Shown here piece by piece: positions 1 to 64,000 of a DNA stretch of 64,000 bases (its first letter is position 1; every line of letters begins with the position of its first letter). Below the pieces are notes generated by a model that worked only from the letters and a program-made list of their open reading frames with translations, was not told the origin of the DNA and made no database searches. The position numbers and the translations under genes are program-made. The DNA is from Bifidobacterium breve (lineage in GTDB: Bacteria; Actinomycetota; Acidimicrobiia; Acidimicrobiales; Acidimicrobilacustridaceae), in NCBI GenBank assembly GCA_945862505.1, contig CAMAYJ010000001.1:37184-101183 (forward strand), written 5' to 3'.

Positions 1-90
1 CTTTTCGAGGGCTCGAGTTTCGAAGGATCGAGCTCGCTCGCTCCCTGGAATCGCGACCTCGAACCACGTCGTCCGGTCCGTCACCTTCAG

Positions 91-489
91 TTGGTCGCAG
101 GCCCATCCCCAGCAGCCGCTAAAGCCCGTCGGAGCCCAATGCGTGTCCTGATCGCTGGTTTGGGTCTCGCTGTGCTGGTGGCCTTCGCGGCAATGGGAGT
201 CCTTCCCTTCCTCGGTGCCGATGCTGCTGCTTCAACGCCGGCCTCGTCCGCCGACTCGACGAGCCCAGCCGGTGCTGACGCCCAACGCGCGTCAACACCG
301 GCTGCGGCCCCGTCGGTTGCTGTTCCCGTCGAGATCGTCGTGCAATCGGGCGATTCTCTCTGGAGCGTCGCTCGCCGCTTACAGCCACGTGGCGATCTTC
401 GTCGCCTCGTCGATCGTCTGATCGAGCGCGTCGGTGCCACCAGCGTTACTCGCGGGCAACACATCAACGTGAGTGGTCTTCTCGACTGA
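91..489 (+). CDS. LysM domain-containing membrane/secreted protein
   Basis: N-terminal hydrophobic segment (RVLIAGLGLAVLVAFAAMGVLPFL), low-complexity linker, then LysM-like VVQSGDSLWSVARRL; TTG start; directly upstream of nrdR. Confidence 0.7.
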   Translation: MVAGPSPAAAKARRSPMRVLIAGLGLAVLVAFAAMGVLPFLGADAAASTPASSADSTSPAGADAQRASTPAAAPSVAVPVEIVVQSGDSLWSVARRLQPRGDLRRLVDRLIERVGATSVTRGQHINVSGLLD

Positions 490-585
490 GAATTTGTGGG
501 TGTCCTCGCACTTCTCTTGGTGCGTGAGAAGCGTCTGAATGAGATGTGACACTGAAAATCACAGTGTTCGCAGTAGTTTTGAAGC

Positions 586-1065
586 GTGCGTTGTCCCACA
601 TGTGCTCATCTCGATGACAAAGTCGTCGATTCACGTCAGTCAGATGACGGCGAAGCCGTTCGTCGGCGTCGTGAGTGTCTGGCCTGTGGGGCGCGGTTCA
701 CAACTTTCGAACGCCTTGAACTTGTGCCGATGGTTGTGGTGAAACGATCAGGCGATCGCGTGCCATTCGAGCAAAACAAGATCAATGAAGGCATTGCCGC
801 GGCAGCTAAGGGCCGACCAATCGAAGAAGAAACGATTCTTCTGACTGCTGCTGCGATAGCAGAAGAGTTGCGGTTAGTGGGTCCTGAAGTCACCAGCGAG
901 CAAGTGGGCTTCGCCGTGCTCGAACATCTTCGTGATCTTGACCATGTTGCCTACATGCGCTTTGTCAGTGTGTACAAAGGTTTCGATGACGCCGCTGATT
1001 TTCAAAGAGAAATCACACTGCTTACGAAAGCCACAGAACCGAAGCGTCACGATTCGCGAGCGTAA
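586..1065 (+). CDS. nrdR: Transcriptional repressor NrdR
   Basis: MRCPTCAHLDDKVVDSRQSDDGEAVRRRRECLACGARFTTFERLE Zn-ribbon plus ATP-cone (VVKRSGDRVPFEQNKINEGI); GTG start. Confidence 0.95.
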   Translation: MRCPTCAHLDDKVVDSRQSDDGEAVRRRRECLACGARFTTFERLELVPMVVVKRSGDRVPFEQNKINEGIAAAAKGRPIEEETILLTAAAIAEELRLVGPEVTSEQVGFAVLEHLRDLDHVAYMRFVSVYKGFDDAADFQREITLLTKATEPKRHDSRA

Positions 1066-1790
1066 CGCAGTAAGAGCACATCTTCTTCAACAACAACTCG
1101 CGTGAGTTTCAGAGCGTTGGCGGCTCCCATCGCTGGTCCACGCGCGCCGCGCGTCGCAGTCCCGCCGACAAGGACTGGCGAAATTGTTTGGCACCATTCG
1201 TCGACGAGGTCGTCGGCCAGCAGCTGATTGTTGAGCGTTGGTCCGCCTTCGCATAACAGCGTGGTCATTCGTTGCGCATGTAACTGTGCGAGTGCATCGC
1301 GCAGATCAACGCCGTCGCCACCGGCAACGATGATGTCGGCAACCTCACGAAGATTTGCCACAGCATCGGTAGACGCAGATTCCGTAGTGATGACGATCGG
1401 TCGTTGTTTTGCATCGCTAAACAAACGTGCCGTTGGATCGAGACGTGCGCGTCCGCTCACTACTGCGAGACGCGGGAACCGTTCTTGTCCGCGTGTAACG
1501 CGTCGTGCTTGCGCAGCAGTGTCGAGTTGTACGGGCCCATAGTTCTCTGCGCGCACAGTCCCTGCTCCGACGAGGATGACATCGGGCATCTCGCGTAATG
1601 CATGAAACATCGCTTTGTCAGCGGGGCTGCCGAGCGCCCCCGAGCGCCCTTCAATCTCGATCGCTCCATCGATGCTTGCCACCATGTTGACCGCGACCCA
1701 GGGTCGGTCCGAAGGGGAAGCTCGGAGCGCGTCGGCGACGAGCTCGACCGGGTTCACATCGTTGATGAATGTGGGCAGCAACTGGTGCAC
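1047..1790 (-). CDS. RibD C-terminal/dihydrofolate reductase-like pyrimidine reductase family protein
   Basis: VNMVASIDGAIEIEGRSGALGSPADKAMFHALREMPDVILVGAGTVRAENYGP and LLCEGGPTLNNQLL motifs; ORF is open to 1883 but the GTG at 1790 is the more plausible start; tail overlaps the nrdR stop convergently. Confidence 0.8.
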   Translation of the reverse strand: MHQLLPTFINDVNPVELVADALRASPSDRPWVAVNMVASIDGAIEIEGRSGALGSPADKAMFHALREMPDVILVGAGTVRAENYGPVQLDTAAQARRVTRGQERFPRLAVVSGRARLDPTARLFSDAKQRPIVITTESASTDAVANLREVADIIVAGGDGVDLRDALAQLHAQRMTTLLCEGGPTLNNQLLADDLVDEWCQTISPVLVGGTATRGARGPAMGAANALKLTRVVVEEDVLLLRYARES

Positions 1791-1834
1791 AGCGCCACGA
1801 TAGGGGGACGTGGGGACGGCTGGCCCATGGCCGC

Positions 1835-1881
1835 TGTGGATAACAGTGGATAACTCTGAAGTAATCCACCGGCTATCCACC
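1835..1881. promoter_or_regulatory. Cluster of DnaA-box-like 9-mers
   Basis: TGTGGATAA (1835-1843, exact complement of TTATCCACA), AGTGGATAA (1845-1853), then TAATCCACC and CTATCCACC variants to 1881. Confidence 0.5.
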
Positions 1882-2141
1882 ACAAATACACAGGGTTATT
1901 CCCCTTCCAACCCACAGGCATGAGTCGTACGGTTCACCCGGGTGCAGTGCTGCGGCGCGAGCGACGGACGGTGGTGTGACGTTCTGTGCGTTCTCGGTTG
2001 GCAGGACGGCTCCTAGGGCGTGGGTCCGCGTGACCTGCTCTACCTGGCGCTCGTGTCGCGGCGCACCCAACCACTCGAATTCCCACGTCAGGACCGATTC
2101 TTGGCAATCGTTGACACGGGTGGAATTACTCTGCTGTAATT

Positions 2142-2157
2142 CCACGACATCTTGTGG
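2142..2157. promoter_or_regulatory. NrdR-box-like palindrome 1
   Basis: CCACGACATCTTGTGG, 16-bp imperfect palindrome upstream of nrdJ. Confidence 0.75.
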
Positions 2158-2183
2158 CCCGGATGGTGAGGGGGCCGAAGTAA

Positions 2184-2199
2184 CCACAACATCTTGTGG
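2184..2199. promoter_or_regulatory. NrdR-box-like palindrome 2
   Basis: CCACAACATCTTGTGG; one base different from box 1 and offset by exactly 42 bp. Confidence 0.75.
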
Positions 2200-2461
2200 T
2201 GGGCAGGAATTGGGACCCCAAAAGGGCCTGAAACCCGCACCGAGACCACGACAAGACCCAAAATTCGAATCCCGACAGCCCTTCTTCCCTGAAGAGATCT
2301 GCCAGAAACCGAATCTTTGGTGTGGTGGATTCCCCTCAGCAGTCCAACCGGCTCACTCGATTTGGTGGCCACCCCCGAGGCAACCGCTTCCGCAGCACCC
2401 GCTGCACCCCGTCCCTTACTCGCCACCACAACTCATCGATCACCCACGCGGAGGACTTCTC

Positions 2462-5257
2462 ATGGCCCTGGCACCTGAACAGGCCGGCATCGGCATCCGT
2501 CGGCACTACACAAGCGTCGACACTCATCCCTACGACCAGGTCGAGTGGGAACGTCGTGACGCTCGCATCTCGAACTGGAAGACCGGCGAGGTTGCCTTCG
2601 AGCAGCTCGGCGTCGAGTTTCCTCTGGGTTGGTCGCTGAACGCCACCAACATCGTGTCCCAGAAGTACTTCCGCGGCACCCCCGACACCGATGAGCGCGA
2701 ATGGTCGCTCAAGCAGGTCGCCGATCGTGTCGCCGACACCATCACCGACTGGGGAATTCGCGATGGTTACTTCGTCACCGACGAAGAGGCCGAAGCGTTT
2801 CGCTCCGAACTCAAGTTCATCATCATCACCCAGCGCGCTGCGTTCAACTCACCGGTGTGGTTCAACATCGGCGTCGAAGGCGTGCCGCAGCAGGCTTCGG
2901 CCTGTTTCATCTTGTCGGTCGACGACAAGATGGACTCCATCCTCAACTGGTACGTCGAGGAAGGCACGATCTTCAAGGGCGGCTCGGGCGCAGGTATCAA
3001 CCTTTCCCGCATTCGTTCTTCCAAGGAATTCCTCAAGGGCGGTGGCACCGCTTCCGGTCCCGTGAGTTTCATGCGTGGCGCCGATGCGTCTGCTGGCACC
3101 ATCAAGTCCGGTGGTAAGACCCGCCGCGCCGCCAAAATGGTCATTCTCAATGTCGATCATCCCGACATCGAAGAGTTCATCTGGTGCAAGTCTCGTGAAG
3201 AGAAGAAGGCCCGTGCCCTCCGCGACGCTGGCTTCGACATGGATCTCGATGGCATCGACATCACCTCGATCCAGTACCAGAACGCCAACAACTCAGTTCG
3301 CGTCACCGACGAGTTCATGCAGGCCGTCGTTGACGACACCGATTGGCACCTGCGTGCCGTGCACGGTGGCGAAATCGTCAAGACCATTCGTGCTCGCGAT
3401 CTCATGCGTCAGATCTCGCAGGCGTCCTGGGAATGCGCCGACCCCGGCATGCAGTTCGACACCACGATCAACCACTGGCACACCGCGTGCAACACCGGTC
3501 GCATCAATGGTTCGAACCCGTGCTCGGAATACATGCACATCGACAATTCCGCTTGCAACCTTGCCAGCATCAACCTTCTCCATTACCTCGGCGAAGACGG
3601 CGTGTTCGACATCAATGCCTACAAGCACACGATCGAAATCATGTTCACCGCGCAGGAAATCCTCGTCGGCAACGCCGATTACCCGACCGTTCCGATCGGC
3701 GACAACTCCCGCAAGTTCCGTCAGCTCGGTCTTGGTTATGCCAACCTCGGTGCGCTTCTCATGGCCCTTGGTCTTCCGTACGACTCCGACGAAGGCCGTG
3801 CCCTCGCCGGTGCGATCACCTCGCTCATGACCGGTCACGCCTATGCCACTTCGGCTCGTACCGCATCTCGCATGGGTGCGTTCGCTGGCTACGCCGAAAA
3901 CGCCGAGCACATGCTTCGCGTTCTTGATCAGCACCGAGCCGCAGCGGCCACCATCGACGAAGAGCTTGTTCCTCCGGCGTTGCTATCGGCGGCACAGCAG
4001 TCATGGGACACCGCATGTGAACTCGCCGCTGAAGTTGGCGTGCGTAACTCACAGGCTTCGGTTCTCGCACCGACCGGCACCATTGGCCTCATGATGGACT
4101 GCGACACCACCGGTGTTGAGCCCGACCTTGGTCTGGTCAAGATGAAAAAGCTTGTTGGCGGCGGCACCATGTCGATCGTCAACCAGACGATTCCTCGTGC
4201 CCTCACCAAGCTCGGTTACACCGATGCACAGATGGACGAAATCGTTGCCTACATCAACGAGAACATGTCAATCCTCGGTGCACCACACATCAAGGCCGAA
4301 CACATCCCCGTGTTTGCCTGCTCGATGGGTGACAACATCATCCACTACACCGGCCACATCCGCATGATGGGTGCGGTGCAGCCGTTCATCTCGGGCGCTA
4401 TCTCCAAGACCGTCAACATGCCTGAAGACGTCTCGGTTGAAGAGGTTGAGAAGATCCACATCGAGGCCTGGCAGCTTGGCATCAAGGCTGTCGCTATCTA
4501 CCGTGACAACTGCAAGGTTGCCCAGCCGTTGTCGGCATCGAAGAAAGATGTTGAAGGCGCCGATGATCCGGTTGCTGGTGCGGTCGAAGTCATCGAGCGT
4601 GTTGTCGAAAAGATCGTCTACCAACCGATCCGTCAGAAGCTTCCTCGCACCCGCGTGTCGCGCACCTTCGAGTTCCGCGTCGCCGATTGCAAGGGCTTCG
4701 TTACCGTTGGCCAGTACGAAGATGGTCGCCCAGGCGAAATCTTTGTTCGTGTGTCAAAGCAGGGTTCCACCCTCGCCGGCATCATGGACGCCTTCGCCAT
4801 CTCGGTGTCGCATGGCCTTCAGTACGGCGTACCGCTGCGCTCGTTCATCGAAGCGTTCACGGGCATGCGATTCGAACCAGCCGGCATGACCGACGATCCG
4901 GACATCCGTATCGCCAACTCGCTCATGGACTATCTCTTCCGCCGCATGGCGCTTGAGTACCTCTCACCCGAGGAGCGTGCGGAACTCAACATCCTCACCA
5001 CCTCAGAGCGCATGCAGCCGACGCTTCCGGGCGTCGACGAAGGCATCGAAACCCGTCAGGGTTCCGAAATGCCGGTCGACCCTCCGTCCATCGAATCAGT
5101 GTCAACACTTCTCACCGACACACAAACCACGTTGGTTCGTGAAGTGAAGACAGCCAATCACGATGCACCGATGTGCATGCAGTGCGGTGTCACCATGCAG
5201 CGTGCTGGCTCCTGCCACGCATGTCCGTCATGCGGCACCACCAGCGGTTGCAGCTGA
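2462..5257 (+). CDS. nrdJ: Vitamin B12-dependent ribonucleoside-diphosphate reductase (class II)
   Basis: WSLNATNIVSQKYFRGTPDTDEREWSLKQVADRVADTI, GGSGAGINLSRIRSS, NPCSEYMHIDNSACNLASINL, C-terminal CMQCGVTMQRAGSCHACPSCGTTSGCS; ATG at 2462 preceded by GGAGG. Confidence 0.95.
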   Translation: MALAPEQAGIGIRRHYTSVDTHPYDQVEWERRDARISNWKTGEVAFEQLGVEFPLGWSLNATNIVSQKYFRGTPDTDEREWSLKQVADRVADTITDWGIRDGYFVTDEEAEAFRSELKFIIITQRAAFNSPVWFNIGVEGVPQQASACFILSVDDKMDSILNWYVEEGTIFKGGSGAGINLSRIRSSKEFLKGGGTASGPVSFMRGADASAGTIKSGGKTRRAAKMVILNVDHPDIEEFIWCKSREEKKARALRDAGFDMDLDGIDITSIQYQNANNSVRVTDEFMQAVVDDTDWHLRAVHGGEIVKTIRARDLMRQISQASWECADPGMQFDTTINHWHTACNTGRINGSNPCSEYMHIDNSACNLASINLLHYLGEDGVFDINAYKHTIEIMFTAQEILVGNADYPTVPIGDNSRKFRQLGLGYANLGALLMALGLPYDSDEGRALAGAITSLMTGHAYATSARTASRMGAFAGYAENAEHMLRVLDQHRAAAATIDEELVPPALLSAAQQSWDTACELAAEVGVRNSQASVLAPTGTIGLMMDCDTTGVEPDLGLVKMKKLVGGGTMSIVNQTIPRALTKLGYTDAQMDEIVAYINENMSILGAPHIKAEHIPVFACSMGDNIIHYTGHIRMMGAVQPFISGAISKTVNMPEDVSVEEVEKIHIEAWQLGIKAVAIYRDNCKVAQPLSASKKDVEGADDPVAGAVEVIERVVEKIVYQPIRQKLPRTRVSRTFEFRVADCKGFVTVGQYEDGRPGEIFVRVSKQGSTLAGIMDAFAISVSHGLQYGVPLRSFIEAFTGMRFEPAGMTDDPDIRIANSLMDYLFRRMALEYLSPEERAELNILTTSERMQPTLPGVDEGIETRQGSEMPVDPPSIESVSTLLTDTQTTLVREVKTANHDAPMCMQCGVTMQRAGSCHACPSCGTTSGCS

Positions 5258-5285
5258 TCCTGCCAACGCATCACGCAGTCTGAAT

Positions 5286-5322
5286 GGTGGCCCGGGCTTC
5301 GGCTCGGGTCATCTTCGTTTTT
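5286..5322 (+). terminator. Rho-independent terminator after nrdJ
   Basis: GGTGGCCCGGGC-TTCG-GCTCGGGTCATC stem (12 bp, 3 G.U wobbles on + strand RNA, UUCG tetraloop) followed by TTCGTTTTT. Confidence 0.75.
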
Positions 5323-5375
5323 GCGAATGTTCAGCCGGTCTTGTTGACGCTGTCACTGCGGCCGTAAAGGTCATA

Positions 5376-5993
5376 TCAGCCCGGGTTGATGGCCTGACCG
5401 AACGTCATGAACACCCATGGCTTGGGGCCTTTGGTATATTCGCTGTGGACGAATTCGAATTCGAAGCCGGCAGCCTTCACGAGTTCCACTGGGTCCCGGG
5501 TGAGGTGGCAACCATCGGCCAGACGCTTTTCAAGTGGATCAAGGCGACGCTGCCACGTCTGCGTCTTCGTGTCGGGAGCGAGGCCATGTTCGAGGAAGTG
5601 GAACTTTCCACCGGGCTTGAGCACGCGGCGGAGTTCGGCGAGCGCTTGTTCAACGCCGGGGATGGTGCAGAGCGTGAAGGTGCAAAGCGCTCCGTCGCAA
5701 GAATTGTCGCCGAGTGCCACGGTTTCGCCATGCAGGCCTGCGTACTGGATGGGGATGGGGGAGGCGGCAATACGGGGTACCGCGATCTTGCGAGCGGTTA
5801 ACGCCGGCTCGACGGCGTAGACGAGTTCGATCTCTGGCGGATAACTCGCAACGTTGAGGCCAGACCCAAATCCGATTTCCAGCACTGTTCCTGAAAGGCC
5901 GGCGGCCACGGCATCGCGGCCCTGTTGCATGGCAGACGTGCCGCACATCTTGTCGATGAAGCGAGGAACGATGTATGTGCTGTAGAAACCCAT
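5376..5993 (-). CDS. Class I SAM-dependent methyltransferase
   Basis: VLEIGFGSGLNVASYP motif I, LRRVLKPGGKFHFLEHG; internal ATG at 5993 preferred. Confidence 0.8.
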   Translation of the reverse strand: MGFYSTYIVPRFIDKMCGTSAMQQGRDAVAAGLSGTVLEIGFGSGLNVASYPPEIELVYAVEPALTARKIAVPRIAASPIPIQYAGLHGETVALGDNSCDGALCTFTLCTIPGVEQALAELRRVLKPGGKFHFLEHGLAPDTKTQTWQRRLDPLEKRLADGCHLTRDPVELVKAAGFEFEFVHSEYTKGPKPWVFMTFGQAINPG

Positions 5994-6067
5994 CTCGCTG
6001 ACGGTAGCGGTTGAGGGCGTTGCGATTCTCTCCGCCCTATGGTGACCACAGGACACGAGGGGGAACT

Positions 6068-7024
6068 ATGCAACTTTGGACCGATGAAATCGAGGCCATG
6101 AGGCCCGAGGCGCGCGCTGTGGTCGATGCCGGGATGGCGCTAGTGGCCGAAGCGTTTGCCAGCGATGGTGAACCGCCGAAGGATCTTCTCGGTCAGGTTC
6201 AGCAAATGCGCCGCACATTTGAGCGCACGTTTGCGCCGCTACCTGAAGCCATTGTTCGCGATATTGCCGGTGTCTCATGTCGCACGTTTCTTCCTGACGG
6301 CCCGGCTTCGGCGGTCTACGTGCACTTCCATGGTGGCGGAATGGTTATCGGTGCACCGGAAATGGGCGATACCGGCAATTTGGATCTGAGCCGCCGATTC
6401 GGAATGGCAGTGGTTTCTGTTGGCTATCGCAAAGCCCCAGAGCATCCATTTCCTGCCGGTCCCGATGATGGGATCGCGGTGGTGAAATGGGTGATCGAAA
6501 ACGGACTGGCCGAGTACGGCTCGAATCGCATCATCGTTGGCGGAGAATCTGCGGGCGGGTATATGGCAGCAGCGGTCGCGTTGCGCATGCGCGACGAACT
6601 CAATGCATCCGACAACCTCATTGGCGCCAACCTGGTGTTTGGGGTGCACGACTGGGGACGCTCGCCCAGTCAGCGCGGTGTACGCGTGCTCGACGGTCCC
6701 GACTTGCTCACGCCAGAAGGTATGGCGATGTTCGGCGATTGCTATTTGCCCGGCATGAGTATTGAGGAGCGACGCTCGCCAAACGTGTCACCCCTGTTTG
6801 CTGACTTACAAAACTTGTGTCCTGCATTCATGAGCGTGGGAACGGCAGACCACTTACTCGACGACACATTGATGCTGGCTCCTCGTTGGGCCGCTGCGGA
6901 CAATGAGGTTGAACTGTTTGTTGCGCCTGAGATGCCTCACGGATTCCAAGCATTTCCATGCGGGATTACTTCGGCGTGGGCAGCTGCTCTGTTCGATTGG
7001 CTCGCTCGCCGGCTTGCGTCCTAA
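6068..7024 (+). CDS. Alpha/beta hydrolase (HSL/lipase-like)
   Basis: HFHGGGMVIG oxyanion motif, GGESAGGYMAAA nucleophile elbow; GAGGGGGAA upstream of ATG. Confidence 0.85.
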   Translation: MQLWTDEIEAMRPEARAVVDAGMALVAEAFASDGEPPKDLLGQVQQMRRTFERTFAPLPEAIVRDIAGVSCRTFLPDGPASAVYVHFHGGGMVIGAPEMGDTGNLDLSRRFGMAVVSVGYRKAPEHPFPAGPDDGIAVVKWVIENGLAEYGSNRIIVGGESAGGYMAAAVALRMRDELNASDNLIGANLVFGVHDWGRSPSQRGVRVLDGPDLLTPEGMAMFGDCYLPGMSIEERRSPNVSPLFADLQNLCPAFMSVGTADHLLDDTLMLAPRWAAADNEVELFVAPEMPHGFQAFPCGITSAWAAALFDWLARRLAS

Positions 7025-7030
7025 CGCGAC

Positions 7031-7056
7031 GATGCCCGCCCCAAAGGGCGGGCATC
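7031..7056. terminator. Bidirectional hairpin between convergent genes
   Basis: GATGCCCGCCC-CAAA-GGGCGGGCATC perfect 11-bp stem; no clear U-tract. Confidence 0.65.
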
Positions 7057-7079
7057 GAATGCGATCAGGAGTTTTCAGA

Positions 7080-7775
7080 TCAGTTGGACATGCAACCGTT
7101 GGTGTAGATCACGGCCGGAAGTTTGCCCTGCTGGCAAACAACACCGCGGTCCTGGGTGACCCACTTGCCGTCGCGTGATGCCAACACATCGGTAACGCCC
7201 AATGTGGGTGCGCCACTCCCTGCAGGAGGCGTGAGTTCTGCCCATGCGTAGGCCCAGCCTGAGTCACAGCCAAATCCTGTGACCTTGACGGTGGTCCCTG
7301 CAGTCATCGCGGCATCAACGCCAGCGGTGATGGCGGTCGAGGTGCACGCAGCTGCTGCTCCGGTCGGACCAACTGGGGCCGGTGTCGGAGTCGGAAGCAC
7401 GCAAATCTTCTTCTTGGCTTGAGCGTCGGCGGAAAGTGCTGCCTTCGTCTTCGGGCCGTAGGTGCCGTCAACGGTCAGGCCAGCGCCCTTCTGGAATGCC
7501 TTGATGCTGGAAATTGTGTGTGGTCCAATGATTCCGTCGTTGTTGCCAACATCGCAACCGACGGCGTCGAGCCATTCCTGCATTTGAATGACGTCGGCCT
7601 TGGTGAGGGTGTTCACTGGCTTCACACCAGATGTCGTGGGTGATGAAGCGGCAGTCGTGGTGGTCGTGCTTTTGTCGCTTGACTTGCTGTCGCTACTGCA
7701 CGCGCCAACGCCGGCCACGATGGCCAACGAAAGGACAGCAACGCCGAGAATTCGGCGCGCAGAATGAGAACGCAT
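7080..7775 (-). CDS. Lipoprotein with peptidoglycan-binding (PG_binding_1) domain
   Basis: Lipobox-like VAGVGAC, Ser/Thr-rich linker, WLDAVGCDVGNNDGIIGPHTISSIKAFQKGAGLTVDGTYGPKTKAAL. Confidence 0.8.
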   Translation of the reverse strand: MRSHSARRILGVAVLSLAIVAGVGACSSDSKSSDKSTTTTTAASSPTTSGVKPVNTLTKADVIQMQEWLDAVGCDVGNNDGIIGPHTISSIKAFQKGAGLTVDGTYGPKTKAALSADAQAKKKICVLPTPTPAPVGPTGAAAACTSTAITAGVDAAMTAGTTVKVTGFGCDSGWAYAWAELTPPAGSGAPTLGVTDVLASRDGKWVTQDRGVVCQQGKLPAVIYTNGCMSN

Positions 7776-7825
7776 AGTTCCTCCGGGGGTAGGGGTAGAA
7801 GGCGAAACCGCCTTCCAGAACGGTA

Positions 7826-9103
7826 GTGAGTGGGGTGCTCAAGGCCGTGGACCCCAGCGATGTGCCACGCTCTCAGGAGACAGAGAAGGAGTGGGGCGTG
7901 TCCGGACCATTAGAGGATGTGAAAGTCGTCGAACTTGGTATGTGGGTCGCAGGACCCGCGTGCGCAGGGATTTTGGCTGACTGGGGTGCTGACGTAATCA
8001 AACTTGAGCCACCTGGCGTCGGTGATCCCGCGCGCACGTACCAGGCACTTTTCGGAACGATGATGCCGGACAATCCGGTGTTCGAAATGGACAACCGTTC
8101 GAAGAAGTCTGTCGCTGTCGATCTTCGAACTCCCGAGGGTCAAGCGCTTGCTCTTGAACTCCTTGCCGATGCAGATGTCTTCGTCACAAACCTTCGGCGC
8201 GCGGCATTGGAACGGTGGGGGCTCGGTCCTGACGCCGTGATGGAGCGGAATCCGCGTCTCGTCTACCAACTCATTACCGGATATGGGATGGAAGGCCCCG
8301 ATGCGGGGCGCCCGGCCTATGACATCGGCGGATTCTGGGCGCGTTCTGGAGTTGCGTCGTTGCTGCGCACTCCCGATGGCCCGCTTCCGTTTCAACGCGG
8401 CGGCATGGGTGATCATCCGACCGGTAGTTCTGCTTCGGCGGCAGTTTGCGCTGCGCTCTTTAGTCGCGAGCGCACCGGAAAAGGTCAATTAGTTTCAACC
8501 TCGCTTGTTCGTCAAGGCGTCTACACGATCGGTTTCGATCTTTCGATCACACTTGGATGGGGCGATCACATCGGCATCGGTGCACGCGAAACCATGGGTA
8601 ATCCATCCATGAACAACTACACGTGTGGCGACGGGAAAATGATTTGGCTCATCGGTCAAGAAGCCCATCGCCATTGGCCACCGCTGTGTCGAGTTGTCGG
8701 GCATCCCGAATGGCTTGAGGACGGTCCGTACGCAACGCCGCTTGGTCGTCGCGACAATGCGCGCGAACTCATCGCCGAACTCGACGCCATCTTCGCAACA
8801 AAGTCTCGAGATGAATGGGCAGTCATCTTTGACACCGAGCCCGACATGTTCTGGGCACCGGTAAATGAGATTGATGATGTGCTTATCGATGAGCAAATCC
8901 ACGCTGCAGGTGCCTTTATCGAAGTTCCGGAAGCGAATGGTTCAGCGATGCGAATTGCCAGTCCTTCGGATTTCTACGGAACTCCTTGGCAAGCTCGTTC
9001 GGGAGCACCCGAACTCGGCCAACACACTCGTGAGGTGTTGGCATCAATGGGTCGTTCAGAAGCGGAAATCGATGCATTGTTCGAAGCGGGCACGGTGGCA
9101 TGA
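7826..9103 (+). CDS. CaiB/BaiF family (class III) CoA-transferase
   Basis: VKVVELGMWVAGPACAGILADWGADVIKLEPPGVGDPAR; true start may be a downstream GTG near 7898. Confidence 0.85.
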   Translation: MSGVLKAVDPSDVPRSQETEKEWGVSGPLEDVKVVELGMWVAGPACAGILADWGADVIKLEPPGVGDPARTYQALFGTMMPDNPVFEMDNRSKKSVAVDLRTPEGQALALELLADADVFVTNLRRAALERWGLGPDAVMERNPRLVYQLITGYGMEGPDAGRPAYDIGGFWARSGVASLLRTPDGPLPFQRGGMGDHPTGSSASAAVCAALFSRERTGKGQLVSTSLVRQGVYTIGFDLSITLGWGDHIGIGARETMGNPSMNNYTCGDGKMIWLIGQEAHRHWPPLCRVVGHPEWLEDGPYATPLGRRDNARELIAELDAIFATKSRDEWAVIFDTEPDMFWAPVNEIDDVLIDEQIHAAGAFIEVPEANGSAMRIASPSDFYGTPWQARSGAPELGQHTREVLASMGRSEAEIDALFEAGTVA

Positions 9104-10080
9104 GCGTCACCGGTTATGACGTTCGGTTGCGTCCGGCCCAGCCGGCGACACCCGCCGGTGATGCATTCACGATTCATCGTTCCGATATCGGAAACGGTCT
9201 TGAACTCGCTTATGTCCGTGAAGGTGTCGGCGGATATCCGCTCCTTCTGGTTCACGGCTATCCGGAAACGAAGCGCATTTGGTGGCGCAATATCGAGGCG
9301 CTTGTTGCCGCTGGTTTCGAGGTCATCGTTCCCGACCTTCGGGGACATGGCGATTCAGATCTCTCGGAATCCGATACGTACGATCTCGTCACCTACAGCC
9401 GCGATCTGTATGCGCTAGTGCATGACGTTCTTGGTCATGAACACGTTGGCGTGATCGGTGGAGACGTCGGCGGCGTTGTAGCCGTCGACATGGTGCATCG
9501 ATTCGAAGGTTTCGTTGACGCACTGTGCTTCTTCGACACGGTGCCGCCAATGGTGATCGACGCGTACGTTGCCGCTGGCATCGACATCGGTTCGATCAAA
9601 GCAATCGCCGATGGACCCACTGGCGATTACCGCCGTCGCCAAGGTGGTGAGCCCGATGAGTTGGCCGCGGAATTGAATTCGCCGGCGTTACGTCGAGCGT
9701 GGGTTGCTGCGATGTACGGCCCTCGTTTGTGGGCATCACCAGGCACGTTCAGCGACGCCGACATCGATTTCATGACTGAGCCTTGGGCTGATGAGGCTCG
9801 ACTTCGAGCTGGATGGGCGGTCTATCAACTTGGGTACGGACGCACAGCGGAGGAGTTTCCGATCCTCGACCGTGCGGTCGACGTGCCGACTCTTCTCTTT
9901 TATGGTGCCGACGATCAGGTTGTAGGCCCCGATTTCCTTCACTGCTGTGAAGTTGCGTTTACAAATCGCGTAGGTCCGCTGGTGCTTGCGGGCGCCGGAC
10001 ATTTCTTGCAGTGGGAGCGGGCAGACATTTTCAATCCGACAGTGTCGATGTTCTTTCACTCAATTGCATCGAAGGTGTGA
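9100..10080 (+). CDS. Alpha/beta hydrolase, epoxide hydrolase/dehalogenase-like
   Basis: LLVHGYPETKRIWWRNIEAL, PDLRGHGDSD, GGDVGG Asp-type nucleophile elbow; 4-nt overlap with upstream gene. Confidence 0.8.
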   Translation: MSVTGYDVRLRPAQPATPAGDAFTIHRSDIGNGLELAYVREGVGGYPLLLVHGYPETKRIWWRNIEALVAAGFEVIVPDLRGHGDSDLSESDTYDLVTYSRDLYALVHDVLGHEHVGVIGGDVGGVVAVDMVHRFEGFVDALCFFDTVPPMVIDAYVAAGIDIGSIKAIADGPTGDYRRRQGGEPDELAAELNSPALRRAWVAAMYGPRLWASPGTFSDADIDFMTEPWADEARLRAGWAVYQLGYGRTAEEFPILDRAVDVPTLLFYGADDQVVGPDFLHCCEVAFTNRVGPLVLAGAGHFLQWERADIFNPTVSMFFHSIASKV

Positions 10081-10082
10081 TC

Positions 10083-11579
10083 ATGGCTTCGTCAGAAATG
10101 CTTGACCCCCAGACCCCGATTGTCATAAGCGCTGCAGAGCTTGTGCACCGCGATGGACCCGGCTTTGTGATGACATCTGCGACCGATCTCATGATTGAAG
10201 CTGTTCAAGCCGCGTTGGGAGCAACCGGTGCGGCCGGGTCGCTGGGTGAGCTGACGGGAGCGGTCTTCGTTCCTCATGGAACCTGGTCGGAAAGTGATCC
10301 TGGTCGAGCCATCGCCGTTGCTGTTGGTGCTCCGAATGCCCGAAGCATCAGAAGCGAACTTGGTGTTCTGCAGCAATCATTACTTGCCAGAGCAGCAACC
10401 GATGTTCGTTCAGGAGTTGTTGACGTTGCCATAGTCGTGGGCGGAGAAAACCGCTGGTCCGGCGTAATCGCTGGAAAGTCTGGAAGCGCCGTTCCCGACG
10501 CGCCGGCAGCTGCCCGTTCATCGGAACCCGACGAAGTCATTGCTCCGAAGGAAATGGTGATTTCGCAGATCGAGATCGAGCGCAACCTCACGACTGCTGC
10601 TCATCAATACGCAATTATCGAATCTGCGCTGCGTCATCACCTTGGCCGCTCGAACCGGGCCCATCAGCGCGAACTCGGAGATCTATGGGCACGGTTTGCT
10701 CAGATCGCCGCGCACGCACCCGCCGGCTGGGATGACCGCGCATTGACATCAGACGAGATCGCGTTCGAATCTGAATCGAATCGGATGATCGCAGCGCCGT
10801 ATCCGAAATGGCTGATTTCACAGTGGAATGTCGATCAGGCTGCGGCACTCATCTTCACCACCGTCGGAACGGCGAGTCGTCTCGGTCTCGACGAATCGAC
10901 ATGGGTGTTCCCCCTCGCAATGGTCGAATCCAACGCAGTCATTCCGCTTCCCGAACGCGCTGATGTCCATCGCTGGCCGGCATCTCAGCTCGTAGCGAGG
11001 ATTGCACTTGAGTCATCTCGCGTCACCATCGATGAAATCGGACCTGTCGATCTCTATAGCTGCTTCCCAGCAGCAGTAGAAGTACAAGCTCGAGAGATTG
11101 GTTTCTCAATCGATCGTGACCTCACCCTCACTGGCGGTATGACATTTGGTGGCGGGCCGTTCAATAACTACGTGCTGCAAGGTGCAGCGGCGATGGTGCG
11201 TCGCTTGCAGGAACTTCCCGACGCAACGTTTGGCATGACAAGTGCAGTGAGTGGCCTTCTCACAAAGCCGGCAGTGACGGTCTGGTCAAACCGCGAACCA
11301 CGGACACCGTTTGTGTCGCTCGATGTCAGCGAAGAAGCCGAACGAGCAACCGAACGGCGACTGGTGGATCTCGACCTCACCGGCGCTGGGGTGGTTGTGG
11401 GAGCCACGGTTCTACCCAGTAGCGATGGCCAGCTCACAACGGTGGCTCTGGTTGAGGTCGATGAGGTTCGAACGGTCGTTCAGAGTCACGATTCTGGGGT
11501 CGGCCAAACGTTTATGGATTCGGACCCGGTCGGCCTCTCGGTCATCATTGGTGATCCTGGGGAATTTACGCTGGCTTAG
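10083..11579 (+). CDS. Thiolase-like acetyl-CoA acetyltransferase family protein
   Basis: VRSGVVDVAIVVGGENRWSG, DLYSCFPAAVEVQAREIGF, TGGMTFGGGPFNNYVL; canonical N-terminal Cys nucleophile not evident. Confidence 0.65.
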   Translation: MASSEMLDPQTPIVISAAELVHRDGPGFVMTSATDLMIEAVQAALGATGAAGSLGELTGAVFVPHGTWSESDPGRAIAVAVGAPNARSIRSELGVLQQSLLARAATDVRSGVVDVAIVVGGENRWSGVIAGKSGSAVPDAPAAARSSEPDEVIAPKEMVISQIEIERNLTTAAHQYAIIESALRHHLGRSNRAHQRELGDLWARFAQIAAHAPAGWDDRALTSDEIAFESESNRMIAAPYPKWLISQWNVDQAAALIFTTVGTASRLGLDESTWVFPLAMVESNAVIPLPERADVHRWPASQLVARIALESSRVTIDEIGPVDLYSCFPAAVEVQAREIGFSIDRDLTLTGGMTFGGGPFNNYVLQGAAAMVRRLQELPDATFGMTSAVSGLLTKPAVTVWSNREPRTPFVSLDVSEEAERATERRLVDLDLTGAGVVVGATVLPSSDGQLTTVALVEVDEVRTVVQSHDSGVGQTFMDSDPVGLSVIIGDPGEFTLA

Positions 11580-11625
11580 ACAGAGCGGTCCTTGAGTGCG
11601 GCGCCCTGGTTGTGATCGTGACAAA

Positions 11626-11640
11626 CTGACGATCCGTCAG
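11626..11640. promoter_or_regulatory. Inverted repeat CTGACG-N3-CGTCAG, candidate operator
   Basis: CTGACGATCCGTCAG between 11579 and 11680; same arms and spacer length occur at 42339-42353. Confidence 0.55.
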
Positions 11641-11679
11641 ATTCCCGGCGAGTGCCGGGGCGACGCCCAGGAGGCCCCC

Positions 11680-12891
11680 ATGGAAATCCCCCGCATTATC
11701 TCGGTCGATGATCATGTCGTAGAGCCCCCCGACCTGTGGTCGTCGCGCCTCCCCGAGAAGTACCGCGAACGAGGCCCGCGTGTCCTTCGCAAGAAGGTGA
11801 AGATGGGAATCATCGGGGGAGTGTTCTCCTTCGAAGTCAGTGAAGACGATGGCGTCGATTGCGACGTCTGGTACTACGACGATCTCGTCTACCCGTTCAC
11901 TCGCCTTTCAGCCGCCGTCGGCGCTGAGGTTGTGCAGAACGAGCCATGCACGTTCGATGACATCCTTCCGGGTTGTTACGACCAAACCGCGCGCCTTGCG
12001 GACATGGACGCCAATCATGTCGAGGCATCAATTTGTTTCCCGAATATCCTTCCGCGATTTTGCGGTCAGACGTTTCTTGAACGCGAAGACAAAGAACTCG
12101 CGATGGCGTGCATCACCGTTTACAACGACTGGATGATCGACGAATGGTGCGCGGGTGCTGGTTATGGCCGCCTCATTCCGATGACAATTGTTCCTCTTTG
12201 GGACGTTGAACTCGCCGCAAAAGAAATTCATCGTTGTGCTGCGAAGGGCAGTCACAGCATCACCTTTAGTGAAAGCCCTGTTCCGCTTGGTTTGCCATCG
12301 GTTCATTCGGGTTATTGGGACCCAATGTTCGCGGCGTGCGTCGAGACCGACACCGTCGTCAATATGCACATCGGTTCTTCGTCAAAGATGCCTTCGACTG
12401 CTCCCGATGCACCATTCATCATCTCTTCGGTATTGACCTTCCAAAATGCGATGGGCTCGGTGCTCGACTACGTCTTTGGTGGCGTCTTTGAACGGTTCCC
12501 CGATCTGCGCGTTGCGTACTCGGAAGGACAAGCCGGATGGCTTCCCTACATTCTTGAGCGCGCTGACAAATTGTGGGAAGAGCGCCTTCTCGACAGAACC
12601 GGATTTGGCTCGAATCTGACCGTCCCGCCTTCGACCTACATGAAGCAGAACGTTTGGTACTGCGTGTTTGACGATGAAACGGCAATGGCGAATCGTGACG
12701 TCATCGGTATCGATCGGCTCACATTCGAAGTTGACTACCCACATGCTGACTCGACGTTCCCACACACCAAAGAGGTTGCGGAACGAATGGCAGCCAAAGC
12801 CGGCTTCAACGACTTTGAGGCGCATCGCTTCTTCCGTGGAAACGCTATTGAGCTTTACAAGCTCGACAAGTACTACGGCATTACGAAATAG
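11680..12891 (+). CDS. Amidohydrolase family (amidohydrolase_2) protein
   Basis: IISVDDHVVEPPDLW and LTFEVDYPHADSTFPH metal-site motifs. Confidence 0.8.
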   Translation: MEIPRIISVDDHVVEPPDLWSSRLPEKYRERGPRVLRKKVKMGIIGGVFSFEVSEDDGVDCDVWYYDDLVYPFTRLSAAVGAEVVQNEPCTFDDILPGCYDQTARLADMDANHVEASICFPNILPRFCGQTFLEREDKELAMACITVYNDWMIDEWCAGAGYGRLIPMTIVPLWDVELAAKEIHRCAAKGSHSITFSESPVPLGLPSVHSGYWDPMFAACVETDTVVNMHIGSSSKMPSTAPDAPFIISSVLTFQNAMGSVLDYVFGGVFERFPDLRVAYSEGQAGWLPYILERADKLWEERLLDRTGFGSNLTVPPSTYMKQNVWYCVFDDETAMANRDVIGIDRLTFEVDYPHADSTFPHTKEVAERMAAKAGFNDFEAHRFFRGNAIELYKLDKYYGITK

Positions 12892-12894
12892 CGA

Positions 12895-13710
12895 TTGATG
12901 GCTGATCTGCAGAGTGAACCCGGCCTGCTTTCGGGCCGGGTTGCACTGGTCTCCGGCGCGGGCCCCGGCCTCGGTCGGGTCGCGGCGATCGAACTTGCGC
13001 GTCACGGTGCCGATATTTCCCTCGGCGCTCGTAGCTCCGAAACGCTCGCGGCGGTTGCCACGGAGATCGAGGCGATGGGTAGGCGTGTTACGTGGCGCCC
13101 GACCGACATCACGTCGGCGGACGACTGTCGCGCCCTCGTTGAACAGACGGTGACTGAGCTTGGTCGCCTCGACACGTTGGTGAACAACGCCTTTTTGGGG
13201 GGTAGCGGCAATCTGTTCGCTGACACGTTCACCTCGAACGAAGACGACATTTGGCATCGATCGATGGATACGAATCTGTTTGGTTCGCTCAACATGACGA
13301 GAGCCGCGATCGAACCCATGAAGCGCCAAGGCGAAGGCAGCATCGTGATGGTCGGAACGATGGCGGTGCGTGAGGTGAAGCCGAATCAGGGGCCGTACGC
13401 GATTTCCAAAGCTGCCCTCTTGCAGGCAACCCGAACGCTCTCGACCGAACTCGGACGTGACGGAATCAGGGTGAACATGGTGCTGCCCGGTTATATCCGT
13501 GGCGCTGCAGTCGACGGTTGGATTCACCGCCAGGCCGAGGAACGGGGAGTATCGGTGGAGGAGATCGAGGCCGATCTCGCCTCGACCACCGCACTTGGTT
13601 CGATTCCCACCGAAGCAGAAATCTCGGGAACGATCGTGTGGCTGGCGAGTGATCTGGCTCGGCCGGTCACGGGCCAGGCCATCGACGTCAATGCCGGTCA
13701 GTGGATGTAG
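12895..13710 (+). CDS. SDR family oxidoreductase
   Basis: VALVSGAGPGLG, NNAFLGG, YAISK. Confidence 0.85.
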   Translation: MMADLQSEPGLLSGRVALVSGAGPGLGRVAAIELARHGADISLGARSSETLAAVATEIEAMGRRVTWRPTDITSADDCRALVEQTVTELGRLDTLVNNAFLGGSGNLFADTFTSNEDDIWHRSMDTNLFGSLNMTRAAIEPMKRQGEGSIVMVGTMAVREVKPNQGPYAISKAALLQATRTLSTELGRDGIRVNMVLPGYIRGAAVDGWIHRQAEERGVSVEEIEADLASTTALGSIPTEAEISGTIVWLASDLARPVTGQAIDVNAGQWM

Positions 13711-13772
13711 TTCGGCCTGAACGCCGCTACTAGCCTGCGCTTCCTAGTTCATCATTCAATGAGGGGGAAGCC

Positions 13773-14576
13773 ATGTCAGACAAACGACTGCTCGATCGAG
13801 TTGCAGTAATTACCGGTGGGGGTGACGGGATCGGTCGTGGAATCGCTCGGCGCTTTGCTCAAGAAGGCGCCCGAGTTGTTGTCGCCGACATCAATGTCGA
13901 AACCGGGCCGATAGTGGCTCAAGAACTTCAGGACGAGTTTGGGGTCGAAGCATTCTTCCTTCAGACAGATGCAACGAAAGAAGAAGACAACCGCCGCATG
14001 GTGCGAGAAGCTGTTGCGCGCTGGGGCACCGTTGACATCCTCGTTAACAATGCTTGGGGTGGCGATCAGGCTGGTCTTCAGCGTGTTGACAAGATGCCCG
14101 ATGATGCCATGGACCACGCGTGGCACATGAATGTGATGGGTCCGTTGTGGGCGATGAAGGAATCTTTCTCTCACATGCGAGCGCAAGGCAAAGGCCGCAT
14201 CATCAATATTTGTTCGCTCAACGGCGTGAATGCGCATATGGGTAGCGTTCATTACAACTCGACAAAAGAAGCGCTGCGTTCGATCACTCGTACGGCCGCT
14301 CGCGAATGGGCAAGCTTTGGCATCACGGCCAATGTGATCTGCCCTGCAGCAAAAACAACTGCGTTTCGCATGTTCGAACAGATGGCACCGCAGGTGGCTG
14401 CAGAATCGGAAGCGGCAAACCCAATGGGACATCTGGGCGATCCGGAAACGGAAATCGCTCCGGTTGCATTCTTCCTTGCTAGTGATGATTCCGCTTACAT
14501 CACTGGCAACACGTTGTTCGCTGATGGCGGCAGTCACATCAATGGCGCAGTGTGGGTTCCCGACCTCAGCGACTGA
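13773..14576 (+). CDS. SDR family oxidoreductase
   Basis: AVITGGGDGIGRGIA, LVNNAWGG, YNSTK. Confidence 0.85.
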   Translation: MSDKRLLDRVAVITGGGDGIGRGIARRFAQEGARVVVADINVETGPIVAQELQDEFGVEAFFLQTDATKEEDNRRMVREAVARWGTVDILVNNAWGGDQAGLQRVDKMPDDAMDHAWHMNVMGPLWAMKESFSHMRAQGKGRIINICSLNGVNAHMGSVHYNSTKEALRSITRTAAREWASFGITANVICPAAKTTAFRMFEQMAPQVAAESEAANPMGHLGDPETEIAPVAFFLASDDSAYITGNTLFADGGSHINGAVWVPDLSD

Positions 14577-14625
14577 CCTCTTCTTCTTTTTCTGATCGAC
14601 GCAGGCGCGTCTCGAAAGGTGCAAC

Positions 14626-15636
14626 ATGAAAATCGGACTTGTATGGGGTTACTGGCCCGCTCAACCTCCCAAGGATTTCGTCGAGATCACTCAGGAAGCG
14701 GAGAAGGTTGGTTTTAATTCGGTATGGACCGCGGAATCTTGGGGTTCAGACGCGTTCACGCCACTTACGTGGCTTGCTGCACATACCTCAACGATCAAAC
14801 TCGGAACCGGGGTCGTGCAGTTGTCGGCTCGAACCCCTGTTGCCACGGCGATGGCGGCGATGACGCTTGATCACCTTTCGAATGGTCGAGTCATTCTTGG
14901 TCTTGGCGTGTCTGGCCCTCAGGTTGTCGAAGGCTGGTATGGCCGTCCTTCGAATAAGCCGCTCGCTCGTACGCGTGAATACATCGACATCGTTCGCAAA
15001 GCGTTGCTTCGTGAAGGACCGCTTGAGAACGACGGCGAGTTTTATCCGATGCCCTACCGCGGCGAAGGTTCGGTCGGGCTCGGCAAACCGTTGAAGATCA
15101 TGACCCACCCGCTGCGCTCCGAGATTCCGATTTATCTCGGTGCCGAAGGGCCAAAGAACGTCACCCAAACGGCCGAGATTGCCGATGGTTGGCTCCCGCT
15201 TTACTACTCGCCCTTCCGCCAAGACGTGTACGCCGATCAACTCGCAGCGGCCAAAGAAGGGTTCGGCATTAGTTCGCTCGTTACTTTCAACGTGACCGAC
15301 GATGTTGCGACAGGACTTTGGCCAGTTAAGGCAACACTTGGCTTTTACATCGGCGGCATGGGGGCCAAGGGCCAGAACTACCACACGAAACTCATGGCTC
15401 GGATGGGATTCGAAGAAGAGGCCTACAAGATTCAAGATCTTTTCTTCGCGGGCAAGCGAGAAGAAGCGATCGCTGCTGTCCCTGACGACTTTGCCGATGA
15501 GATCTCCCTTGTTGGTCCTGCGTCGCGAATCAAGGAACGACTTGAGCACTGGCGCAACTCGCCTATTACGGAACTTCTGATTTCTGCGCGGAGCCCAGAG
15601 GCGCTTCGTCAGGCAGCGGAACTCGTGAACGGTTGA
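14626..15636 (+). CDS. LLM class F420-dependent oxidoreductase
   Basis: GFNSVWTAESWGSDAFTPLTWLAAHTSTIKLGTGVVQL...MAAMTLDHLSNGRVILGLGVSGPQVVEGWYG. Confidence 0.85.
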   Translation: MKIGLVWGYWPAQPPKDFVEITQEAEKVGFNSVWTAESWGSDAFTPLTWLAAHTSTIKLGTGVVQLSARTPVATAMAAMTLDHLSNGRVILGLGVSGPQVVEGWYGRPSNKPLARTREYIDIVRKALLREGPLENDGEFYPMPYRGEGSVGLGKPLKIMTHPLRSEIPIYLGAEGPKNVTQTAEIADGWLPLYYSPFRQDVYADQLAAAKEGFGISSLVTFNVTDDVATGLWPVKATLGFYIGGMGAKGQNYHTKLMARMGFEEEAYKIQDLFFAGKREEAIAAVPDDFADEISLVGPASRIKERLEHWRNSPITELLISARSPEALRQAAELVNG

Positions 15637-15700
15637 ATCTGAGTTTTTCTGCGCATTCCTGTTTTTGGTTTCCCCTTCACCACCGTTACTCGGAGTCTTG

Positions 15701-17296
15701 ATGTCCTCGTACAACCTCGGCGATCTAATCGAACTCGTCGCTGCCACAAATCCTGATCGTCTCGCCGTCGTCGGTGGCGCAACTCGCTACACCTTTGGCG
15801 ATTTCGACAAACGCACCAATCAGGTGGCCCAGATGTTGATCGGGTTGGGTTGTGAACCTGGTTCAAAGATCGCCGTATACGCATGGAATCGAGTTGAGTG
15901 GGCCGAGTTGTTCTTCGGATCATTCAAAGCGCGCGTCGTTCCGATCAATGTGAACTATCGCTATGTCGCTCACGAACTCGAGTACCTGTTCGACAACTCA
16001 GATAGCGAAGTCGTTATCTTCGAGCGCGGATTTATGCCTGTCATCGATGAAATCCGTTCGAAGCTCACAAAAGTCCGCACGTTTGTGGTGATGGAAGATG
16101 GTTCGGACCATCCCACGCCATGGGCGCAGTCGTACGACGAACTTGTCAACGCGCAATCCGACGCAGCGTTTAAAAATGGGCGAACTGGCGACGACCTGTA
16201 CTTCCTCTACACCGGTGGAACCACAGGAATGCCCAAGGGTGTGATGTGGCGCCACGAAGACATCTTCTTCGCCGCGCTCAGTAGCGCACTTGGTGCTCGC
16301 ATCACCTCGCCCGAAGAAATTGGTGAGCGTTCGCTTCCTGCGGACTTTGCCCTGCCAAGCCTCATCATCGCCCCGCTAATGCACGGTGCCGCGCAATGGG
16401 GAATGTGCAACATGTTGTTCGCCGGTGGTCCGGTTGTGCTTTACACCGGCCATGGGTTTGATGCGCACGAAATCTGGTCGATCGCCGAGCGAGAAAAATG
16501 CATGGGTCTCACGTTGGTTGGCGATGCCATGGGTCGCCCCCTCGCCGACGCGCTCGTCGATGGGAAACGCACATGGGATCTTTCCGGTGTGTTCCGTATT
16601 GGCTCTGGTGGTGGAGTCTTCTCTCCAGCGGTTCAGCAAGCACTGAAAGATGCGCTACCGCACATCACGGTGATGGATAGTTACGGAGCATCCGAAACGG
16701 GAGCGGGCGGCATGTCAGTCGAAGGTGGCGCCCGAAGGTTCCAGGTTTCCGACGGGCTTCAGGTGCTCGACGAGAACATGATTCCGATTCCGGCGGGCTC
16801 GGAAAAAATCGGTCAACTCGCCCGATCTGGTTACATCCCGATGGGTTATTACAAGGACGAAGAAAAGACAGCAAAGACCTTCCCGACCGATGCCACAGGA
16901 AAGCGGTGGTCAATTCCGGGCGACTCTGCATCTGTTGATGCCGATGGCATCGTGACGCTGCTTGGTCGTGGCTCGCAATGCATCAATACCGGTGGCGAAA
17001 AGGTCTACCCCGAAGAGGTTGAAGAAGCCTTGAAGGAACACCCCGAGGTCTACGACGCACTTGTGGTCGGACTTCCGGACGATCGCTGGGGCGAACGAGT
17101 CGTGGCGGTTGTTCAGCCGCGTGAAGGTACGAACCCGACACTCGAGGAGTTGTCCTCGCACTGCCGTAATTTCATTGCGGGCTACAAAGTTCCGCGAGCG
17201 ATCACGTATGTTGATCAGGTGAAGCGGTCGCCCTCGGGTAAGGCCGACTATCGCTGGGCCAAGGAAGCCGCGACCGCCGGAGCTGCAGAAGCATGA
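15701..17296 (+). CDS. Acyl-CoA synthetase, FadD19/FadD17-like
   Basis: YLLYTGGTTG-type P-loop (YFLYTGGTTGMPKGVMWRHEDIF), DAMGRPLADALV, INTGGEKVYPEEVEEALKEHPEVYDALVVG, KVPRAITYVDQVKRSPSGKADYRWAKE; resembles the mycobacterial FadD19 family from memory. Confidence 0.8.
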   Translation: MSSYNLGDLIELVAATNPDRLAVVGGATRYTFGDFDKRTNQVAQMLIGLGCEPGSKIAVYAWNRVEWAELFFGSFKARVVPINVNYRYVAHELEYLFDNSDSEVVIFERGFMPVIDEIRSKLTKVRTFVVMEDGSDHPTPWAQSYDELVNAQSDAAFKNGRTGDDLYFLYTGGTTGMPKGVMWRHEDIFFAALSSALGARITSPEEIGERSLPADFALPSLIIAPLMHGAAQWGMCNMLFAGGPVVLYTGHGFDAHEIWSIAEREKCMGLTLVGDAMGRPLADALVDGKRTWDLSGVFRIGSGGGVFSPAVQQALKDALPHITVMDSYGASETGAGGMSVEGGARRFQVSDGLQVLDENMIPIPAGSEKIGQLARSGYIPMGYYKDEEKTAKTFPTDATGKRWSIPGDSASVDADGIVTLLGRGSQCINTGGEKVYPEEVEEALKEHPEVYDALVVGLPDDRWGERVVAVVQPREGTNPTLEELSSHCRNFIAGYKVPRAITYVDQVKRSPSGKADYRWAKEAATAGAAEA

Positions 17297-18318
17297 GTGT
17301 TGATCTGGGACTTAGTCCCGACCAGGAATCCATCGCCGAACTGTTCAATGGTTTCTTCAGCAATGAAGCCCCACCAGCAGTGGCTCGCGCTGCGGAACCA
17401 CTCGGATTCGATCGCGAACTTTGGAACAAGGTGATCGAACTTGGCGCTCCCGGAATGGGTTGTGCAGTCGAGATCGGTGGCGGCGGTGCATCACTCAGTG
17501 ATCTCGTGGTTGTCGCCGAAACGGTCGGTCGCTCAATCGCTCCGATTCCTCTGATCGATCACCTCGCTGCCCTTAGCGTTCTCACTGAATCTGACCTTGT
17601 CGCCGGTGAAGCAATTGCTGCTGTTGCCGTTCGCCCTGCTGACGCGAACGGCATCTGGTCATTGGTGCCTGCTGGCGCAGTTGCAGATGTGGTGATTGGT
17701 GTCGACGGTGATGAAACCATTGTTGTTCGTTCGGCGCCACCAATGTCTGGGCCCCGCAATCATGGCTCGATGCCCCTTGCCGATCGTTCGGCTCGTGAAG
17801 GCACACGCACGATTCTCGGTCCGGCCTCACTCTTCGAAGTCGTGCTCGATCGGTGGAAGTTGCTGACCGCCGCCGCACTCGTTGGTATTGCCGAGACCGC
17901 AAAGGAACTTGGCGTCGCTTATGTAAAAGAGCGCGAGCAGTTCGGCGTGCCAGTCGGTTCGTTCCAGGCCGTGCAGCATGGTCTTGCCGATCTTCCAGTC
18001 GCAATCGATGGCGGACGACTTCTCACGCACAAAGCGGCGTGGGCCCTCGACAATGTCACCGACGGTCTCATTGATTGGGCCAACAACGAGATCACCGACG
18101 GTTCGACTCTCGCCACGATGGCGTTTCTTTTTGCGGCTGATAGTGCGGTAATGGCTACCGATCGGAGCTTGCACTATCACGGCGGTTACGGATTCGCCGA
18201 GGAATACGACATTCAGATGTATTACCGACGGGCTCGCGGTTGGTCGCTGATTCTTGGTGACTCGACAAGCGTCGGTCTGTCCCTGGCCGATCTTCTTTTC
18301 GGAACCGTGGAGGGCTGA
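17293..18318 (+). CDS. Acyl-CoA dehydrogenase (FadE), short partner subunit
   Basis: VKEREQFGVPVGSFQAVQHGLADLPVAIDGGRLLTHKAAW, HYHGGYGFAEEYDIQMYYRRARGW; adjacent to a second ACAD. Confidence 0.8.
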   Translation: MSVDLGLSPDQESIAELFNGFFSNEAPPAVARAAEPLGFDRELWNKVIELGAPGMGCAVEIGGGGASLSDLVVVAETVGRSIAPIPLIDHLAALSVLTESDLVAGEAIAAVAVRPADANGIWSLVPAGAVADVVIGVDGDETIVVRSAPPMSGPRNHGSMPLADRSAREGTRTILGPASLFEVVLDRWKLLTAAALVGIAETAKELGVAYVKEREQFGVPVGSFQAVQHGLADLPVAIDGGRLLTHKAAWALDNVTDGLIDWANNEITDGSTLATMAFLFAADSAVMATDRSLHYHGGYGFAEEYDIQMYYRRARGWSLILGDSTSVGLSLADLLFGTVEG

Positions 18319-18319
18319 C

Positions 18320-19462
18320 ATGGACTTCGCACTTTCTTCAGATGTCGTGGAATTCCGCGATGAGATTCGCAGCATTATTCGCGAGTTCGTAACTCCGGAA
18401 GTCGCCGCTCGCATGCATACGACGGGTGTGTTTGATGCACCCGAACTCAATCTCGAACTTGGCCGACGCGGCATCCTTGAACGGGCCTGTCCTGGTCTTG
18501 GCAAGGGCGATCCCATCGAGATGTACGTGATGTTCAACGAACTCGAAAAAGCCGGGGCGCCTTACGACGGTCTTGCTGTTGCGCTCATGATCGCTGCCGT
18601 TGTGAACAAGCTCGGCACCGACGAACAGAAGGAACGCATTATCCCTTCGATCATTTCCGGCGAAGCGCTGGTGTGTATGGGCTATTCCGAAGCTGACTTC
18701 GGTTCTGACCTTGCATCTATCAAAACCCGCGCCATCAAAGACGGCGATGAATGGGTCATCAACGGTTCAAAAATGTGGACCACCTTGGCGCAGGTTGCCG
18801 AGTGGCTCATCTTGCTTACTCGCACCGATCTCGACCTTCCGAAGCACAAGGGCCTCACGATGTTCATGCTGCCGATGAACACTCCTGGAATCACGGTTGA
18901 GCCAGTGCACACACTCGGCACCGAAATCACCAATGCCACGTGGTACGACGATGTGCGCGTTGGTGACGAAGCAGTTCTTGGCGACGAAAACGGCGGTTGG
19001 CGAACCATGACCACCGTGCTCGCGTTTGAGCGCGGCGTTATGGGCGGAACGAATGCCGGTGTTCCACTTCTTCGTCATTTCCATGAATGGGCTGTTGCCA
19101 ACGGGGTATTCAACGAACCCACCACCCGTGAACGTATGGCGCGCTCGATCATTGATATGCAGGTCGCCACGTTGCTGACCATGCGGTCAGCATGGATCGC
19201 CGCTTCTGGGGGTATGCCTGGTCTTGAAGGTTCGATGACCAAAGTGTTTGCGGTCGAGGCCTACCAGCGCGCGTCTCGCTGGACCCAAGCCACCGCTGGT
19301 CCGGCCGGGCTCCTCCAGTTCCATGAAGAAGGGGCTGCGGGCGAAGGATTCGTTGAATACGACGCTCGCCACTCGCCGGTGATGTCGATCTACGGCGGTA
19401 CGACCGAGATCAATCGGAACAACATCGCCGAGCGTCATTTGGGGCTTCCAAAATCCCGCTGA
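18320..19462 (+). CDS. Acyl-CoA dehydrogenase (FadE)
   Basis: CMGYSEADFGSDLASIKTRAIKDGDEWVINGSKMWTT, IYGGTTEINRNNIAERHLGLPKSR. Confidence 0.9.
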   Translation: MDFALSSDVVEFRDEIRSIIREFVTPEVAARMHTTGVFDAPELNLELGRRGILERACPGLGKGDPIEMYVMFNELEKAGAPYDGLAVALMIAAVVNKLGTDEQKERIIPSIISGEALVCMGYSEADFGSDLASIKTRAIKDGDEWVINGSKMWTTLAQVAEWLILLTRTDLDLPKHKGLTMFMLPMNTPGITVEPVHTLGTEITNATWYDDVRVGDEAVLGDENGGWRTMTTVLAFERGVMGGTNAGVPLLRHFHEWAVANGVFNEPTTRERMARSIIDMQVATLLTMRSAWIAASGGMPGLEGSMTKVFAVEAYQRASRWTQATAGPAGLLQFHEEGAAGEGFVEYDARHSPVMSIYGGTTEINRNNIAERHLGLPKSR

Positions 19463-19517
19463 CCTGTGGCAGAAAATCTGCTCCCCGACATTGCCTCATC
19501 TCTGTAACAGCGATACG

Positions 19518-19531
19518 GTGACTGCAGTCAC
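19518..19531. promoter_or_regulatory. Perfect 14-bp palindrome, candidate operator
   Basis: GTGACTGCAGTCAC in the gap between ACAD and amidohydrolase. Confidence 0.5.
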
Positions 19532-19539
19532 TCACGCCG

Positions 19540-20805
19540 ATGACCGGTGTGGAATTCCAGGGGGCAACGTTGAGCAACGACGAGCGGTACATCGTTATTT
19601 CGGCCGATGGGCATGCTGGGGGAAATATTCCTGACTATCGCCCGTATCTCGAGTCTAAGTGGCACGAAGAGTTCGACGTGTGGGCGGCCGAGTACGAAAA
19701 TCCTTACGAAGATCTTGAAGGCGATCTTGGTGCTCGCAATTGGGACTCCGCGCGTCGTATGGCCGATCTCGAAGCCGATGGCCAAGCCGCAGAAATCATT
19801 TACCCCAACACCATTCCGCCGTTCTATCCGAAGACATCGCTGACTGCGCAACCTCCGGCGGTGACGCAAGCCGATGCCGATCGTCGTTGGGCCGGACTTC
19901 AAGCACACAACCGCTGGCTTGCGGACTTCTGTGACGACTATCCCGGTCGCCGCGCCGGAGTGGTGCAGATCAACCTGTTCGACGTTGAAAATTCTGTGAA
20001 AGAAATTCGCTGGGCTCATGAACATGGCCTTACCGGTGGCGTGCTGCTTCCCGGAACACCACCAGGTAGCGGTCTCAATCAACTCCACCACGCGAGTTAT
20101 GAACCGATTTGGCAAGCATGCGAGGAACTCGGGATGGCGGTGAACCATCACACTGGTTCGGCCGCACCGCCTATGGGTCCCGACCCCGAAGACACCATCA
20201 CGTTCTTGCTTGAGGTGTCTTGGTACGCACACCGCGCGTTTTACCAACTGATTCTTGGTGGAGCCCTTGAGCGTCACCCGAATTTGCAGCTTGTATTTAC
20301 TGAGCAGGGCACAGCATGGGTTCCGGATGAACTCGCACGCCTCGATTACTTCTTCAATCGCATGCGCTCTTCGAGTGGTTCGCAGGAGCAGGTGTGGGGC
20401 GCTGAAGTGATGGCCAAGTTGTCCCTCCAGCCGAGCGAATACTGGGCTCGCCAGTGTCACGTTGGAGCAAGTTTCATTCGTCCGATGGAAATGGGTTTGC
20501 GTCATCAGGTCGGTGTCGATCGCATCATGTGGGGATCGGACTACCCCCACAAGGAAGCAAGTTCACCGTATTCACGTGAAGCCATCGCTTTGGCATTTGA
20601 AGGTGTGCCGAAGAATGAAGCCGAAAAGATGCTGTCTCTGAATGCTGCGAAGTTGTATGGCTTCGACCTGAACTTCTTGCGACCGATTGCCGATCGCATC
20701 GGACCGAAGGTCGATGACGTATTCGCTGGCCTTCCGCCACGTTCTGTACCTATTGACGCAAATATGTGTCCTGCATTCGCAGGCTACGAGTTCGCAACTG
20801 ACTGA
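19540..20805 (+). CDS. Amidohydrolase family protein
   Basis: YIVISADGHAGGNIPDYRPYL and IMWGSDYPHKEASSPY; alternative TTG start near 19570. Confidence 0.8.
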   Translation: MTGVEFQGATLSNDERYIVISADGHAGGNIPDYRPYLESKWHEEFDVWAAEYENPYEDLEGDLGARNWDSARRMADLEADGQAAEIIYPNTIPPFYPKTSLTAQPPAVTQADADRRWAGLQAHNRWLADFCDDYPGRRAGVVQINLFDVENSVKEIRWAHEHGLTGGVLLPGTPPGSGLNQLHHASYEPIWQACEELGMAVNHHTGSAAPPMGPDPEDTITFLLEVSWYAHRAFYQLILGGALERHPNLQLVFTEQGTAWVPDELARLDYFFNRMRSSSGSQEQVWGAEVMAKLSLQPSEYWARQCHVGASFIRPMEMGLRHQVGVDRIMWGSDYPHKEASSPYSREAIALAFEGVPKNEAEKMLSLNAAKLYGFDLNFLRPIADRIGPKVDDVFAGLPPRSVPIDANMCPAFAGYEFATD

Positions 20806-20819
20806 GTTAGGGGAGACCA

Positions 20820-22130
20820 ATGAAGCCTGAAGATTTTGCTGACAACGATCCATACCTGATCATCGCCGCAGACAGCCATGCTGGTTTGCCGACGAATGAC
20901 TATCGCCCATATCTCGAGAAGAAGTACCACGATCAACTCGATGTGTTCCTTCTTGAGCAGAAAGAACTCATCGAAGCATCAACACGACTCGGCGTGCGCG
21001 ACGACAAGTACGCCAAGAAGTGGTTTGAAGAACACGACGAGGAACTCGCTGGTGGCTGGGACGCCATCAAGCGCGATCAAACACTCGATGGTGACGGTGT
21101 TGCCGCCGAGGTCGTGTATCCCGATGCCGACGCGGTCGAAAGCCGCACCGCTGTTCCGTTCGGTGCGGGTCTCGGCCTTTCCGGCGATCTCGATCCCGAA
21201 CTTGGTCTCGCCGGAGCCAAGGCGCATAACCGTTGGCTCGTCGACCTGTGCTCGACAAATCCTGATCGTCGTTGTGGCGTTGCGCTTGTTCCGATCACCG
21301 GTCCGGTTGAAGACGCGCTTGCCGAAATTAAGTGGGCGAAGGAACACGGCCTTGGAGCCATCATGATCCCGGCGCGTTGGTGTAACCAAACGCCGTATCA
21401 CGATCGTCGCTATGACCCGATCTGGGCCTTGTGCGAGGAATACAACATGCCGATCGTCACCCACTCAGGTTCGGCTCCGCGCGAAGAGTACGGTGACCTT
21501 CTTGGCATCTATGTCACTGAGGTCACCTGGTGGCCAGCACGTCCCATGTGGTTCATGTTGTGGTCCGGCGTTTTCGAGCGCTTCCCAAATCTCAAGTTCT
21601 GCGCAACCGAAGGTGGTTGCTGGTGGTTGCCGCAACTGTTGTGGTTCTGGGATCGCCTGTGGGCAGGACAGAAGGGTTCCGAGAAGCTCGGCGCCGGCGC
21701 ATTCGCGGGCAAGGTCGAGATGCTCCCAAGCGAGTACATCGATCGCAACTGCTTCACGGGCCTTGCCAATGTGAAGCGTCGTGAAATGGGTCAGCGCTAC
21801 GAAATCGGAATCCAGAACATGCTCTGGGGCACCGACTTCCCGCATCCCGAAGGCACTTGGCCGAACACACATGAATGGTTGAAGAAGACCTTCTACGACA
21901 TCCCGATCGATGAGTCCCGCGTCATGCTCGGGCTCAGCGCCGGCGATGCGTTCAGTTTCGATATGGATGCACTGCGCAAGATTTCCGAAAAGGTTGGCCC
22001 CACGCCAACCGACCTCGGTCAGCTTGGCGAAGGTCGCACCGCACAGGACCTGACCGACCGTTGGGCACCGGTCAAAGAAGTTGGCCGTCACTGGCTGACC
22101 GGTCATGACTTCCCGCTCATCGCTCAGTAG
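20820..22130 (+). CDS. Amidohydrolase family protein
   Basis: LIIAADSHAGLPTNDYRPYL and MLWGTDFPHPEGTWPNTHEW; paralog of the preceding gene. Confidence 0.8.
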   Translation: MKPEDFADNDPYLIIAADSHAGLPTNDYRPYLEKKYHDQLDVFLLEQKELIEASTRLGVRDDKYAKKWFEEHDEELAGGWDAIKRDQTLDGDGVAAEVVYPDADAVESRTAVPFGAGLGLSGDLDPELGLAGAKAHNRWLVDLCSTNPDRRCGVALVPITGPVEDALAEIKWAKEHGLGAIMIPARWCNQTPYHDRRYDPIWALCEEYNMPIVTHSGSAPREEYGDLLGIYVTEVTWWPARPMWFMLWSGVFERFPNLKFCATEGGCWWLPQLLWFWDRLWAGQKGSEKLGAGAFAGKVEMLPSEYIDRNCFTGLANVKRREMGQRYEIGIQNMLWGTDFPHPEGTWPNTHEWLKKTFYDIPIDESRVMLGLSAGDAFSFDMDALRKISEKVGPTPTDLGQLGEGRTAQDLTDRWAPVKEVGRHWLTGHDFPLIAQ

Positions 22131-22136
22131 CTAAAG

Positions 22137-22790
22137 GTGAGCGCAGCATCTCGAGTTCGTAGTGAACCGGTCGACCGCGATGGTCGACCGGTTACTGCCG
22201 ACGAGATTCTTGAGGTAGCCGGCAACATCGTGGAACGTCACGGAGTCGACGCGTTAACGATGCGTCGACTCTCCGACGATCTCGGAGTCGCGGTTACCTC
22301 GGTGTATTGGCATGTCGGTAATCGAGATGCAGTCCTTGATGGACTTGTCGATCGTCTTCTTGATCGGATGGAAACCATTCGCGCTGTTGGCGATACTCCG
22401 GTCGAGCGCGTGGCCTCTTTGGCTCGTGAGTTGCGATCAACCCTTCTGGAACGTCAGCACCTTGTCGGTCTCGCCCATGAGCGTGACCGATCGCCGGCGA
22501 TGTTCCTGCCCGTGCAGCAGGCTCTCGCTGCCGAACTCGCATCGGTTGGTAAACATGGCGCCGAAGCGGCTCTGATGCTTCGGGCGTTGCAGGTGCACGT
22601 CATTTCATCAGTGCTTATGGATCGTGCCGCTGCTCGAAATGCCAGCCACGGAACTGTCGATCCCGATCTTTGGCCAGCAAATTTCATTGACCGCGAACTC
22701 GTCGCGGCATTAGCGGACCCAGCGGCATACGACACGGTCTTTGAATTCGGCTTGATCGCACTTCTCGGCGGTCTCGGAGTGAACGACTAG
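22137..22790 (+). CDS. TetR/AcrR family transcriptional regulator
   Basis: ADEILEVAGNIVERHGVDALTMRRLSDDLGVAVTSVYWHVGNRDAVLDGLVDRLL HTH. Confidence 0.9.
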   Translation: MSAASRVRSEPVDRDGRPVTADEILEVAGNIVERHGVDALTMRRLSDDLGVAVTSVYWHVGNRDAVLDGLVDRLLDRMETIRAVGDTPVERVASLARELRSTLLERQHLVGLAHERDRSPAMFLPVQQALAAELASVGKHGAEAALMLRALQVHVISSVLMDRAAARNASHGTVDPDLWPANFIDRELVAALADPAAYDTVFEFGLIALLGGLGVND

Positions 22791-22830
22791 CGCCTGACAA
22801 CGAATGGTTTGACGCGACTATCGTCCGGCC

Positions 22831-23943
22831 ATGGCTGACAACGCAGAAGAATTCCAAGCCACTGAAACTCCGTGGCGTCGTGACCCATCAGAACTGACGG
22901 GGCGACTCACCGATTGGGTCGTAAGCGCATTCGGTGAAGGTTCAATCGTGACCAACGTGGTTGCGCCAGATAACGGCATGTCGAGTGAAAGTTGTTTGTT
23001 CGACGTAACGCTCGATGGCGTCACTACTCAGTACGTCGCGCGTATGGCGCCGCTTCCTCATGTGATTCCGGTTTTCGAGAGTTATGACATTGAGCTTCAA
23101 GCCAAGGCCATGAATGTCGTCCGCGCCAACACCAATGTTCCGGTTCCCGAAGTAACCCACGTTGAACTGGATCCTGCAGTCCTCGACACGCCGTTTCTCG
23201 TTATGAAGCGAATGCCTGGTGGCGCTCCGACCGACATGCCGCCCTATGTCTTTGGTGGGTGGGTGATCGATCTTTCTGATGATGAGCGCGAACTCATGCA
23301 ACGCAATGCTGTTCAAACGCTTGTTGATCTTCACGAACTTCGACCCGATAACACCGATCTCGCGTTCCTTGCTCGTCCCGACAAGGGCGAGTCGGCACTC
23401 GATCAACATCTTGGCCACGAGCGAGGGTATTACGAATGGGCTCGTGGCGATATCCACTATCCGCTGATCGAACGGACCTTTGAATGGCTTGAGGCGAATC
23501 GGCCAACGCTCGTCAATCCAACGGTTCTCAACTGGGGCGATGCGCGTATTGGCAACATGCTGTGGCAAGGACCAACACCCACGGCCGTCCTTGACTGGGA
23601 GATGGCCTGTCTTGGCCCTGCGGAAGTCGATCTTGCATGGATGATTTTCCTGCACGCGTTCTTTCAGAACATGGCTGTGACCTACGCAATGCCCGGCCTT
23701 CCCAATTTCATGCGGCGGTCGGAGATGGCGGCGCTCTATACCGAATTGAGTGGTCGTTCGGTGGAAGCCCTCGAGTGGTTCGAGGTTTTCGCGGCCCTTC
23801 GGTTCGCCACCGTGTCGGTACGAACCACAACTCGCGGGGTTTCATACGGGCAGATGTCGGCGCCGGCCGAGCCTGATGACGTCATCATGTTCCGCGGTCT
23901 GCTCGAACAGATGCTTGATGGCACTTACTGGGACGGGCGATAG
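22831..23943 (+). CDS. Phosphotransferase family (APH-fold; ACAD10/11- or LvaA-like kinase)
   Basis: LNWGDARIGNMLWQGPTPTAVLDWEMACLGPAEVDLAW catalytic and Mg motifs. Confidence 0.8.
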   Translation: MADNAEEFQATETPWRRDPSELTGRLTDWVVSAFGEGSIVTNVVAPDNGMSSESCLFDVTLDGVTTQYVARMAPLPHVIPVFESYDIELQAKAMNVVRANTNVPVPEVTHVELDPAVLDTPFLVMKRMPGGAPTDMPPYVFGGWVIDLSDDERELMQRNAVQTLVDLHELRPDNTDLAFLARPDKGESALDQHLGHERGYYEWARGDIHYPLIERTFEWLEANRPTLVNPTVLNWGDARIGNMLWQGPTPTAVLDWEMACLGPAEVDLAWMIFLHAFFQNMAVTYAMPGLPNFMRRSEMAALYTELSGRSVEALEWFEVFAALRFATVSVRTTTRGVSYGQMSAPAEPDDVIMFRGLLEQMLDGTYWDGR

Positions 23944-24025
23944 TCGGCCGGAGCTAGAGGAGCTCCAGACGACCCAAACGTGTCATCCGTCACATCAAGG
24001 GCGGGATCGCGCTACGGTTCGCGCC

Positions 24026-24505
24026 GTGAGTCGTGTGGATGACCTTCGCAAACTTGATCAGGCTCTTTTGCGTATCAACCGAATCTCGACCGGGCGGGTG
24101 GCGTCACGGACCCGATCGGAGCGTTCGGGCGTGATGTTGTCCCGTCCTGCGATTTCGATGCTGGGAACTCTCCAGTCCTCGGGGCCAGTCCGGCTTTCTT
24201 CGTTGGCTCGCCTCACCGGCCTTGAAGCCCCGTTGATCAGTCGCGAGATCAAGGAACTGAGCGATGAGGGGTATGTCGTTCGGGCATCGGATCCCACTGA
24301 CGGGCGAGCAGGAATCGTCGAACTCTCGTCGAAGGGTCACGATGCTTGGAAGCGCAATCGTCACGCGGCCGATGACATCAACGCAGAAACATTTGCGGAC
24401 TGGTCCGCTGAGGATCTACGCACGCTTCGGGTGTTGCTCGAACGGGCTGCTCGGGATGTCGTGAACGGGTCGGCTCACGTTGAGCGCGCCGATCGCGCCA
24501 GCTGA
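24026..24505 (+). CDS. MarR family transcriptional regulator
   Basis: PAISMLGTLQSSGPVRLSSLARLTGLEAPLISREIKELSDEGYVVRASDPTDGRAGIVELSSKG winged HTH; GTG start at 24026 preferred. Confidence 0.85.
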   Translation: MSRVDDLRKLDQALLRINRISTGRVASRTRSERSGVMLSRPAISMLGTLQSSGPVRLSSLARLTGLEAPLISREIKELSDEGYVVRASDPTDGRAGIVELSSKGHDAWKRNRHAADDINAETFADWSAEDLRTLRVLLERAARDVVNGSAHVERADRAS

Positions 24506-24552
24506 TTTCGATTCAGCCGACATCAGCAAGAGTCGTCGCCTACATTCCCGTC

Positions 24553-26142
24553 ATGACTGATGCTTCTTGGGACACTGCCGACCTCAACCGACCGGTGTAT
24601 GCCGCTGATCTGATTATCAACGCGCTGAACCGCACCCCGGACAATCCGGCGGTGAACATCATCGGTCAGCGTGAGATGACCGCTCGCGAAATGAGCGCGA
24701 TGGTTAGCCGCTATTCGCAGGCACTGGCATCTAAAGGTTTGACGCAGGGCAAGCAGTTGTCGGTTCTCGCTTTAAACCGACCGGAAGTGCTCTTCAACAT
24801 GGCGGCGAACCAGATCAACGCCACGCGTTCGACGCCGTTGCACCCGATGGGTTCGGTCGATGATCAGGCTTATGTGTTGTCTGACTGTGGGGCCGAAGCA
24901 CTTGTCTTTGATCCGGACAATTTCACTGATCGGGCGCGTGAACTCGCTGAGCGTGTTCCCACGATCAAGCACTTCCTCTCCCTCGGTCCATGTGAATTCG
25001 GCGAGGATCTCGACGTACTCGCGATGACGTTTGAACCGAAACCACTCGTTGCTCCGCATGTTCAGGCAGAGGACCTCGCGGGCATCTCCTACTCAGGGGG
25101 AACGACAGGAAAACCCAAAGGAATCATGAGTAGCTATCGCGGCGGCGCTGCGATGGTTCAGATTCAAATGTCCGAATGGCAGTGGCCGGAAGAAGTGCGG
25201 TTCCTGATCTGCACGCCACTTTCGCATGCAGGCGCAGCGTTTTTCACGCCCACACTGCTCAAGGGTGGTTCACTCACCGTTCTTCCAGGTTTTGATCCTG
25301 AGAAGTTCATGCAGACAGTGCAGGACCATCGCATCACCGCCACGATGTTGGTGCCGACGATGATCTATGTACTTCTTGATCATCCCAAGTTCGATCAGTA
25401 CGACCTGTCGAGTCTTGAAACCATTTTCTACGGAGCGTCTGCCATTTCGCCGACGCGCTTGGCCGAAGGTATTCGCCGTATGGGTCCGATCTTCTTCCAG
25501 TTCTATGGCCAAGCCGAGTGCCCGATGACGATCACCGTTTTACGCAAAGAAGACCACGACCCCAACAACCTCGAACGTTTGGCCAGTTGTGGGCGCCCCG
25601 TGCCGTGGTTGCACGTCGCGCTTCTCGATGACGACGGCAACGTGGTGCCACACGGCGAACCTGGTGAAATCTGTGTGCGGGGTCCGCTCAATATGAAGGG
25701 GTACCTCGGAAAGCCCGAACAAACGGCTGAGGCCTTTCAGCATGGATGGCTCCACACTGGCGATGTGGCACGAGCCGATGATGAAGGGTTCCTCTACATC
25801 GTCGATCGCAAAAAGGACATGATCATCACTGGTGGCTTCAACGTTTACCCACGTGAAGTTGAAGATGTCATCTCTACCCACCCTGCAGTTTCTGCGGTAG
25901 CGGTGATTGGTGTTCCCGATGAGCGTTGGGGCGAGTCGGTCAAGGCGGTTGTTGTTGTTCGTCCTGGTGAGTCGGTCGACGCTGAAGAACTCATCGCATT
26001 GGTGAAGGAAGCAAAGGGTTCCGTGCAGGCACCAAAGACCGTGGACTTCATCGACGCCATCCCGTTGAGTGCACTCGGCAAACCCGACAAGAAGACACTC
26101 CGTGCGCAGTACTGGGGTGACGGCGGCCGGCAGGTGAACTGA
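24553..26142 (+). CDS. AMP-dependent acyl-CoA synthetase/ligase
   Basis: ISYSGGTTGKPKGIMSSY, GWLHTGDVARADDEGFLYIVDRKKDMIITGGFNVYPREVEDV, PLSALGKPDKKTLR. Confidence 0.9.
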   Translation: MTDASWDTADLNRPVYAADLIINALNRTPDNPAVNIIGQREMTAREMSAMVSRYSQALASKGLTQGKQLSVLALNRPEVLFNMAANQINATRSTPLHPMGSVDDQAYVLSDCGAEALVFDPDNFTDRARELAERVPTIKHFLSLGPCEFGEDLDVLAMTFEPKPLVAPHVQAEDLAGISYSGGTTGKPKGIMSSYRGGAAMVQIQMSEWQWPEEVRFLICTPLSHAGAAFFTPTLLKGGSLTVLPGFDPEKFMQTVQDHRITATMLVPTMIYVLLDHPKFDQYDLSSLETIFYGASAISPTRLAEGIRRMGPIFFQFYGQAECPMTITVLRKEDHDPNNLERLASCGRPVPWLHVALLDDDGNVVPHGEPGEICVRGPLNMKGYLGKPEQTAEAFQHGWLHTGDVARADDEGFLYIVDRKKDMIITGGFNVYPREVEDVISTHPAVSAVAVIGVPDERWGESVKAVVVVRPGESVDAEELIALVKEAKGSVQAPKTVDFIDAIPLSALGKPDKKTLRAQYWGDGGRQVN

Positions 26143-26339
26143 CCTTCGGGGCCTTCCAGGTCTCTCGCAGTTCCGGCGAAATAGTTCACAGAGGAAACTT
26201 TCTCTGGGGGTTGTCTGCCGGTAATGTCGTCGGTTCATCGCCCAGCCCCAAGGTCCGATTCGGAACACTAAGGTGGCGTGGGTCACAGTTTGATAACAAT
26301 TCGCAGCAACGTTCCTCATCGGGGACGAGGGGGCACAGA

Positions 26340-28610
26340 GTGCAGACATTCCTGCAATACACAATCTTGGGTCTTGCTCTTGGTGGCGCCTATTTCATCG
26401 CCGCATCCGGTCTTGTTGTGACTTACACGACCTCGGGCATCTTCAACTTCGCCCAGGGCGCAATCGCGATGCTCGCGGTCTTCACCTACTGGCAGTTCCG
26501 GTGGGGATGGGGATGGCCGGCCCCTCTGGCCCTACTCATGGTGCTCGGCATTTTGGCCCCACTTCTGGGAGCGGTTCTCTATCAGGTCGTGATGAAAAAT
26601 CTTCGTGGCACCTCTGAAGTCACCAAGATCATTGTGTCGATCGGCGTCATGCTCGGCTTGCAGGCGCTGGCAACTTGGGTTTGGAACCCAACCTCAAGTA
26701 CGCCGCGTCAGTTCCAAAAGTTCTTTGGACCAAACGCATTCGCTCATTTTGGAAGCCTCAGGGTTCCGTGGCACATCATCATTTCGTTCATTATCGCCAT
26801 CGCCATCGCGGTTGGTATTCGGTTTCTTTTTGTCCGCACCCGTTCTGGTGTTGCTATGCGAGCAGTTGTCGACGATCCGGAGCTCCTGCAGCTCAATGGC
26901 GGTCGCCCTGAACGTCTCGCGATGATCTCCTGGGCCGGTGGCTCATTCCTTGCAGCGCTGGCTGGCATCCTCATCCAGCCAATGATCGGTTCGGCCATGA
27001 GCGCCGGAGCGCTCACCCTTCTTGTCCTCGATGCATTTGCTGCCGCGATGTTTGGTCGCCTGCGCAGCCTTCCTCGCACCTTTATGGGTGCCCTCATCAT
27101 TGGTCTCACCACGACCTATGTCGTGGCCTACTTCCCGAGCAAGTGGACCTGGTCGAGTTCATTCCGCAACTCACTGCCGATGATCTTCCTTTTCATCATT
27201 CTTCTTGTGCTTCCGCAGGATCGTCTTCGAGGGGCAACGGTTCTCCGGCTTCGTGAACGATTCCGTATGCCTTCAGTGCGTACGGCATGGATTGCTGGGC
27301 TCACGATGATGATCGTGGTGTTCTGCCTCAAGGTCATCATGGCCAAGACGGGCGTCAATACGCTGACGCTTGCCCTCACCTTCGCGATTATTGCGTTGTC
27401 GTTGGTGCTCCTTACGGGCTTTGCCGGCGAGATCAACCTCGCTGCACTGTCGTTTGGCGCCATCGCTGTCATGGTCGTGTATCACTTCGGAATTTCCGGT
27501 ACCGGCACTGAGGCGCGCACAACGCTTTGGGGGATCCTTCTCGCCGCGGTGGTGACTGCTCTGGTCGGCGCACTCATTGCATTGCCTGCACTGCGATTGC
27601 GGGGCCTTTATTTGGCTCTCGCCACAATGGCATTTGGTGTGTTCATTTCCCGCATGGTGCTTACTGAGCGCTCCGAGAGGGAAATCTTTGGTTTGAAGTT
27701 CACGCTGTTCACATCGGGTCAGCTTGCAATTCCACGGCCAAAAATCGGTCCGATTGACTTCAATGGTGAGGACGCGTTCCTTTTCCTTTGTGCAGGGTTA
27801 TTCGTAGTCATAGGAATCGGCATGGTGTACCTGCGCCACAGCGGGTACGGGCGCCGCTTGACTGCAATGAAAGACAGCCCGGCGGCATCGGCCACACTTG
27901 GCATGAGCGTTGTCCGCCTCAAGCTTTCGATTTTTATGATGTCGGCAGCAATCGCCGGAATTGGTGGCGTCATGATGGCAGCGCAGGTCGGCACCGTGAA
28001 TTCCGATCGCTTCGACATCTTCTTGAGTCTTGCCCTCGCGATGATCACGGTTGTTGGTGGCATTGGCTACGTGTCGGGCGCGTTGTTCGCTGGGATCTTC
28101 TTGATCGCATTTATCGAAACGTTGAATCTCATGCTTAAGAAGTTTGCTGTCGATTACTCGAGCCTCGAGGCGATCTTTATGTTCTTCATCTCAGCGGTCA
28201 CGGTGCTGCCGGCAACGATCGGCATCACCATGGGCAAGAACCCCTCGGGTGCGGTGAGCGACATCGTCGAAGGAATGAATAAGGTCAAGCAGTCCAAGCC
28301 TCTCATGATCACAGTCATCGGTCTTGAAGCAGCGATCTGGGCGCTTACCGCTACGGAAGTCATCACCAACTGGCACTTCGTGATCTTGACGTTCGCGAAT
28401 CTCATCCTCGTGCCGATGGTCGGCGGGAAGTTCCTCATGGCCCGAGCGATGCGGGGTGTTCCAAAACCAGTACCACCTGAACTGATCGGAATCGATCGCC
28501 CATTTACCGATGAAGATCTGGCTGCTATGGATCAGGCGCTCAATCTTGATGGCGTTGTGATCCCGAGTTCGACCACCGTGCGAGAGGAGCCGGCAAATGC
28601 CTCTGCTTGA
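26340..28610 (+). CDS. Branched-chain amino acid-type (LIV/HAAT) ABC permease, LivH-LivM fusion
   Basis: N-terminal LivH-like GLALGGAYFIAASGLVVTYTTSGIFNFAQGAI; C-terminal LivM-like GFAGEINLAALSFGAIA...LPALRLRGLYLALATMAFG; GTG start 26340. Confidence 0.9.
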   Translation: MQTFLQYTILGLALGGAYFIAASGLVVTYTTSGIFNFAQGAIAMLAVFTYWQFRWGWGWPAPLALLMVLGILAPLLGAVLYQVVMKNLRGTSEVTKIIVSIGVMLGLQALATWVWNPTSSTPRQFQKFFGPNAFAHFGSLRVPWHIIISFIIAIAIAVGIRFLFVRTRSGVAMRAVVDDPELLQLNGGRPERLAMISWAGGSFLAALAGILIQPMIGSAMSAGALTLLVLDAFAAAMFGRLRSLPRTFMGALIIGLTTTYVVAYFPSKWTWSSSFRNSLPMIFLFIILLVLPQDRLRGATVLRLRERFRMPSVRTAWIAGLTMMIVVFCLKVIMAKTGVNTLTLALTFAIIALSLVLLTGFAGEINLAALSFGAIAVMVVYHFGISGTGTEARTTLWGILLAAVVTALVGALIALPALRLRGLYLALATMAFGVFISRMVLTERSEREIFGLKFTLFTSGQLAIPRPKIGPIDFNGEDAFLFLCAGLFVVIGIGMVYLRHSGYGRRLTAMKDSPAASATLGMSVVRLKLSIFMMSAAIAGIGGVMMAAQVGTVNSDRFDIFLSLALAMITVVGGIGYVSGALFAGIFLIAFIETLNLMLKKFAVDYSSLEAIFMFFISAVTVLPATIGITMGKNPSGAVSDIVEGMNKVKQSKPLMITVIGLEAAIWALTATEVITNWHFVILTFANLILVPMVGGKFLMARAMRGVPKPVPPELIGIDRPFTDEDLAAMDQALNLDGVVIPSSTTVREEPANASA

Positions 28611-29337
28611 AACTATTGGCGTCAAAGTTCGTTTCGGCGGAAACATTGCGCTTGACGATGTTTCGATTTCGGTCGAAGCCGGAAGTGTCACCGGGCTCAT
28701 TGGCCCCAACGGTGCGGGTAAGACCACGTTATTCAACACGATCACTGGGCTTCAGGCGCTCACTAGTGGGCAGATCCTCTTTAATGACAAAGACGTCACC
28801 AAGGAACCACCGCATAAGCGCACTCGTATGGGTCTTGCCCGCACGTTTCAGCGCCTCGAATTGTTTACGACGCTCTCGGTGCGCGACAACATTCGTGTTG
28901 CCGGCGAAATCCGTAACCGCTGGAGCCTTCGGACTCCGAAGATGGACGTCAATGCCGAAACCGATCGCATCATCAGCCTGGTCGGGTTGAGCGATGTCGC
29001 CGATCGCGAAGTTGGCGAGATTCCGACCGGAAAGGCACGAGTCGTCGAATTGGCCCGTGCCCTCATGATCCAACCGACGCTTGTTCTTCTCGATGAACCT
29101 GCTTCTGGCCAGACCGAAGAAGAAACTGGGCAGTTCGGACAACTGTTGCGTGACCTTGCTGGCGAAGGCCTCGGAATCTGCCTTGTTGAGCACGACATGT
29201 CGTTAGTCATGCAGGTCTGCGAAACCATTCACGTGCTTGATTTCGGTCGCATGATTGCAAGTGGCTCAGCAGAGTCAGTTCGCAATAATCCGACCGTGAT
29301 CGATGCCTACCTTGGTGCTCCGGAGAGTGTCGGATGA
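28597..29337 (+). CDS. LIV-type ABC transporter ATP-binding protein (LivG-like)
   Basis: GLIGPNGAGKTTLFNTITG, LARTFQRLELF, LVLLDEPASGQ. Confidence 0.9.
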   Translation: MPLLETIGVKVRFGGNIALDDVSISVEAGSVTGLIGPNGAGKTTLFNTITGLQALTSGQILFNDKDVTKEPPHKRTRMGLARTFQRLELFTTLSVRDNIRVAGEIRNRWSLRTPKMDVNAETDRIISLVGLSDVADREVGEIPTGKARVVELARALMIQPTLVLLDEPASGQTEEETGQFGQLLRDLAGEGLGICLVEHDMSLVMQVCETIHVLDFGRMIASGSAESVRNNPTVIDAYLGAPESVG

Positions 29338-30074
29338 GCGAAGCCCACTACCACGAAGATCATGGCGCCGTTGACGGAGCACCGTTGGTTGAACTTGTCG
29401 ACGTGCGCGCTGCGTACGGAACCATTGAAGTGCTCCACGGGGTCAGCCTTTCAGTTCCGCAAGGTTCCGTTGTTGCGCTCCTTGGCCCGAACGGCGCCGG
29501 CAAGTCCACGATTCTTAAGGTCATCTCTGGATTGCTGCCGCCCACTTCCGGCGAAGTTCGGCTCGCTGGTCGCATGGTGAATGGCGCTTCAGCTGATGAA
29601 CTTGCACGCATTGGTTTGTGCACCATTCCCGAAGGTCGCGGAGTGTTTCCGAACCTCAGCGTCCGAGAGAACCTTTGGATGGCGACCATGGCAGGCGTTC
29701 CGCTTGCCCAGGTTGAAGAAATCGCTTATGCCCGTTTCCCTCGTCTTGGTGAACGTCGCAAGCAGCTTGCCGGCACATTGTCCGGCGGCGAACAGCAAAT
29801 GTTGTCGATGGCACGGGCTCTGTCTGTGAATCCATCGGTACTGCTCCTCGACGAATTGTCGATGGGTCTGGCCCCGCTCGTCGTGGCCAACCTCTACGAG
29901 ATCGTGGCTCAGGTCTCGCAAGAGGGCGTGTCGATCCTGGTGTCCGAGCAGTTTGCTCGGACGGTGTTGGGCATTGCTCAATACGCCGCGATCGTCCTCC
30001 ACGGGAATATCACCAGAGTGGGTACTCCTGCTGAGCTCGAAGATGAATTGTCCGCTGCCTACCTTGGATCTTGA
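29334..30074 (+). CDS. LIV-type ABC transporter ATP-binding protein (LivF-like)
   Basis: LLGPNGAGKSTILKVISGLL, LSGGEQQMLSMARAL, LLLDELSMGLAPLV. Confidence 0.9.
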   Translation: MSEAHYHEDHGAVDGAPLVELVDVRAAYGTIEVLHGVSLSVPQGSVVALLGPNGAGKSTILKVISGLLPPTSGEVRLAGRMVNGASADELARIGLCTIPEGRGVFPNLSVRENLWMATMAGVPLAQVEEIAYARFPRLGERRKQLAGTLSGGEQQMLSMARALSVNPSVLLLDELSMGLAPLVVANLYEIVAQVSQEGVSILVSEQFARTVLGIAQYAAIVLHGNITRVGTPAELEDELSAAYLGS

Positions 30075-30086
30075 GACCGGAGAAAA

Positions 30087-30455
30087 ATGGAAACCACTGG
30101 TGATCGCATTGAGCAGTTCAAGTCCGAAGTGACGGACCTGAACTTGAAGACTGGTAACCCCAGTCGAGAAAAAACACTTCAGACAATCGGCTTCGTCCTG
30201 ATGCTCGTCGGCATCATCGGCGGAATCATTTGCTACGTCGGCGCAAAGAACGCGAGCGGCGACGTCGGCATCGCAGCGGCCAAGATTCAAGAACAGATTG
30301 TCTTCGCAATCTGGTTCCTGATCCTTACCGTGGTTGGCGCAGCGATGTTCCTCCGCTACGCACTGGCCAGTTTCCTGCGCATGTGGCTTCTTCGTCAGCT
30401 CTATGAAGGTCAGGCCAATACTGACCGAATCGTCGACGCAGTCTCTAAGCGCTGA
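30087..30455 (+). CDS. Small two-TM membrane protein, transporter-associated (paralog of 51199..51555)
   Basis: RIEQFKSEV...TLQTIGFVLMLVGIIGGIICYVGA...IVFAIWFLILTVVGAAMFLRYALASFLRMWLLRQLYEGQANTDRI; clear similarity to the second copy. Confidence 0.8.
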   Translation: METTGDRIEQFKSEVTDLNLKTGNPSREKTLQTIGFVLMLVGIIGGIICYVGAKNASGDVGIAAAKIQEQIVFAIWFLILTVVGAAMFLRYALASFLRMWLLRQLYEGQANTDRIVDAVSKR

Positions 30456-31261
30456 TGGGCACCATTGTCGTGACCGGTTCCGGCTCGGGAATCGGTGCTG
30501 CGACCGCTGCACGTCTTCGCGCCGATGGCCACACGGTCATTGGTGTCGATCTGCGCGGTGCCGAAATCGAGGCAGACCTTGGTACTCCCGAAGGCCGAAA
30601 ATCGGCAATCAAGACAGTTGGCGAAGCATGTGGGGGAGTCCTTGACGGAGTCGTGACCTGTGCGGGTATCGCTGGGCTTCCGGGCCGTCCAGCATCGCTT
30701 CTCGCGTCGGTGAACTACTTCGGAACGGTCGAGATCATGGTCGGGCTCCGGCCGATGCTGGCCAAGGGCACCAATCCTTCGGCCGTCGCCATCAGTTCAA
30801 ACTCGACAACGACAGCTCCCGGTTACAGCCTTGCGCTTACCGAGGCATGCCTCGCCGGAGACGAAGATGCCGCACGCATCGAAGCAGACAAGGGCAACTC
30901 GATCATTGAGTATGCAGCCACCAAGTTGGCTGTCGCTCGGTGGATTCGTCGTAATGCCATTACCGATGAGTGGGCGGGCGCAGGTATCCGACTCAACGCG
31001 ATTGCTCCAGGCATGATCGCCACTCCGATGATCGAGGAAGGCGCAACCGACGCGAACCTCAAAGTTCAACTCGACATGTTCAAAGACACGATCGCGCTTG
31101 GTCGTGCAGGCAAGCCTGAAGAAGTAGCCGCATTCTTGGCATTTCTTCTTTCACCCGAAGCTGGATTCTTTTGTGGTTCGGTGCTGTTTATCGATGGCGG
31201 TACCGACGCCCGGTTCCGTGCCGATGATTTCCCGGCGCGCTGGGAGATTCCTGGAATGTGA
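30455..31261 (+). CDS. SDR family oxidoreductase (3-alpha-HSD-like)
   Basis: IVVTGSGSGIGAATAARL, VTCAGIAG, YAATKLAVARWIRR; start overlaps the preceding stop. Confidence 0.85.
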   Translation: MGTIVVTGSGSGIGAATAARLRADGHTVIGVDLRGAEIEADLGTPEGRKSAIKTVGEACGGVLDGVVTCAGIAGLPGRPASLLASVNYFGTVEIMVGLRPMLAKGTNPSAVAISSNSTTTAPGYSLALTEACLAGDEDAARIEADKGNSIIEYAATKLAVARWIRRNAITDEWAGAGIRLNAIAPGMIATPMIEEGATDANLKVQLDMFKDTIALGRAGKPEEVAAFLAFLLSPEAGFFCGSVLFIDGGTDARFRADDFPARWEIPGM

Positions 31262-31311
31262 ACTCTCGGTCGTCGAACTCGTGTGTAACGGGTTTTTCGA
31301 CCGGGAAGTTC

Positions 31312-32103
31312 TTACATTCCAGTAAAGACTTGGCGCATGTTCGCCAACCAGGCGTTCACATCGACGTTGCGCTTCGTTGATGTTTGCGCTTCTCGTTCGC
31401 CGGCGTAGGTGACGAACGATTCGGTATCGAGGCAGGCGAGAAGTGCGATGGCGACTTCTTCTGATGTTGATGTTGTTGAAGGGTCACTCGGAAATGGTGC
31501 GTTGTTGCCCGGTTTATCGGCGGAGAACTCGCTTGCCGTTGTGCCGGGGACGAACAAGTGTGCCCTCACGTTGGTCTTGCCCAGTTCGACGTAGAGGCCC
31601 TCGGTGAAGAATTCAAGGGCGGCCTTGCTGGCGGAATAGGCACTCACCCCGAAGGCGGCCATATGCACGCCCATCGACGAAACGTTCACAATGTCACCGC
31701 TATCGCGCTCGAGCATGTGGGGGAGCATCGCCAGTGTGAGACGAACCGGCGAGAAGTAATTGATGGCCATGACGCCTTCGACGTCATCGGCCGTCATCTG
31801 ATCGGTGCGCTTTCGTTTTGGCACGCCCGCGTTGTTGACCAGCACATCAACCCGACCATCGAGAGACTCGATGAGAGTAGAAGCGAGCCCATCGATCGAA
31901 TCGAGTTCCGAAAGATCAGCGACAACCATTGTCGAGTTGGGTGAGTAAGCTTGGCAACGTTCAAGCACCGTGGCGAGACGATCGGCGCGACGAGCGACGA
32001 TCGCAACTCGCGCGCCACGCTGGGCCGCTTCGATTGCGAGTGCTTCACCGATACCGGAGGAAGCTCCGGTGACGACGATGTTGCGGCCAGTGAGGTCGCT
32101 CAT
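31312..32103 (-). CDS. SDR family oxidoreductase
   Basis: IVVTGASSGIGEALA, LVNNAGVPK, YSASKAALEFF. Confidence 0.85.
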   Translation of the reverse strand: MSDLTGRNIVVTGASSGIGEALAIEAAQRGARVAIVARRADRLATVLERCQAYSPNSTMVVADLSELDSIDGLASTLIESLDGRVDVLVNNAGVPKRKRTDQMTADDVEGVMAINYFSPVRLTLAMLPHMLERDSGDIVNVSSMGVHMAAFGVSAYSASKAALEFFTEGLYVELGKTNVRAHLFVPGTTASEFSADKPGNNAPFPSDPSTTSTSEEVAIALLACLDTESFVTYAGEREAQTSTKRNVDVNAWLANMRQVFTGM

Positions 32104-33030
32104 CTACTTGATTCCGTGGCGCTTTTCGAAAGCATCGCGGATGCCATCGCGCCAGCTGACGTTGCATGGTCCGGTAAGTGCCGCGCGCTTGGTGTTGTCG
32201 GTGACGGAACCTCGAAGCGTTCCTTCGGCGGGAACCGAGTTCACTACTGGGTCGATACCAGCGAGTTCGCCGATGTAGGCACACCATTCCTGAACGCTGG
32301 CCGGTTCGTCGCCGGCCCAGTTCACAATCGTTGCTTCGGTTGACGACGCGCCGTCGAGCAGCGCTTCGGCCTGAGAGGTGATGTCATCGGTATGGATCGG
32401 CATGTACATGCACGGATCCCAGCGCGTAGTGACGGGGTTGCCGGCCATAAGTGCATCCATCTGCATGATGGGAAGGCCGCCAGTGCCGTCGGGACCATAG
32501 GACGCGTTCATGCGGGCGATGGTGACAGGAAGGTCAAACAGCCGAGCACAAGTGCGCGCAACGGCTTCCTGGGAGATCTTCGACATGGAGTAACTCGGCG
32601 CATGAGCGGCATTGACGTCGCCCAGAGCGTCGGTCTCTTTGAATACATGCCAGGGATCGCCATCGGTCGGTGGCTTGTAGACCGAATGCGTTGACATCAC
32701 GAGAGCCGCTTTTGCACTTCGGCAGTGATGCAGCAACAACCCAGTGCCCTCGGCGTTGGCGCGAATAGCAAAGTCGTAATCAAGACCAGCGACCTGCACA
32801 ACGGCAAGGTGCAACACGTAGGTGAAGTCAGTGGGAAGTTCACTGAAGTCGGGATCGGCAAGATCAACGGCCAGCGTCTTCACGCCGACGTCTTCAACCT
32901 GCTTGCGAGTTGCCGGATCGCCGAACCGAGCAATGCCCCAGACCTCGTTGTCTTTGGCGAGATCGCGAGCCATAGGAAACGCGATTTGTCCGGCGGGTCC
33001 GGTTATGAGGATCTTCTCGTCGCTCAGCAT
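32104..33030 (-). CDS. NAD(P)-dependent epimerase/dehydratase-like protein
   Basis: KILITGPAGQIAFPMARDL, YSMSKISQEA; tandem paralog of the next gene, same length. Confidence 0.8.
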   Translation of the reverse strand: MLSDEKILITGPAGQIAFPMARDLAKDNEVWGIARFGDPATRKQVEDVGVKTLAVDLADPDFSELPTDFTYVLHLAVVQVAGLDYDFAIRANAEGTGLLLHHCRSAKAALVMSTHSVYKPPTDGDPWHVFKETDALGDVNAAHAPSYSMSKISQEAVARTCARLFDLPVTIARMNASYGPDGTGGLPIMQMDALMAGNPVTTRWDPCMYMPIHTDDITSQAEALLDGASSTEATIVNWAGDEPASVQEWCAYIGELAGIDPVVNSVPAEGTLRGSVTDNTKRAALTGPCNVSWRDGIRDAFEKRHGIK

Positions 33031-33032
33031 GG

Positions 33033-33959
33033 TCAGCCTTTAAACAAATCGGGGAAGCAGCTCTGGGCCATCTCGCGAAAACCCTCACGCCATTCAACGG
33101 TGGGGGTCCATCCGAGACCGAGAAGCTTCGATGGGTCGACAGGGTTCGGAGGAATGCACTGTTCGCTGACGAGCAAGGGAATCTCAACGCCGGTGAGCTT
33201 CGTGAGTTCGGCGGTCCAGTCCTCAATGCTCACGAGTTCCGGCGCACACCAGTTGAAGATCGGTGGGGGAACGTCAGCCTGTTCAAGCAGATACGGCAAC
33301 GACCCGAGGATGTCGCGATCGTGCAAGAAACAATGCGTGTTTGGTGCATCGGCACTGATCGTGGTGGGGATGCCCATCTGGGCAAGCGTGATCATCATTT
33401 GCGGCCAACCGTGACCGGGGCCGTAAGGAACATCGAGGCGCGCAATGACGGCAGGAACACCGAAACGCTTCGAGGCGTACTTCACGGCTGACTCCGCTGC
33501 GATCTTCGAGATCGAATAGGTCGTCATGAATCCCATGGCTCGGTGGTTATCGCCGAGGTCATCGGTTTCAACATGACTCACATGGCCGTTGGGTTCGTAC
33601 ACGGCACAGGACGAGCAATGGAAGAACGCTTTGACACCCTTCACTCGTTCCATCAAAAGAGCGACGCCTTCTGCATTGGCTGAGAGGTCACGATCGAAGT
33701 TGTTCGACTTCGCGACCGCCATATTGATGACGTAATCGAGACCATCGGGAATCTCATCGAACGATGCGGTCTCGAGGTCGATGGCGACGGGGATAATGCC
33801 GTCGGCTTCAACCTTTGCTCGTGCATCTGTATCGGCAAAGCGCGAGGTTCCGTACACGGTATTGCCAGCGGCAACAAGATTGCGGGCGAGGGGCCCGGCA
33901 ACCTGTCCGGTGACTCCGGTGAGCAGGATCTTCGCTCCTGTGAGTGGTGCAGTCGCCAT
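33033..33959 (-). CDS. NAD(P)-dependent epimerase/dehydratase-like protein
   Basis: KILLTGVTGQVAGPLARNLV, YSISKIAAESA. Confidence 0.8.
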   Translation of the reverse strand: MATAPLTGAKILLTGVTGQVAGPLARNLVAAGNTVYGTSRFADTDARAKVEADGIIPVAIDLETASFDEIPDGLDYVINMAVAKSNNFDRDLSANAEGVALLMERVKGVKAFFHCSSCAVYEPNGHVSHVETDDLGDNHRAMGFMTTYSISKIAAESAVKYASKRFGVPAVIARLDVPYGPGHGWPQMMITLAQMGIPTTISADAPNTHCFLHDRDILGSLPYLLEQADVPPPIFNWCAPELVSIEDWTAELTKLTGVEIPLLVSEQCIPPNPVDPSKLLGLGWTPTVEWREGFREMAQSCFPDLFKG

Positions 33960-34762
33960 TAGATCTTGTCCGTGTAGTCGTCGGTGCCGAAGTTGGTCTG
34001 TTGGAACGGGCTGGTCCACACATGCGTGGCGAGTCCGCTCTCATTGATTGCTTTACCGATCTTGGCGTAGCCCTTTTCCCAACCCTTTTCGGCGTCGTGA
34101 TCGAGGAAATGGAGTTGCAAGAATCGGCGTGGGCCGGCTGCCGGTCGTACGACATCGGCAGGCGCGTCATCGGAAAGAGGAATAGCGGTGCCGCTGCCCA
34201 CGAGGTCGGGGCCCCACTTCTTCGTGAACGCGCTCTGCAACCAATTCTTGCGGAACCAGGCATCCCACTCATCGTGAGTCACGCCTTCGTTGAGATCGCC
34301 GGCGACCACGACAAAGCCGGGATAACCGTGATCGAGGCCGAGTTCAATTGTGCAGCCCTTGGGGTCGCGCTGTTCGCTCCAGCGCATGTCGTAGAGCAGT
34401 GTGTGGATGTGATCGCGTTCAGCGAACATGCGGCCTTCTTGATGCAGCATGTTGACGTTGTCGACGTTCCATCGGTTGCATTCGTCGGTTGTGCCCTTTT
34501 GCCACCAGTAGACCGCGAGGTACGACCCGGTCTTCGGGTCTGGGGTCATGTCATTGGTGGCCTTCGAACGAAGCTTCTTGAGTCGACGAGTGGCCACGAA
34601 GCGGTCGCCCGCGAACACATTCGGGCCCATGAGGCAGCCCGAATAGAAGTGGTCATGTTCGTACCAGCGGTTGTACGCAACCTCGAAGCCCTCATGAGGC
34701 TCGACCATTGTGAATAGGAATGTCCCGACCTTGACCGGGTAGTCCTTCTCTGAAAGTGCCAC
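33959..34762 (-). CDS. Uncharacterised protein, possible EthD/dimeric alpha-beta barrel-like
   Basis: KVGTFLFTMVEPHEGFEVAYNRWYEHDHFYSGCLMGPNVFAGDRFVATRRL resembles an EthD-type N-terminus; stop/start TAATG overlap with the downstream epimerase. Confidence 0.5.
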   Translation of the reverse strand: MALSEKDYPVKVGTFLFTMVEPHEGFEVAYNRWYEHDHFYSGCLMGPNVFAGDRFVATRRLKKLRSKATNDMTPDPKTGSYLAVYWWQKGTTDECNRWNVDNVNMLHQEGRMFAERDHIHTLLYDMRWSEQRDPKGCTIELGLDHGYPGFVVVAGDLNEGVTHDEWDAWFRKNWLQSAFTKKWGPDLVGSGTAIPLSDDAPADVVRPAAGPRRFLQLHFLDHDAEKGWEKGYAKIGKAINESGLATHVWTSPFQQTNFGTDDYTDKI

Positions 34763-34805
34763 GTTTCCCCCTCGGAATTTGTGAGGAGGCCACGTTAGTT
34801 CCGGT

Positions 34806-35717
34806 TTAGCGGGCCAGGAGTGGGCCTACCTGGGTTCCGAAGGTCTCAACCTGCTCGGCGTACTCTGCCGCACTATCGGCGTCGAACTTCACCTGTATTT
34901 GGTTCACTTCGGCGGGGGTCTCGGCCATGATCGCCTCGGCGATCTGTTCCGGCGAACCCGTGTGGCAAGGCTGACGGCGTTGGCTCGATGGTGTGCCCAC
35001 GTAGACATACGGGGTCACGACGTGACCGAAGGCGAACGGTTCGTCGGTCTTTCCCAACTTCTCTCGGGTGGAAAGCAAAAGGTCAAGGCTTTCACGGGTG
35101 GCGGGGCCCTGGGGCAACCAACCTTCGTAGGCGGCGGCGCGACGGATGGCGGGATTTGATGACCCCCCGATCCAAATCGGCGGCCGAGGCGACTGAACTG
35201 GTCGAGGGAGTGCGCCCATGTTTCCGACGTAGGTGTTGGAAAGCGCCTCGGCAAAGTCGACGAGTGTGGAATCGGTAAGTGGTCCTCGATCAGCAAACGA
35301 CACGCCGAGTGCGTCGAATTCCTCATCGACGTAACCGGCTCCGATGCCGGCGATTGCCCGTCCACCGGAAAGATGGTCGAGCGTTTCGAATCCTTTTGCC
35401 GAAGTGAGTGCGTGGCGATAGGCGATCACATACACATGACTGAGTAACGCGACATTTTCGGTTGCTGACGCGAGAAAGCCAAGGGTGGTAAGGCAGTCCT
35501 GCCACCACAGCCCCATCGTCGGAACTCTTTCCTCGGGGACCGTGATGTGATCGCAAACTGCGACATAGAAATAGCCGCTGCGGTCAGCTGCTTGAGCAAT
35601 ACGGAGAAGGTCTTTTGGTGTCGCGTTGGCTTCCCACTTCGCGGCGAAGCGCGGGCCCTGCGATTGGATTGGCAACTGCGTGCCAAAGACGATCGTTCCT
35701 TGAGGGATTTCAAGCAT
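34806..35717 (-). CDS. LLM class flavin/F420-dependent oxidoreductase
   Basis: GYFYVAVCDHITVPEERVPTMGLWWQDCLTTLGFLASATENVALLSHVYVIAYRHALTSAKGFETLDHLSGGRAIAGIGAGY. Confidence 0.85.
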   Translation of the reverse strand: MLEIPQGTIVFGTQLPIQSQGPRFAAKWEANATPKDLLRIAQAADRSGYFYVAVCDHITVPEERVPTMGLWWQDCLTTLGFLASATENVALLSHVYVIAYRHALTSAKGFETLDHLSGGRAIAGIGAGYVDEEFDALGVSFADRGPLTDSTLVDFAEALSNTYVGNMGALPRPVQSPRPPIWIGGSSNPAIRRAAAYEGWLPQGPATRESLDLLLSTREKLGKTDEPFAFGHVVTPYVYVGTPSSQRRQPCHTGSPEQIAEAIMAETPAEVNQIQVKFDADSAAEYAEQVETFGTQVGPLLAR

Positions 35718-35738
35718 GACTGTGACGATACTTGTGGT

Positions 35739-36509
35739 TTAGAGGCCCAAGAACGAGCCGCCGTCGCACACGATTGTCTGGCCACTGACGTAGCCCGAGT
35801 CAGGTCCGGCGAGAAAGGCCACAACCCCGCCGATGTCATCGGTGGGATCGCCGATTCGACCAAGCGGGGTTCGAGCTTCAATTGCACCGCGCAAGGTGGG
35901 AACTTGGCTAAACGCGCTCGCAAGCGCAGGAGTTTCTGCAACCGGTGCGATGCAGTTGACGCAAATGCCATCGGCGCCCCATTCGCGTGCTAGTGATTTT
36001 GCGATGGCGCGTTGCGCAGCTTTTGACGGGGAATAAAGAGGAATATTTGCGCTTCCTTCGATGCCGCTGGGTGATGTGACGAGGATGAGGCGGGCTTGAT
36101 TGCTCGCTTTTAAATGCGGGTAGGAAAGTTGCGCGCACCAGAAACTTGCCCAAGCTGATGTGCGCGACATTTGGTACCACGCGTCGGCTGGGGTTTCTTC
36201 AAGTCGACTTGCCTGACCACCTGCAAACGCGTTGTGGACCATGACGTCAAGTTGTCCGTGGGCAGCAACAGTTCCATCGATACAAGCAGCGATTGACTCG
36301 CGGGTCGTGACATCGGTGACGATGCATTCGGCAGAACCGCCATCGGTACGAATGGCAGATGCAACGGGTTCACCGGTTTCTGCGCGTCGGGCTGCGATTA
36401 CAACGTGCGCGCCGCATGCAGCGAGTTTGCGGGCAATTCCCTCGCCAACGCCTTGGCCGGCGCCAGTCACAATCGCAACGCGACCTTCGAGTGATTGATT
36501 CACATCCAC
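35739..36509 (-). CDS. SDR family oxidoreductase (catalytic YxxxK intact)
   Basis: AIVTGAGQGVGEGIA, VHNAFAG, LILVTSPSG...YSPSKAAQ. Confidence 0.85.
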   Translation of the reverse strand: MDVNQSLEGRVAIVTGAGQGVGEGIARKLAACGAHVVIAARRAETGEPVASAIRTDGGSAECIVTDVTTRESIAACIDGTVAAHGQLDVMVHNAFAGGQASRLEETPADAWYQMSRTSAWASFWCAQLSYPHLKASNQARLILVTSPSGIEGSANIPLYSPSKAAQRAIAKSLAREWGADGICVNCIAPVAETPALASAFSQVPTLRGAIEARTPLGRIGDPTDDIGGVVAFLAGPDSGYVSGQTIVCDGGSFLGL

Positions 36510-37069
36510 AATCCACCATCCACGGTGAGAAGTTGTCCAGCAAGGTTGCGGGCATCAGGCGAACAGAGAAATTCAACAACCGCCCCCGGTTCGGCATCGG
36601 GCACCGCCGGAGTCGCAATCGACACCGGACCGGCGACAACGGCATCGGCCAAGACCAGTGTGGGTGACACGGCGATCGCATTGACGGCGATGCCCTCGGG
36701 GCCCCACTGGCGCGCCATTGACTTGGTGAGGATGTGGACTCCTTCGGCGGCTGCGGCCCAATGTGCATAGTGGTCGCCGCCGGCGAGAGCAGTTGTAGGA
36801 AGGGTCAGCACAATCGAACCGCCCCGCCCAGCGAAGGTGGTGCGAGCTTCAATGCATGCGGTCACGGCTGTGTCCATGGTTTGCTGCCAGGCGAGATCGA
36901 ATTCGGCGTCGGTCAACTCGGCGAGTGGACGCGGAACCATGACCGCTGGATCCCAAGGGGCAAAGACCATTGCGTCATACCCCTCATTGGTCAGCGTGTG
37001 GCCGCGATTCTCAAGGGCGGCCCCGAGTTGTCGGGCCAGAGGGCCGGAGCCCACGACATTGATTTTCAT
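36500..37069 (-). CDS. SDR-fold protein lacking the catalytic Tyr/Lys (pseudoenzyme-like)
   Basis: VVGSGPLARQLGAAL, SIVLTLPTTALAGGDHYAHWAAAAEGVHILTKSMARQWGPEGIAVNAIAVSP, C-terminal LAGQLLTVDGGLWM; YxxxK position reads WAAAA; start at MKINVV. Confidence 0.8.
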   Translation of the reverse strand: MKINVVGSGPLARQLGAALENRGHTLTNEGYDAMVFAPWDPAVMVPRPLAELTDAEFDLAWQQTMDTAVTACIEARTTFAGRGGSIVLTLPTTALAGGDHYAHWAAAAEGVHILTKSMARQWGPEGIAVNAIAVSPTLVLADAVVAGPVSIATPAVPDAEPGAVVEFLCSPDARNLAGQLLTVDGGLWM

Positions 37070-37108
37070 CTGACTCTCCAAATCTGCCAAGGCCCGGATG
37101 GGGCTCAG

Positions 37109-37148
37109 GTGTGACACAAGTGAATCATGCGCTTCGCTTGTGTGACAC
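37109..37148. promoter_or_regulatory. Pair of GTGTGACAC palindromic half-motifs, candidate operator
   Basis: GTGTGACAC at 37109-37117 and 37140-37148, 31 bp apart, in the divergent promoter region. Confidence 0.5.
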
Positions 37149-37174
37149 CCATCACCCGAGGCTATGTTTCGGCA

Positions 37175-38350
37175 ATGGACATTGGATACACACCAGAACA
37201 GGAAGCCCTACGCACAGAGCTTCGAACCTATTACGAGAATCTCCTCGACGAAGAGACTGTTGAAGCCCTCTCGCACAGTCACGGAATCGGCCAAGCCACC
37301 AAGGACGTCTGGAAGCAGATGTGCACCGACGGGTGGGCCGGAATTGGTTGGCCCAAGGAATACGGCGGTCAGGCTCGCGGCCCGATCGATCAGTTCGTGT
37401 TCTTCGACGAGTCGATGCGTGCCGGCGCTCCAGTGCCGATGCTCACGCTCAACACCGTTGGCCCGACCATCATGAACTACGGCACCGATTGGCAGAAAGA
37501 GTTTTTCCTTCCGAAGATTCTCGCCGGTGACCTTCACTTCTGCATCGGTTACTCAGAGCCGGGCGCAGGTACCGATCTTGCTGCACTCCAGACCCGCGCC
37601 GTGCGCGATGGCGATGAATACGTGATCAATGGTCAGAAGATGTGGACCTCACTCGCCGGTGGTGCCGACTATTGCTGGCTTGCGGTTCGTACTGATCCCG
37701 AAGCCAAGAAGCACAAGGGCATTTCGGTCATTGTCGTCCCGATGGATACCCCTGGTATCACGATTCAGCCGCTTCGTCTCATGGGTGAGCATGACATCAA
37801 CGCCACCTACTTTGACGATGTTCGTGTTCCCGCCAAGTTCCTTATTGGTGAAGAGAACGGTGGGTGGGGTCTCATCACCAACCAGCTCAACCACGAGCGC
37901 GTCACGCTGTGCTCCAGCGGTATGCCCGAGCGCATCCTCACCAATGTTCGGAAGTGGGCGCAAGACACCAAGCTTCCCGACGGCCGTCGAGTGATCGATC
38001 AGGAGTGGGTGCAACTCAATCTCGCCAAGGTGCACGCCAAACTTGAATACCTGCGCCTTGCGAACTGGAAGGTTGCGTGGTCAGCGAGCACTCAGATGCT
38101 TCACCCAGCCGATGCCTCAAGCGTCAAGGTGTTCGGCACCGAGTTCTATCTCGATGCCTACATGATGCTTATGGAGGTCCTCGGACCGCGCGCCTATCTC
38201 GAGGCGGATGCCCCCGAGTCCATCCTTCGTAGCCAACTCGAGGCCGGCATTCGCGGCACGATCATCCTCACCTTCGGTGGTGGAACCAACGAACTGCAGC
38301 GCGATCTCATCGCCATGTTCGGTCTCGGCTTCCCTCGCTCGGCACGCTGA
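37175..38350 (+). CDS. Acyl-CoA dehydrogenase, FadE29 (ChsE2)-like
   Basis: GWPKEYGGQARGPIDQFVFFDESMRAGAPVPMLTLNTVGPTI...FCIGYSEPGAGTDLAALQTRAVRDGDEYVINGQKMWTS...GEENGGWGLITNQLNHERV...LTFGGGTNELQRDLIA. Confidence 0.85.
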   Translation: MDIGYTPEQEALRTELRTYYENLLDEETVEALSHSHGIGQATKDVWKQMCTDGWAGIGWPKEYGGQARGPIDQFVFFDESMRAGAPVPMLTLNTVGPTIMNYGTDWQKEFFLPKILAGDLHFCIGYSEPGAGTDLAALQTRAVRDGDEYVINGQKMWTSLAGGADYCWLAVRTDPEAKKHKGISVIVVPMDTPGITIQPLRLMGEHDINATYFDDVRVPAKFLIGEENGGWGLITNQLNHERVTLCSSGMPERILTNVRKWAQDTKLPDGRRVIDQEWVQLNLAKVHAKLEYLRLANWKVAWSASTQMLHPADASSVKVFGTEFYLDAYMMLMEVLGPRAYLEADAPESILRSQLEAGIRGTIILTFGGGTNELQRDLIAMFGLGFPRSAR

Positions 38351-38367
38351 GCAGAAAGAACACACAC

Positions 38368-39423
38368 ATGGATTTCTCATTCTCATCAGATCAAGAAGAG
38401 CTTCGCGCTCTTACCAATCGGGTTCTCACCGACCGTTGCACAATGGAGCACCTCAAAGAGATCGAAGATGCCGGTGGCATCGACCTTGTGCTCTGGCGTG
38501 AACTTGCCGATCTCGGCATTGTCGGAATCGGTATGCCCGAAGCCGACGGCGGCGCTGGTCTCGGTTTCGCCGAGGTAGCAATCGTGCTTGAAGAGGTTGG
38601 TCGAACCGTTGCACAGGTGCCGGCGTTGCCGGTCATGGGCATGGCCGCACCGTTCCTTGCCGAGCATTCACCAAAGCATCTCGCTGGTCTCGCCTCGGGC
38701 GAGCGCATCGTCACAGTCGCCATTCACGACCTTGTTGGCGATATTCACACCCCATTTCTCGCAGCCAAGGGCGGCGTGCTCGATGGTGTGAAGACCAACG
38801 TTCCATTCGGAACTGTTGCCGATGGCTTCATTGTTTCCGCCGCTGATGGCATCTATTACATCGATGCCAAAGCCAACGGAGTGACTGTTGAACGCCAGGG
38901 CGCCACCGATGGCATCCCTGATGCCAAAGTCACCTTTAGCGGTGCTGCCGCAGAGAAGATCGCTGGGCTCGATGCTCTCGATCGCCTCATTGAATACGGA
39001 CAGACCTCACAGGCGCTCATCATGGCGGGCGTCACCGCGCAGGCCGTGGAAATCATGTCGGCCTACGTGAAAGAACGTGTGCAGTTCGATCGCCAGATCG
39101 CAACGTTCCAGGCCGTGGCTCAGCGTGCAGCGGAATGCCGCATCGACGCTGACGCCATCAAGCTCACTGCGTGGGGCGCAACGATGCGGTTGAACGACGG
39201 CCTTCCTGCCGGCGAGAACGCCGCATCTGCGAAGTACTGGGCAGCGGAAGGCGGCGCTCGTGTCGTTCGTGCCTGTGTGCATTTGCACGGCGGTGTTGGT
39301 GTGGATCGTGACTACCCGTTGCATCGCTACTACCTGTGGGCCAAGAAGCAGGAACTGTTCCTCGGCGGAACAACACAGAGCCTGCTGCACCTCGGCAAGT
39401 TGCTTGCTGATACGCCAGTCTGA
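38368..39423 (+). CDS. Acyl-CoA dehydrogenase, FadE28 (ChsE1)-like partner
   Basis: MDFSFSSDQEELRALTNRVL, YVKERVQFDRQIATFQAVAQRAAE, HLHGGVGVDRDYPLHRYYLWAKK. Confidence 0.8.
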   Translation: MDFSFSSDQEELRALTNRVLTDRCTMEHLKEIEDAGGIDLVLWRELADLGIVGIGMPEADGGAGLGFAEVAIVLEEVGRTVAQVPALPVMGMAAPFLAEHSPKHLAGLASGERIVTVAIHDLVGDIHTPFLAAKGGVLDGVKTNVPFGTVADGFIVSAADGIYYIDAKANGVTVERQGATDGIPDAKVTFSGAAAEKIAGLDALDRLIEYGQTSQALIMAGVTAQAVEIMSAYVKERVQFDRQIATFQAVAQRAAECRIDADAIKLTAWGATMRLNDGLPAGENAASAKYWAAEGGARVVRACVHLHGGVGVDRDYPLHRYYLWAKKQELFLGGTTQSLLHLGKLLADTPV

Positions 39424-39441
39424 GTCACTACAAGAACGAAA

Positions 39442-39477
39442 CGAAGAAGGCCCGGGCAACTGCCCGGGCCTTCTTCG
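39442..39477. terminator. Strong bidirectional terminator hairpin
   Basis: CGAAGAAGGCCCGGGC-AACT-GCCCGGGCCTTCTTCG, 16-bp perfect stem between convergent genes. Confidence 0.85.
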
Positions 39478-39491
39478 CGAAGTGATGCGCT

Positions 39492-40475
39492 TTAGTTTCG
39501 AGGAGGGCCCTGTTGCCCAGGCGGGCCTTGCTGTCCCTGGGGTTGTTGACTCTGCTGGCCCTGCATTGGCGGCATCTGTGCGGCAGCACCTCCCGTTTGG
39601 GTTGTTGCTGTTCCGGTAAGACATCCGATGATGTACGGGAACTGCGTGGGAGTCAGGTGGTAGGCGTAGGTGCCGTCGGCTTCGACGCGCCCGTTGCACG
39701 CGTCGAGTGTTCCCGGATCGGTGCCGCCACTGAAGGAGTAGGCCTTCCAGACATAGGACTTCGAATCTCCAGTCTTGGTGTAGCCGCTCTTGGCGAGCGT
39801 TGTCTGTGAGCAGTTTGCGTCGAGGCAGATCACCGAGTTGTAAATCGGGAATCCATCAATAGCGAAGCCCACGAGTTGTGAGGTCTCGAAATTGCAGACG
39901 GCTTCGGTGTAAATGATCGTGTGGTAGTGGTAGTCAGAACTTGGGCCAGTGTGCCCACCGCAGTAATCCATGAGTCCATTTCCCACAGGATCTCCATACG
40001 CTTCGGCCGCCGGCATAGGCCCCTCGGTCGGCCCGTAAATCGCGATTCCAGTCACTGTGAAACCAAGAGTTCCCAACCGATTTTCGATGTTCGTCGGTGC
40101 AGCTGATTTGGTTGGTTTCAGCGGAATCTTCCAAGTGAAGTTCTGTGGCGCCAAAGCATTTGGGGTCTTCGAAACGAACCCGTAGGAGATCATGTTGTTC
40201 GACGTGACGGTCACCTCGGTATCGGTGCACGCAACCGTCACTTTTGGTGCGGCGTAATTGGCGCCAGCGCTTGTTCCGCTGAGGTCAGGGAACGCGCTGG
40301 TTGGGCAGGTGCCAAAAGCGGGGTGACTTGTGAGGAGGCTGGCGTTGCTGGCCGCAGTTGTTGTGGAGGTCGGCATGTCGCTCGTCGAATCGGTCGACGC
40401 GCTGGCGCACGCGAGTGCTCCAGCAAGCAGAACAAAAAGAAGTGGGAGGAGAATGGTACGACGTCGATTTCTCAT
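39492..40475 (-). CDS. YHYH domain-containing lipoprotein
   Basis: Lipobox-like LLAGALAC, YGDPVGNGLMDYCGGHTGPSSDYHYHTI, AYHLTPTQFPYIIGC; Gln/Pro/Gly tail. Confidence 0.75.
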   Translation of the reverse strand: MRNRRRTILLPLLFVLLAGALACASASTDSTSDMPTSTTTAASNASLLTSHPAFGTCPTSAFPDLSGTSAGANYAAPKVTVACTDTEVTVTSNNMISYGFVSKTPNALAPQNFTWKIPLKPTKSAAPTNIENRLGTLGFTVTGIAIYGPTEGPMPAAEAYGDPVGNGLMDYCGGHTGPSSDYHYHTIIYTEAVCNFETSQLVGFAIDGFPIYNSVICLDANCSQTTLAKSGYTKTGDSKSYVWKAYSFSGGTDPGTLDACNGRVEADGTYAYHLTPTQFPYIIGCLTGTATTQTGGAAAQMPPMQGQQSQQPQGQQGPPGQQGPPRN

Positions 40476-40563
40476 CCCAATACGATTCCATATGTTGGTA
40501 AGGAATTGCTAAGTCAGCAGGCAACTTGCAGCGGGAATTGGCGTCGATTTCGGAGCGATGTCC

Positions 40564-42306
40564 TTACGGCAGAACGGTGTAGGTGTCTTTGCCGCTCTTC
40601 AAGACCGTGCCCGGGGTGGCGCCGGTGGCTTGACCGTTAATGATCACGGCGGTTCCATTCACGAGAACCCGTTCGATGCCGTAGGAATCAGCCGTGAGTC
40701 GAGAACAGCCGCCAGGAAGATCGGCAACCATATGAGCGTTCTCTGAGCCAATGGTTTCCGGATCAAACACCACGATGTCGGCGTTGCTGCCTTCGACAAG
40801 GGTGCCTCGATCGACAAGGCCAAACAACTGAGCGGGTGTTTGCGTGATGAGTTGTACCGCGCGCTCGATGGGGATGAGCTTTCGTCCGTTGAGCATGTCT
40901 CCCAAAAAGCGTGTGGGGAAGGTCGCGCCACACATGCGGTCGAGATGCGCACCAGCGTCGGAGCCGCCGATCATGACGCGTTCGTCGTTCCATGCTTCAA
41001 CTCGCATACGCCATGACTCGGGGTCTTTGTCCTTCGGCGCTGGCCACAGGATCGTCTGCAGTCCGTCGGCAATAACGATGTCGAGAAGCGTGTCGAATGG
41101 TTCGGTTCCCCGCTCGGCAGCAATCTCACCAACCGTGCGATTCGAAAGTCCAGCGTTTTCTGGCGCAAACGTGTCACCGACGACGTAGTCCTCCCAGTCA
41201 GCCAGGCGACGGTAGATGCCGGCTTCCTCAGACTTCGATGCGGTGAGCAAGGTTGCACGGGTTGCTGGGTCTTGCAGCCGGGCGATGCGCTCGGGGATAT
41301 CGCAACGCAGTGTGTCTTCCCATCCTGGGAGCAACCAGATGCCGCAGAACGTCGCGAAGTTCATGTTCATTGGAACAAGAACTGGCATGGTGAGAGCGAC
41401 GACGCGACCACCGATTTCTTTGGCGCGGTCAAAGGCCTCGACCTGACGGCCCACGCGGTCGGGTTCACGACTATCGATCGTGAGGACGTTCCAGTTCATG
41501 ACGCGCTTTGCTGACGCGCTCAAGGTTGCGAGCAATTCGATTTCGTCGTCTGCGAATCGATCGAGACAACCGGGAACGATGCCCTCAAGGCTTGTACCTT
41601 CGTGCCTGCCGACCTCGGTGGCCATTGCGAGCATTTCTTCGGTGGACGCCCAGCGGCTTGGCACGGGTTGTCCGTCGCCGTCGCTATGACTACCCGATGT
41701 TGTGAATGACCATCCGAGTGCACCGACTTCAATGGCCTTGCGCAGTTCGGCGACCATGGCCTCGATCTGCTCGGGGGTTGCTTCGCCTCCGACGGACTCT
41801 GGGCCCATCACGTAGCGGCGGATGGCGCAATGGCCGGCCATCCAACCGGCGTTCACCGAAATCCGGTTCTCGAACTGGTTGAGGTACTGCTCGAAAGTTT
41901 CCCAGTTCCAATTGATCGTCCTGAGAGCGGGAAGGGGCATGCCTTCAACACGGCTCATCATTTCCTGGAGGTACTCCGCTTCAGCGGCAGTGGGACGCAG
42001 GGGAGCGAGGGTGAAGCCGCAGTTGCCGGCGATGATCGTGGTGACGCCATGGTTCGCCGATGGCGACGCGCCTGGATCCCAAAGAAGCTGCGCGTCGTAA
42101 TGAGTGTGGACATCGACCACGCCAGGCATGACCATGCGTCCGGTTGCATCGGTAACGATCGTTGCGTCGCCGTCGACCTTGCCGATGGTGACGATCTTTC
42201 CGTCGCGAATGGCGATATCGGCAAGGCGGCCGGGGGTGCCGGTGCCATCAATGACCGTTCCGCCCTTGATGATCTCGTCGTAGCTTGTGTCGGACACAGT
42301 GAGCAC
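40564..42306 (-). CDS. N-acyl-D-amino-acid deacylase-like amidohydrolase
   Basis: IIKGGTVIDGTGTPGRLADIAIRDGKIVTIG, MPGVVDVHTHYDAQLLWDP, GNCGFTLAPLRP, SDAGAHLDRMC. Confidence 0.85.
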   Translation of the reverse strand: MLTVSDTSYDEIIKGGTVIDGTGTPGRLADIAIRDGKIVTIGKVDGDATIVTDATGRMVMPGVVDVHTHYDAQLLWDPGASPSANHGVTTIIAGNCGFTLAPLRPTAAEAEYLQEMMSRVEGMPLPALRTINWNWETFEQYLNQFENRISVNAGWMAGHCAIRRYVMGPESVGGEATPEQIEAMVAELRKAIEVGALGWSFTTSGSHSDGDGQPVPSRWASTEEMLAMATEVGRHEGTSLEGIVPGCLDRFADDEIELLATLSASAKRVMNWNVLTIDSREPDRVGRQVEAFDRAKEIGGRVVALTMPVLVPMNMNFATFCGIWLLPGWEDTLRCDIPERIARLQDPATRATLLTASKSEEAGIYRRLADWEDYVVGDTFAPENAGLSNRTVGEIAAERGTEPFDTLLDIVIADGLQTILWPAPKDKDPESWRMRVEAWNDERVMIGGSDAGAHLDRMCGATFPTRFLGDMLNGRKLIPIERAVQLITQTPAQLFGLVDRGTLVEGSNADIVVFDPETIGSENAHMVADLPGGCSRLTADSYGIERVLVNGTAVIINGQATGATPGTVLKSGKDTYTVLP

Positions 42307-42338
42307 CCTCTCGTTGGGCCGCCGATTGGGCGGTGTTT

Positions 42339-42353
42339 CTGACGAACCGTCAG
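42339..42353. promoter_or_regulatory. Inverted repeat CTGACG-N3-CGTCAG, candidate operator
   Basis: CTGACGAACCGTCAG in the divergent region 42306-42440; same arms as 11626-11640. Confidence 0.55.
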
Positions 42354-42439
42354 ATTACACGGCGGCAGGTTGTCGTCCACCGCCGTGCGGGAATTGCTCA
42401 GTATGACGAACGGCGGTGGCTGTCCTAACGTGCCCAACT

Positions 42440-43903
42440 ATGGCAATCACGAACGAATACCGTCAGCTCATCGGTGGCGAATGGGTCCCCGGCGGCGATG
42501 GCACCTACGACATCATCAACCCCGCCACTGAGCAGGTTGTGGCAGCAGCGCCCGAGGCATCTGCCGAAGACGTGGCTCGCGCCGCTGCTGCGGCAAAGGA
42601 AGCATTCCCGGCGTGGAGCCGCACCTCCCCGGAAGAACGATCGGCACTTCTTGCCGCCGCCGGCAAGGAACTGGCCAGGCGCACTCCCGAACTCATTCCG
42701 TTGGTCATTAGCGAAACCGGCGCAACGTCATCGGTGGGTTCGCTGATGCAGATTCCTGTTGCGATTTCACGATTCGATCGTTACGCCAAAGGCGCGCTCC
42801 ACGACCTGAGTGTTGCCCTTCCACCTCAGGCCATTGGCACGACTCCGCTTGCTGCTGGCGCGCTTATGTCTGGTTATGCCCGCAAGGTTCCGCTCGGAGT
42901 TGTTGCCTGTATCGCTCCTTACAACTTCCCGACCACGTCGATGGTGGGCAAGATCGCTCCGGCACTGGCGACTGGCAACACCGTTGTGATGAAGCCCGCC
43001 CCGCAGGATCCGCTGTGCGTCATCGAACTAGCAAAGATCCTTGAAGATGTTGGTTTTCCGAAGGGTGTCATCAACATCGTCACAGGTAGCGGCCCGTCCG
43101 CTGGTGTGAATCTGGTTTCCGATCCCAATGTCGACATGGTGTCGTTCACCGGTTCGTCTGCAGTCGGCGCATCGATTGTTGCCGCCGGCGCTCCCACCAT
43201 GAAACGTCAGCTTCACGAACTTGGTGGCAAGGGTGCATGCATCGTCCTCGAGAACGCTGACATGGAAAAGGTCGTTGCCGGTATCGCCAGTGTGTGGGCA
43301 TTCCATTCCGGTCAGATCTGCACCGCACCGACGCGCGTGATCGTCCACCGCAGCCGCTACGACGAACTCGTTACTCGCCTCGAAGGTGCCGCTCGTGCGC
43401 TCAAGGTTGGCGATCCTCTCGACGCCGCAACCCAAGTTGGTCCGGTTATTTCTGCAGTGCAGCTTGGCCGCATCCAGGGAATGGTTGAAGCCGGTCTTTC
43501 CGAAGGTGCCGAAATGGTTGTCGACGGCCGCAATGCCGGACCAGATAAGGGGTATTTCATTGGCCCAACACTTCTTGCGGGCTGCAATAACACCATGACT
43601 CCTGTGCGTGAAGAAATCTTCGGACCAGTTGTGGTGGTCGTTCCGTTCGACACAGTCGACGATGCAATCGCCGTCGCGAACGACAGCGACTACGGCTTGT
43701 TCTCCTACGTGTTTGGTTCCGATACGCCAGCCGCGTTTGAGGTTGCAAAGGAAATTCGGTCCGGTCGTGTTGGAATCAATAGTGTGCAGACACACCACGA
43801 AACACCATTCGGCGGTTTCAAGATGTCGGGTATCGGTCGCGATGGCGGCAACTGGGGTCTCGACGCTTACACCGAGTGGCAATCAATTATTTGGGGCAGT
43901 TGA
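42440..43903 (+). CDS. Aldehyde dehydrogenase family protein
   Basis: GEWVPGGDGTYDIINPATEQVV, LHELGGKGACIVLENADME, HSGQICTAPTR. Confidence 0.9.
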   Translation: MAITNEYRQLIGGEWVPGGDGTYDIINPATEQVVAAAPEASAEDVARAAAAAKEAFPAWSRTSPEERSALLAAAGKELARRTPELIPLVISETGATSSVGSLMQIPVAISRFDRYAKGALHDLSVALPPQAIGTTPLAAGALMSGYARKVPLGVVACIAPYNFPTTSMVGKIAPALATGNTVVMKPAPQDPLCVIELAKILEDVGFPKGVINIVTGSGPSAGVNLVSDPNVDMVSFTGSSAVGASIVAAGAPTMKRQLHELGGKGACIVLENADMEKVVAGIASVWAFHSGQICTAPTRVIVHRSRYDELVTRLEGAARALKVGDPLDAATQVGPVISAVQLGRIQGMVEAGLSEGAEMVVDGRNAGPDKGYFIGPTLLAGCNNTMTPVREEIFGPVVVVVPFDTVDDAIAVANDSDYGLFSYVFGSDTPAAFEVAKEIRSGRVGINSVQTHHETPFGGFKMSGIGRDGGNWGLDAYTEWQSIIWGS

Positions 43904-43954
43904 GTTTCATTTCATTTCTAGTCACCGTCTATTGACACATCCTTGGGGGAATCC

Positions 43955-45061
43955 ATGAAGGGCATTGTTTTCACTGGAGAAGCAGCTGAAGTACTAGACG
44001 GACTCGAAGTCCGCGATCCCGGCGCTGGTGAGGTCATCGTCAAAGTGATGGCTGCTGGCGTTTGCCACAGCGACGTCACCGCTGCGGCGGGTGCGTTCGG
44101 ATGGCCATCGCCGGCCGTGCTGGGCCACGAAGGCGCTGGCATTGTCGAAAAGGTCGGCACGGGCGTCACGCATGTCGTCGAAGGTGATCACGTCATCATC
44201 TCAACGCTTGCTGCGTGCGGCGTCTGTAAGGCCTGCGCGCAGGGCAAGCCCACGCGTTGTCGTCAGACACTCGGAAACATGGCTCAGCCGTTCACGCTGA
44301 ATGGTGAAGCGTGCTGGAACTTTGCTGCTGCTTCGGTGTTTACCGAGCGCACAGTGGTTCGTGGTTTCCAGGCGGTGAAGATTCCCAAGGACGTTCCGTT
44401 CACATCGGCCTGCCTCGTTGGCTGTGGCGTGATGACGGGTGCTGGTGCGGTGCTGTATCGCTCCGACGTCAAGATCGGCCAAACCGCGGTCGTGTACGGC
44501 TGCGGCGGCGTTGGGCTCAACGCTATTCAGGCGTTGCGCGTCAAGCGTGCGTCGCGCATCATCGCCATCGACACCGAACCGGAAAAGGAAGCTCTGGCTC
44601 GCCAGTTCGGCGCCACCGACTTCCTCAACGGCCGCGATGAAGACATCGTCGAGCAGGTTCGTCGCCTCGTTCCCTACAGCGACACCGAGCTTTCCGGTCC
44701 GTTCAACGCCGGTGGAGTCGACTGGGTGTACGACGTCGTCGGCCACCCAACAGTGACCTCGAACGCCCTTGAAATGCTTGATTGGGGCGGCACCGTTGTC
44801 ATCATTGGTACGCCAGGCGGCGACGCAACGTTCACGCTCCCATATCAGCGCTTCACGCAGAACGAACGCTCAGTGATCGGTTGTCGTGCTGGTTCCTACA
44901 GCCCGCATAGCGACATGGTGCAGATCATCGATCTCTATCGTCGTGGTGAATTCATGCTCGACGAACTCGTTACCGCTACATATCCGCTCGAGGGATTCCA
45001 CGACGCGGTGCACGACATGCATTCAGGCGCAGTCGCCCGCGGCGTGCTCACAATCGGCTGA
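43955..45061 (+). CDS. Zinc-dependent alcohol dehydrogenase
   Basis: GVCHSDVTAAAG, GHEGAGIVEKVG, CGVCKACAQGKPTRC, VYGCGGVGLNAIQ. Confidence 0.9.
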   Translation: MKGIVFTGEAAEVLDGLEVRDPGAGEVIVKVMAAGVCHSDVTAAAGAFGWPSPAVLGHEGAGIVEKVGTGVTHVVEGDHVIISTLAACGVCKACAQGKPTRCRQTLGNMAQPFTLNGEACWNFAAASVFTERTVVRGFQAVKIPKDVPFTSACLVGCGVMTGAGAVLYRSDVKIGQTAVVYGCGGVGLNAIQALRVKRASRIIAIDTEPEKEALARQFGATDFLNGRDEDIVEQVRRLVPYSDTELSGPFNAGGVDWVYDVVGHPTVTSNALEMLDWGGTVVIIGTPGGDATFTLPYQRFTQNERSVIGCRAGSYSPHSDMVQIIDLYRRGEFMLDELVTATYPLEGFHDAVHDMHSGAVARGVLTIG

Positions 45062-45147
45062 TTTCATCGTCGAAACTATTCGTTGCCTGAATCCGCACGC
45101 ACTGTCGTGAAGGTTTCTCGCGCAAAGAACACAACAATGAGGAAACA

Positions 45148-45894
45148 GTGGAACAACGGTATGTAGGCAAGGGCGTCATCGTTACTGGTGCCGGTTCAGG
45201 AATTGGTCGCGGTGTCGCCGAACGTCTCGGGGCCGAAGGTGGAAAGGTCGCATGCCTCGATGTGAACATCGAGAACGCGCAAGAAACCGCCAACGCAATC
45301 GGTAACGGTGCCCTCGCATTCGCGTGTGATGTCAGCAGTTGGGCCAATGTCGAATCCGTCGTCGCCGACGCGACAAAGGCATTCGGTCAGGTCGACATGC
45401 TGTGCAACGTTGCGGGCATCGGCGGCTTTGACAACAGCCACGATGGCGACCCGGCGAAGTTCGAACGGATGATCGCGGTCAATCTCACCGGCACCTACTT
45501 CATGTGTCGCGCCGTGCTTCCTCAGATGGTTGAACGTGGTCACGGTGTCATCGTGAATACCTCCTCAACCGCGGCAGTCATGGGCCAGCCATGGAGCTCC
45601 GCCTACTGCGCCTCAAAGGGTGGCGTTTCGGCGCTCACCCGTGCGCTGGCCACCGAATACGACGTGCCGATTCGTATCTGTGCCGTCGCTCCTGGTGGGG
45701 TCGAGACGAACATGTATTCGGCGTTTATCCCGCCCAAGGGCGCTGATTGGGGGCGCATGCGCAAGATGTCTCGCGACAATGTCGAGGTCGGAAAACCCGC
45801 TGAACTTGCCAGTTTCTATGCCTATTTGGGCTCGGACGAAGCCCGTTATGTCAGCGGTGCAACCCTGCTGATGGACGGTGGCATTTCTTGTTAG
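45148..45894 (+). CDS. SDR family oxidoreductase
   Basis: VIVTGAGSGIGRGVAERL, LCNVAGIGG, YCASKGGVSALTRAL. Confidence 0.9.
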   Translation: MEQRYVGKGVIVTGAGSGIGRGVAERLGAEGGKVACLDVNIENAQETANAIGNGALAFACDVSSWANVESVVADATKAFGQVDMLCNVAGIGGFDNSHDGDPAKFERMIAVNLTGTYFMCRAVLPQMVERGHGVIVNTSSTAAVMGQPWSSAYCASKGGVSALTRALATEYDVPIRICAVAPGGVETNMYSAFIPPKGADWGRMRKMSRDNVEVGKPAELASFYAYLGSDEARYVSGATLLMDGGISC

Positions 45895-46059
45895 TCACGA
45901 ACTAATCGGAACTTTGGTTACCGATTGGTCACTTTGAGGTGATGGGCTGGCGACGGGGTCGTCGTCAACCCATCGGCGCTTTTGTGCCGACCGTCACACA
46001 GGAGTTTGTGAATTCGGTTATGGTTCGGAAAGTTGTTCAATAAACCCAGGGGGAATCCA

Positions 46060-47439
46060 GTGAAGCGAATTAGAGCAGGTGTGCTCATAGCGGCTCTCAG
46101 CGTCAGCATCCTTGCTGTCGGTTGTGGCCGTAGTGGGTCAGACAGCGAAAATGGTTCGGGCGAAAGTCCCGCAGCCAAGGCAAATGCCAATTGCACAAAA
46201 GAAGCACTGCAAGCTACTGAAATTGGCGTGAGCGCGGACACCATCACCGTTGAGGTCATGGCCGATACCGGTTCACCGTTGGCACCTGGTTTGTTCCAGG
46301 GCAATGTCGATGCGATGAACGCCTACGCCAAGTGGGTGAACGCCAATGGCGGTGTTGGATGTCGTCAGCTCAAGGTTGAAGCCTGGGATTCCAAGCTTGA
46401 TCCGACCGAGAGCAAAAATGGCATTATCAATGCATGCAAGACCGCTGTTGCGATGGTGGGTGGCAATGCATTGTTCAACCCCGACGTGACCGACCTTGGG
46501 AAGTGTGTTGATAAGGCAGGACAGCCGATTGGTATTCCCGACTTTGCTGCTCTCGCCAACGATGTGAACGAGCAGTGCGCTGCAAATGCTTGGATCGTTC
46601 AAGCGGTGTCCGAGCCCTGCACCGGAGTAAACACCGGAGTTCGTGACCTCAATGCTTTTGTTGGAGCAACGAACTTCTACAAGACGATCCAACCGAATCT
46701 CAAGGGTGTCTTTCTGGTCCCTGGTGATCTGCCCACCACGGTGCAGTCATCTACCTATCAGATCGAAGCTCAGAGGTCGGCGGGCGTGACGTGGATTGAC
46801 ACGATGAAGGTGTCGGGTCGTTCCGAGCAGTCAGCGTTCAACACGTACGTGCAGGCCCTGAAGACTGGCGGCGGCAACTACGCCTACATGGGCTCAAATG
46901 ACGTCGCTATGACGAAACTCCGTAAGGAAGCGAAGGCACAGGGGCTCACTGGCGTCGATGTATGGGCATGTTCACTGGCCTGCTACACCGAAAACTTCAA
47001 GACTGCTGGTGCTGATGTCGATGGCACCTATGTCTGGATGCAATTCGTTCCATTCGAGGAAGCCTCGAGCAATAAGACAGTGGAAACGTACGTGAATGCA
47101 ATGGGTGGCAAGCCTGATTCCTTTGGTGCTCAGGCATGGCAGGCCGGCATGGCCTTCACTCAGGCGGTCAATGAGATCGTCGCCGAAAAGGGTGCCAACG
47201 CAATCACTCGTGCAAATATCCTCGCGAAGATGAAGACGCTTTCATTCGACGCTGGTGGTTGGATTGGCAAGGCTCGCACTTCGCCGAAGGTGTTCTCTGA
47301 CTGCATGGTGATCATGCAAATCAATGGCGGCAAGTTCCAACGAGTCTTCCCCAAGGAAGTTGGCACGCTTGATTGCAAGAGTTCAAACATCGTGACTGTC
47401 AAGATTGATCCCGCGGCTGCTGCTGCAAATATCAAGTAG
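46060..47439 (+). CDS. LIV-type ABC transporter substrate-binding lipoprotein
   Basis: GTG start, signal VLIAALSVSILAVGCG lipobox, periplasmic-binding fold features, followed by permease/ATPase genes. Confidence 0.85.
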   Translation: MKRIRAGVLIAALSVSILAVGCGRSGSDSENGSGESPAAKANANCTKEALQATEIGVSADTITVEVMADTGSPLAPGLFQGNVDAMNAYAKWVNANGGVGCRQLKVEAWDSKLDPTESKNGIINACKTAVAMVGGNALFNPDVTDLGKCVDKAGQPIGIPDFAALANDVNEQCAANAWIVQAVSEPCTGVNTGVRDLNAFVGATNFYKTIQPNLKGVFLVPGDLPTTVQSSTYQIEAQRSAGVTWIDTMKVSGRSEQSAFNTYVQALKTGGGNYAYMGSNDVAMTKLRKEAKAQGLTGVDVWACSLACYTENFKTAGADVDGTYVWMQFVPFEEASSNKTVETYVNAMGGKPDSFGAQAWQAGMAFTQAVNEIVAEKGANAITRANILAKMKTLSFDAGGWIGKARTSPKVFSDCMVIMQINGGKFQRVFPKEVGTLDCKSSNIVTVKIDPAAAAANIK

Positions 47440-47457
47440 CACCAACACCTAGTAGTG

Positions 47458-47491
47458 AGAGGGGTCAGCCCGTCTAAGGGCTGGCCCCTCT
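47458..47491 (+). terminator. Intra-operon hairpin between SBP and permease
   Basis: AGAGGGGTCAGCCC-GTCTAA-GGGCTGGCCCCTCT (14-bp stem, one G.U) followed by GTTTCA. Confidence 0.7.
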
Positions 47492-47524
47492 GTTTCACAT
47501 CAAAACATTCCAGTAGGGGGGAAC

Positions 47525-49729
47525 ATGCGGCTCAAAGTCAGTCCACGGCTGATTTCCGCGATTGTCGTTGGTCTCGTCATCCTTTTCTTGGTCAACAAGA
47601 ACTGGGGAGGAGCGTCAATTAGCGCGAAGACAATTTCGTCGTTCCTCGTTGTAGGTATTGCCCTCGGTGGCATTTATGCCATTACTGCCGGTGGCCTCGT
47701 TGTTACCTACGCCACAACTGGCATTTTCAATTTTGCCCATGCGGCTATCGGATGTTTTTTGGCCTTTTGTTATTGGCAACTCACGGTGAAGCAAGGATTA
47801 CCGACGGTGGTTGCACTGATCATCACGTTATTTGTGATCGCTCCCGCGATTGGGTTCCTACTCGACAAAGTGATTATGCGGCGCCTCCGCGATGCCGCAC
47901 TTGTTGTGCAACTCATGGTCACTGTTGGCCTGATGCTCACATTTATGGGCATCACGCTCACCATTTGGTCTCCAAAAACAGGCCGCTCCTTGCCCCAGTT
48001 CTTTCAAAACACTCAAGGCGTGCAGTTTGGCGATGTAACCGCAACCTGGCATCGGATTATCACCGTTGTCGTTGCGCTGCTCGTTGCTCTCGGATTGCGA
48101 TTTCTCCTGTACAAAACGCGCTTAGGCATTTCGATGCGGGCCGTTGTTGACAGTCGCAGTCTGGCTGGCCTCACTGGGGCAAAGCCTTCGATTATTTCTG
48201 GTTCCTCGTGGGCTTTGGGTTGCATGACTGCCGGCCTTGCCGGCATTCTGATCGCACCCGAGACCGGTCTCGTGGTTGAGAACCTCGCACTCATCATTGT
48301 TGTGGCTTCAGCCGCTGCTGCGATAGCGCAGCTCAAATCAATTCCCATGGCGTTTATTGGTGGTTTGGTGATTGGTCTGGCGAAGTCGTTTTCGGCGGTG
48401 TATCTCGAATGGGGCAAGGACTGGGCCTATGCCGACGAGGCTATTCCGGCTGCGATTTTGTTTATTGCTCTTCTGTTCCTGCCCATGGCCCGGCTCGAAA
48501 CCGGAAAGATCCGAATTACCAAACGCACTGAGCGCCTTACGAAACCTTGGGAGGCCGCACTCGGGGCTGGTGTGATGATCGCAATTGTTGGCGCGTGGGC
48601 GAACGGTTGGATCCCCTGGATCAGTGGCACGACCTTCGGCGAGCGCTCGACGGTCTGGCTAGGCCGAGGCGCTGGCTTCCTCGTCCTCGGTCTGGTCATG
48701 CTCTCGCTCATCCCATTGATTGGTTGGGCGGGGCAGGTGAGTTTCGCCAACTACGCGATCGCCGGTATCGGTGCAGTGCTGTTCTCTCACTTCGGTGGTC
48801 AGAACGGCGATGCCCTCGGCATCGTGTGGGTCATGCTGATTTGTGCACCGCTTGGTCTGGCCATAGCGCTTCCCGCTCTCCGACTAAAGGGTCTGTATCT
48901 CGCTCTCGCAACGATGGCATTCGCCGAAGTGGCCGACAAAGTACTTATTCGTCACCCAAGCATGCTCGACCCGTCGGCGACCGGCGTTTTGTTCAAGCCG
49001 GTGAACTTCTTCGGCATCACGATTAGTTCAAGTGCGAGTGATCGCAAAGCTTTCCTGATGTTTTTGGTCATCGCGTTTGCATTGCTGTTCTTTATGCTTG
49101 AGATGCTTCGCCGAACGCGTTGGGCACGGCGCTGGATCGCTATGTCTGATTCCCCGGCAGCTTCGGCCACTATCGGCGTCAATCTGACCACCACGAAGAT
49201 GATGGTGTTCATGTTGTCCGGAGCAATGGCCGGATTCGCCGGTTGCATGATTGGCCTGCAGCGTGGTGCTTTGTCCGTCGATTCGTTCCCCCTCTTTGCC
49301 GGGCTACCCCTCGTGCTGCTCATAGCGGTTCAGGGGGTTCGCTATCCCGTTGCTGCCTTCATGGGCTTCATCGGTTTGGCATCTTTTCCCGCGCTTTTCG
49401 AGGTGCTCGGTAAGCCGTCATGGCTCACGGCGATCGAACTCATCGGTCCAGGTATCGCAGCAATAGCCATGGCGTATCGACCCGAAGGGGCGGTCTTCTA
49501 TTCCGGTCGAGACCTCGCCGGCCTCTTACCCTGGCGAAAAGATGCACGTGAGGAAAAGGCGCTTGCCGTCGCCAAAGAACGAGAACAAAACATAGGCAAA
49601 GACGAGATCGGCGACATGGGTCTGACCCGCCCGTTCAGTGCCGACAAAGTTGCTCAACTCGACCGGGTCCTCGATATCACAGACCTTGTCGACGAACACA
49701 AGATGGCCCCAACCGGAGGCGCGTCATGA
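47525..49729 (+). CDS. LIV-type ABC permease, LivH-LivM fusion (paralog of 26340..28610)
   Basis: GIALGGIYAITAGGLVVTYATTGIFNFAHAAIG; GWAGQVSFANYAIAGIGAVL, LPALRLKGLYLALATMAFAEV. Confidence 0.9.
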   Translation: MRLKVSPRLISAIVVGLVILFLVNKNWGGASISAKTISSFLVVGIALGGIYAITAGGLVVTYATTGIFNFAHAAIGCFLAFCYWQLTVKQGLPTVVALIITLFVIAPAIGFLLDKVIMRRLRDAALVVQLMVTVGLMLTFMGITLTIWSPKTGRSLPQFFQNTQGVQFGDVTATWHRIITVVVALLVALGLRFLLYKTRLGISMRAVVDSRSLAGLTGAKPSIISGSSWALGCMTAGLAGILIAPETGLVVENLALIIVVASAAAAIAQLKSIPMAFIGGLVIGLAKSFSAVYLEWGKDWAYADEAIPAAILFIALLFLPMARLETGKIRITKRTERLTKPWEAALGAGVMIAIVGAWANGWIPWISGTTFGERSTVWLGRGAGFLVLGLVMLSLIPLIGWAGQVSFANYAIAGIGAVLFSHFGGQNGDALGIVWVMLICAPLGLAIALPALRLKGLYLALATMAFAEVADKVLIRHPSMLDPSATGVLFKPVNFFGITISSSASDRKAFLMFLVIAFALLFFMLEMLRRTRWARRWIAMSDSPAASATIGVNLTTTKMMVFMLSGAMAGFAGCMIGLQRGALSVDSFPLFAGLPLVLLIAVQGVRYPVAAFMGFIGLASFPALFEVLGKPSWLTAIELIGPGIAAIAMAYRPEGAVFYSGRDLAGLLPWRKDAREEKALAVAKEREQNIGKDEIGDMGLTRPFSADKVAQLDRVLDITDLVDEHKMAPTGGAS

Positions 49730-50469
49730 GTTCCATTCTCAGCACTCAAGATGTTGTTGTGCGCTTCGGCGTGCTTCAGGCGGTGTCACAGGCATCGATC
49801 GAAGTGATCGAAGGGCGAGTCACCGGACTGATCGGCCCCAATGGGGCCGGCAAGACAACGCTGTTCAACGTCATCACCGGATTGCAGGAGCCAACTGCGG
49901 GCAAGGTATTTTTCGACGGTAAGGACATCACGAACAAGACTCCGTTTAAGCGGGCTCGTTTAGGAATCGCACGAACGTTTCAGAAACTTGAAGTATTCGG
50001 CAGCCTTTCTGCTCGCGAAAACATTTTGGTGGCTGCCGAACAGCGCAAAACCTGGGATCGTTCGGGTTTTGATCCGGCAAAGGTATGCGATGAGATTTTG
50101 GCCAAAGTAGGCCTTTCTCATGTTTCAGAGTTCATGGTCGGAACCCTTCCAACCGGAACCGCTCGACTCGTGGAATTAGCGCGTGCCCTTGCGTCTAACC
50201 CGCGAGTGCTCCTGCTCGATGAGCCCTCCTCTGGTTTAAACGAAGAAGAGACTGAAGAGATGGCGGCCTTGCTCAAGACATTTGTCGAAGAAGGGCTTGC
50301 CGTGCTCCTTGTTGAGCACGACATGTCATTTGTTATGGGTACGTGTGAGTACATCCATGTTCTTGATTTCGGAGTCATCATTGCCGAGGGAACGCCGGCC
50401 GAAGTGCAGGCCGATTCGCATGTGCAAGCCGCCTATCTGGGCACCAAGACCGAGGAGCAAGCGTCATGA
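49726..50469 (+). CDS. LIV-type ABC transporter ATP-binding protein (LivG-like)
   Basis: GLIGPNGAGKTTLFNVITGLQEP, IARTFQKLEVF, VLLLDEPSSGL. Confidence 0.9.
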   Translation: MSSILSTQDVVVRFGVLQAVSQASIEVIEGRVTGLIGPNGAGKTTLFNVITGLQEPTAGKVFFDGKDITNKTPFKRARLGIARTFQKLEVFGSLSARENILVAAEQRKTWDRSGFDPAKVCDEILAKVGLSHVSEFMVGTLPTGTARLVELARALASNPRVLLLDEPSSGLNEEETEEMAALLKTFVEEGLAVLLVEHDMSFVMGTCEYIHVLDFGVIIAEGTPAEVQADSHVQAAYLGTKTEEQAS

Positions 50470-51173
50470 CCCCGATCCTCGAACTGAACAACATCCGGGG
50501 CGGCTACGGCACAATCGACGTGCTGCACGGCGTCAACCTCACACTCGAGGTCGGTCAGGTACACGCCCTTCTCGGGCCCAATGGTGCAGGTAAGACCACC
50601 ACGCTTGGGATCTGCAGCGGTCAGATCCTTCCCTCTGGCGGCCAATTACTGATGAGTGGTCGCGAGGTCAACGGAGTGAGCAGCGATGTTCTCGCTCGGG
50701 CAGGCGTTTGTTTGGTTCCCGAAGGACGGGGAATCTTCCCGAACCTCACCGTGACTGAAAATCTGCGCATGTTTACCCACGCTGGCGTGTCACTGACTGA
50801 TGTCCAAGACAAAGCATTTACGCAGTTCCCGCGCTTGAAGGAACGGCGCAAGCAGATCGCCGGAACGCTGTCTGGTGGCGAGCAGCAGATGCTGGCCATG
50901 GCCCGCGCACTTGCAGTGAACCCATCGCTCCTGCTCCTCGATGAACTTTCCATGGGTCTCGCCCCATTGATTGTTGAGGAACTGTATGAACGTGTGGCAG
51001 AACTCGCAGCGCAAGGTATTTCCATCCTCGTGGTGGAGCAGTTCGCCCAAGCCGTGCTGGGCGTGTCGACCGTTGCGTCGATCATGTTGCACGGACGAAT
51101 TACTCGTACCGGACCACCCGCTGAGATCGCCGAAGAACTGACCGAGGCGTATCTGGGCGGAACAACCCATTGA
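50466..51173 (+). CDS. LIV-type ABC transporter ATP-binding protein (LivF-like)
   Basis: LLGPNGAGKTTTLGICSG, LSGGEQQMLAMARAL, LLLDELSMGLAPLI. Confidence 0.9.
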   Translation: MTPILELNNIRGGYGTIDVLHGVNLTLEVGQVHALLGPNGAGKTTTLGICSGQILPSGGQLLMSGREVNGVSSDVLARAGVCLVPEGRGIFPNLTVTENLRMFTHAGVSLTDVQDKAFTQFPRLKERRKQIAGTLSGGEQQMLAMARALAVNPSLLLLDELSMGLAPLIVEELYERVAELAAQGISILVVEQFAQAVLGVSTVASIMLHGRITRTGPPAEIAEELTEAYLGGTTH

Positions 51174-51198
51174 TGAACGCCAGAACAACGGAGGAAAC

Positions 51199-51555
51199 AT
51201 GAGTAACACTGAAACCACCCCGTCGGCCCGCCTCCAGGAGTTCCAGGGCGAAGTCGACGCAATGAAGGTTGACGGAGGCAAGGCCAATCCGGAGCGAACA
51301 TGGGTCATCCTTGGTGCCCTGTTGATGATCGCCGGCATTGTGCTGTCACTCATCTCTTGGCTGACCCTTCAAAGCAGCGGCAAAGGCGCAAAGACCGAGG
51401 ACCTTCTCGCTATGGGAACATTCGGACTTGTCCTCGCCGTCGTGGGCGCAGCGCTCTTTATCGTGATGTCACTGCGTCGTTACTTCCGCTTCTGGCTTGT
51501 TCGTCTCATCTTCGAACAGCGCGAAGCGGCCGATCGCATTTCAGGCAAGAACTAG
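51199..51555 (+). CDS. Small two-TM membrane protein, transporter-associated (paralog of 30087..30455)
   Basis: RLQEFQGEVDAMKVDGGKANPERTWVILGALLMIAGIVLSLISW...MGTFGLVLAVVGAALFIVMSLRRYFRFWLVRLIFEQREAADRI. Confidence 0.8.
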   Translation: MSNTETTPSARLQEFQGEVDAMKVDGGKANPERTWVILGALLMIAGIVLSLISWLTLQSSGKGAKTEDLLAMGTFGLVLAVVGAALFIVMSLRRYFRFWLVRLIFEQREAADRISGKN

Positions 51556-51706
51556 CAGCCACAGTTCACGCAGGCGGATCCTTGATTGAGGGGACGGGGA
51601 GACCCGTTCCTTCAATCGTTTCGGCGTAACTCGCCGCAGTACGAGTGGTGTCCTAGATTGACAACGTCAACAAATTTCACGTTGCCAATTCCAGGGGGAA
51701 GACAGC

Positions 51707-52600
51707 ATGGCCATGCCGACCGACGTCCCGGTCATCGACACGATGATTGGCTTTCCGGCTCGCGACCTGAAGGCGCAGTACGAGTTCATTACCAAGCAAA
51801 CCAAGGACACACAGTCCAAGGAAGAGTTTGAATTTCCGGCCGAGTACATGTTTAAGTCTCCGCCGGATAAGGAAAAAGAAGTTCGCGAAACCGAAGATCC
51901 GGTTGGCTACACGCTTGATCAAATGGACAAGTGCGGCGTGTCCATTGGCATGGTCGGTGTAGGGCATCGCGAAGGTCAGGGCGAAGCAACTGGTGAAGAC
52001 GCGATCAAGCGTTACCCCGGTCGCTTTATTGGTTCTGTCGGTGCTGATCCCAACGACGGCATGGCCGGTATCGAAAACATCGTGCGTGCCTATGAGACCT
52101 GGGGTGTGCGTTCGATCAGCATGTTCCCGGCTGGTTGTTTCCCGCAGGTGCCGATCAACGACAAGAAGATGTATCCGATCTACGCGAAGGCCTGCGAGCT
52201 CGATATTCCTGTGTTCGTTTGCACCGGCATTCCCGGCCCGCGTCTGAAGTTCCAGTGCCAGCACGTTGAACATGTCGATGAGGTCATGTACGACTTCCCC
52301 GAACTCACCTACGTGTCACGTCACGGCTGTCAGCCATGGACCGAACTCATGGTCAAGCTCATGCTCAAGTGGCCTGGTCTGCACTACTCAACCTCGGCCT
52401 TCGCTCCGAAGCATTACGACCCGCGCATCATCGACTACGCCAACACCCGGGGCTCCGACAAGATCATCTATGCCGGCTATTTCCCGATGGGTCTGTCGCT
52501 GAACCGAATCATGACCGAAATGCGTGATGTGCCGTTCAACGACAACGTTTGGCCCAAGTTCCTGCATGACAACGCTGCCCGGGTTCTGAAGCTGGATTGA
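51707..52600 (+). CDS. Amidohydrolase_2-like protein with degenerate metal site
   Basis: VPVIDTMIGFPARDLKAQY (no HxH), VSRHGCQPWTELM, IIYAGYFPMG (no SDYPH). Confidence 0.7.
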   Translation: MAMPTDVPVIDTMIGFPARDLKAQYEFITKQTKDTQSKEEFEFPAEYMFKSPPDKEKEVRETEDPVGYTLDQMDKCGVSIGMVGVGHREGQGEATGEDAIKRYPGRFIGSVGADPNDGMAGIENIVRAYETWGVRSISMFPAGCFPQVPINDKKMYPIYAKACELDIPVFVCTGIPGPRLKFQCQHVEHVDEVMYDFPELTYVSRHGCQPWTELMVKLMLKWPGLHYSTSAFAPKHYDPRIIDYANTRGSDKIIYAGYFPMGLSLNRIMTEMRDVPFNDNVWPKFLHDNAARVLKLD

Positions 52601-52620
52601 TCAGGTCCTAAAGTGAGCCC

Positions 52621-53805
52621 ATGGCCCTTCCCATGGATGTCTCGACCGTCTCCGACGAGGAGTTTCGTGCCGCCGCCAAAGACTGGCTGGCCGAAAACCT
52701 CGTCGGAGAATTCGCGTCCCTCAAAGGGCGCGGTGGACCTGGCGATGAAGAAGTCGGGTTTGATATCCGAGAGCGCTGGGAAAAGGTTCTTGGTGCCGCC
52801 GGGTGGATCGGGCTGGGTTGGCCCACTGGATTTGGTGGGCGCAATGCGACGGTCGGTGAGCAAATCATCTGGGCCGAGGAATACGCCCGAGCGCAGGCCC
52901 CTGGCCGCGTCAATCACATGGGTGAGAATCTGCTCGGGCCAACACTTATCGAACACGGCACGAAAGAACAGTGCGAGCGTTTCCTTCCGCCCATCCTGAG
53001 TGGCGACGAGCGATGGTGTCAGGGCTATTCCGAGCCGAACGCGGGCTCCGATCTTGCCAACGTGCAAACCCGAGCCGTTCTCGATGGCGATCAGTGGATC
53101 ATCAGTGGCCAGAAAGTTTGGACCTCGCTGGCCCACGTTTCGCATTGGTGTTTCGTAGTCGCTCGCACCGAACCGGGGTCGGCACGTCATAAGGGATTGT
53201 CTTTTCTTCTTGTGCCCATGGACCAGCCCGGCGTTGAAACTCGAATCATCGAGCAAATCACTGGTGGCGGAGAGTTCAACGAAGTCTTCTTTAGCGATGC
53301 AGTTGCTGACGCCAGCATGATTGTCGGCGAGCCCGGCAAAGGCTGGGGCGTTGCTATGGACCTTCTCGCACTCGAGCGTGGTATCTCGACCCTTGCGCAA
53401 CAGGTTGGATTCGAGCGAGAACTCGACAATCTCATCGCTGAGGCAAAGAAGAAGGGTTCGACCTCCGACCCGATCATGCGCCAGCGTCTTGCCGATGCGT
53501 ACACGGGTCTGAAACTGATGCAGTGGAACGCGTTGCGTTCGATGGGTTCTGGCGTACCCGGTCCCGAAGCATCGATCTCCAAATTGTTCTGGGGAACCTG
53601 GCATCGTGATCTCGGTGAACTGGCCATGGATATCGGCGGCATCGAATCGCAAATTGCGGAAGGCTTCCCTTATGAACTGACGCTTGATCAGAAAATGTTC
53701 TTGTTCACCCGATCCGAAACCATTTACGGCGGAAGCAATGAAATCCAGCGCAATGTGTTGGGTGAACGTGTTCTCGGCCTTCCGAAGGAGCCCAACCCCT
53801 CATGA
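52621..53805 (+). CDS. Acyl-CoA dehydrogenase, FadE30-like by context
   Basis: WCQGYSEPNAGSDLANVQTRAVLDGDQWIISGQKVWTS, IYGGSNEIQRNVLGERVLGLPKEP; 4-nt overlap with an ipdF-like SDR. Confidence 0.75.
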   Translation: MALPMDVSTVSDEEFRAAAKDWLAENLVGEFASLKGRGGPGDEEVGFDIRERWEKVLGAAGWIGLGWPTGFGGRNATVGEQIIWAEEYARAQAPGRVNHMGENLLGPTLIEHGTKEQCERFLPPILSGDERWCQGYSEPNAGSDLANVQTRAVLDGDQWIISGQKVWTSLAHVSHWCFVVARTEPGSARHKGLSFLLVPMDQPGVETRIIEQITGGGEFNEVFFSDAVADASMIVGEPGKGWGVAMDLLALERGISTLAQQVGFERELDNLIAEAKKKGSTSDPIMRQRLADAYTGLKLMQWNALRSMGSGVPGPEASISKLFWGTWHRDLGELAMDIGGIESQIAEGFPYELTLDQKMFLFTRSETIYGGSNEIQRNVLGERVLGLPKEPNPS

Positions 53806-54563
53806 GCACGCCACCTACCTACGTCGAAGGACACGGACTACTCGCTGGCAAGAGGGTGCTTGTCACCGCGGCAGCCGGAACGGGTATTGGGTTTCAAGCG
53901 GCGAAGCGTGCGATTGAAGAAGGCGCTCAAGTTGTCATTTCCGATAAGCACGAGCGCCGCTGTGGCGAATCGGCGGCGGAACTTGGTGTTGTCGGTATTC
54001 CTTGTGACGTGACCGTCGAAGACGATGTGCAAGCACTCGTCAAAGGTGCAGCCGAAGCGCTCGGTGGCATCGATATTTTCATCAATAACGCCGGTCTTGG
54101 CGGAGAGGTTCCGATCGTCGAGATGACTGACGATCAATGGAGTCTCGTTCTCGATGTCACACTGAATGGCACCTTCCGTTGTATGCGCGCCGAGATGAAG
54201 TACCTCTACGCCAATGGCGGCGGGGTCATCGTGAACAATGCATCGGTTCTCGGTTGGCGGGCCCAAGAAGGCCAGGCTCATTACGCCGCAGCGAAGGCCG
54301 GCGTGATGGCGCTTACCCGTTGTGCCGCGATCGAAGCGGCCCCACACGACGTGCGCATTAATGCAGTGGCCCCCAGCCTTGCGATGCATCCGTTTCTGGC
54401 CAAAGCCACCACAGAAGAAACGCTTGCTGAACTCACCAAGCGCGAAGCATTCGGTCGTGCGGCAGAGCCGTGGGAAGTGGCCAACGTGATGATGTTTTTG
54501 GCTTCCGACTACAGCTCCTACATGACCGGCGAAATCGTCTCGGTCAGCAGCCAGAGAGCCTGA
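53802..54563 (+). CDS. ipdF: SDR, IpdF-like (HIP pathway hydroxyacyl-CoA dehydrogenase/reductase)
   Basis: LVTAAAGTGIGFQAAKRAIEEGAQVVISDKHERR, NNASVLGWRAQEGQAHYAAAKAGVMALTRCAAIEAA, LASDYSSYMTGEIVSVS; closely resembles mycobacterial IpdF as recalled. Confidence 0.7.
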   Translation: MSTPPTYVEGHGLLAGKRVLVTAAAGTGIGFQAAKRAIEEGAQVVISDKHERRCGESAAELGVVGIPCDVTVEDDVQALVKGAAEALGGIDIFINNAGLGGEVPIVEMTDDQWSLVLDVTLNGTFRCMRAEMKYLYANGGGVIVNNASVLGWRAQEGQAHYAAAKAGVMALTRCAAIEAAPHDVRINAVAPSLAMHPFLAKATTEETLAELTKREAFGRAAEPWEVANVMMFLASDYSSYMTGEIVSVSSQRA

Positions 54564-54571
54564 TCGACAAA

Positions 54572-55813
54572 GTGGAACCGCTCGTCATCGTTTCTGCCGA
54601 CTGTCATATTGGGCCGCGACTCATTGAGGACCTTCGACCGCTTTGTCCATCGGAGTTTCTCTCGCAGTTCGATGCCTATGTCGAAGAGGGAGGACGCTCT
54701 CGCGGGCGCTATGTGGAGCACGATGATTCCACTGATGAGCCGGATTCGCCGTGGCGCAATCAATGGTTGAAGGGTCACTTCGACCCCATTGCTCGCCGTG
54801 AAGATCTTGATTTCGAGGGTATTGCTGCTGAAGTGGTGTTTCACGGGAGCCAGAACAATCAGCCAATTCCGTTTCAGAGTTCGATGCTCGGCCAGCCTGA
54901 TGATCTGGAACTCGCTGCCGTAGGCATGCATCTTTATAACGAGTGGCTTGCTCAATTGAATGCGGATGCTCCGAACCGGCATATCGGACTCGCACATCTG
55001 CCGATGTGGGATGTCGAAGCCGCTGTCGATGAGTTGCGTTGGGCAGCAGATGCCGGATTGAAAGGAGTGAACTTTCCCGCGCTGCGTCCTTGGCTCACGC
55101 CCTACAACGATCCATCTTGGGAGCCGTTGTGGGCGGCAGCGGAAGAATTGTCAATGCCGCTTACGACCCATTCAGGCGCTGGCGATCCTGCTGTCTTTCA
55201 GGGTCCGGAGTTGATTGCACTGATGTCGATTGAGAGTGGCGGGTGGTCGAGTCGTCGCGCCGCACACCTTCTCATTTTCGCTGGAGTTTTCGAACGCCAT
55301 CCTGATCTCAAACTTGTGCTCACTGAACAACCAGGCGAGTGGTGGCCTTATCTCGTGAACGAACTCGATTCGGTCTACCAGTCGGCCACATCGAGGGGCG
55401 GGCCGCTTCGACGACAAGTCCCCAAACCCCCAAGTGAATATTTGCACCGCAATGTATTCATCGGCGGGAGTTTCCTTTCGCGAGCTGAAGCCCAAGGAGC
55501 TATCCGCGATGGGTACGGCGATCGTGTGATGTGGGGTTCGGATTACCCGCACATGGAATCAACATTCCAGGCCGGTGATATCCCGATGAGCCACCTGTCG
55601 ATGCGCTTTACATTTGAAGGTCTTGATCAAGAGGCTGTCCGCACGATGTTGGGTGGCACGGCGATCGACGTTTATGGCCTCGACGGCATCGCGTTGCAGC
55701 GAATCGCACTTGAGATTGATGCACCAACATTTACGGAAATTAAGCGACCGCTTGATGTCATTCCGAGCGGAGCCAGCCCGTTTGCCTTTCGAACCGTTGG
55801 GCCTTGGGCTTAG
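54572..55813 (+). CDS. Amidohydrolase family protein
   Basis: LVIVSADCHIGPRLIEDLRPL, VMWGSDYPHMESTFQAGD; GTG start 54572 inferred. Confidence 0.8.
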   Translation: MEPLVIVSADCHIGPRLIEDLRPLCPSEFLSQFDAYVEEGGRSRGRYVEHDDSTDEPDSPWRNQWLKGHFDPIARREDLDFEGIAAEVVFHGSQNNQPIPFQSSMLGQPDDLELAAVGMHLYNEWLAQLNADAPNRHIGLAHLPMWDVEAAVDELRWAADAGLKGVNFPALRPWLTPYNDPSWEPLWAAAEELSMPLTTHSGAGDPAVFQGPELIALMSIESGGWSSRRAAHLLIFAGVFERHPDLKLVLTEQPGEWWPYLVNELDSVYQSATSRGGPLRRQVPKPPSEYLHRNVFIGGSFLSRAEAQGAIRDGYGDRVMWGSDYPHMESTFQAGDIPMSHLSMRFTFEGLDQEAVRTMLGGTAIDVYGLDGIALQRIALEIDAPTFTEIKRPLDVIPSGASPFAFRTVGPWA

Positions 55814-57279
55814 GCCGGTTCGGCGAGCGCCTTTTCTTCGAGGTACTCCTCGAAGCCCGAGACGCCTGATTCACGACCAAGGCCAGACTGTTTGTAGCCG
55901 CCGAAGGGAACATCGACGGCGTACCACGACCCACCATTGATTGACATGGTGCCGGTGCGGATGCGGCGACCAACCGCAAGCGCGCGCTCACGGCTGTCAC
56001 TCATCACTGCGCCAGATAGTCCGTACGGCGAATCGTTGGCGATGCGGACTGCATCGTTGTCGTCATCAAATGCAATGGCGACAAGAACCGGTCCAAAGAT
56101 TTCGACCTGTGCGATTTCCATGTCGTTGGTGACATCAGCCAACAATGTGGGCTTGTAGTAGTAGCCCTTTTCGAATTGTTCGGGGCGACCGCCACCAACA
56201 ACGACACGAGCGCCCGCAGCGACAGCTCGATCGACGAGCCCTTCGATGCGTTCGAGTTGAGCCTTGTTGACGATGGCACCGGTCATCACTCCCGGATCTT
56301 GAGGATCGCCATAGGGGAGTGCGCCGAGCATCGCCGCTGTGGCTTCGACTCCCTCTTCGTACCGGCTGCGGGGAAGCAGCAGCCGAGTCGAGGTGGCGCA
56401 ACCCTGCCCGCCATGCGTGCACACCATGAAACATGGACTTGCGGTTGCCGAGGCCATGTCGGAGACGTCGTCGAGCACGATGTGTGCACTCTTGCCGCCG
56501 AGTTCAAGAAAGACCTTCTTCACTGTGGCCGATGCCGCTTCCATAATGCGGCGCCCAGTTGCGGTTGAACCGGTGAACGAAATCATGTCGACATCCGGCG
56601 AAGTGGTGAGCACTTCACCAACGGTTTTGTTGGCTGATGTGATGACGTTGAAGACGCCGGGGGGAAAATCGGTGTGATCGTGGATCAAGCGCCCAAGAGC
56701 AAGCGCGCTCCAGGGTGTGTCGGGGGCCGCCTTAAGAATGACGGTGCAACCGGCGGCAAGAGCGGGCGCGCACTTCGCGAAGGTGATCTGGTGCGGATAG
56801 TTCCACGGAGTGATTGCCGCAACGACTCCAACTGCTTCCTTTTCAACCCAACGATGGGCAGCTCCGGCAATGCCCGAGTAGACGCCGAGGTCGTAGGACC
56901 ATTCAAACGTGTCGAGCATGTCGGCGTAATAGGTGAGGTACTCCAGAGGAGTCATGAGTTGCGGGCCACCCATAAGCATTCGGGGTGCACCAACCTCGGC
57001 GATCGTAAGTTCAGTGACGGCATCGAAGTTGTCGATGAAGGCCTGGTGTAGTTGACGGAGGCAACGCTGGCGAAGTTCGATATTTGTCGACCAGTCGGTG
57101 GTGTCGAAGGCGCGACGTGCGGCGGCGATGGCCTTCTCGACATCTTCGGCCGAAGCATCGGCGGCGACACCAATGATTTCTTCCGTGGCGGGGTTGATAT
57201 TGGGATAGGTAGCTCCGCCTGCAGCCTCTACGAGCTGACCATCGATGTAGAGACGTTCTTCATGCCAAAGCTCGGTCAC
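55810..57279 (-). CDS. Aldehyde dehydrogenase family protein
   Basis: LYIDGQLVEAAGGATYPNINPATEEIIG, FLELGGKSAHIVLDD, HGGQGCATSTR; GTG start 57279 inferred. Confidence 0.9.
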   Translation of the reverse strand: MTELWHEERLYIDGQLVEAAGGATYPNINPATEEIIGVAADASAEDVEKAIAAARRAFDTTDWSTNIELRQRCLRQLHQAFIDNFDAVTELTIAEVGAPRMLMGGPQLMTPLEYLTYYADMLDTFEWSYDLGVYSGIAGAAHRWVEKEAVGVVAAITPWNYPHQITFAKCAPALAAGCTVILKAAPDTPWSALALGRLIHDHTDFPPGVFNVITSANKTVGEVLTTSPDVDMISFTGSTATGRRIMEAASATVKKVFLELGGKSAHIVLDDVSDMASATASPCFMVCTHGGQGCATSTRLLLPRSRYEEGVEATAAMLGALPYGDPQDPGVMTGAIVNKAQLERIEGLVDRAVAAGARVVVGGGRPEQFEKGYYYKPTLLADVTNDMEIAQVEIFGPVLVAIAFDDDNDAVRIANDSPYGLSGAVMSDSRERALAVGRRIRTGTMSINGGSWYAVDVPFGGYKQSGLGRESGVSGFEEYLEEKALAEPA

Positions 57280-57355
57280 TGGATTTCCCCCATTGCGTTT
57301 CCCCAATCGCGTTTTCCGCGAGCGCCGAGCTTTGCCCGGTTTCAATTCCTGCCGA

Positions 57356-57367
57356 ACACATCTGTGT
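57356..57367. promoter_or_regulatory. Short inverted repeat ACACA-N2-TGTGT, candidate operator
   Basis: ACACATCTGTGT in the divergent ALDH/SDR promoter region. Confidence 0.3.
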
Positions 57368-57448
57368 GAATCTCGGTTCAATGTAGTTTACGCTCGTCAC
57401 AAATCGTCGGCCTCAACGGTTCTCGGCGTGATCTTTTGAGGGGGAGCC

Positions 57449-58270
57449 ATGGGGAACGAGTCATTTCGCTACGACGGCAAGCGTGTGCTGGTCGTCGGCG
57501 GAGCCACAGGAATGGGTGCCGCAGCTGCTCGCCAAGTCGCTTCGCTGGGAGCTGCGGTTGTGGTGATGGACCACGTCCCAGTCGAGGGCTTTGAGTCGAT
57601 CGTGGTCGATCTTCGCGACAAAGGCCAGATCGATACCGCCATTACCCAGTGTGGCGGCAAGGTCGATGCACTTTTCTCATGCGCGGGTGTCGCCGATGGA
57701 ACCCCTGGCATCGAAAAGATCAACTTCATTGGTCATCGACACATGATTGATCAATTGATCGCCAAGGGAATGCTTGGTGCGGGTTCGTCGGTCACGATGA
57801 TCTCGTCGGCCGCTGGTCTTGGCTGGGAAGCCAATATCGAGACCGTGCGTTCTTTCTGTGACACTCCCGATTTCGATGCGGCTGTTGCATGGATGGAAGC
57901 GAACTCACGCAACGCTCATTACATGTTCACCAAGCAGGCTCTTTGCTACTACGTCGCGGCGCAGGCATATTCCATGGGCAAGATCGGTATTCGCATCAAC
58001 GCGATCTGTCCGGGTCCAACTGACACGCCGCTAGCTCGCGAAAACGAAGAACTGTGGCTGTCGTTCGGATCTGATTACCGTGAAGAAATTGGTGTGACTG
58101 CGTCCTCGCCGGAAGAACAAGGCGACGTCATGGCATTTCTCGGGAGCCACGCCGCGCGCTACATCAGCGGCCAAACGATCATTACTGATGCCGGACTAGT
58201 TGGCGCGGGACTGACTGAGACGTACCCATCGGCTTCGCCCATCGTGAAGATGCTCTATGGACGCCCCTGA
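57449..58270 (+). CDS. SDR family oxidoreductase (3-alpha-HSD-like)
   Basis: VLVVGGATGMGAAAARQV, FSCAGVADG, YMFTKQALCYYVAAQA. Confidence 0.85.
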   Translation: MGNESFRYDGKRVLVVGGATGMGAAAARQVASLGAAVVVMDHVPVEGFESIVVDLRDKGQIDTAITQCGGKVDALFSCAGVADGTPGIEKINFIGHRHMIDQLIAKGMLGAGSSVTMISSAAGLGWEANIETVRSFCDTPDFDAAVAWMEANSRNAHYMFTKQALCYYVAAQAYSMGKIGIRINAICPGPTDTPLARENEELWLSFGSDYREEIGVTASSPEEQGDVMAFLGSHAARYISGQTIITDAGLVGAGLTETYPSASPIVKMLYGRP

Positions 58271-59483
58271 AACGGAGTTGGCAATGACTGACATCTACTG
58301 GGATCCGTATGACACCGAGATCGACGACAATCCGCATCCGATCTGGAAGCGCATGCGCACCGAAACTCCGGTGTATCGCAATGATCGTTTTGATTTCTGG
58401 GCGCTGAGCCGCTTCGAAGATATCGAAAAGGCCTCGAAAGACACCGCGACATTCTCTTCGACGCACGGAACTGTTCTGGAAATGATGGGGCCAGGCATGA
58501 TCGGCTCCAATCAGATGATCTTCATGGACCCTCCTGAGCACACCATGTATCGCTCCCTTGTCTCCCGAGCCTTCACTCCGCGTCGGATGGCACTTCTTGA
58601 TGATTACGTTCGTGATGTCTGCGCCGAACTGCTCGATGGCCTCGCCGGACGGTCGGAATTCGATTATGTACAAGAATTTGCGACGCAGGTTCCGTCAATG
58701 GTGATCTCGCGACTCGTGGGTGTTCCCGAAAGTGAGCGTGAAGAGCAGCGCGAAAACATCGACACGATGTTCCACATCGATCCCGAACAGGGAATGATCA
58801 ACGACATCGCCTTTATGGCTCGAATTCGCGTGCATGAATACCTGATGGATCTCGTTCATCGTCATCGAGAAACTCCTGACGAGTTCGGCGACGACATGAT
58901 CAAGGTTCTTCTTGGTGCCGAAGTCACCGGCGAAGATGGAGAACTTCGTTCGCTGAACGACGATGAATTGGTGCAGTTCACACTGCTTCTCTACGTGGCT
59001 GGTACCGAAACTGTCATGCGCCTTCTCGGCAATGCAGCAGTGGTTCTGGCGCAACACTCTGAGCAGCGAGCAGAGCTCGTTGCTGATCCGTCTTTAATTC
59101 CGAACGCTGTTGAGGAACTGCTTCGCTACGAAGCGCCGTCTCCGGTCAACGGTCGTTGGGTGTTGAAAGACGTTGAACTCCACGGAACCAAGATTCCAGC
59201 CGGATCAAAAGTTCTCCTCCTTACCGGCAGCGCTGGTCGTGACGCCGACGCGTTCTCTGACGCCGATGCATTCGATATTCATCGCAACATCAAAAAGCAC
59301 GTCACCTTTGGCTATGGCATTCACTTCTGCCTCGGAGCTTCGTTGGCCCGAACCGAAGGGCGCATTGCCATAGAAGAAACGCTGAAGCGTCTTCCGAACT
59401 GGGAGATCGTTGACGGAAAGACCGTTCGTCAGCACACCAGCACGGTGCGCGGGTATTCCGAAGTCGGGATCAGAGTTTCCTGA
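58257..59483 (+). CDS. Cytochrome P450
   Basis: AGTETVMRLLGNA I-helix, heme-binding FGYGIHFCLGASLARTEGRIAIEETLKRLPNWE; an alternative start at 58284 has a better RBS context. Confidence 0.95.
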   Translation: MDAPETELAMTDIYWDPYDTEIDDNPHPIWKRMRTETPVYRNDRFDFWALSRFEDIEKASKDTATFSSTHGTVLEMMGPGMIGSNQMIFMDPPEHTMYRSLVSRAFTPRRMALLDDYVRDVCAELLDGLAGRSEFDYVQEFATQVPSMVISRLVGVPESEREEQRENIDTMFHIDPEQGMINDIAFMARIRVHEYLMDLVHRHRETPDEFGDDMIKVLLGAEVTGEDGELRSLNDDELVQFTLLLYVAGTETVMRLLGNAAVVLAQHSEQRAELVADPSLIPNAVEELLRYEAPSPVNGRWVLKDVELHGTKIPAGSKVLLLTGSAGRDADAFSDADAFDIHRNIKKHVTFGYGIHFCLGASLARTEGRIAIEETLKRLPNWEIVDGKTVRQHTSTVRGYSEVGIRVS

Positions 59484-59486
59484 TTC

Positions 59487-60848
59487 TCAGCGGAATGACT
59501 GGATCGGCAGATGGGTAGCCATCGCTGATCCGGGTGGTCCGAGAAGTTGATGGGCGCGCAGGTTGCGCTTGTGGAACAGGACGAGAAGTTCTTCGTCGTA
59601 GGTTCCGGTGTCGGCATCGTCAAGCACAAACGCTTCAAGATCAGCTTCACCCGTAAACCAGTCAGTAGATCGATAACCAAGCAGTTGATGGAGATCGTCG
59701 AGATCAGCGTTGCTTACTTGATCGCCGATTTCGACGGCTCGAGCCGCATGACGTGCTTCTCGAAACAGCGCGCGCAGTCGGTACTTGAGGAATTCGTCAT
59801 CGACGGCGCCGTCGCCAACCGATAAGGACTTGAGGACCGTGGCCATGTGTTCAACGGGTGTTGACGCGCGACCCTCGCGAACCTCGGGTTCTGCGACGGT
59901 CGGTAGTTCTACCTGGAGGATCTCACCCAATGCTTCGGTGGCAAAAAGATTGGTTTCGTAACACCACTGCATGTTGGTCATGAGGTCGGTATCGACGTTT
60001 GGTCGCCGAACGGCTTGGCCAAGTGCGAGTTGGTTCGTAAGCGTGAAGGCAAAGTGGTGGCGCATCAGTGCATCAATGTCGATTTCGGTGCCCGAAAGTT
60101 CCTCGTAGCGCGCGTAGAGCGTGGGGAAGTCTCCGTAACCAACGATGGTGTCGCGCATACGCCACGCCGCGAGGTCCATCATGGGGTCGCCGATGTGTCC
60201 GATTTCGAGATCGAGAACGGCGACGATCTGTCCGTCGGCATTGTGGAATTGACCCGAATCCCAGCAGATGACCGATTCACGACCCTTTGAGTGTGGAGGA
60301 TTGCGACGCAACCAGCCCAAACAGAACTCCATAAATGGATCAGGGCCGTTCTTGGTGGAGCGATAGACCGCTTCGTATTGGTGGAGTCCAAGTAGGCCGG
60401 AATGTTCGGGTGTTTCGGCCCGCATGATGCCGGCTGCGGCGAACGGTTCAACATCGAGCGCATGCATACGAGCAAGGATCTGCAGATAATCATCGACTGC
60501 CGACGCTCGATCGGCATCGCTGGTGTTCTCGAAATGTTGCTGACCGCCGACGCGGTCCATGACATAGGCCATGGGCTCGTCGATCCAGCCGTGTACGGCA
60601 GGTGTTGGGATGTCGCGCTCATGCAACATCGCCTGCAATGTCATTTCGTGTCGCAACGGGAAGATCAGCGGCATGTCGGTGCGATCGCCGCGAACGACGA
60701 GCGACTGCGTAACTCCGCCGTGGGCGAGTTCGGCAAACCACACGGGACGCCAACGCGGCTGGCGCCAGATCGAAGTGACGGTGCCGCCAAGATTTACTTC
60801 AAGCCACGCTTGAACCTGCGCAGTGTCCTGACGCGGTTGTTCGGTCAT
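59487..60848 (-). CDS. Phosphotransferase family (APH-fold) protein
   Basis: ICWDSGQFHNADGQIVAVLDLEIGHIGDPMMDLAAWRMRD; start at MTEQPRQD. Confidence 0.8.
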   Translation of the reverse strand: MTEQPRQDTAQVQAWLEVNLGGTVTSIWRQPRWRPVWFAELAHGGVTQSLVVRGDRTDMPLIFPLRHEMTLQAMLHERDIPTPAVHGWIDEPMAYVMDRVGGQQHFENTSDADRASAVDDYLQILARMHALDVEPFAAAGIMRAETPEHSGLLGLHQYEAVYRSTKNGPDPFMEFCLGWLRRNPPHSKGRESVICWDSGQFHNADGQIVAVLDLEIGHIGDPMMDLAAWRMRDTIVGYGDFPTLYARYEELSGTEIDIDALMRHHFAFTLTNQLALGQAVRRPNVDTDLMTNMQWCYETNLFATEALGEILQVELPTVAEPEVREGRASTPVEHMATVLKSLSVGDGAVDDEFLKYRLRALFREARHAARAVEIGDQVSNADLDDLHQLLGYRSTDWFTGEADLEAFVLDDADTGTYDEELLVLFHKRNLRAHQLLGPPGSAMATHLPIQSFR

Positions 60849-60852
60849 TGGC

Positions 60853-61608
60853 TCAGTCGGCACCGAGGAAGGGCGGACGTTCGCCACCACCATGTGCAGC
60901 AATTTCTGCACCCGTGATGTAACCGGCCAGATCGCTTGCGAGCCACACCGCAATATCGCCAACGTCGGAGGGCATCGCGAACCGTCCCATTGGGATTTCG
61001 GATTCGATGCGTTCGCGTTCTGCACCTTCTCCGTAGAACAACGCTGCTTGTTCGGTGAGAATCAAACCGACAGTGATGGTGTTGACACGAATGTTCGGTG
61101 CCCACTCCATCGCCAGCGTGGTCGAGAGTTGCAGCAGGCCGGCCTTTGCCGCGCCATACGCTGCAGTAGTGGGCGAGGGGCGATTCGCTACGACGCTTCC
61201 GATGTTGATGATTGAACCACCGTCGGCCTGGTTCACCATGTGGTGATGGGCGCGTTGCGCGACGTAATAGGGGGCGAGCAGATTGAGTTCGACGATTCGC
61301 TGGGTGAACTTCGGGGGAGCTTCTGCCGTATCGGCCGGAGGCGAGCCCCCAGCGTTGTTCACAACACAATCGAGGCGACCGGCCACCGCAAAGGCGGCAT
61401 CGACGGCGGCGTAGGCGGCTTCGCCGTCTCGGAGGTCGGCAGGGATGAAATGCCATTCGGCTGGCAGGGGAGTTTCCGCTTCTCGCCGGGCGCAAACGAT
61501 CACCGTTGCACCAGCGTCGGAGAACCGCTGGGCGATGCCTCGGCCCACGCCTTTGGTTCCTCCAGTGATAAGGACAGAGCGTCCTGTGAGGTCGATCTCA
61601 AGCGCCAT
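60853..61608 (-). CDS. SDR, similar to the SDRs flanking echA20/ipdAB in mycobacteria
   Basis: VLITGGTKGVGRGIAQRF, NNAGGSPPADTAEAPPKF, IINIGSVVANRPSPTTAAYGAAKAGLLQL. Confidence 0.8.
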   Translation of the reverse strand: MALEIDLTGRSVLITGGTKGVGRGIAQRFSDAGATVIVCARREAETPLPAEWHFIPADLRDGEAAYAAVDAAFAVAGRLDCVVNNAGGSPPADTAEAPPKFTQRIVELNLLAPYYVAQRAHHHMVNQADGGSIINIGSVVANRPSPTTAAYGAAKAGLLQLSTTLAMEWAPNIRVNTITVGLILTEQAALFYGEGAERERIESEIPMGRFAMPSDVGDIAVWLASDLAGYITGAEIAAHGGGERPPFLGAD

Positions 61609-61641
61609 GGGCGAACCCTACAACCGGGCCCGCAGGGCTTC

Positions 61642-61663
61642 TCAGATGGCCTGCTCCATCTGA
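61642..61663. promoter_or_regulatory. Inverted repeat TCAGATGG-N6-CCATCTGA, candidate operator
   Basis: Perfect 8-bp arms in the 90-bp divergent intergenic region between SDR and echA20. Confidence 0.55.
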
Positions 61664-61698
61664 CTGATTGTGAGGTCACCGGCTAGCGTCGAAGCCCT

Positions 61699-62490
61699 AT
61701 GGGTATCGAAGTGAGCATCGGAACAGAGGGCATTGCCGAGGTCGTGCAGAACTGTCCGCCAGTCAACGCCCTCACCGTGGCGGAGTGGTTCCAACTCGGT
61801 GATGAAATCCGCCGACTTGGGGCCGATCGCTCCGTTCGGGCCGTCATTCTCCGGTCTGAGGGTCGAGGATTCAACGCCGGGGTCGACATCAAGGAAATGC
61901 AGAACACCGAGGGATTCGGTGCCCTCATCGGCGCCAACAAGGGCTGTTATCACGCCTTCGCTGCAGTGTACGAGTGTGAAGTTCCCGTGATCGCGGCGGT
62001 TGCCGGATTCTGTGTCGGTGGCGGCATTGGTCTCGTGGGAAATGCCGACGTCATCGTCGCTTCCGACGATGCGTTCTTCGGACTTCCCGAGGTAGATCGT
62101 GGAGCGCTCGGCGCGGCCACCCATCTCTCACGACTTGTCCCGCAGCACAAGATGCGCGAAATGGTCTACACCTCGGCCAACGCAACCGCGCAGCAACTTC
62201 ATGCTTGGGGTTCGGTCGCTCGAGTTGTTCCGCGAGATGAACTGCTTGCAGTGGCTCGAGAAATTGCGGGCAATATCGCAGCGAAGTCACCAACGGTGAT
62301 TCGTGCTGCCAAGGAAAGTCTGAATGGCATCGACCTTTGGGATGTCAAGAAGTCCTATCGATTCGAGCAGGGCTTCACGTTTGAATTAAATCTCTCTGGC
62401 GTGGCCGACGAACTGCGCGACGACTTTGTCGCTGAAGGAAAGTCGGCGGGCTCGAGTGGAGCAACGAAGTCTGAGAAGGGAAAGAAGTAA
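61699..62490 (+). CDS. echA20: Enoyl-CoA hydratase/isomerase family, EchA20-like (steroid C/D-ring hydrolase)
   Basis: RAVILRSEGRGFNAGVDIKEMQ, AVAGFCVGGGIGLVGNADVIVASDDAFFGLPEVDRGALGAATHLSRL; directly upstream of ipdAB. Confidence 0.8.
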   Translation: MGIEVSIGTEGIAEVVQNCPPVNALTVAEWFQLGDEIRRLGADRSVRAVILRSEGRGFNAGVDIKEMQNTEGFGALIGANKGCYHAFAAVYECEVPVIAAVAGFCVGGGIGLVGNADVIVASDDAFFGLPEVDRGALGAATHLSRLVPQHKMREMVYTSANATAQQLHAWGSVARVVPRDELLAVAREIAGNIAAKSPTVIRAAKESLNGIDLWDVKKSYRFEQGFTFELNLSGVADELRDDFVAEGKSAGSSGATKSEKGKK

Positions 62491-63348
62491 ATGGCCGACA
62501 AGCGCATGACCGAAGATGAAGCGGTCGCAACGCTTTCTGATGGAATGACAATCGGCATTGGTGGATGGGGTTCCCGTCGCAAGCCGATGTCGTTGGTGCG
62601 GGCACTGCTTCGCTCCAACCTCAAAGATCTCACCATCGTTTCCTACGGTGGCGCCGATGTTGGTCTGCTGTGCGCGGCCGGCAAGGTCAAGCGCCTTGTG
62701 TACGGCTTCGTATCGCTCGATTCGATTGCCCTCGAGCCACACTTTCGCGCTGCTCGCCAGAACGGCAAAATTCCCGAGGTCGTGGAATACGACGAAGGCA
62801 TGCTGCAGTGGGGGCTCTACGCCGCAGCGCTCCGCCTTCCGTTCCTACCCACTCGCGCTGGCCTTGGTTCCGATGTTGTGAAGAACGATCCGAGCCTTCG
62901 CACCGTGAAGTCTCCCTACGCCGACGGCGAAGAACTTCTCGCCGTGCCCGCGCTCAATCTCGATGCTGCATTCGTGCATCTGAATCGCGCCGACGAACGC
63001 GGCAACTCACAGTTCCTCGGTCCCGATCTGTATTTCGACGACCTGTTCCTCGGTGCAGCCGCCGTTGGTCGACGATTCCTTTCCACCGAGAAGATCATCC
63101 CCACCGAAGAACTTCTGAAGAACGGCACGATTCACACCATGAAGATCAACCGTTCAATGGTCGATGGTGTGATCGAAGCGCCAAACGGAGCACACTTCAC
63201 GAACTGTCAGCCCGATTACGAGCGTGACGAGAAGTTCCAGAAGGAATACGCCGACGCAGCCAAGGATCCAGAAATCTGGAAGGCATTCGTTGACACGTAC
63301 CTCTCCGGCTCTGAAGCCGACTACCAGAAGGCGGTGGCAGCCCGATGA
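62491..63348 (+). CDS. ipdA: CoA-transferase family alpha subunit IpdA (COCHEA-CoA hydrolase)
   Basis: MTIGIGGWGSRRKPMSLVRALLRSNLKDLTIVSYGGADVGLLCAAGKVKRLVYGFVSLDS; LNLDAAFVHLNRADERGN; YFDDLFLGAA; very close to mycobacterial IpdA as recalled. Confidence 0.85.
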   Translation: MADKRMTEDEAVATLSDGMTIGIGGWGSRRKPMSLVRALLRSNLKDLTIVSYGGADVGLLCAAGKVKRLVYGFVSLDSIALEPHFRAARQNGKIPEVVEYDEGMLQWGLYAAALRLPFLPTRAGLGSDVVKNDPSLRTVKSPYADGEELLAVPALNLDAAFVHLNRADERGNSQFLGPDLYFDDLFLGAAAVGRRFLSTEKIIPTEELLKNGTIHTMKINRSMVDGVIEAPNGAHFTNCQPDYERDEKFQKEYADAAKDPEIWKAFVDTYLSGSEADYQKAVAAR

Positions 63349-64000
63349 ACGATGCAACGCTTGGTGAAATCTGTGTCGCAGCCGTGGCCGACACGTTCCG
63401 GGGCGATGGCGAAATTTTCGCTTCCGGTATGGGCACAATTCCAATGCTCGGCGCACGACTGGCGCGCGCCACGTTTGAACCAGAACTGCTCGTGAGCGAT
63501 GGCGAAGCATTCTTTGTTGCTAACGACCTTCCTGTCGGTGGTACCGATAAGCAGGTTGAAGGCTGGATCCCATTCCGCACGGTGTTCGATGCCCTTTGGG
63601 GCGGACGTCGCCATGTGGTGATGGGCGCAAGTCAGATCGACGCGTTCGGCAATCAGAACATCGCCAACATCGGCGACTGGAACAAGCCGAAGTCGCAGCT
63701 TCTTGGCGTTCGCGGTGCTCCTGGCAACACGATCAACCACACCACCTCGTATTTCATTGGCAACCAGACCAATCGAGTCTTCGTGGAAAAAGTCGACACC
63801 GTGTCAGGTATTGGTTATGACCGTGCCGCAAAACTTGGTGACTGGGTCAAGGCCCATCACGAGATTCGTCGCGTTGTTACCAACCTTGCGGTGTATGACT
63901 TCAATACTCCTGATCACCACATGCGCGTTGCGTCGCTGCACCCCGGGGTGTCGATCGACGATGTGGTTGCGGCGTGTTCTTTCGAACTCGTGATTCCTTC
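63345..64000 (+). CDS. ipdB: CoA-transferase family beta subunit IpdB, truncated by window edge
   Basis: LLVSDGEAFFVANDLPVGG, VVMGASQIDAFGNQNIANIGDWNKPKSQLLGVRGAPGNTINHTTSYF; 4-nt overlap with ipdA; no stop before 64000. Confidence 0.85.
   Translation, partial: MNDATLGEICVAAVADTFRGDGEIFASGMGTIPMLGARLARATFEPELLVSDGEAFFVANDLPVGGTDKQVEGWIPFRTVFDALWGGRRHVVMGASQIDAFGNQNIANIGDWNKPKSQLLGVRGAPGNTINHTTSYFIGNQTNRVFVEKVDTVSGIGYDRAAKLGDWVKAHHEIRRVVTNLAVYDFNTPDHHMRVASLHPGVSIDDVVAACSFELVIP

Follow-up and report, generated by a model that had tools for sequence, protein, structure and literature searches.

A family of small proteins with two predicted transmembrane (TM) helices, for which we coined the working name SML, is encoded at the end of LIV-type ABC transporter operons in Actinobacteria, and we observe that SML, a C-terminal tail motif of the fused LivHM permease, and one clade of these permeases behave as a single unit of inheritance. 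Because SML is encoded with one importer branch in more than 100 operons, and is paired with a permease tail, it is probably an unnoticed extra part of the importer. On balance, sequence comparison leads us to favor a reading in which SML would be a standing accessory subunit that docks on the permease and stabilizes or assembles the transporter.

Two SML genes in two LIV-type operons

The window, i.e., the whole 64,000-nucleotide stretch of DNA analyzed, contains two LIV-type operons with an SML gene behind the gene for the LivF-like ATPase (Table 1). An earlier note on this DNA had described a 122-aa protein directly behind a LivF-like ATPase, and a second copy at the same place in the other ABC operon, and both observations held. 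The copy 1 gene begins with ATG after a gap of 12 nt from the LivF1 stop codon, with a ribosome-binding-like stretch (GGAGAAAA) upstream, and the copy 2 gene follows LivF2 after 25 nt, with GGAGGAAAC upstream. The two copies share 29% identity (tblastn, E = 1e-15), and they are the only two that turned up when we searched the entire assembly from which the window comes (2.3 Mb; completeness 99.55%). This genome encodes three fused LivHM permeases, the third of which is distant (29% identity, 103 bits).

Table 1. Features of the two SML-containing operons in the window
Feature	Positions	Strand	Evidence
SML copy 1, 122 aa, two-TM	30087..30455	+	ORF, homologues, conservation, structure model
SML copy 2, 118-aa paralogue behind second LivF	51199..51555	+	ORF, tblastn, conservation
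LivHM1, fused permease, operon 1	26337..28610	+	Two BPD_transp_2 domains (PF02653 stretches)
LivHM1 tail motif ELIGIDRPFTDEDLAAMDQALNLD	28479..28550	+	Co-occurs with compact SML
LivG1-like ATPase, operon 1	28597..29337	+	NCBIfam best match
LivF1-like ATPase, operon 1	29334..30074	+	NCBIfam best match
Substrate-binding protein, Peripla_BP_6, operon 2	46033..47439	+	PF13458, E = 1.1e-21
LivHM2, fused permease, operon 2	47525..49729	+	Matches UrtB/LivH and UrtC/LivM halves
LivHM2 tail motif DMGLTRPFSADKVAQLDRVLDITD	49613..49684	+	Motif profile
LivG2-like ATPase, operon 2	49726..50469	+	NCBIfam best match
LivF2-like ATPase, operon 2	50466..51173	+	NCBIfam best match

The ATPases of both operons have LivG/UrtD and UrtE/LivF as their top NCBIfam matches, under the equivalog cut-offs, and no subunit of either operon reaches an NCBIfam equivalog cut-off for Liv or Urt subunits. 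No binding-protein gene adjoins operon 1 (24553-31261), where an acyl-CoA synthetase-like gene lies 5′ of the permease and the 3′ end of SML overlaps the following SDR gene by one base (TGATG); this order is kept in relatives (L005, L009, L014, L147, L149, and L155). A further copy 1 orthologue (L007, 6001-6364; G008:C94) is split across two frames near residues 28-31, probably by an assembly error. The neighboring acyl-CoA, SDR, and amidohydrolase-like genes suggest that the substrate may be a catabolic compound rather than leucine. The catabolic gene region of the window also encodes (39492-40475, minus strand) a protein, predicted to be secreted and unrelated to SML, that contains a DYHYH stretch.

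SML is most conserved in its predicted cytosolic helix

The predicted parts of copy 1 are an N-terminal helix (residues 4-22), TM1 (about 32-54), TM2 (about 70-90), and a cytosolic helix that continues to about residue 120, and a structure model built from 14 sequences (pLDDT 71) places helices at 4-22, 25-56, and 63-121. The two hydrophobic segments and the basic/aromatic C-terminus that the earlier note read from copy 1 are both real; of its amphipathic N-terminus, the part that stands is a predicted helix with conserved R7, F11, and E14, and the amphipathicity of this helix is only slight (hydrophobic moments of 0.32 for copy 1 and 0.06 for copy 2). Conservation peaks in the predicted cytosolic helix after TM2, with R98 (99%), W100 (100%), R103 (100%), E107 (95%), D113 (87%), and R114 (86%) kept among 82 aligned sequences; within the TM helices, G35, G42, and G84 are conserved. 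The loop between the TM helices (about 52-69) varies in sequence and length and is uncharged or acidic. Since both ends of SML are rich in lysine and arginine, both are probably cytosolic (N-in/C-in), and the charge of the loop agrees with this topology, which we infer from the charge pattern and a model of moderate confidence.

The SML family and its distribution

SML homologues have been annotated to date only as "hypothetical". SML scores below the curated cut-off of every Pfam and NCBIfam model, a sequence search of PDB chains gave no match (best E = 0.92), and a Foldseek comparison of the SML model with known folds gave a best E of 0.45, with nothing below 0.001. DUF2207_C, SecE, Holin-X, and DUF7139 were rejected as homologues, since these matches are below cut-off and cover mainly hydrophobic stretches, and the fold matches to ExbB, AcrA, and subunit c were rejected as generic helical hairpins.

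We found SML to be near-universal in the bacterial family of the window (36 of 37 genomes), patchy in its class (79 of 395 sampled genomes at E <= 1e-3, with a few of the matches weak), and sparse in other Actinobacteria: a second actinobacterial class gave homologues in 43 of 395 genomes (E <= 1e-6), about half of which are strong matches, and a phylum sample gave them in 30 of 397 genomes, many of these matches being weak. For example, plasmid pLRE138 of Rhodococcus erythropolis R138, a host that can be cultured, encodes a 122-aa "hypothetical protein" (WP_037121664.1; H351_RS30375) that is an SML homologue, in an operon with a binding protein, a 752-aa fused permease (H351_RS30360), and two ATPases, in an order that matches the window.

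SML genes are linked to fused-LivHM operons

We fetched the loci of 124 distinct compact SML homologues (126 by script count, from which L248 and L249 were removed as long forms), and all 124, in a sampling of loci partly driven by SML matches, belong to LIV-type operons in which the LivHM permease is fused. LivF is the first Liv gene upstream in 120 of these (distance at most 248 nt, median 44); in two others the upstream ORF has LivG as its top match and ends within about 50 nt, and in the remaining two LivHM is directly upstream. Since homologues are equally placed in more than 100 other operons, the position of SML in the window is not due to chance. The converse search identified an SML homologue downstream of 33 of the 35 top fused permeases (at least 296 bits), in 44 genomes picked partly by SML presence and with a permease ranking independent of SML. 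More distant fused permeases lacked an adjacent SML in those inspected.

These counts bear on the proposal of the earlier note that the protein serves one subclass of transporters as their own accessory or regulatory subunit. Tabulating genomic neighbors demonstrated the predicted co-occurrence with fused LivHM-LivG-LivF, no compact homologue among the 124 lies away from an ABC operon, and no unrelated characterized family was matched at cut-off; together with the clade-marking presence of SML described below, the operon linkage supports the proposal at the level of sequence.

The strict gene order could also be explained by co-expression alone. SML might be a stand-alone membrane protein that merely shares the operon, such as an anchor for a catabolic enzyme or a membrane-stress protein, and both the one-base overlap with SDR in operon 1 and the many SML loci that adjoin acyl-CoA and SDR genes are consistent with this. 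We regard it as unlikely, given that the downstream gene varies among loci, that SML remains with LivHM in a locus where LivF and LivG are not adjacent (L132), and that a permease tail motif accompanies SML.

Contigs of metagenome-assembled genomes may hold frame errors, and one of these gave a false LivF::SML gene fusion (L134), with one frame open across both genes. We rejected this fusion: the true end of LivF is in another frame, and the apparent fusion was therefore produced by a one-base indel. In another locus (L127, 6086-7072; G051:C48), two SML operons with different permease subtypes converge on their SML genes.

SML is inherited with one permease clade and its tail motif

We built a maximum-likelihood tree from 117 fused permeases and rooted it by midpoint only. 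One clade (SH-aLRT 98) holds 102 members, 97 of which have an SML, compact or long; outside this clade, 14 of 15 fused permeases are without SML, and the exception, L183, forms a very long branch. The "SMLC" labels on this tree were set by a crude rule, and L104, L129, L137, L151, and L152 are actually compact. The five clade members without SML are the second operon of L126, where the contig stops before the expected place of SML, L180, L181, and two in L185; a few clade permeases manage without SML. Distances among SML proteins correlate with those of LivHM (r = 0.685), LivG (0.641), and LivF (0.534), compared with 0.675 between LivG and LivHM, and the observed rank correlation of 0.628 exceeds that of all label shuffles (at most 0.126). 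The SML tree tracks the permease as closely as the LivG tree does, and more than it tracks LivF. In addition, the closest relatives of each SML copy in the window are located in the same operons as the closest relatives of its permease.

Reading the C-termini of the fused permeases, we noticed a tail with the consensus PxExxGLDRPFTxEDxxxLDRxLGL, in which G718, R721, P722, D732, and L735 (LivHM1 numbering) are identical in both permeases of the window, their overall identity being 34%. We trained a profile on one half of the permeases with compact SML, and it matched 43 of 43 held-out permeases of this kind at E < 0.05, 41 of them at E < 1e-3. Applied to 19 permeases without SML, it gave four matches at E < 0.05 (L126, L181, and both in L185; two at E < 1e-3), all of which fall within the SML clade; no outside-group permease contained the motif. 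In genus g20 (five genomes), SML was not detected and none of the seven clade permeases has the motif intact, two terminating just inside it; this loss of SML and motif is one co-loss event rather than seven. Residue covariation between SML and the tail is only slightly above expectation, with 5 such pairs among the top 20 where 1.0 would be expected (85 related sequences); this is suggestive and is not proof. An AlphaFold model of the permease was set aside (pLDDT 36).

Long-form SML operons

Operons with a long form of SML occur in further actinobacterial groups and in a small number of order-mates of the window, and most of these loci have the order binding protein, LivHM, LivG, LivF, a secreted protein of about 500 aa, and long SML. 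Long SML has an additional C-terminal Cys/His domain that is weakly Ada-like (E = 0.014), and W-x2-R-x3-E is kept in five of the seven long forms examined. The same tail profile matched none of 13 permeases beside a long-form SML. The secreted protein has a C-terminal TM segment and resembles choice-of-anchor P weakly, scoring 26.0 bits where the cut-off is 27; this membrane-anchored protein without a known family, encoded between LivF (or LivHM) and SML in L140-L146, L183-L184, L232-L236, and L246-L249, is a possible sixth component of the transporter.

A proposed role for SML

We propose that, in one clade of actinobacterial LIV/HAAT importers with a fused LivHM, SML acts as a dedicated accessory protein and is the fifth subunit of the transporter. 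It would fold into a helical hairpin whose two ends lie in the cytosol, and its long C-terminal helix would exit the membrane and dock on the permease from the cytosolic side, where it would probably contact the conserved permease tail near the place at which the LivG and LivF ATPases bind. By holding this tail at the ATPase interface, SML may stabilize or tune the transporter, and would most likely aid the assembly or stability of the permease-ATPase complex. That SML binds the permease, where it docks, and in which direction it acts are all inferred here. A more tentative extension, to which we give somewhat less than even weight, is a five-part HAAT clade in which the SML helix clamps the tail, with related branches having swapped the tail for a longer SML that bears a metal-site-like domain, and having added a sixth, secreted and membrane-anchored component.

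If SML is a conserved extra subunit, the annotation and reconstitution of this HAAT clade have so far been incomplete, and the five-part arrangement, if true, would represent a new mode of ABC importer control at the permease-ATPase interface. W-x2-R-x3-E of SML and the permease tail form a conserved motif pair.

Comparison with known systems

HAAT/LIV importers (LivJ/K-LivH-LivM-LivG-LivF; TC 3.A.1.4) are the textbook case of a system with four components, and in Actinobacteria this transporter type is much duplicated. The operons of the window resemble them in having two BPD_transp_2 domains, LivG-like and LivF-like ATPases, and, in operon 2, a Peripla_BP_6 protein, and differ from them in that LivH and LivM form a single fused chain with an extra C-terminal tail motif, and in that LivF is followed by SML, a fifth gene that is conserved in 124 distinct operons. 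To our knowledge, the LIV/HAAT transporters described so far are without an SML-like subunit, as the earlier note had supposed, and our search of open-access full texts found no paper on such a fifth gene; we likewise know of no earlier description of the tail motif. Among small subunits of other importers, CbiN, which is encoded with the cobalt ECF-type importers that it serves, shares with SML two TM helices and a transporter-linked gene. The working part of CbiN is its extracytoplasmic loop, whereas in SML the inter-TM loop is variable and the predicted cytosolic helix is conserved.

Two actinobacterial systems bear on what SML may do. Mce1N (MSMEG_0959/Rv0513) negatively regulates Mce1, an importer of mycobacteria; it consists of two TM helices followed by a cytosolic C-terminal part, and by binding to the permease YrbE1B it displaces MceG, the ATPase (PMC10517005). 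SML shares this layout, as a likeness of layout with a predicted cytosolic part, and Mce1N differs in serving an MCE-type lipid importer and in having a longer cytosolic domain. SML could accordingly be read as an inhibitor, the cytosolic part of which would bind the permease, keep the ATPase off, and cut futile ATP use without substrate; the predicted cytosolic location of the conserved surface, and an SML tree nearer to that of the permease than to that of LivF, agree with this reading, which we consider rather unlikely, since SML is co-encoded directly behind the ATPase of one transporter and would thus be made together with its target. LucA and OmamA stabilize subunits of the actinobacterial importers Mce1 and Mce4 (PMC5487216), and, like SML, are actinobacterial membrane proteins of multi-part importers, of a different transporter class. 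On their example, SML might be a transient helper in the assembly or insertion of the fused permease that is absent from the mature transporter, and the genomic evidence for a standing subunit also fits such a helper; the near-invariant W-x2-R-x3-E and the matching permease tail would rather suggest a standing interface, and we consider the helper improbable. Mce1N and LucA/OmamA are published precedents, from within the same phylum, for the two directions in which SML could act.
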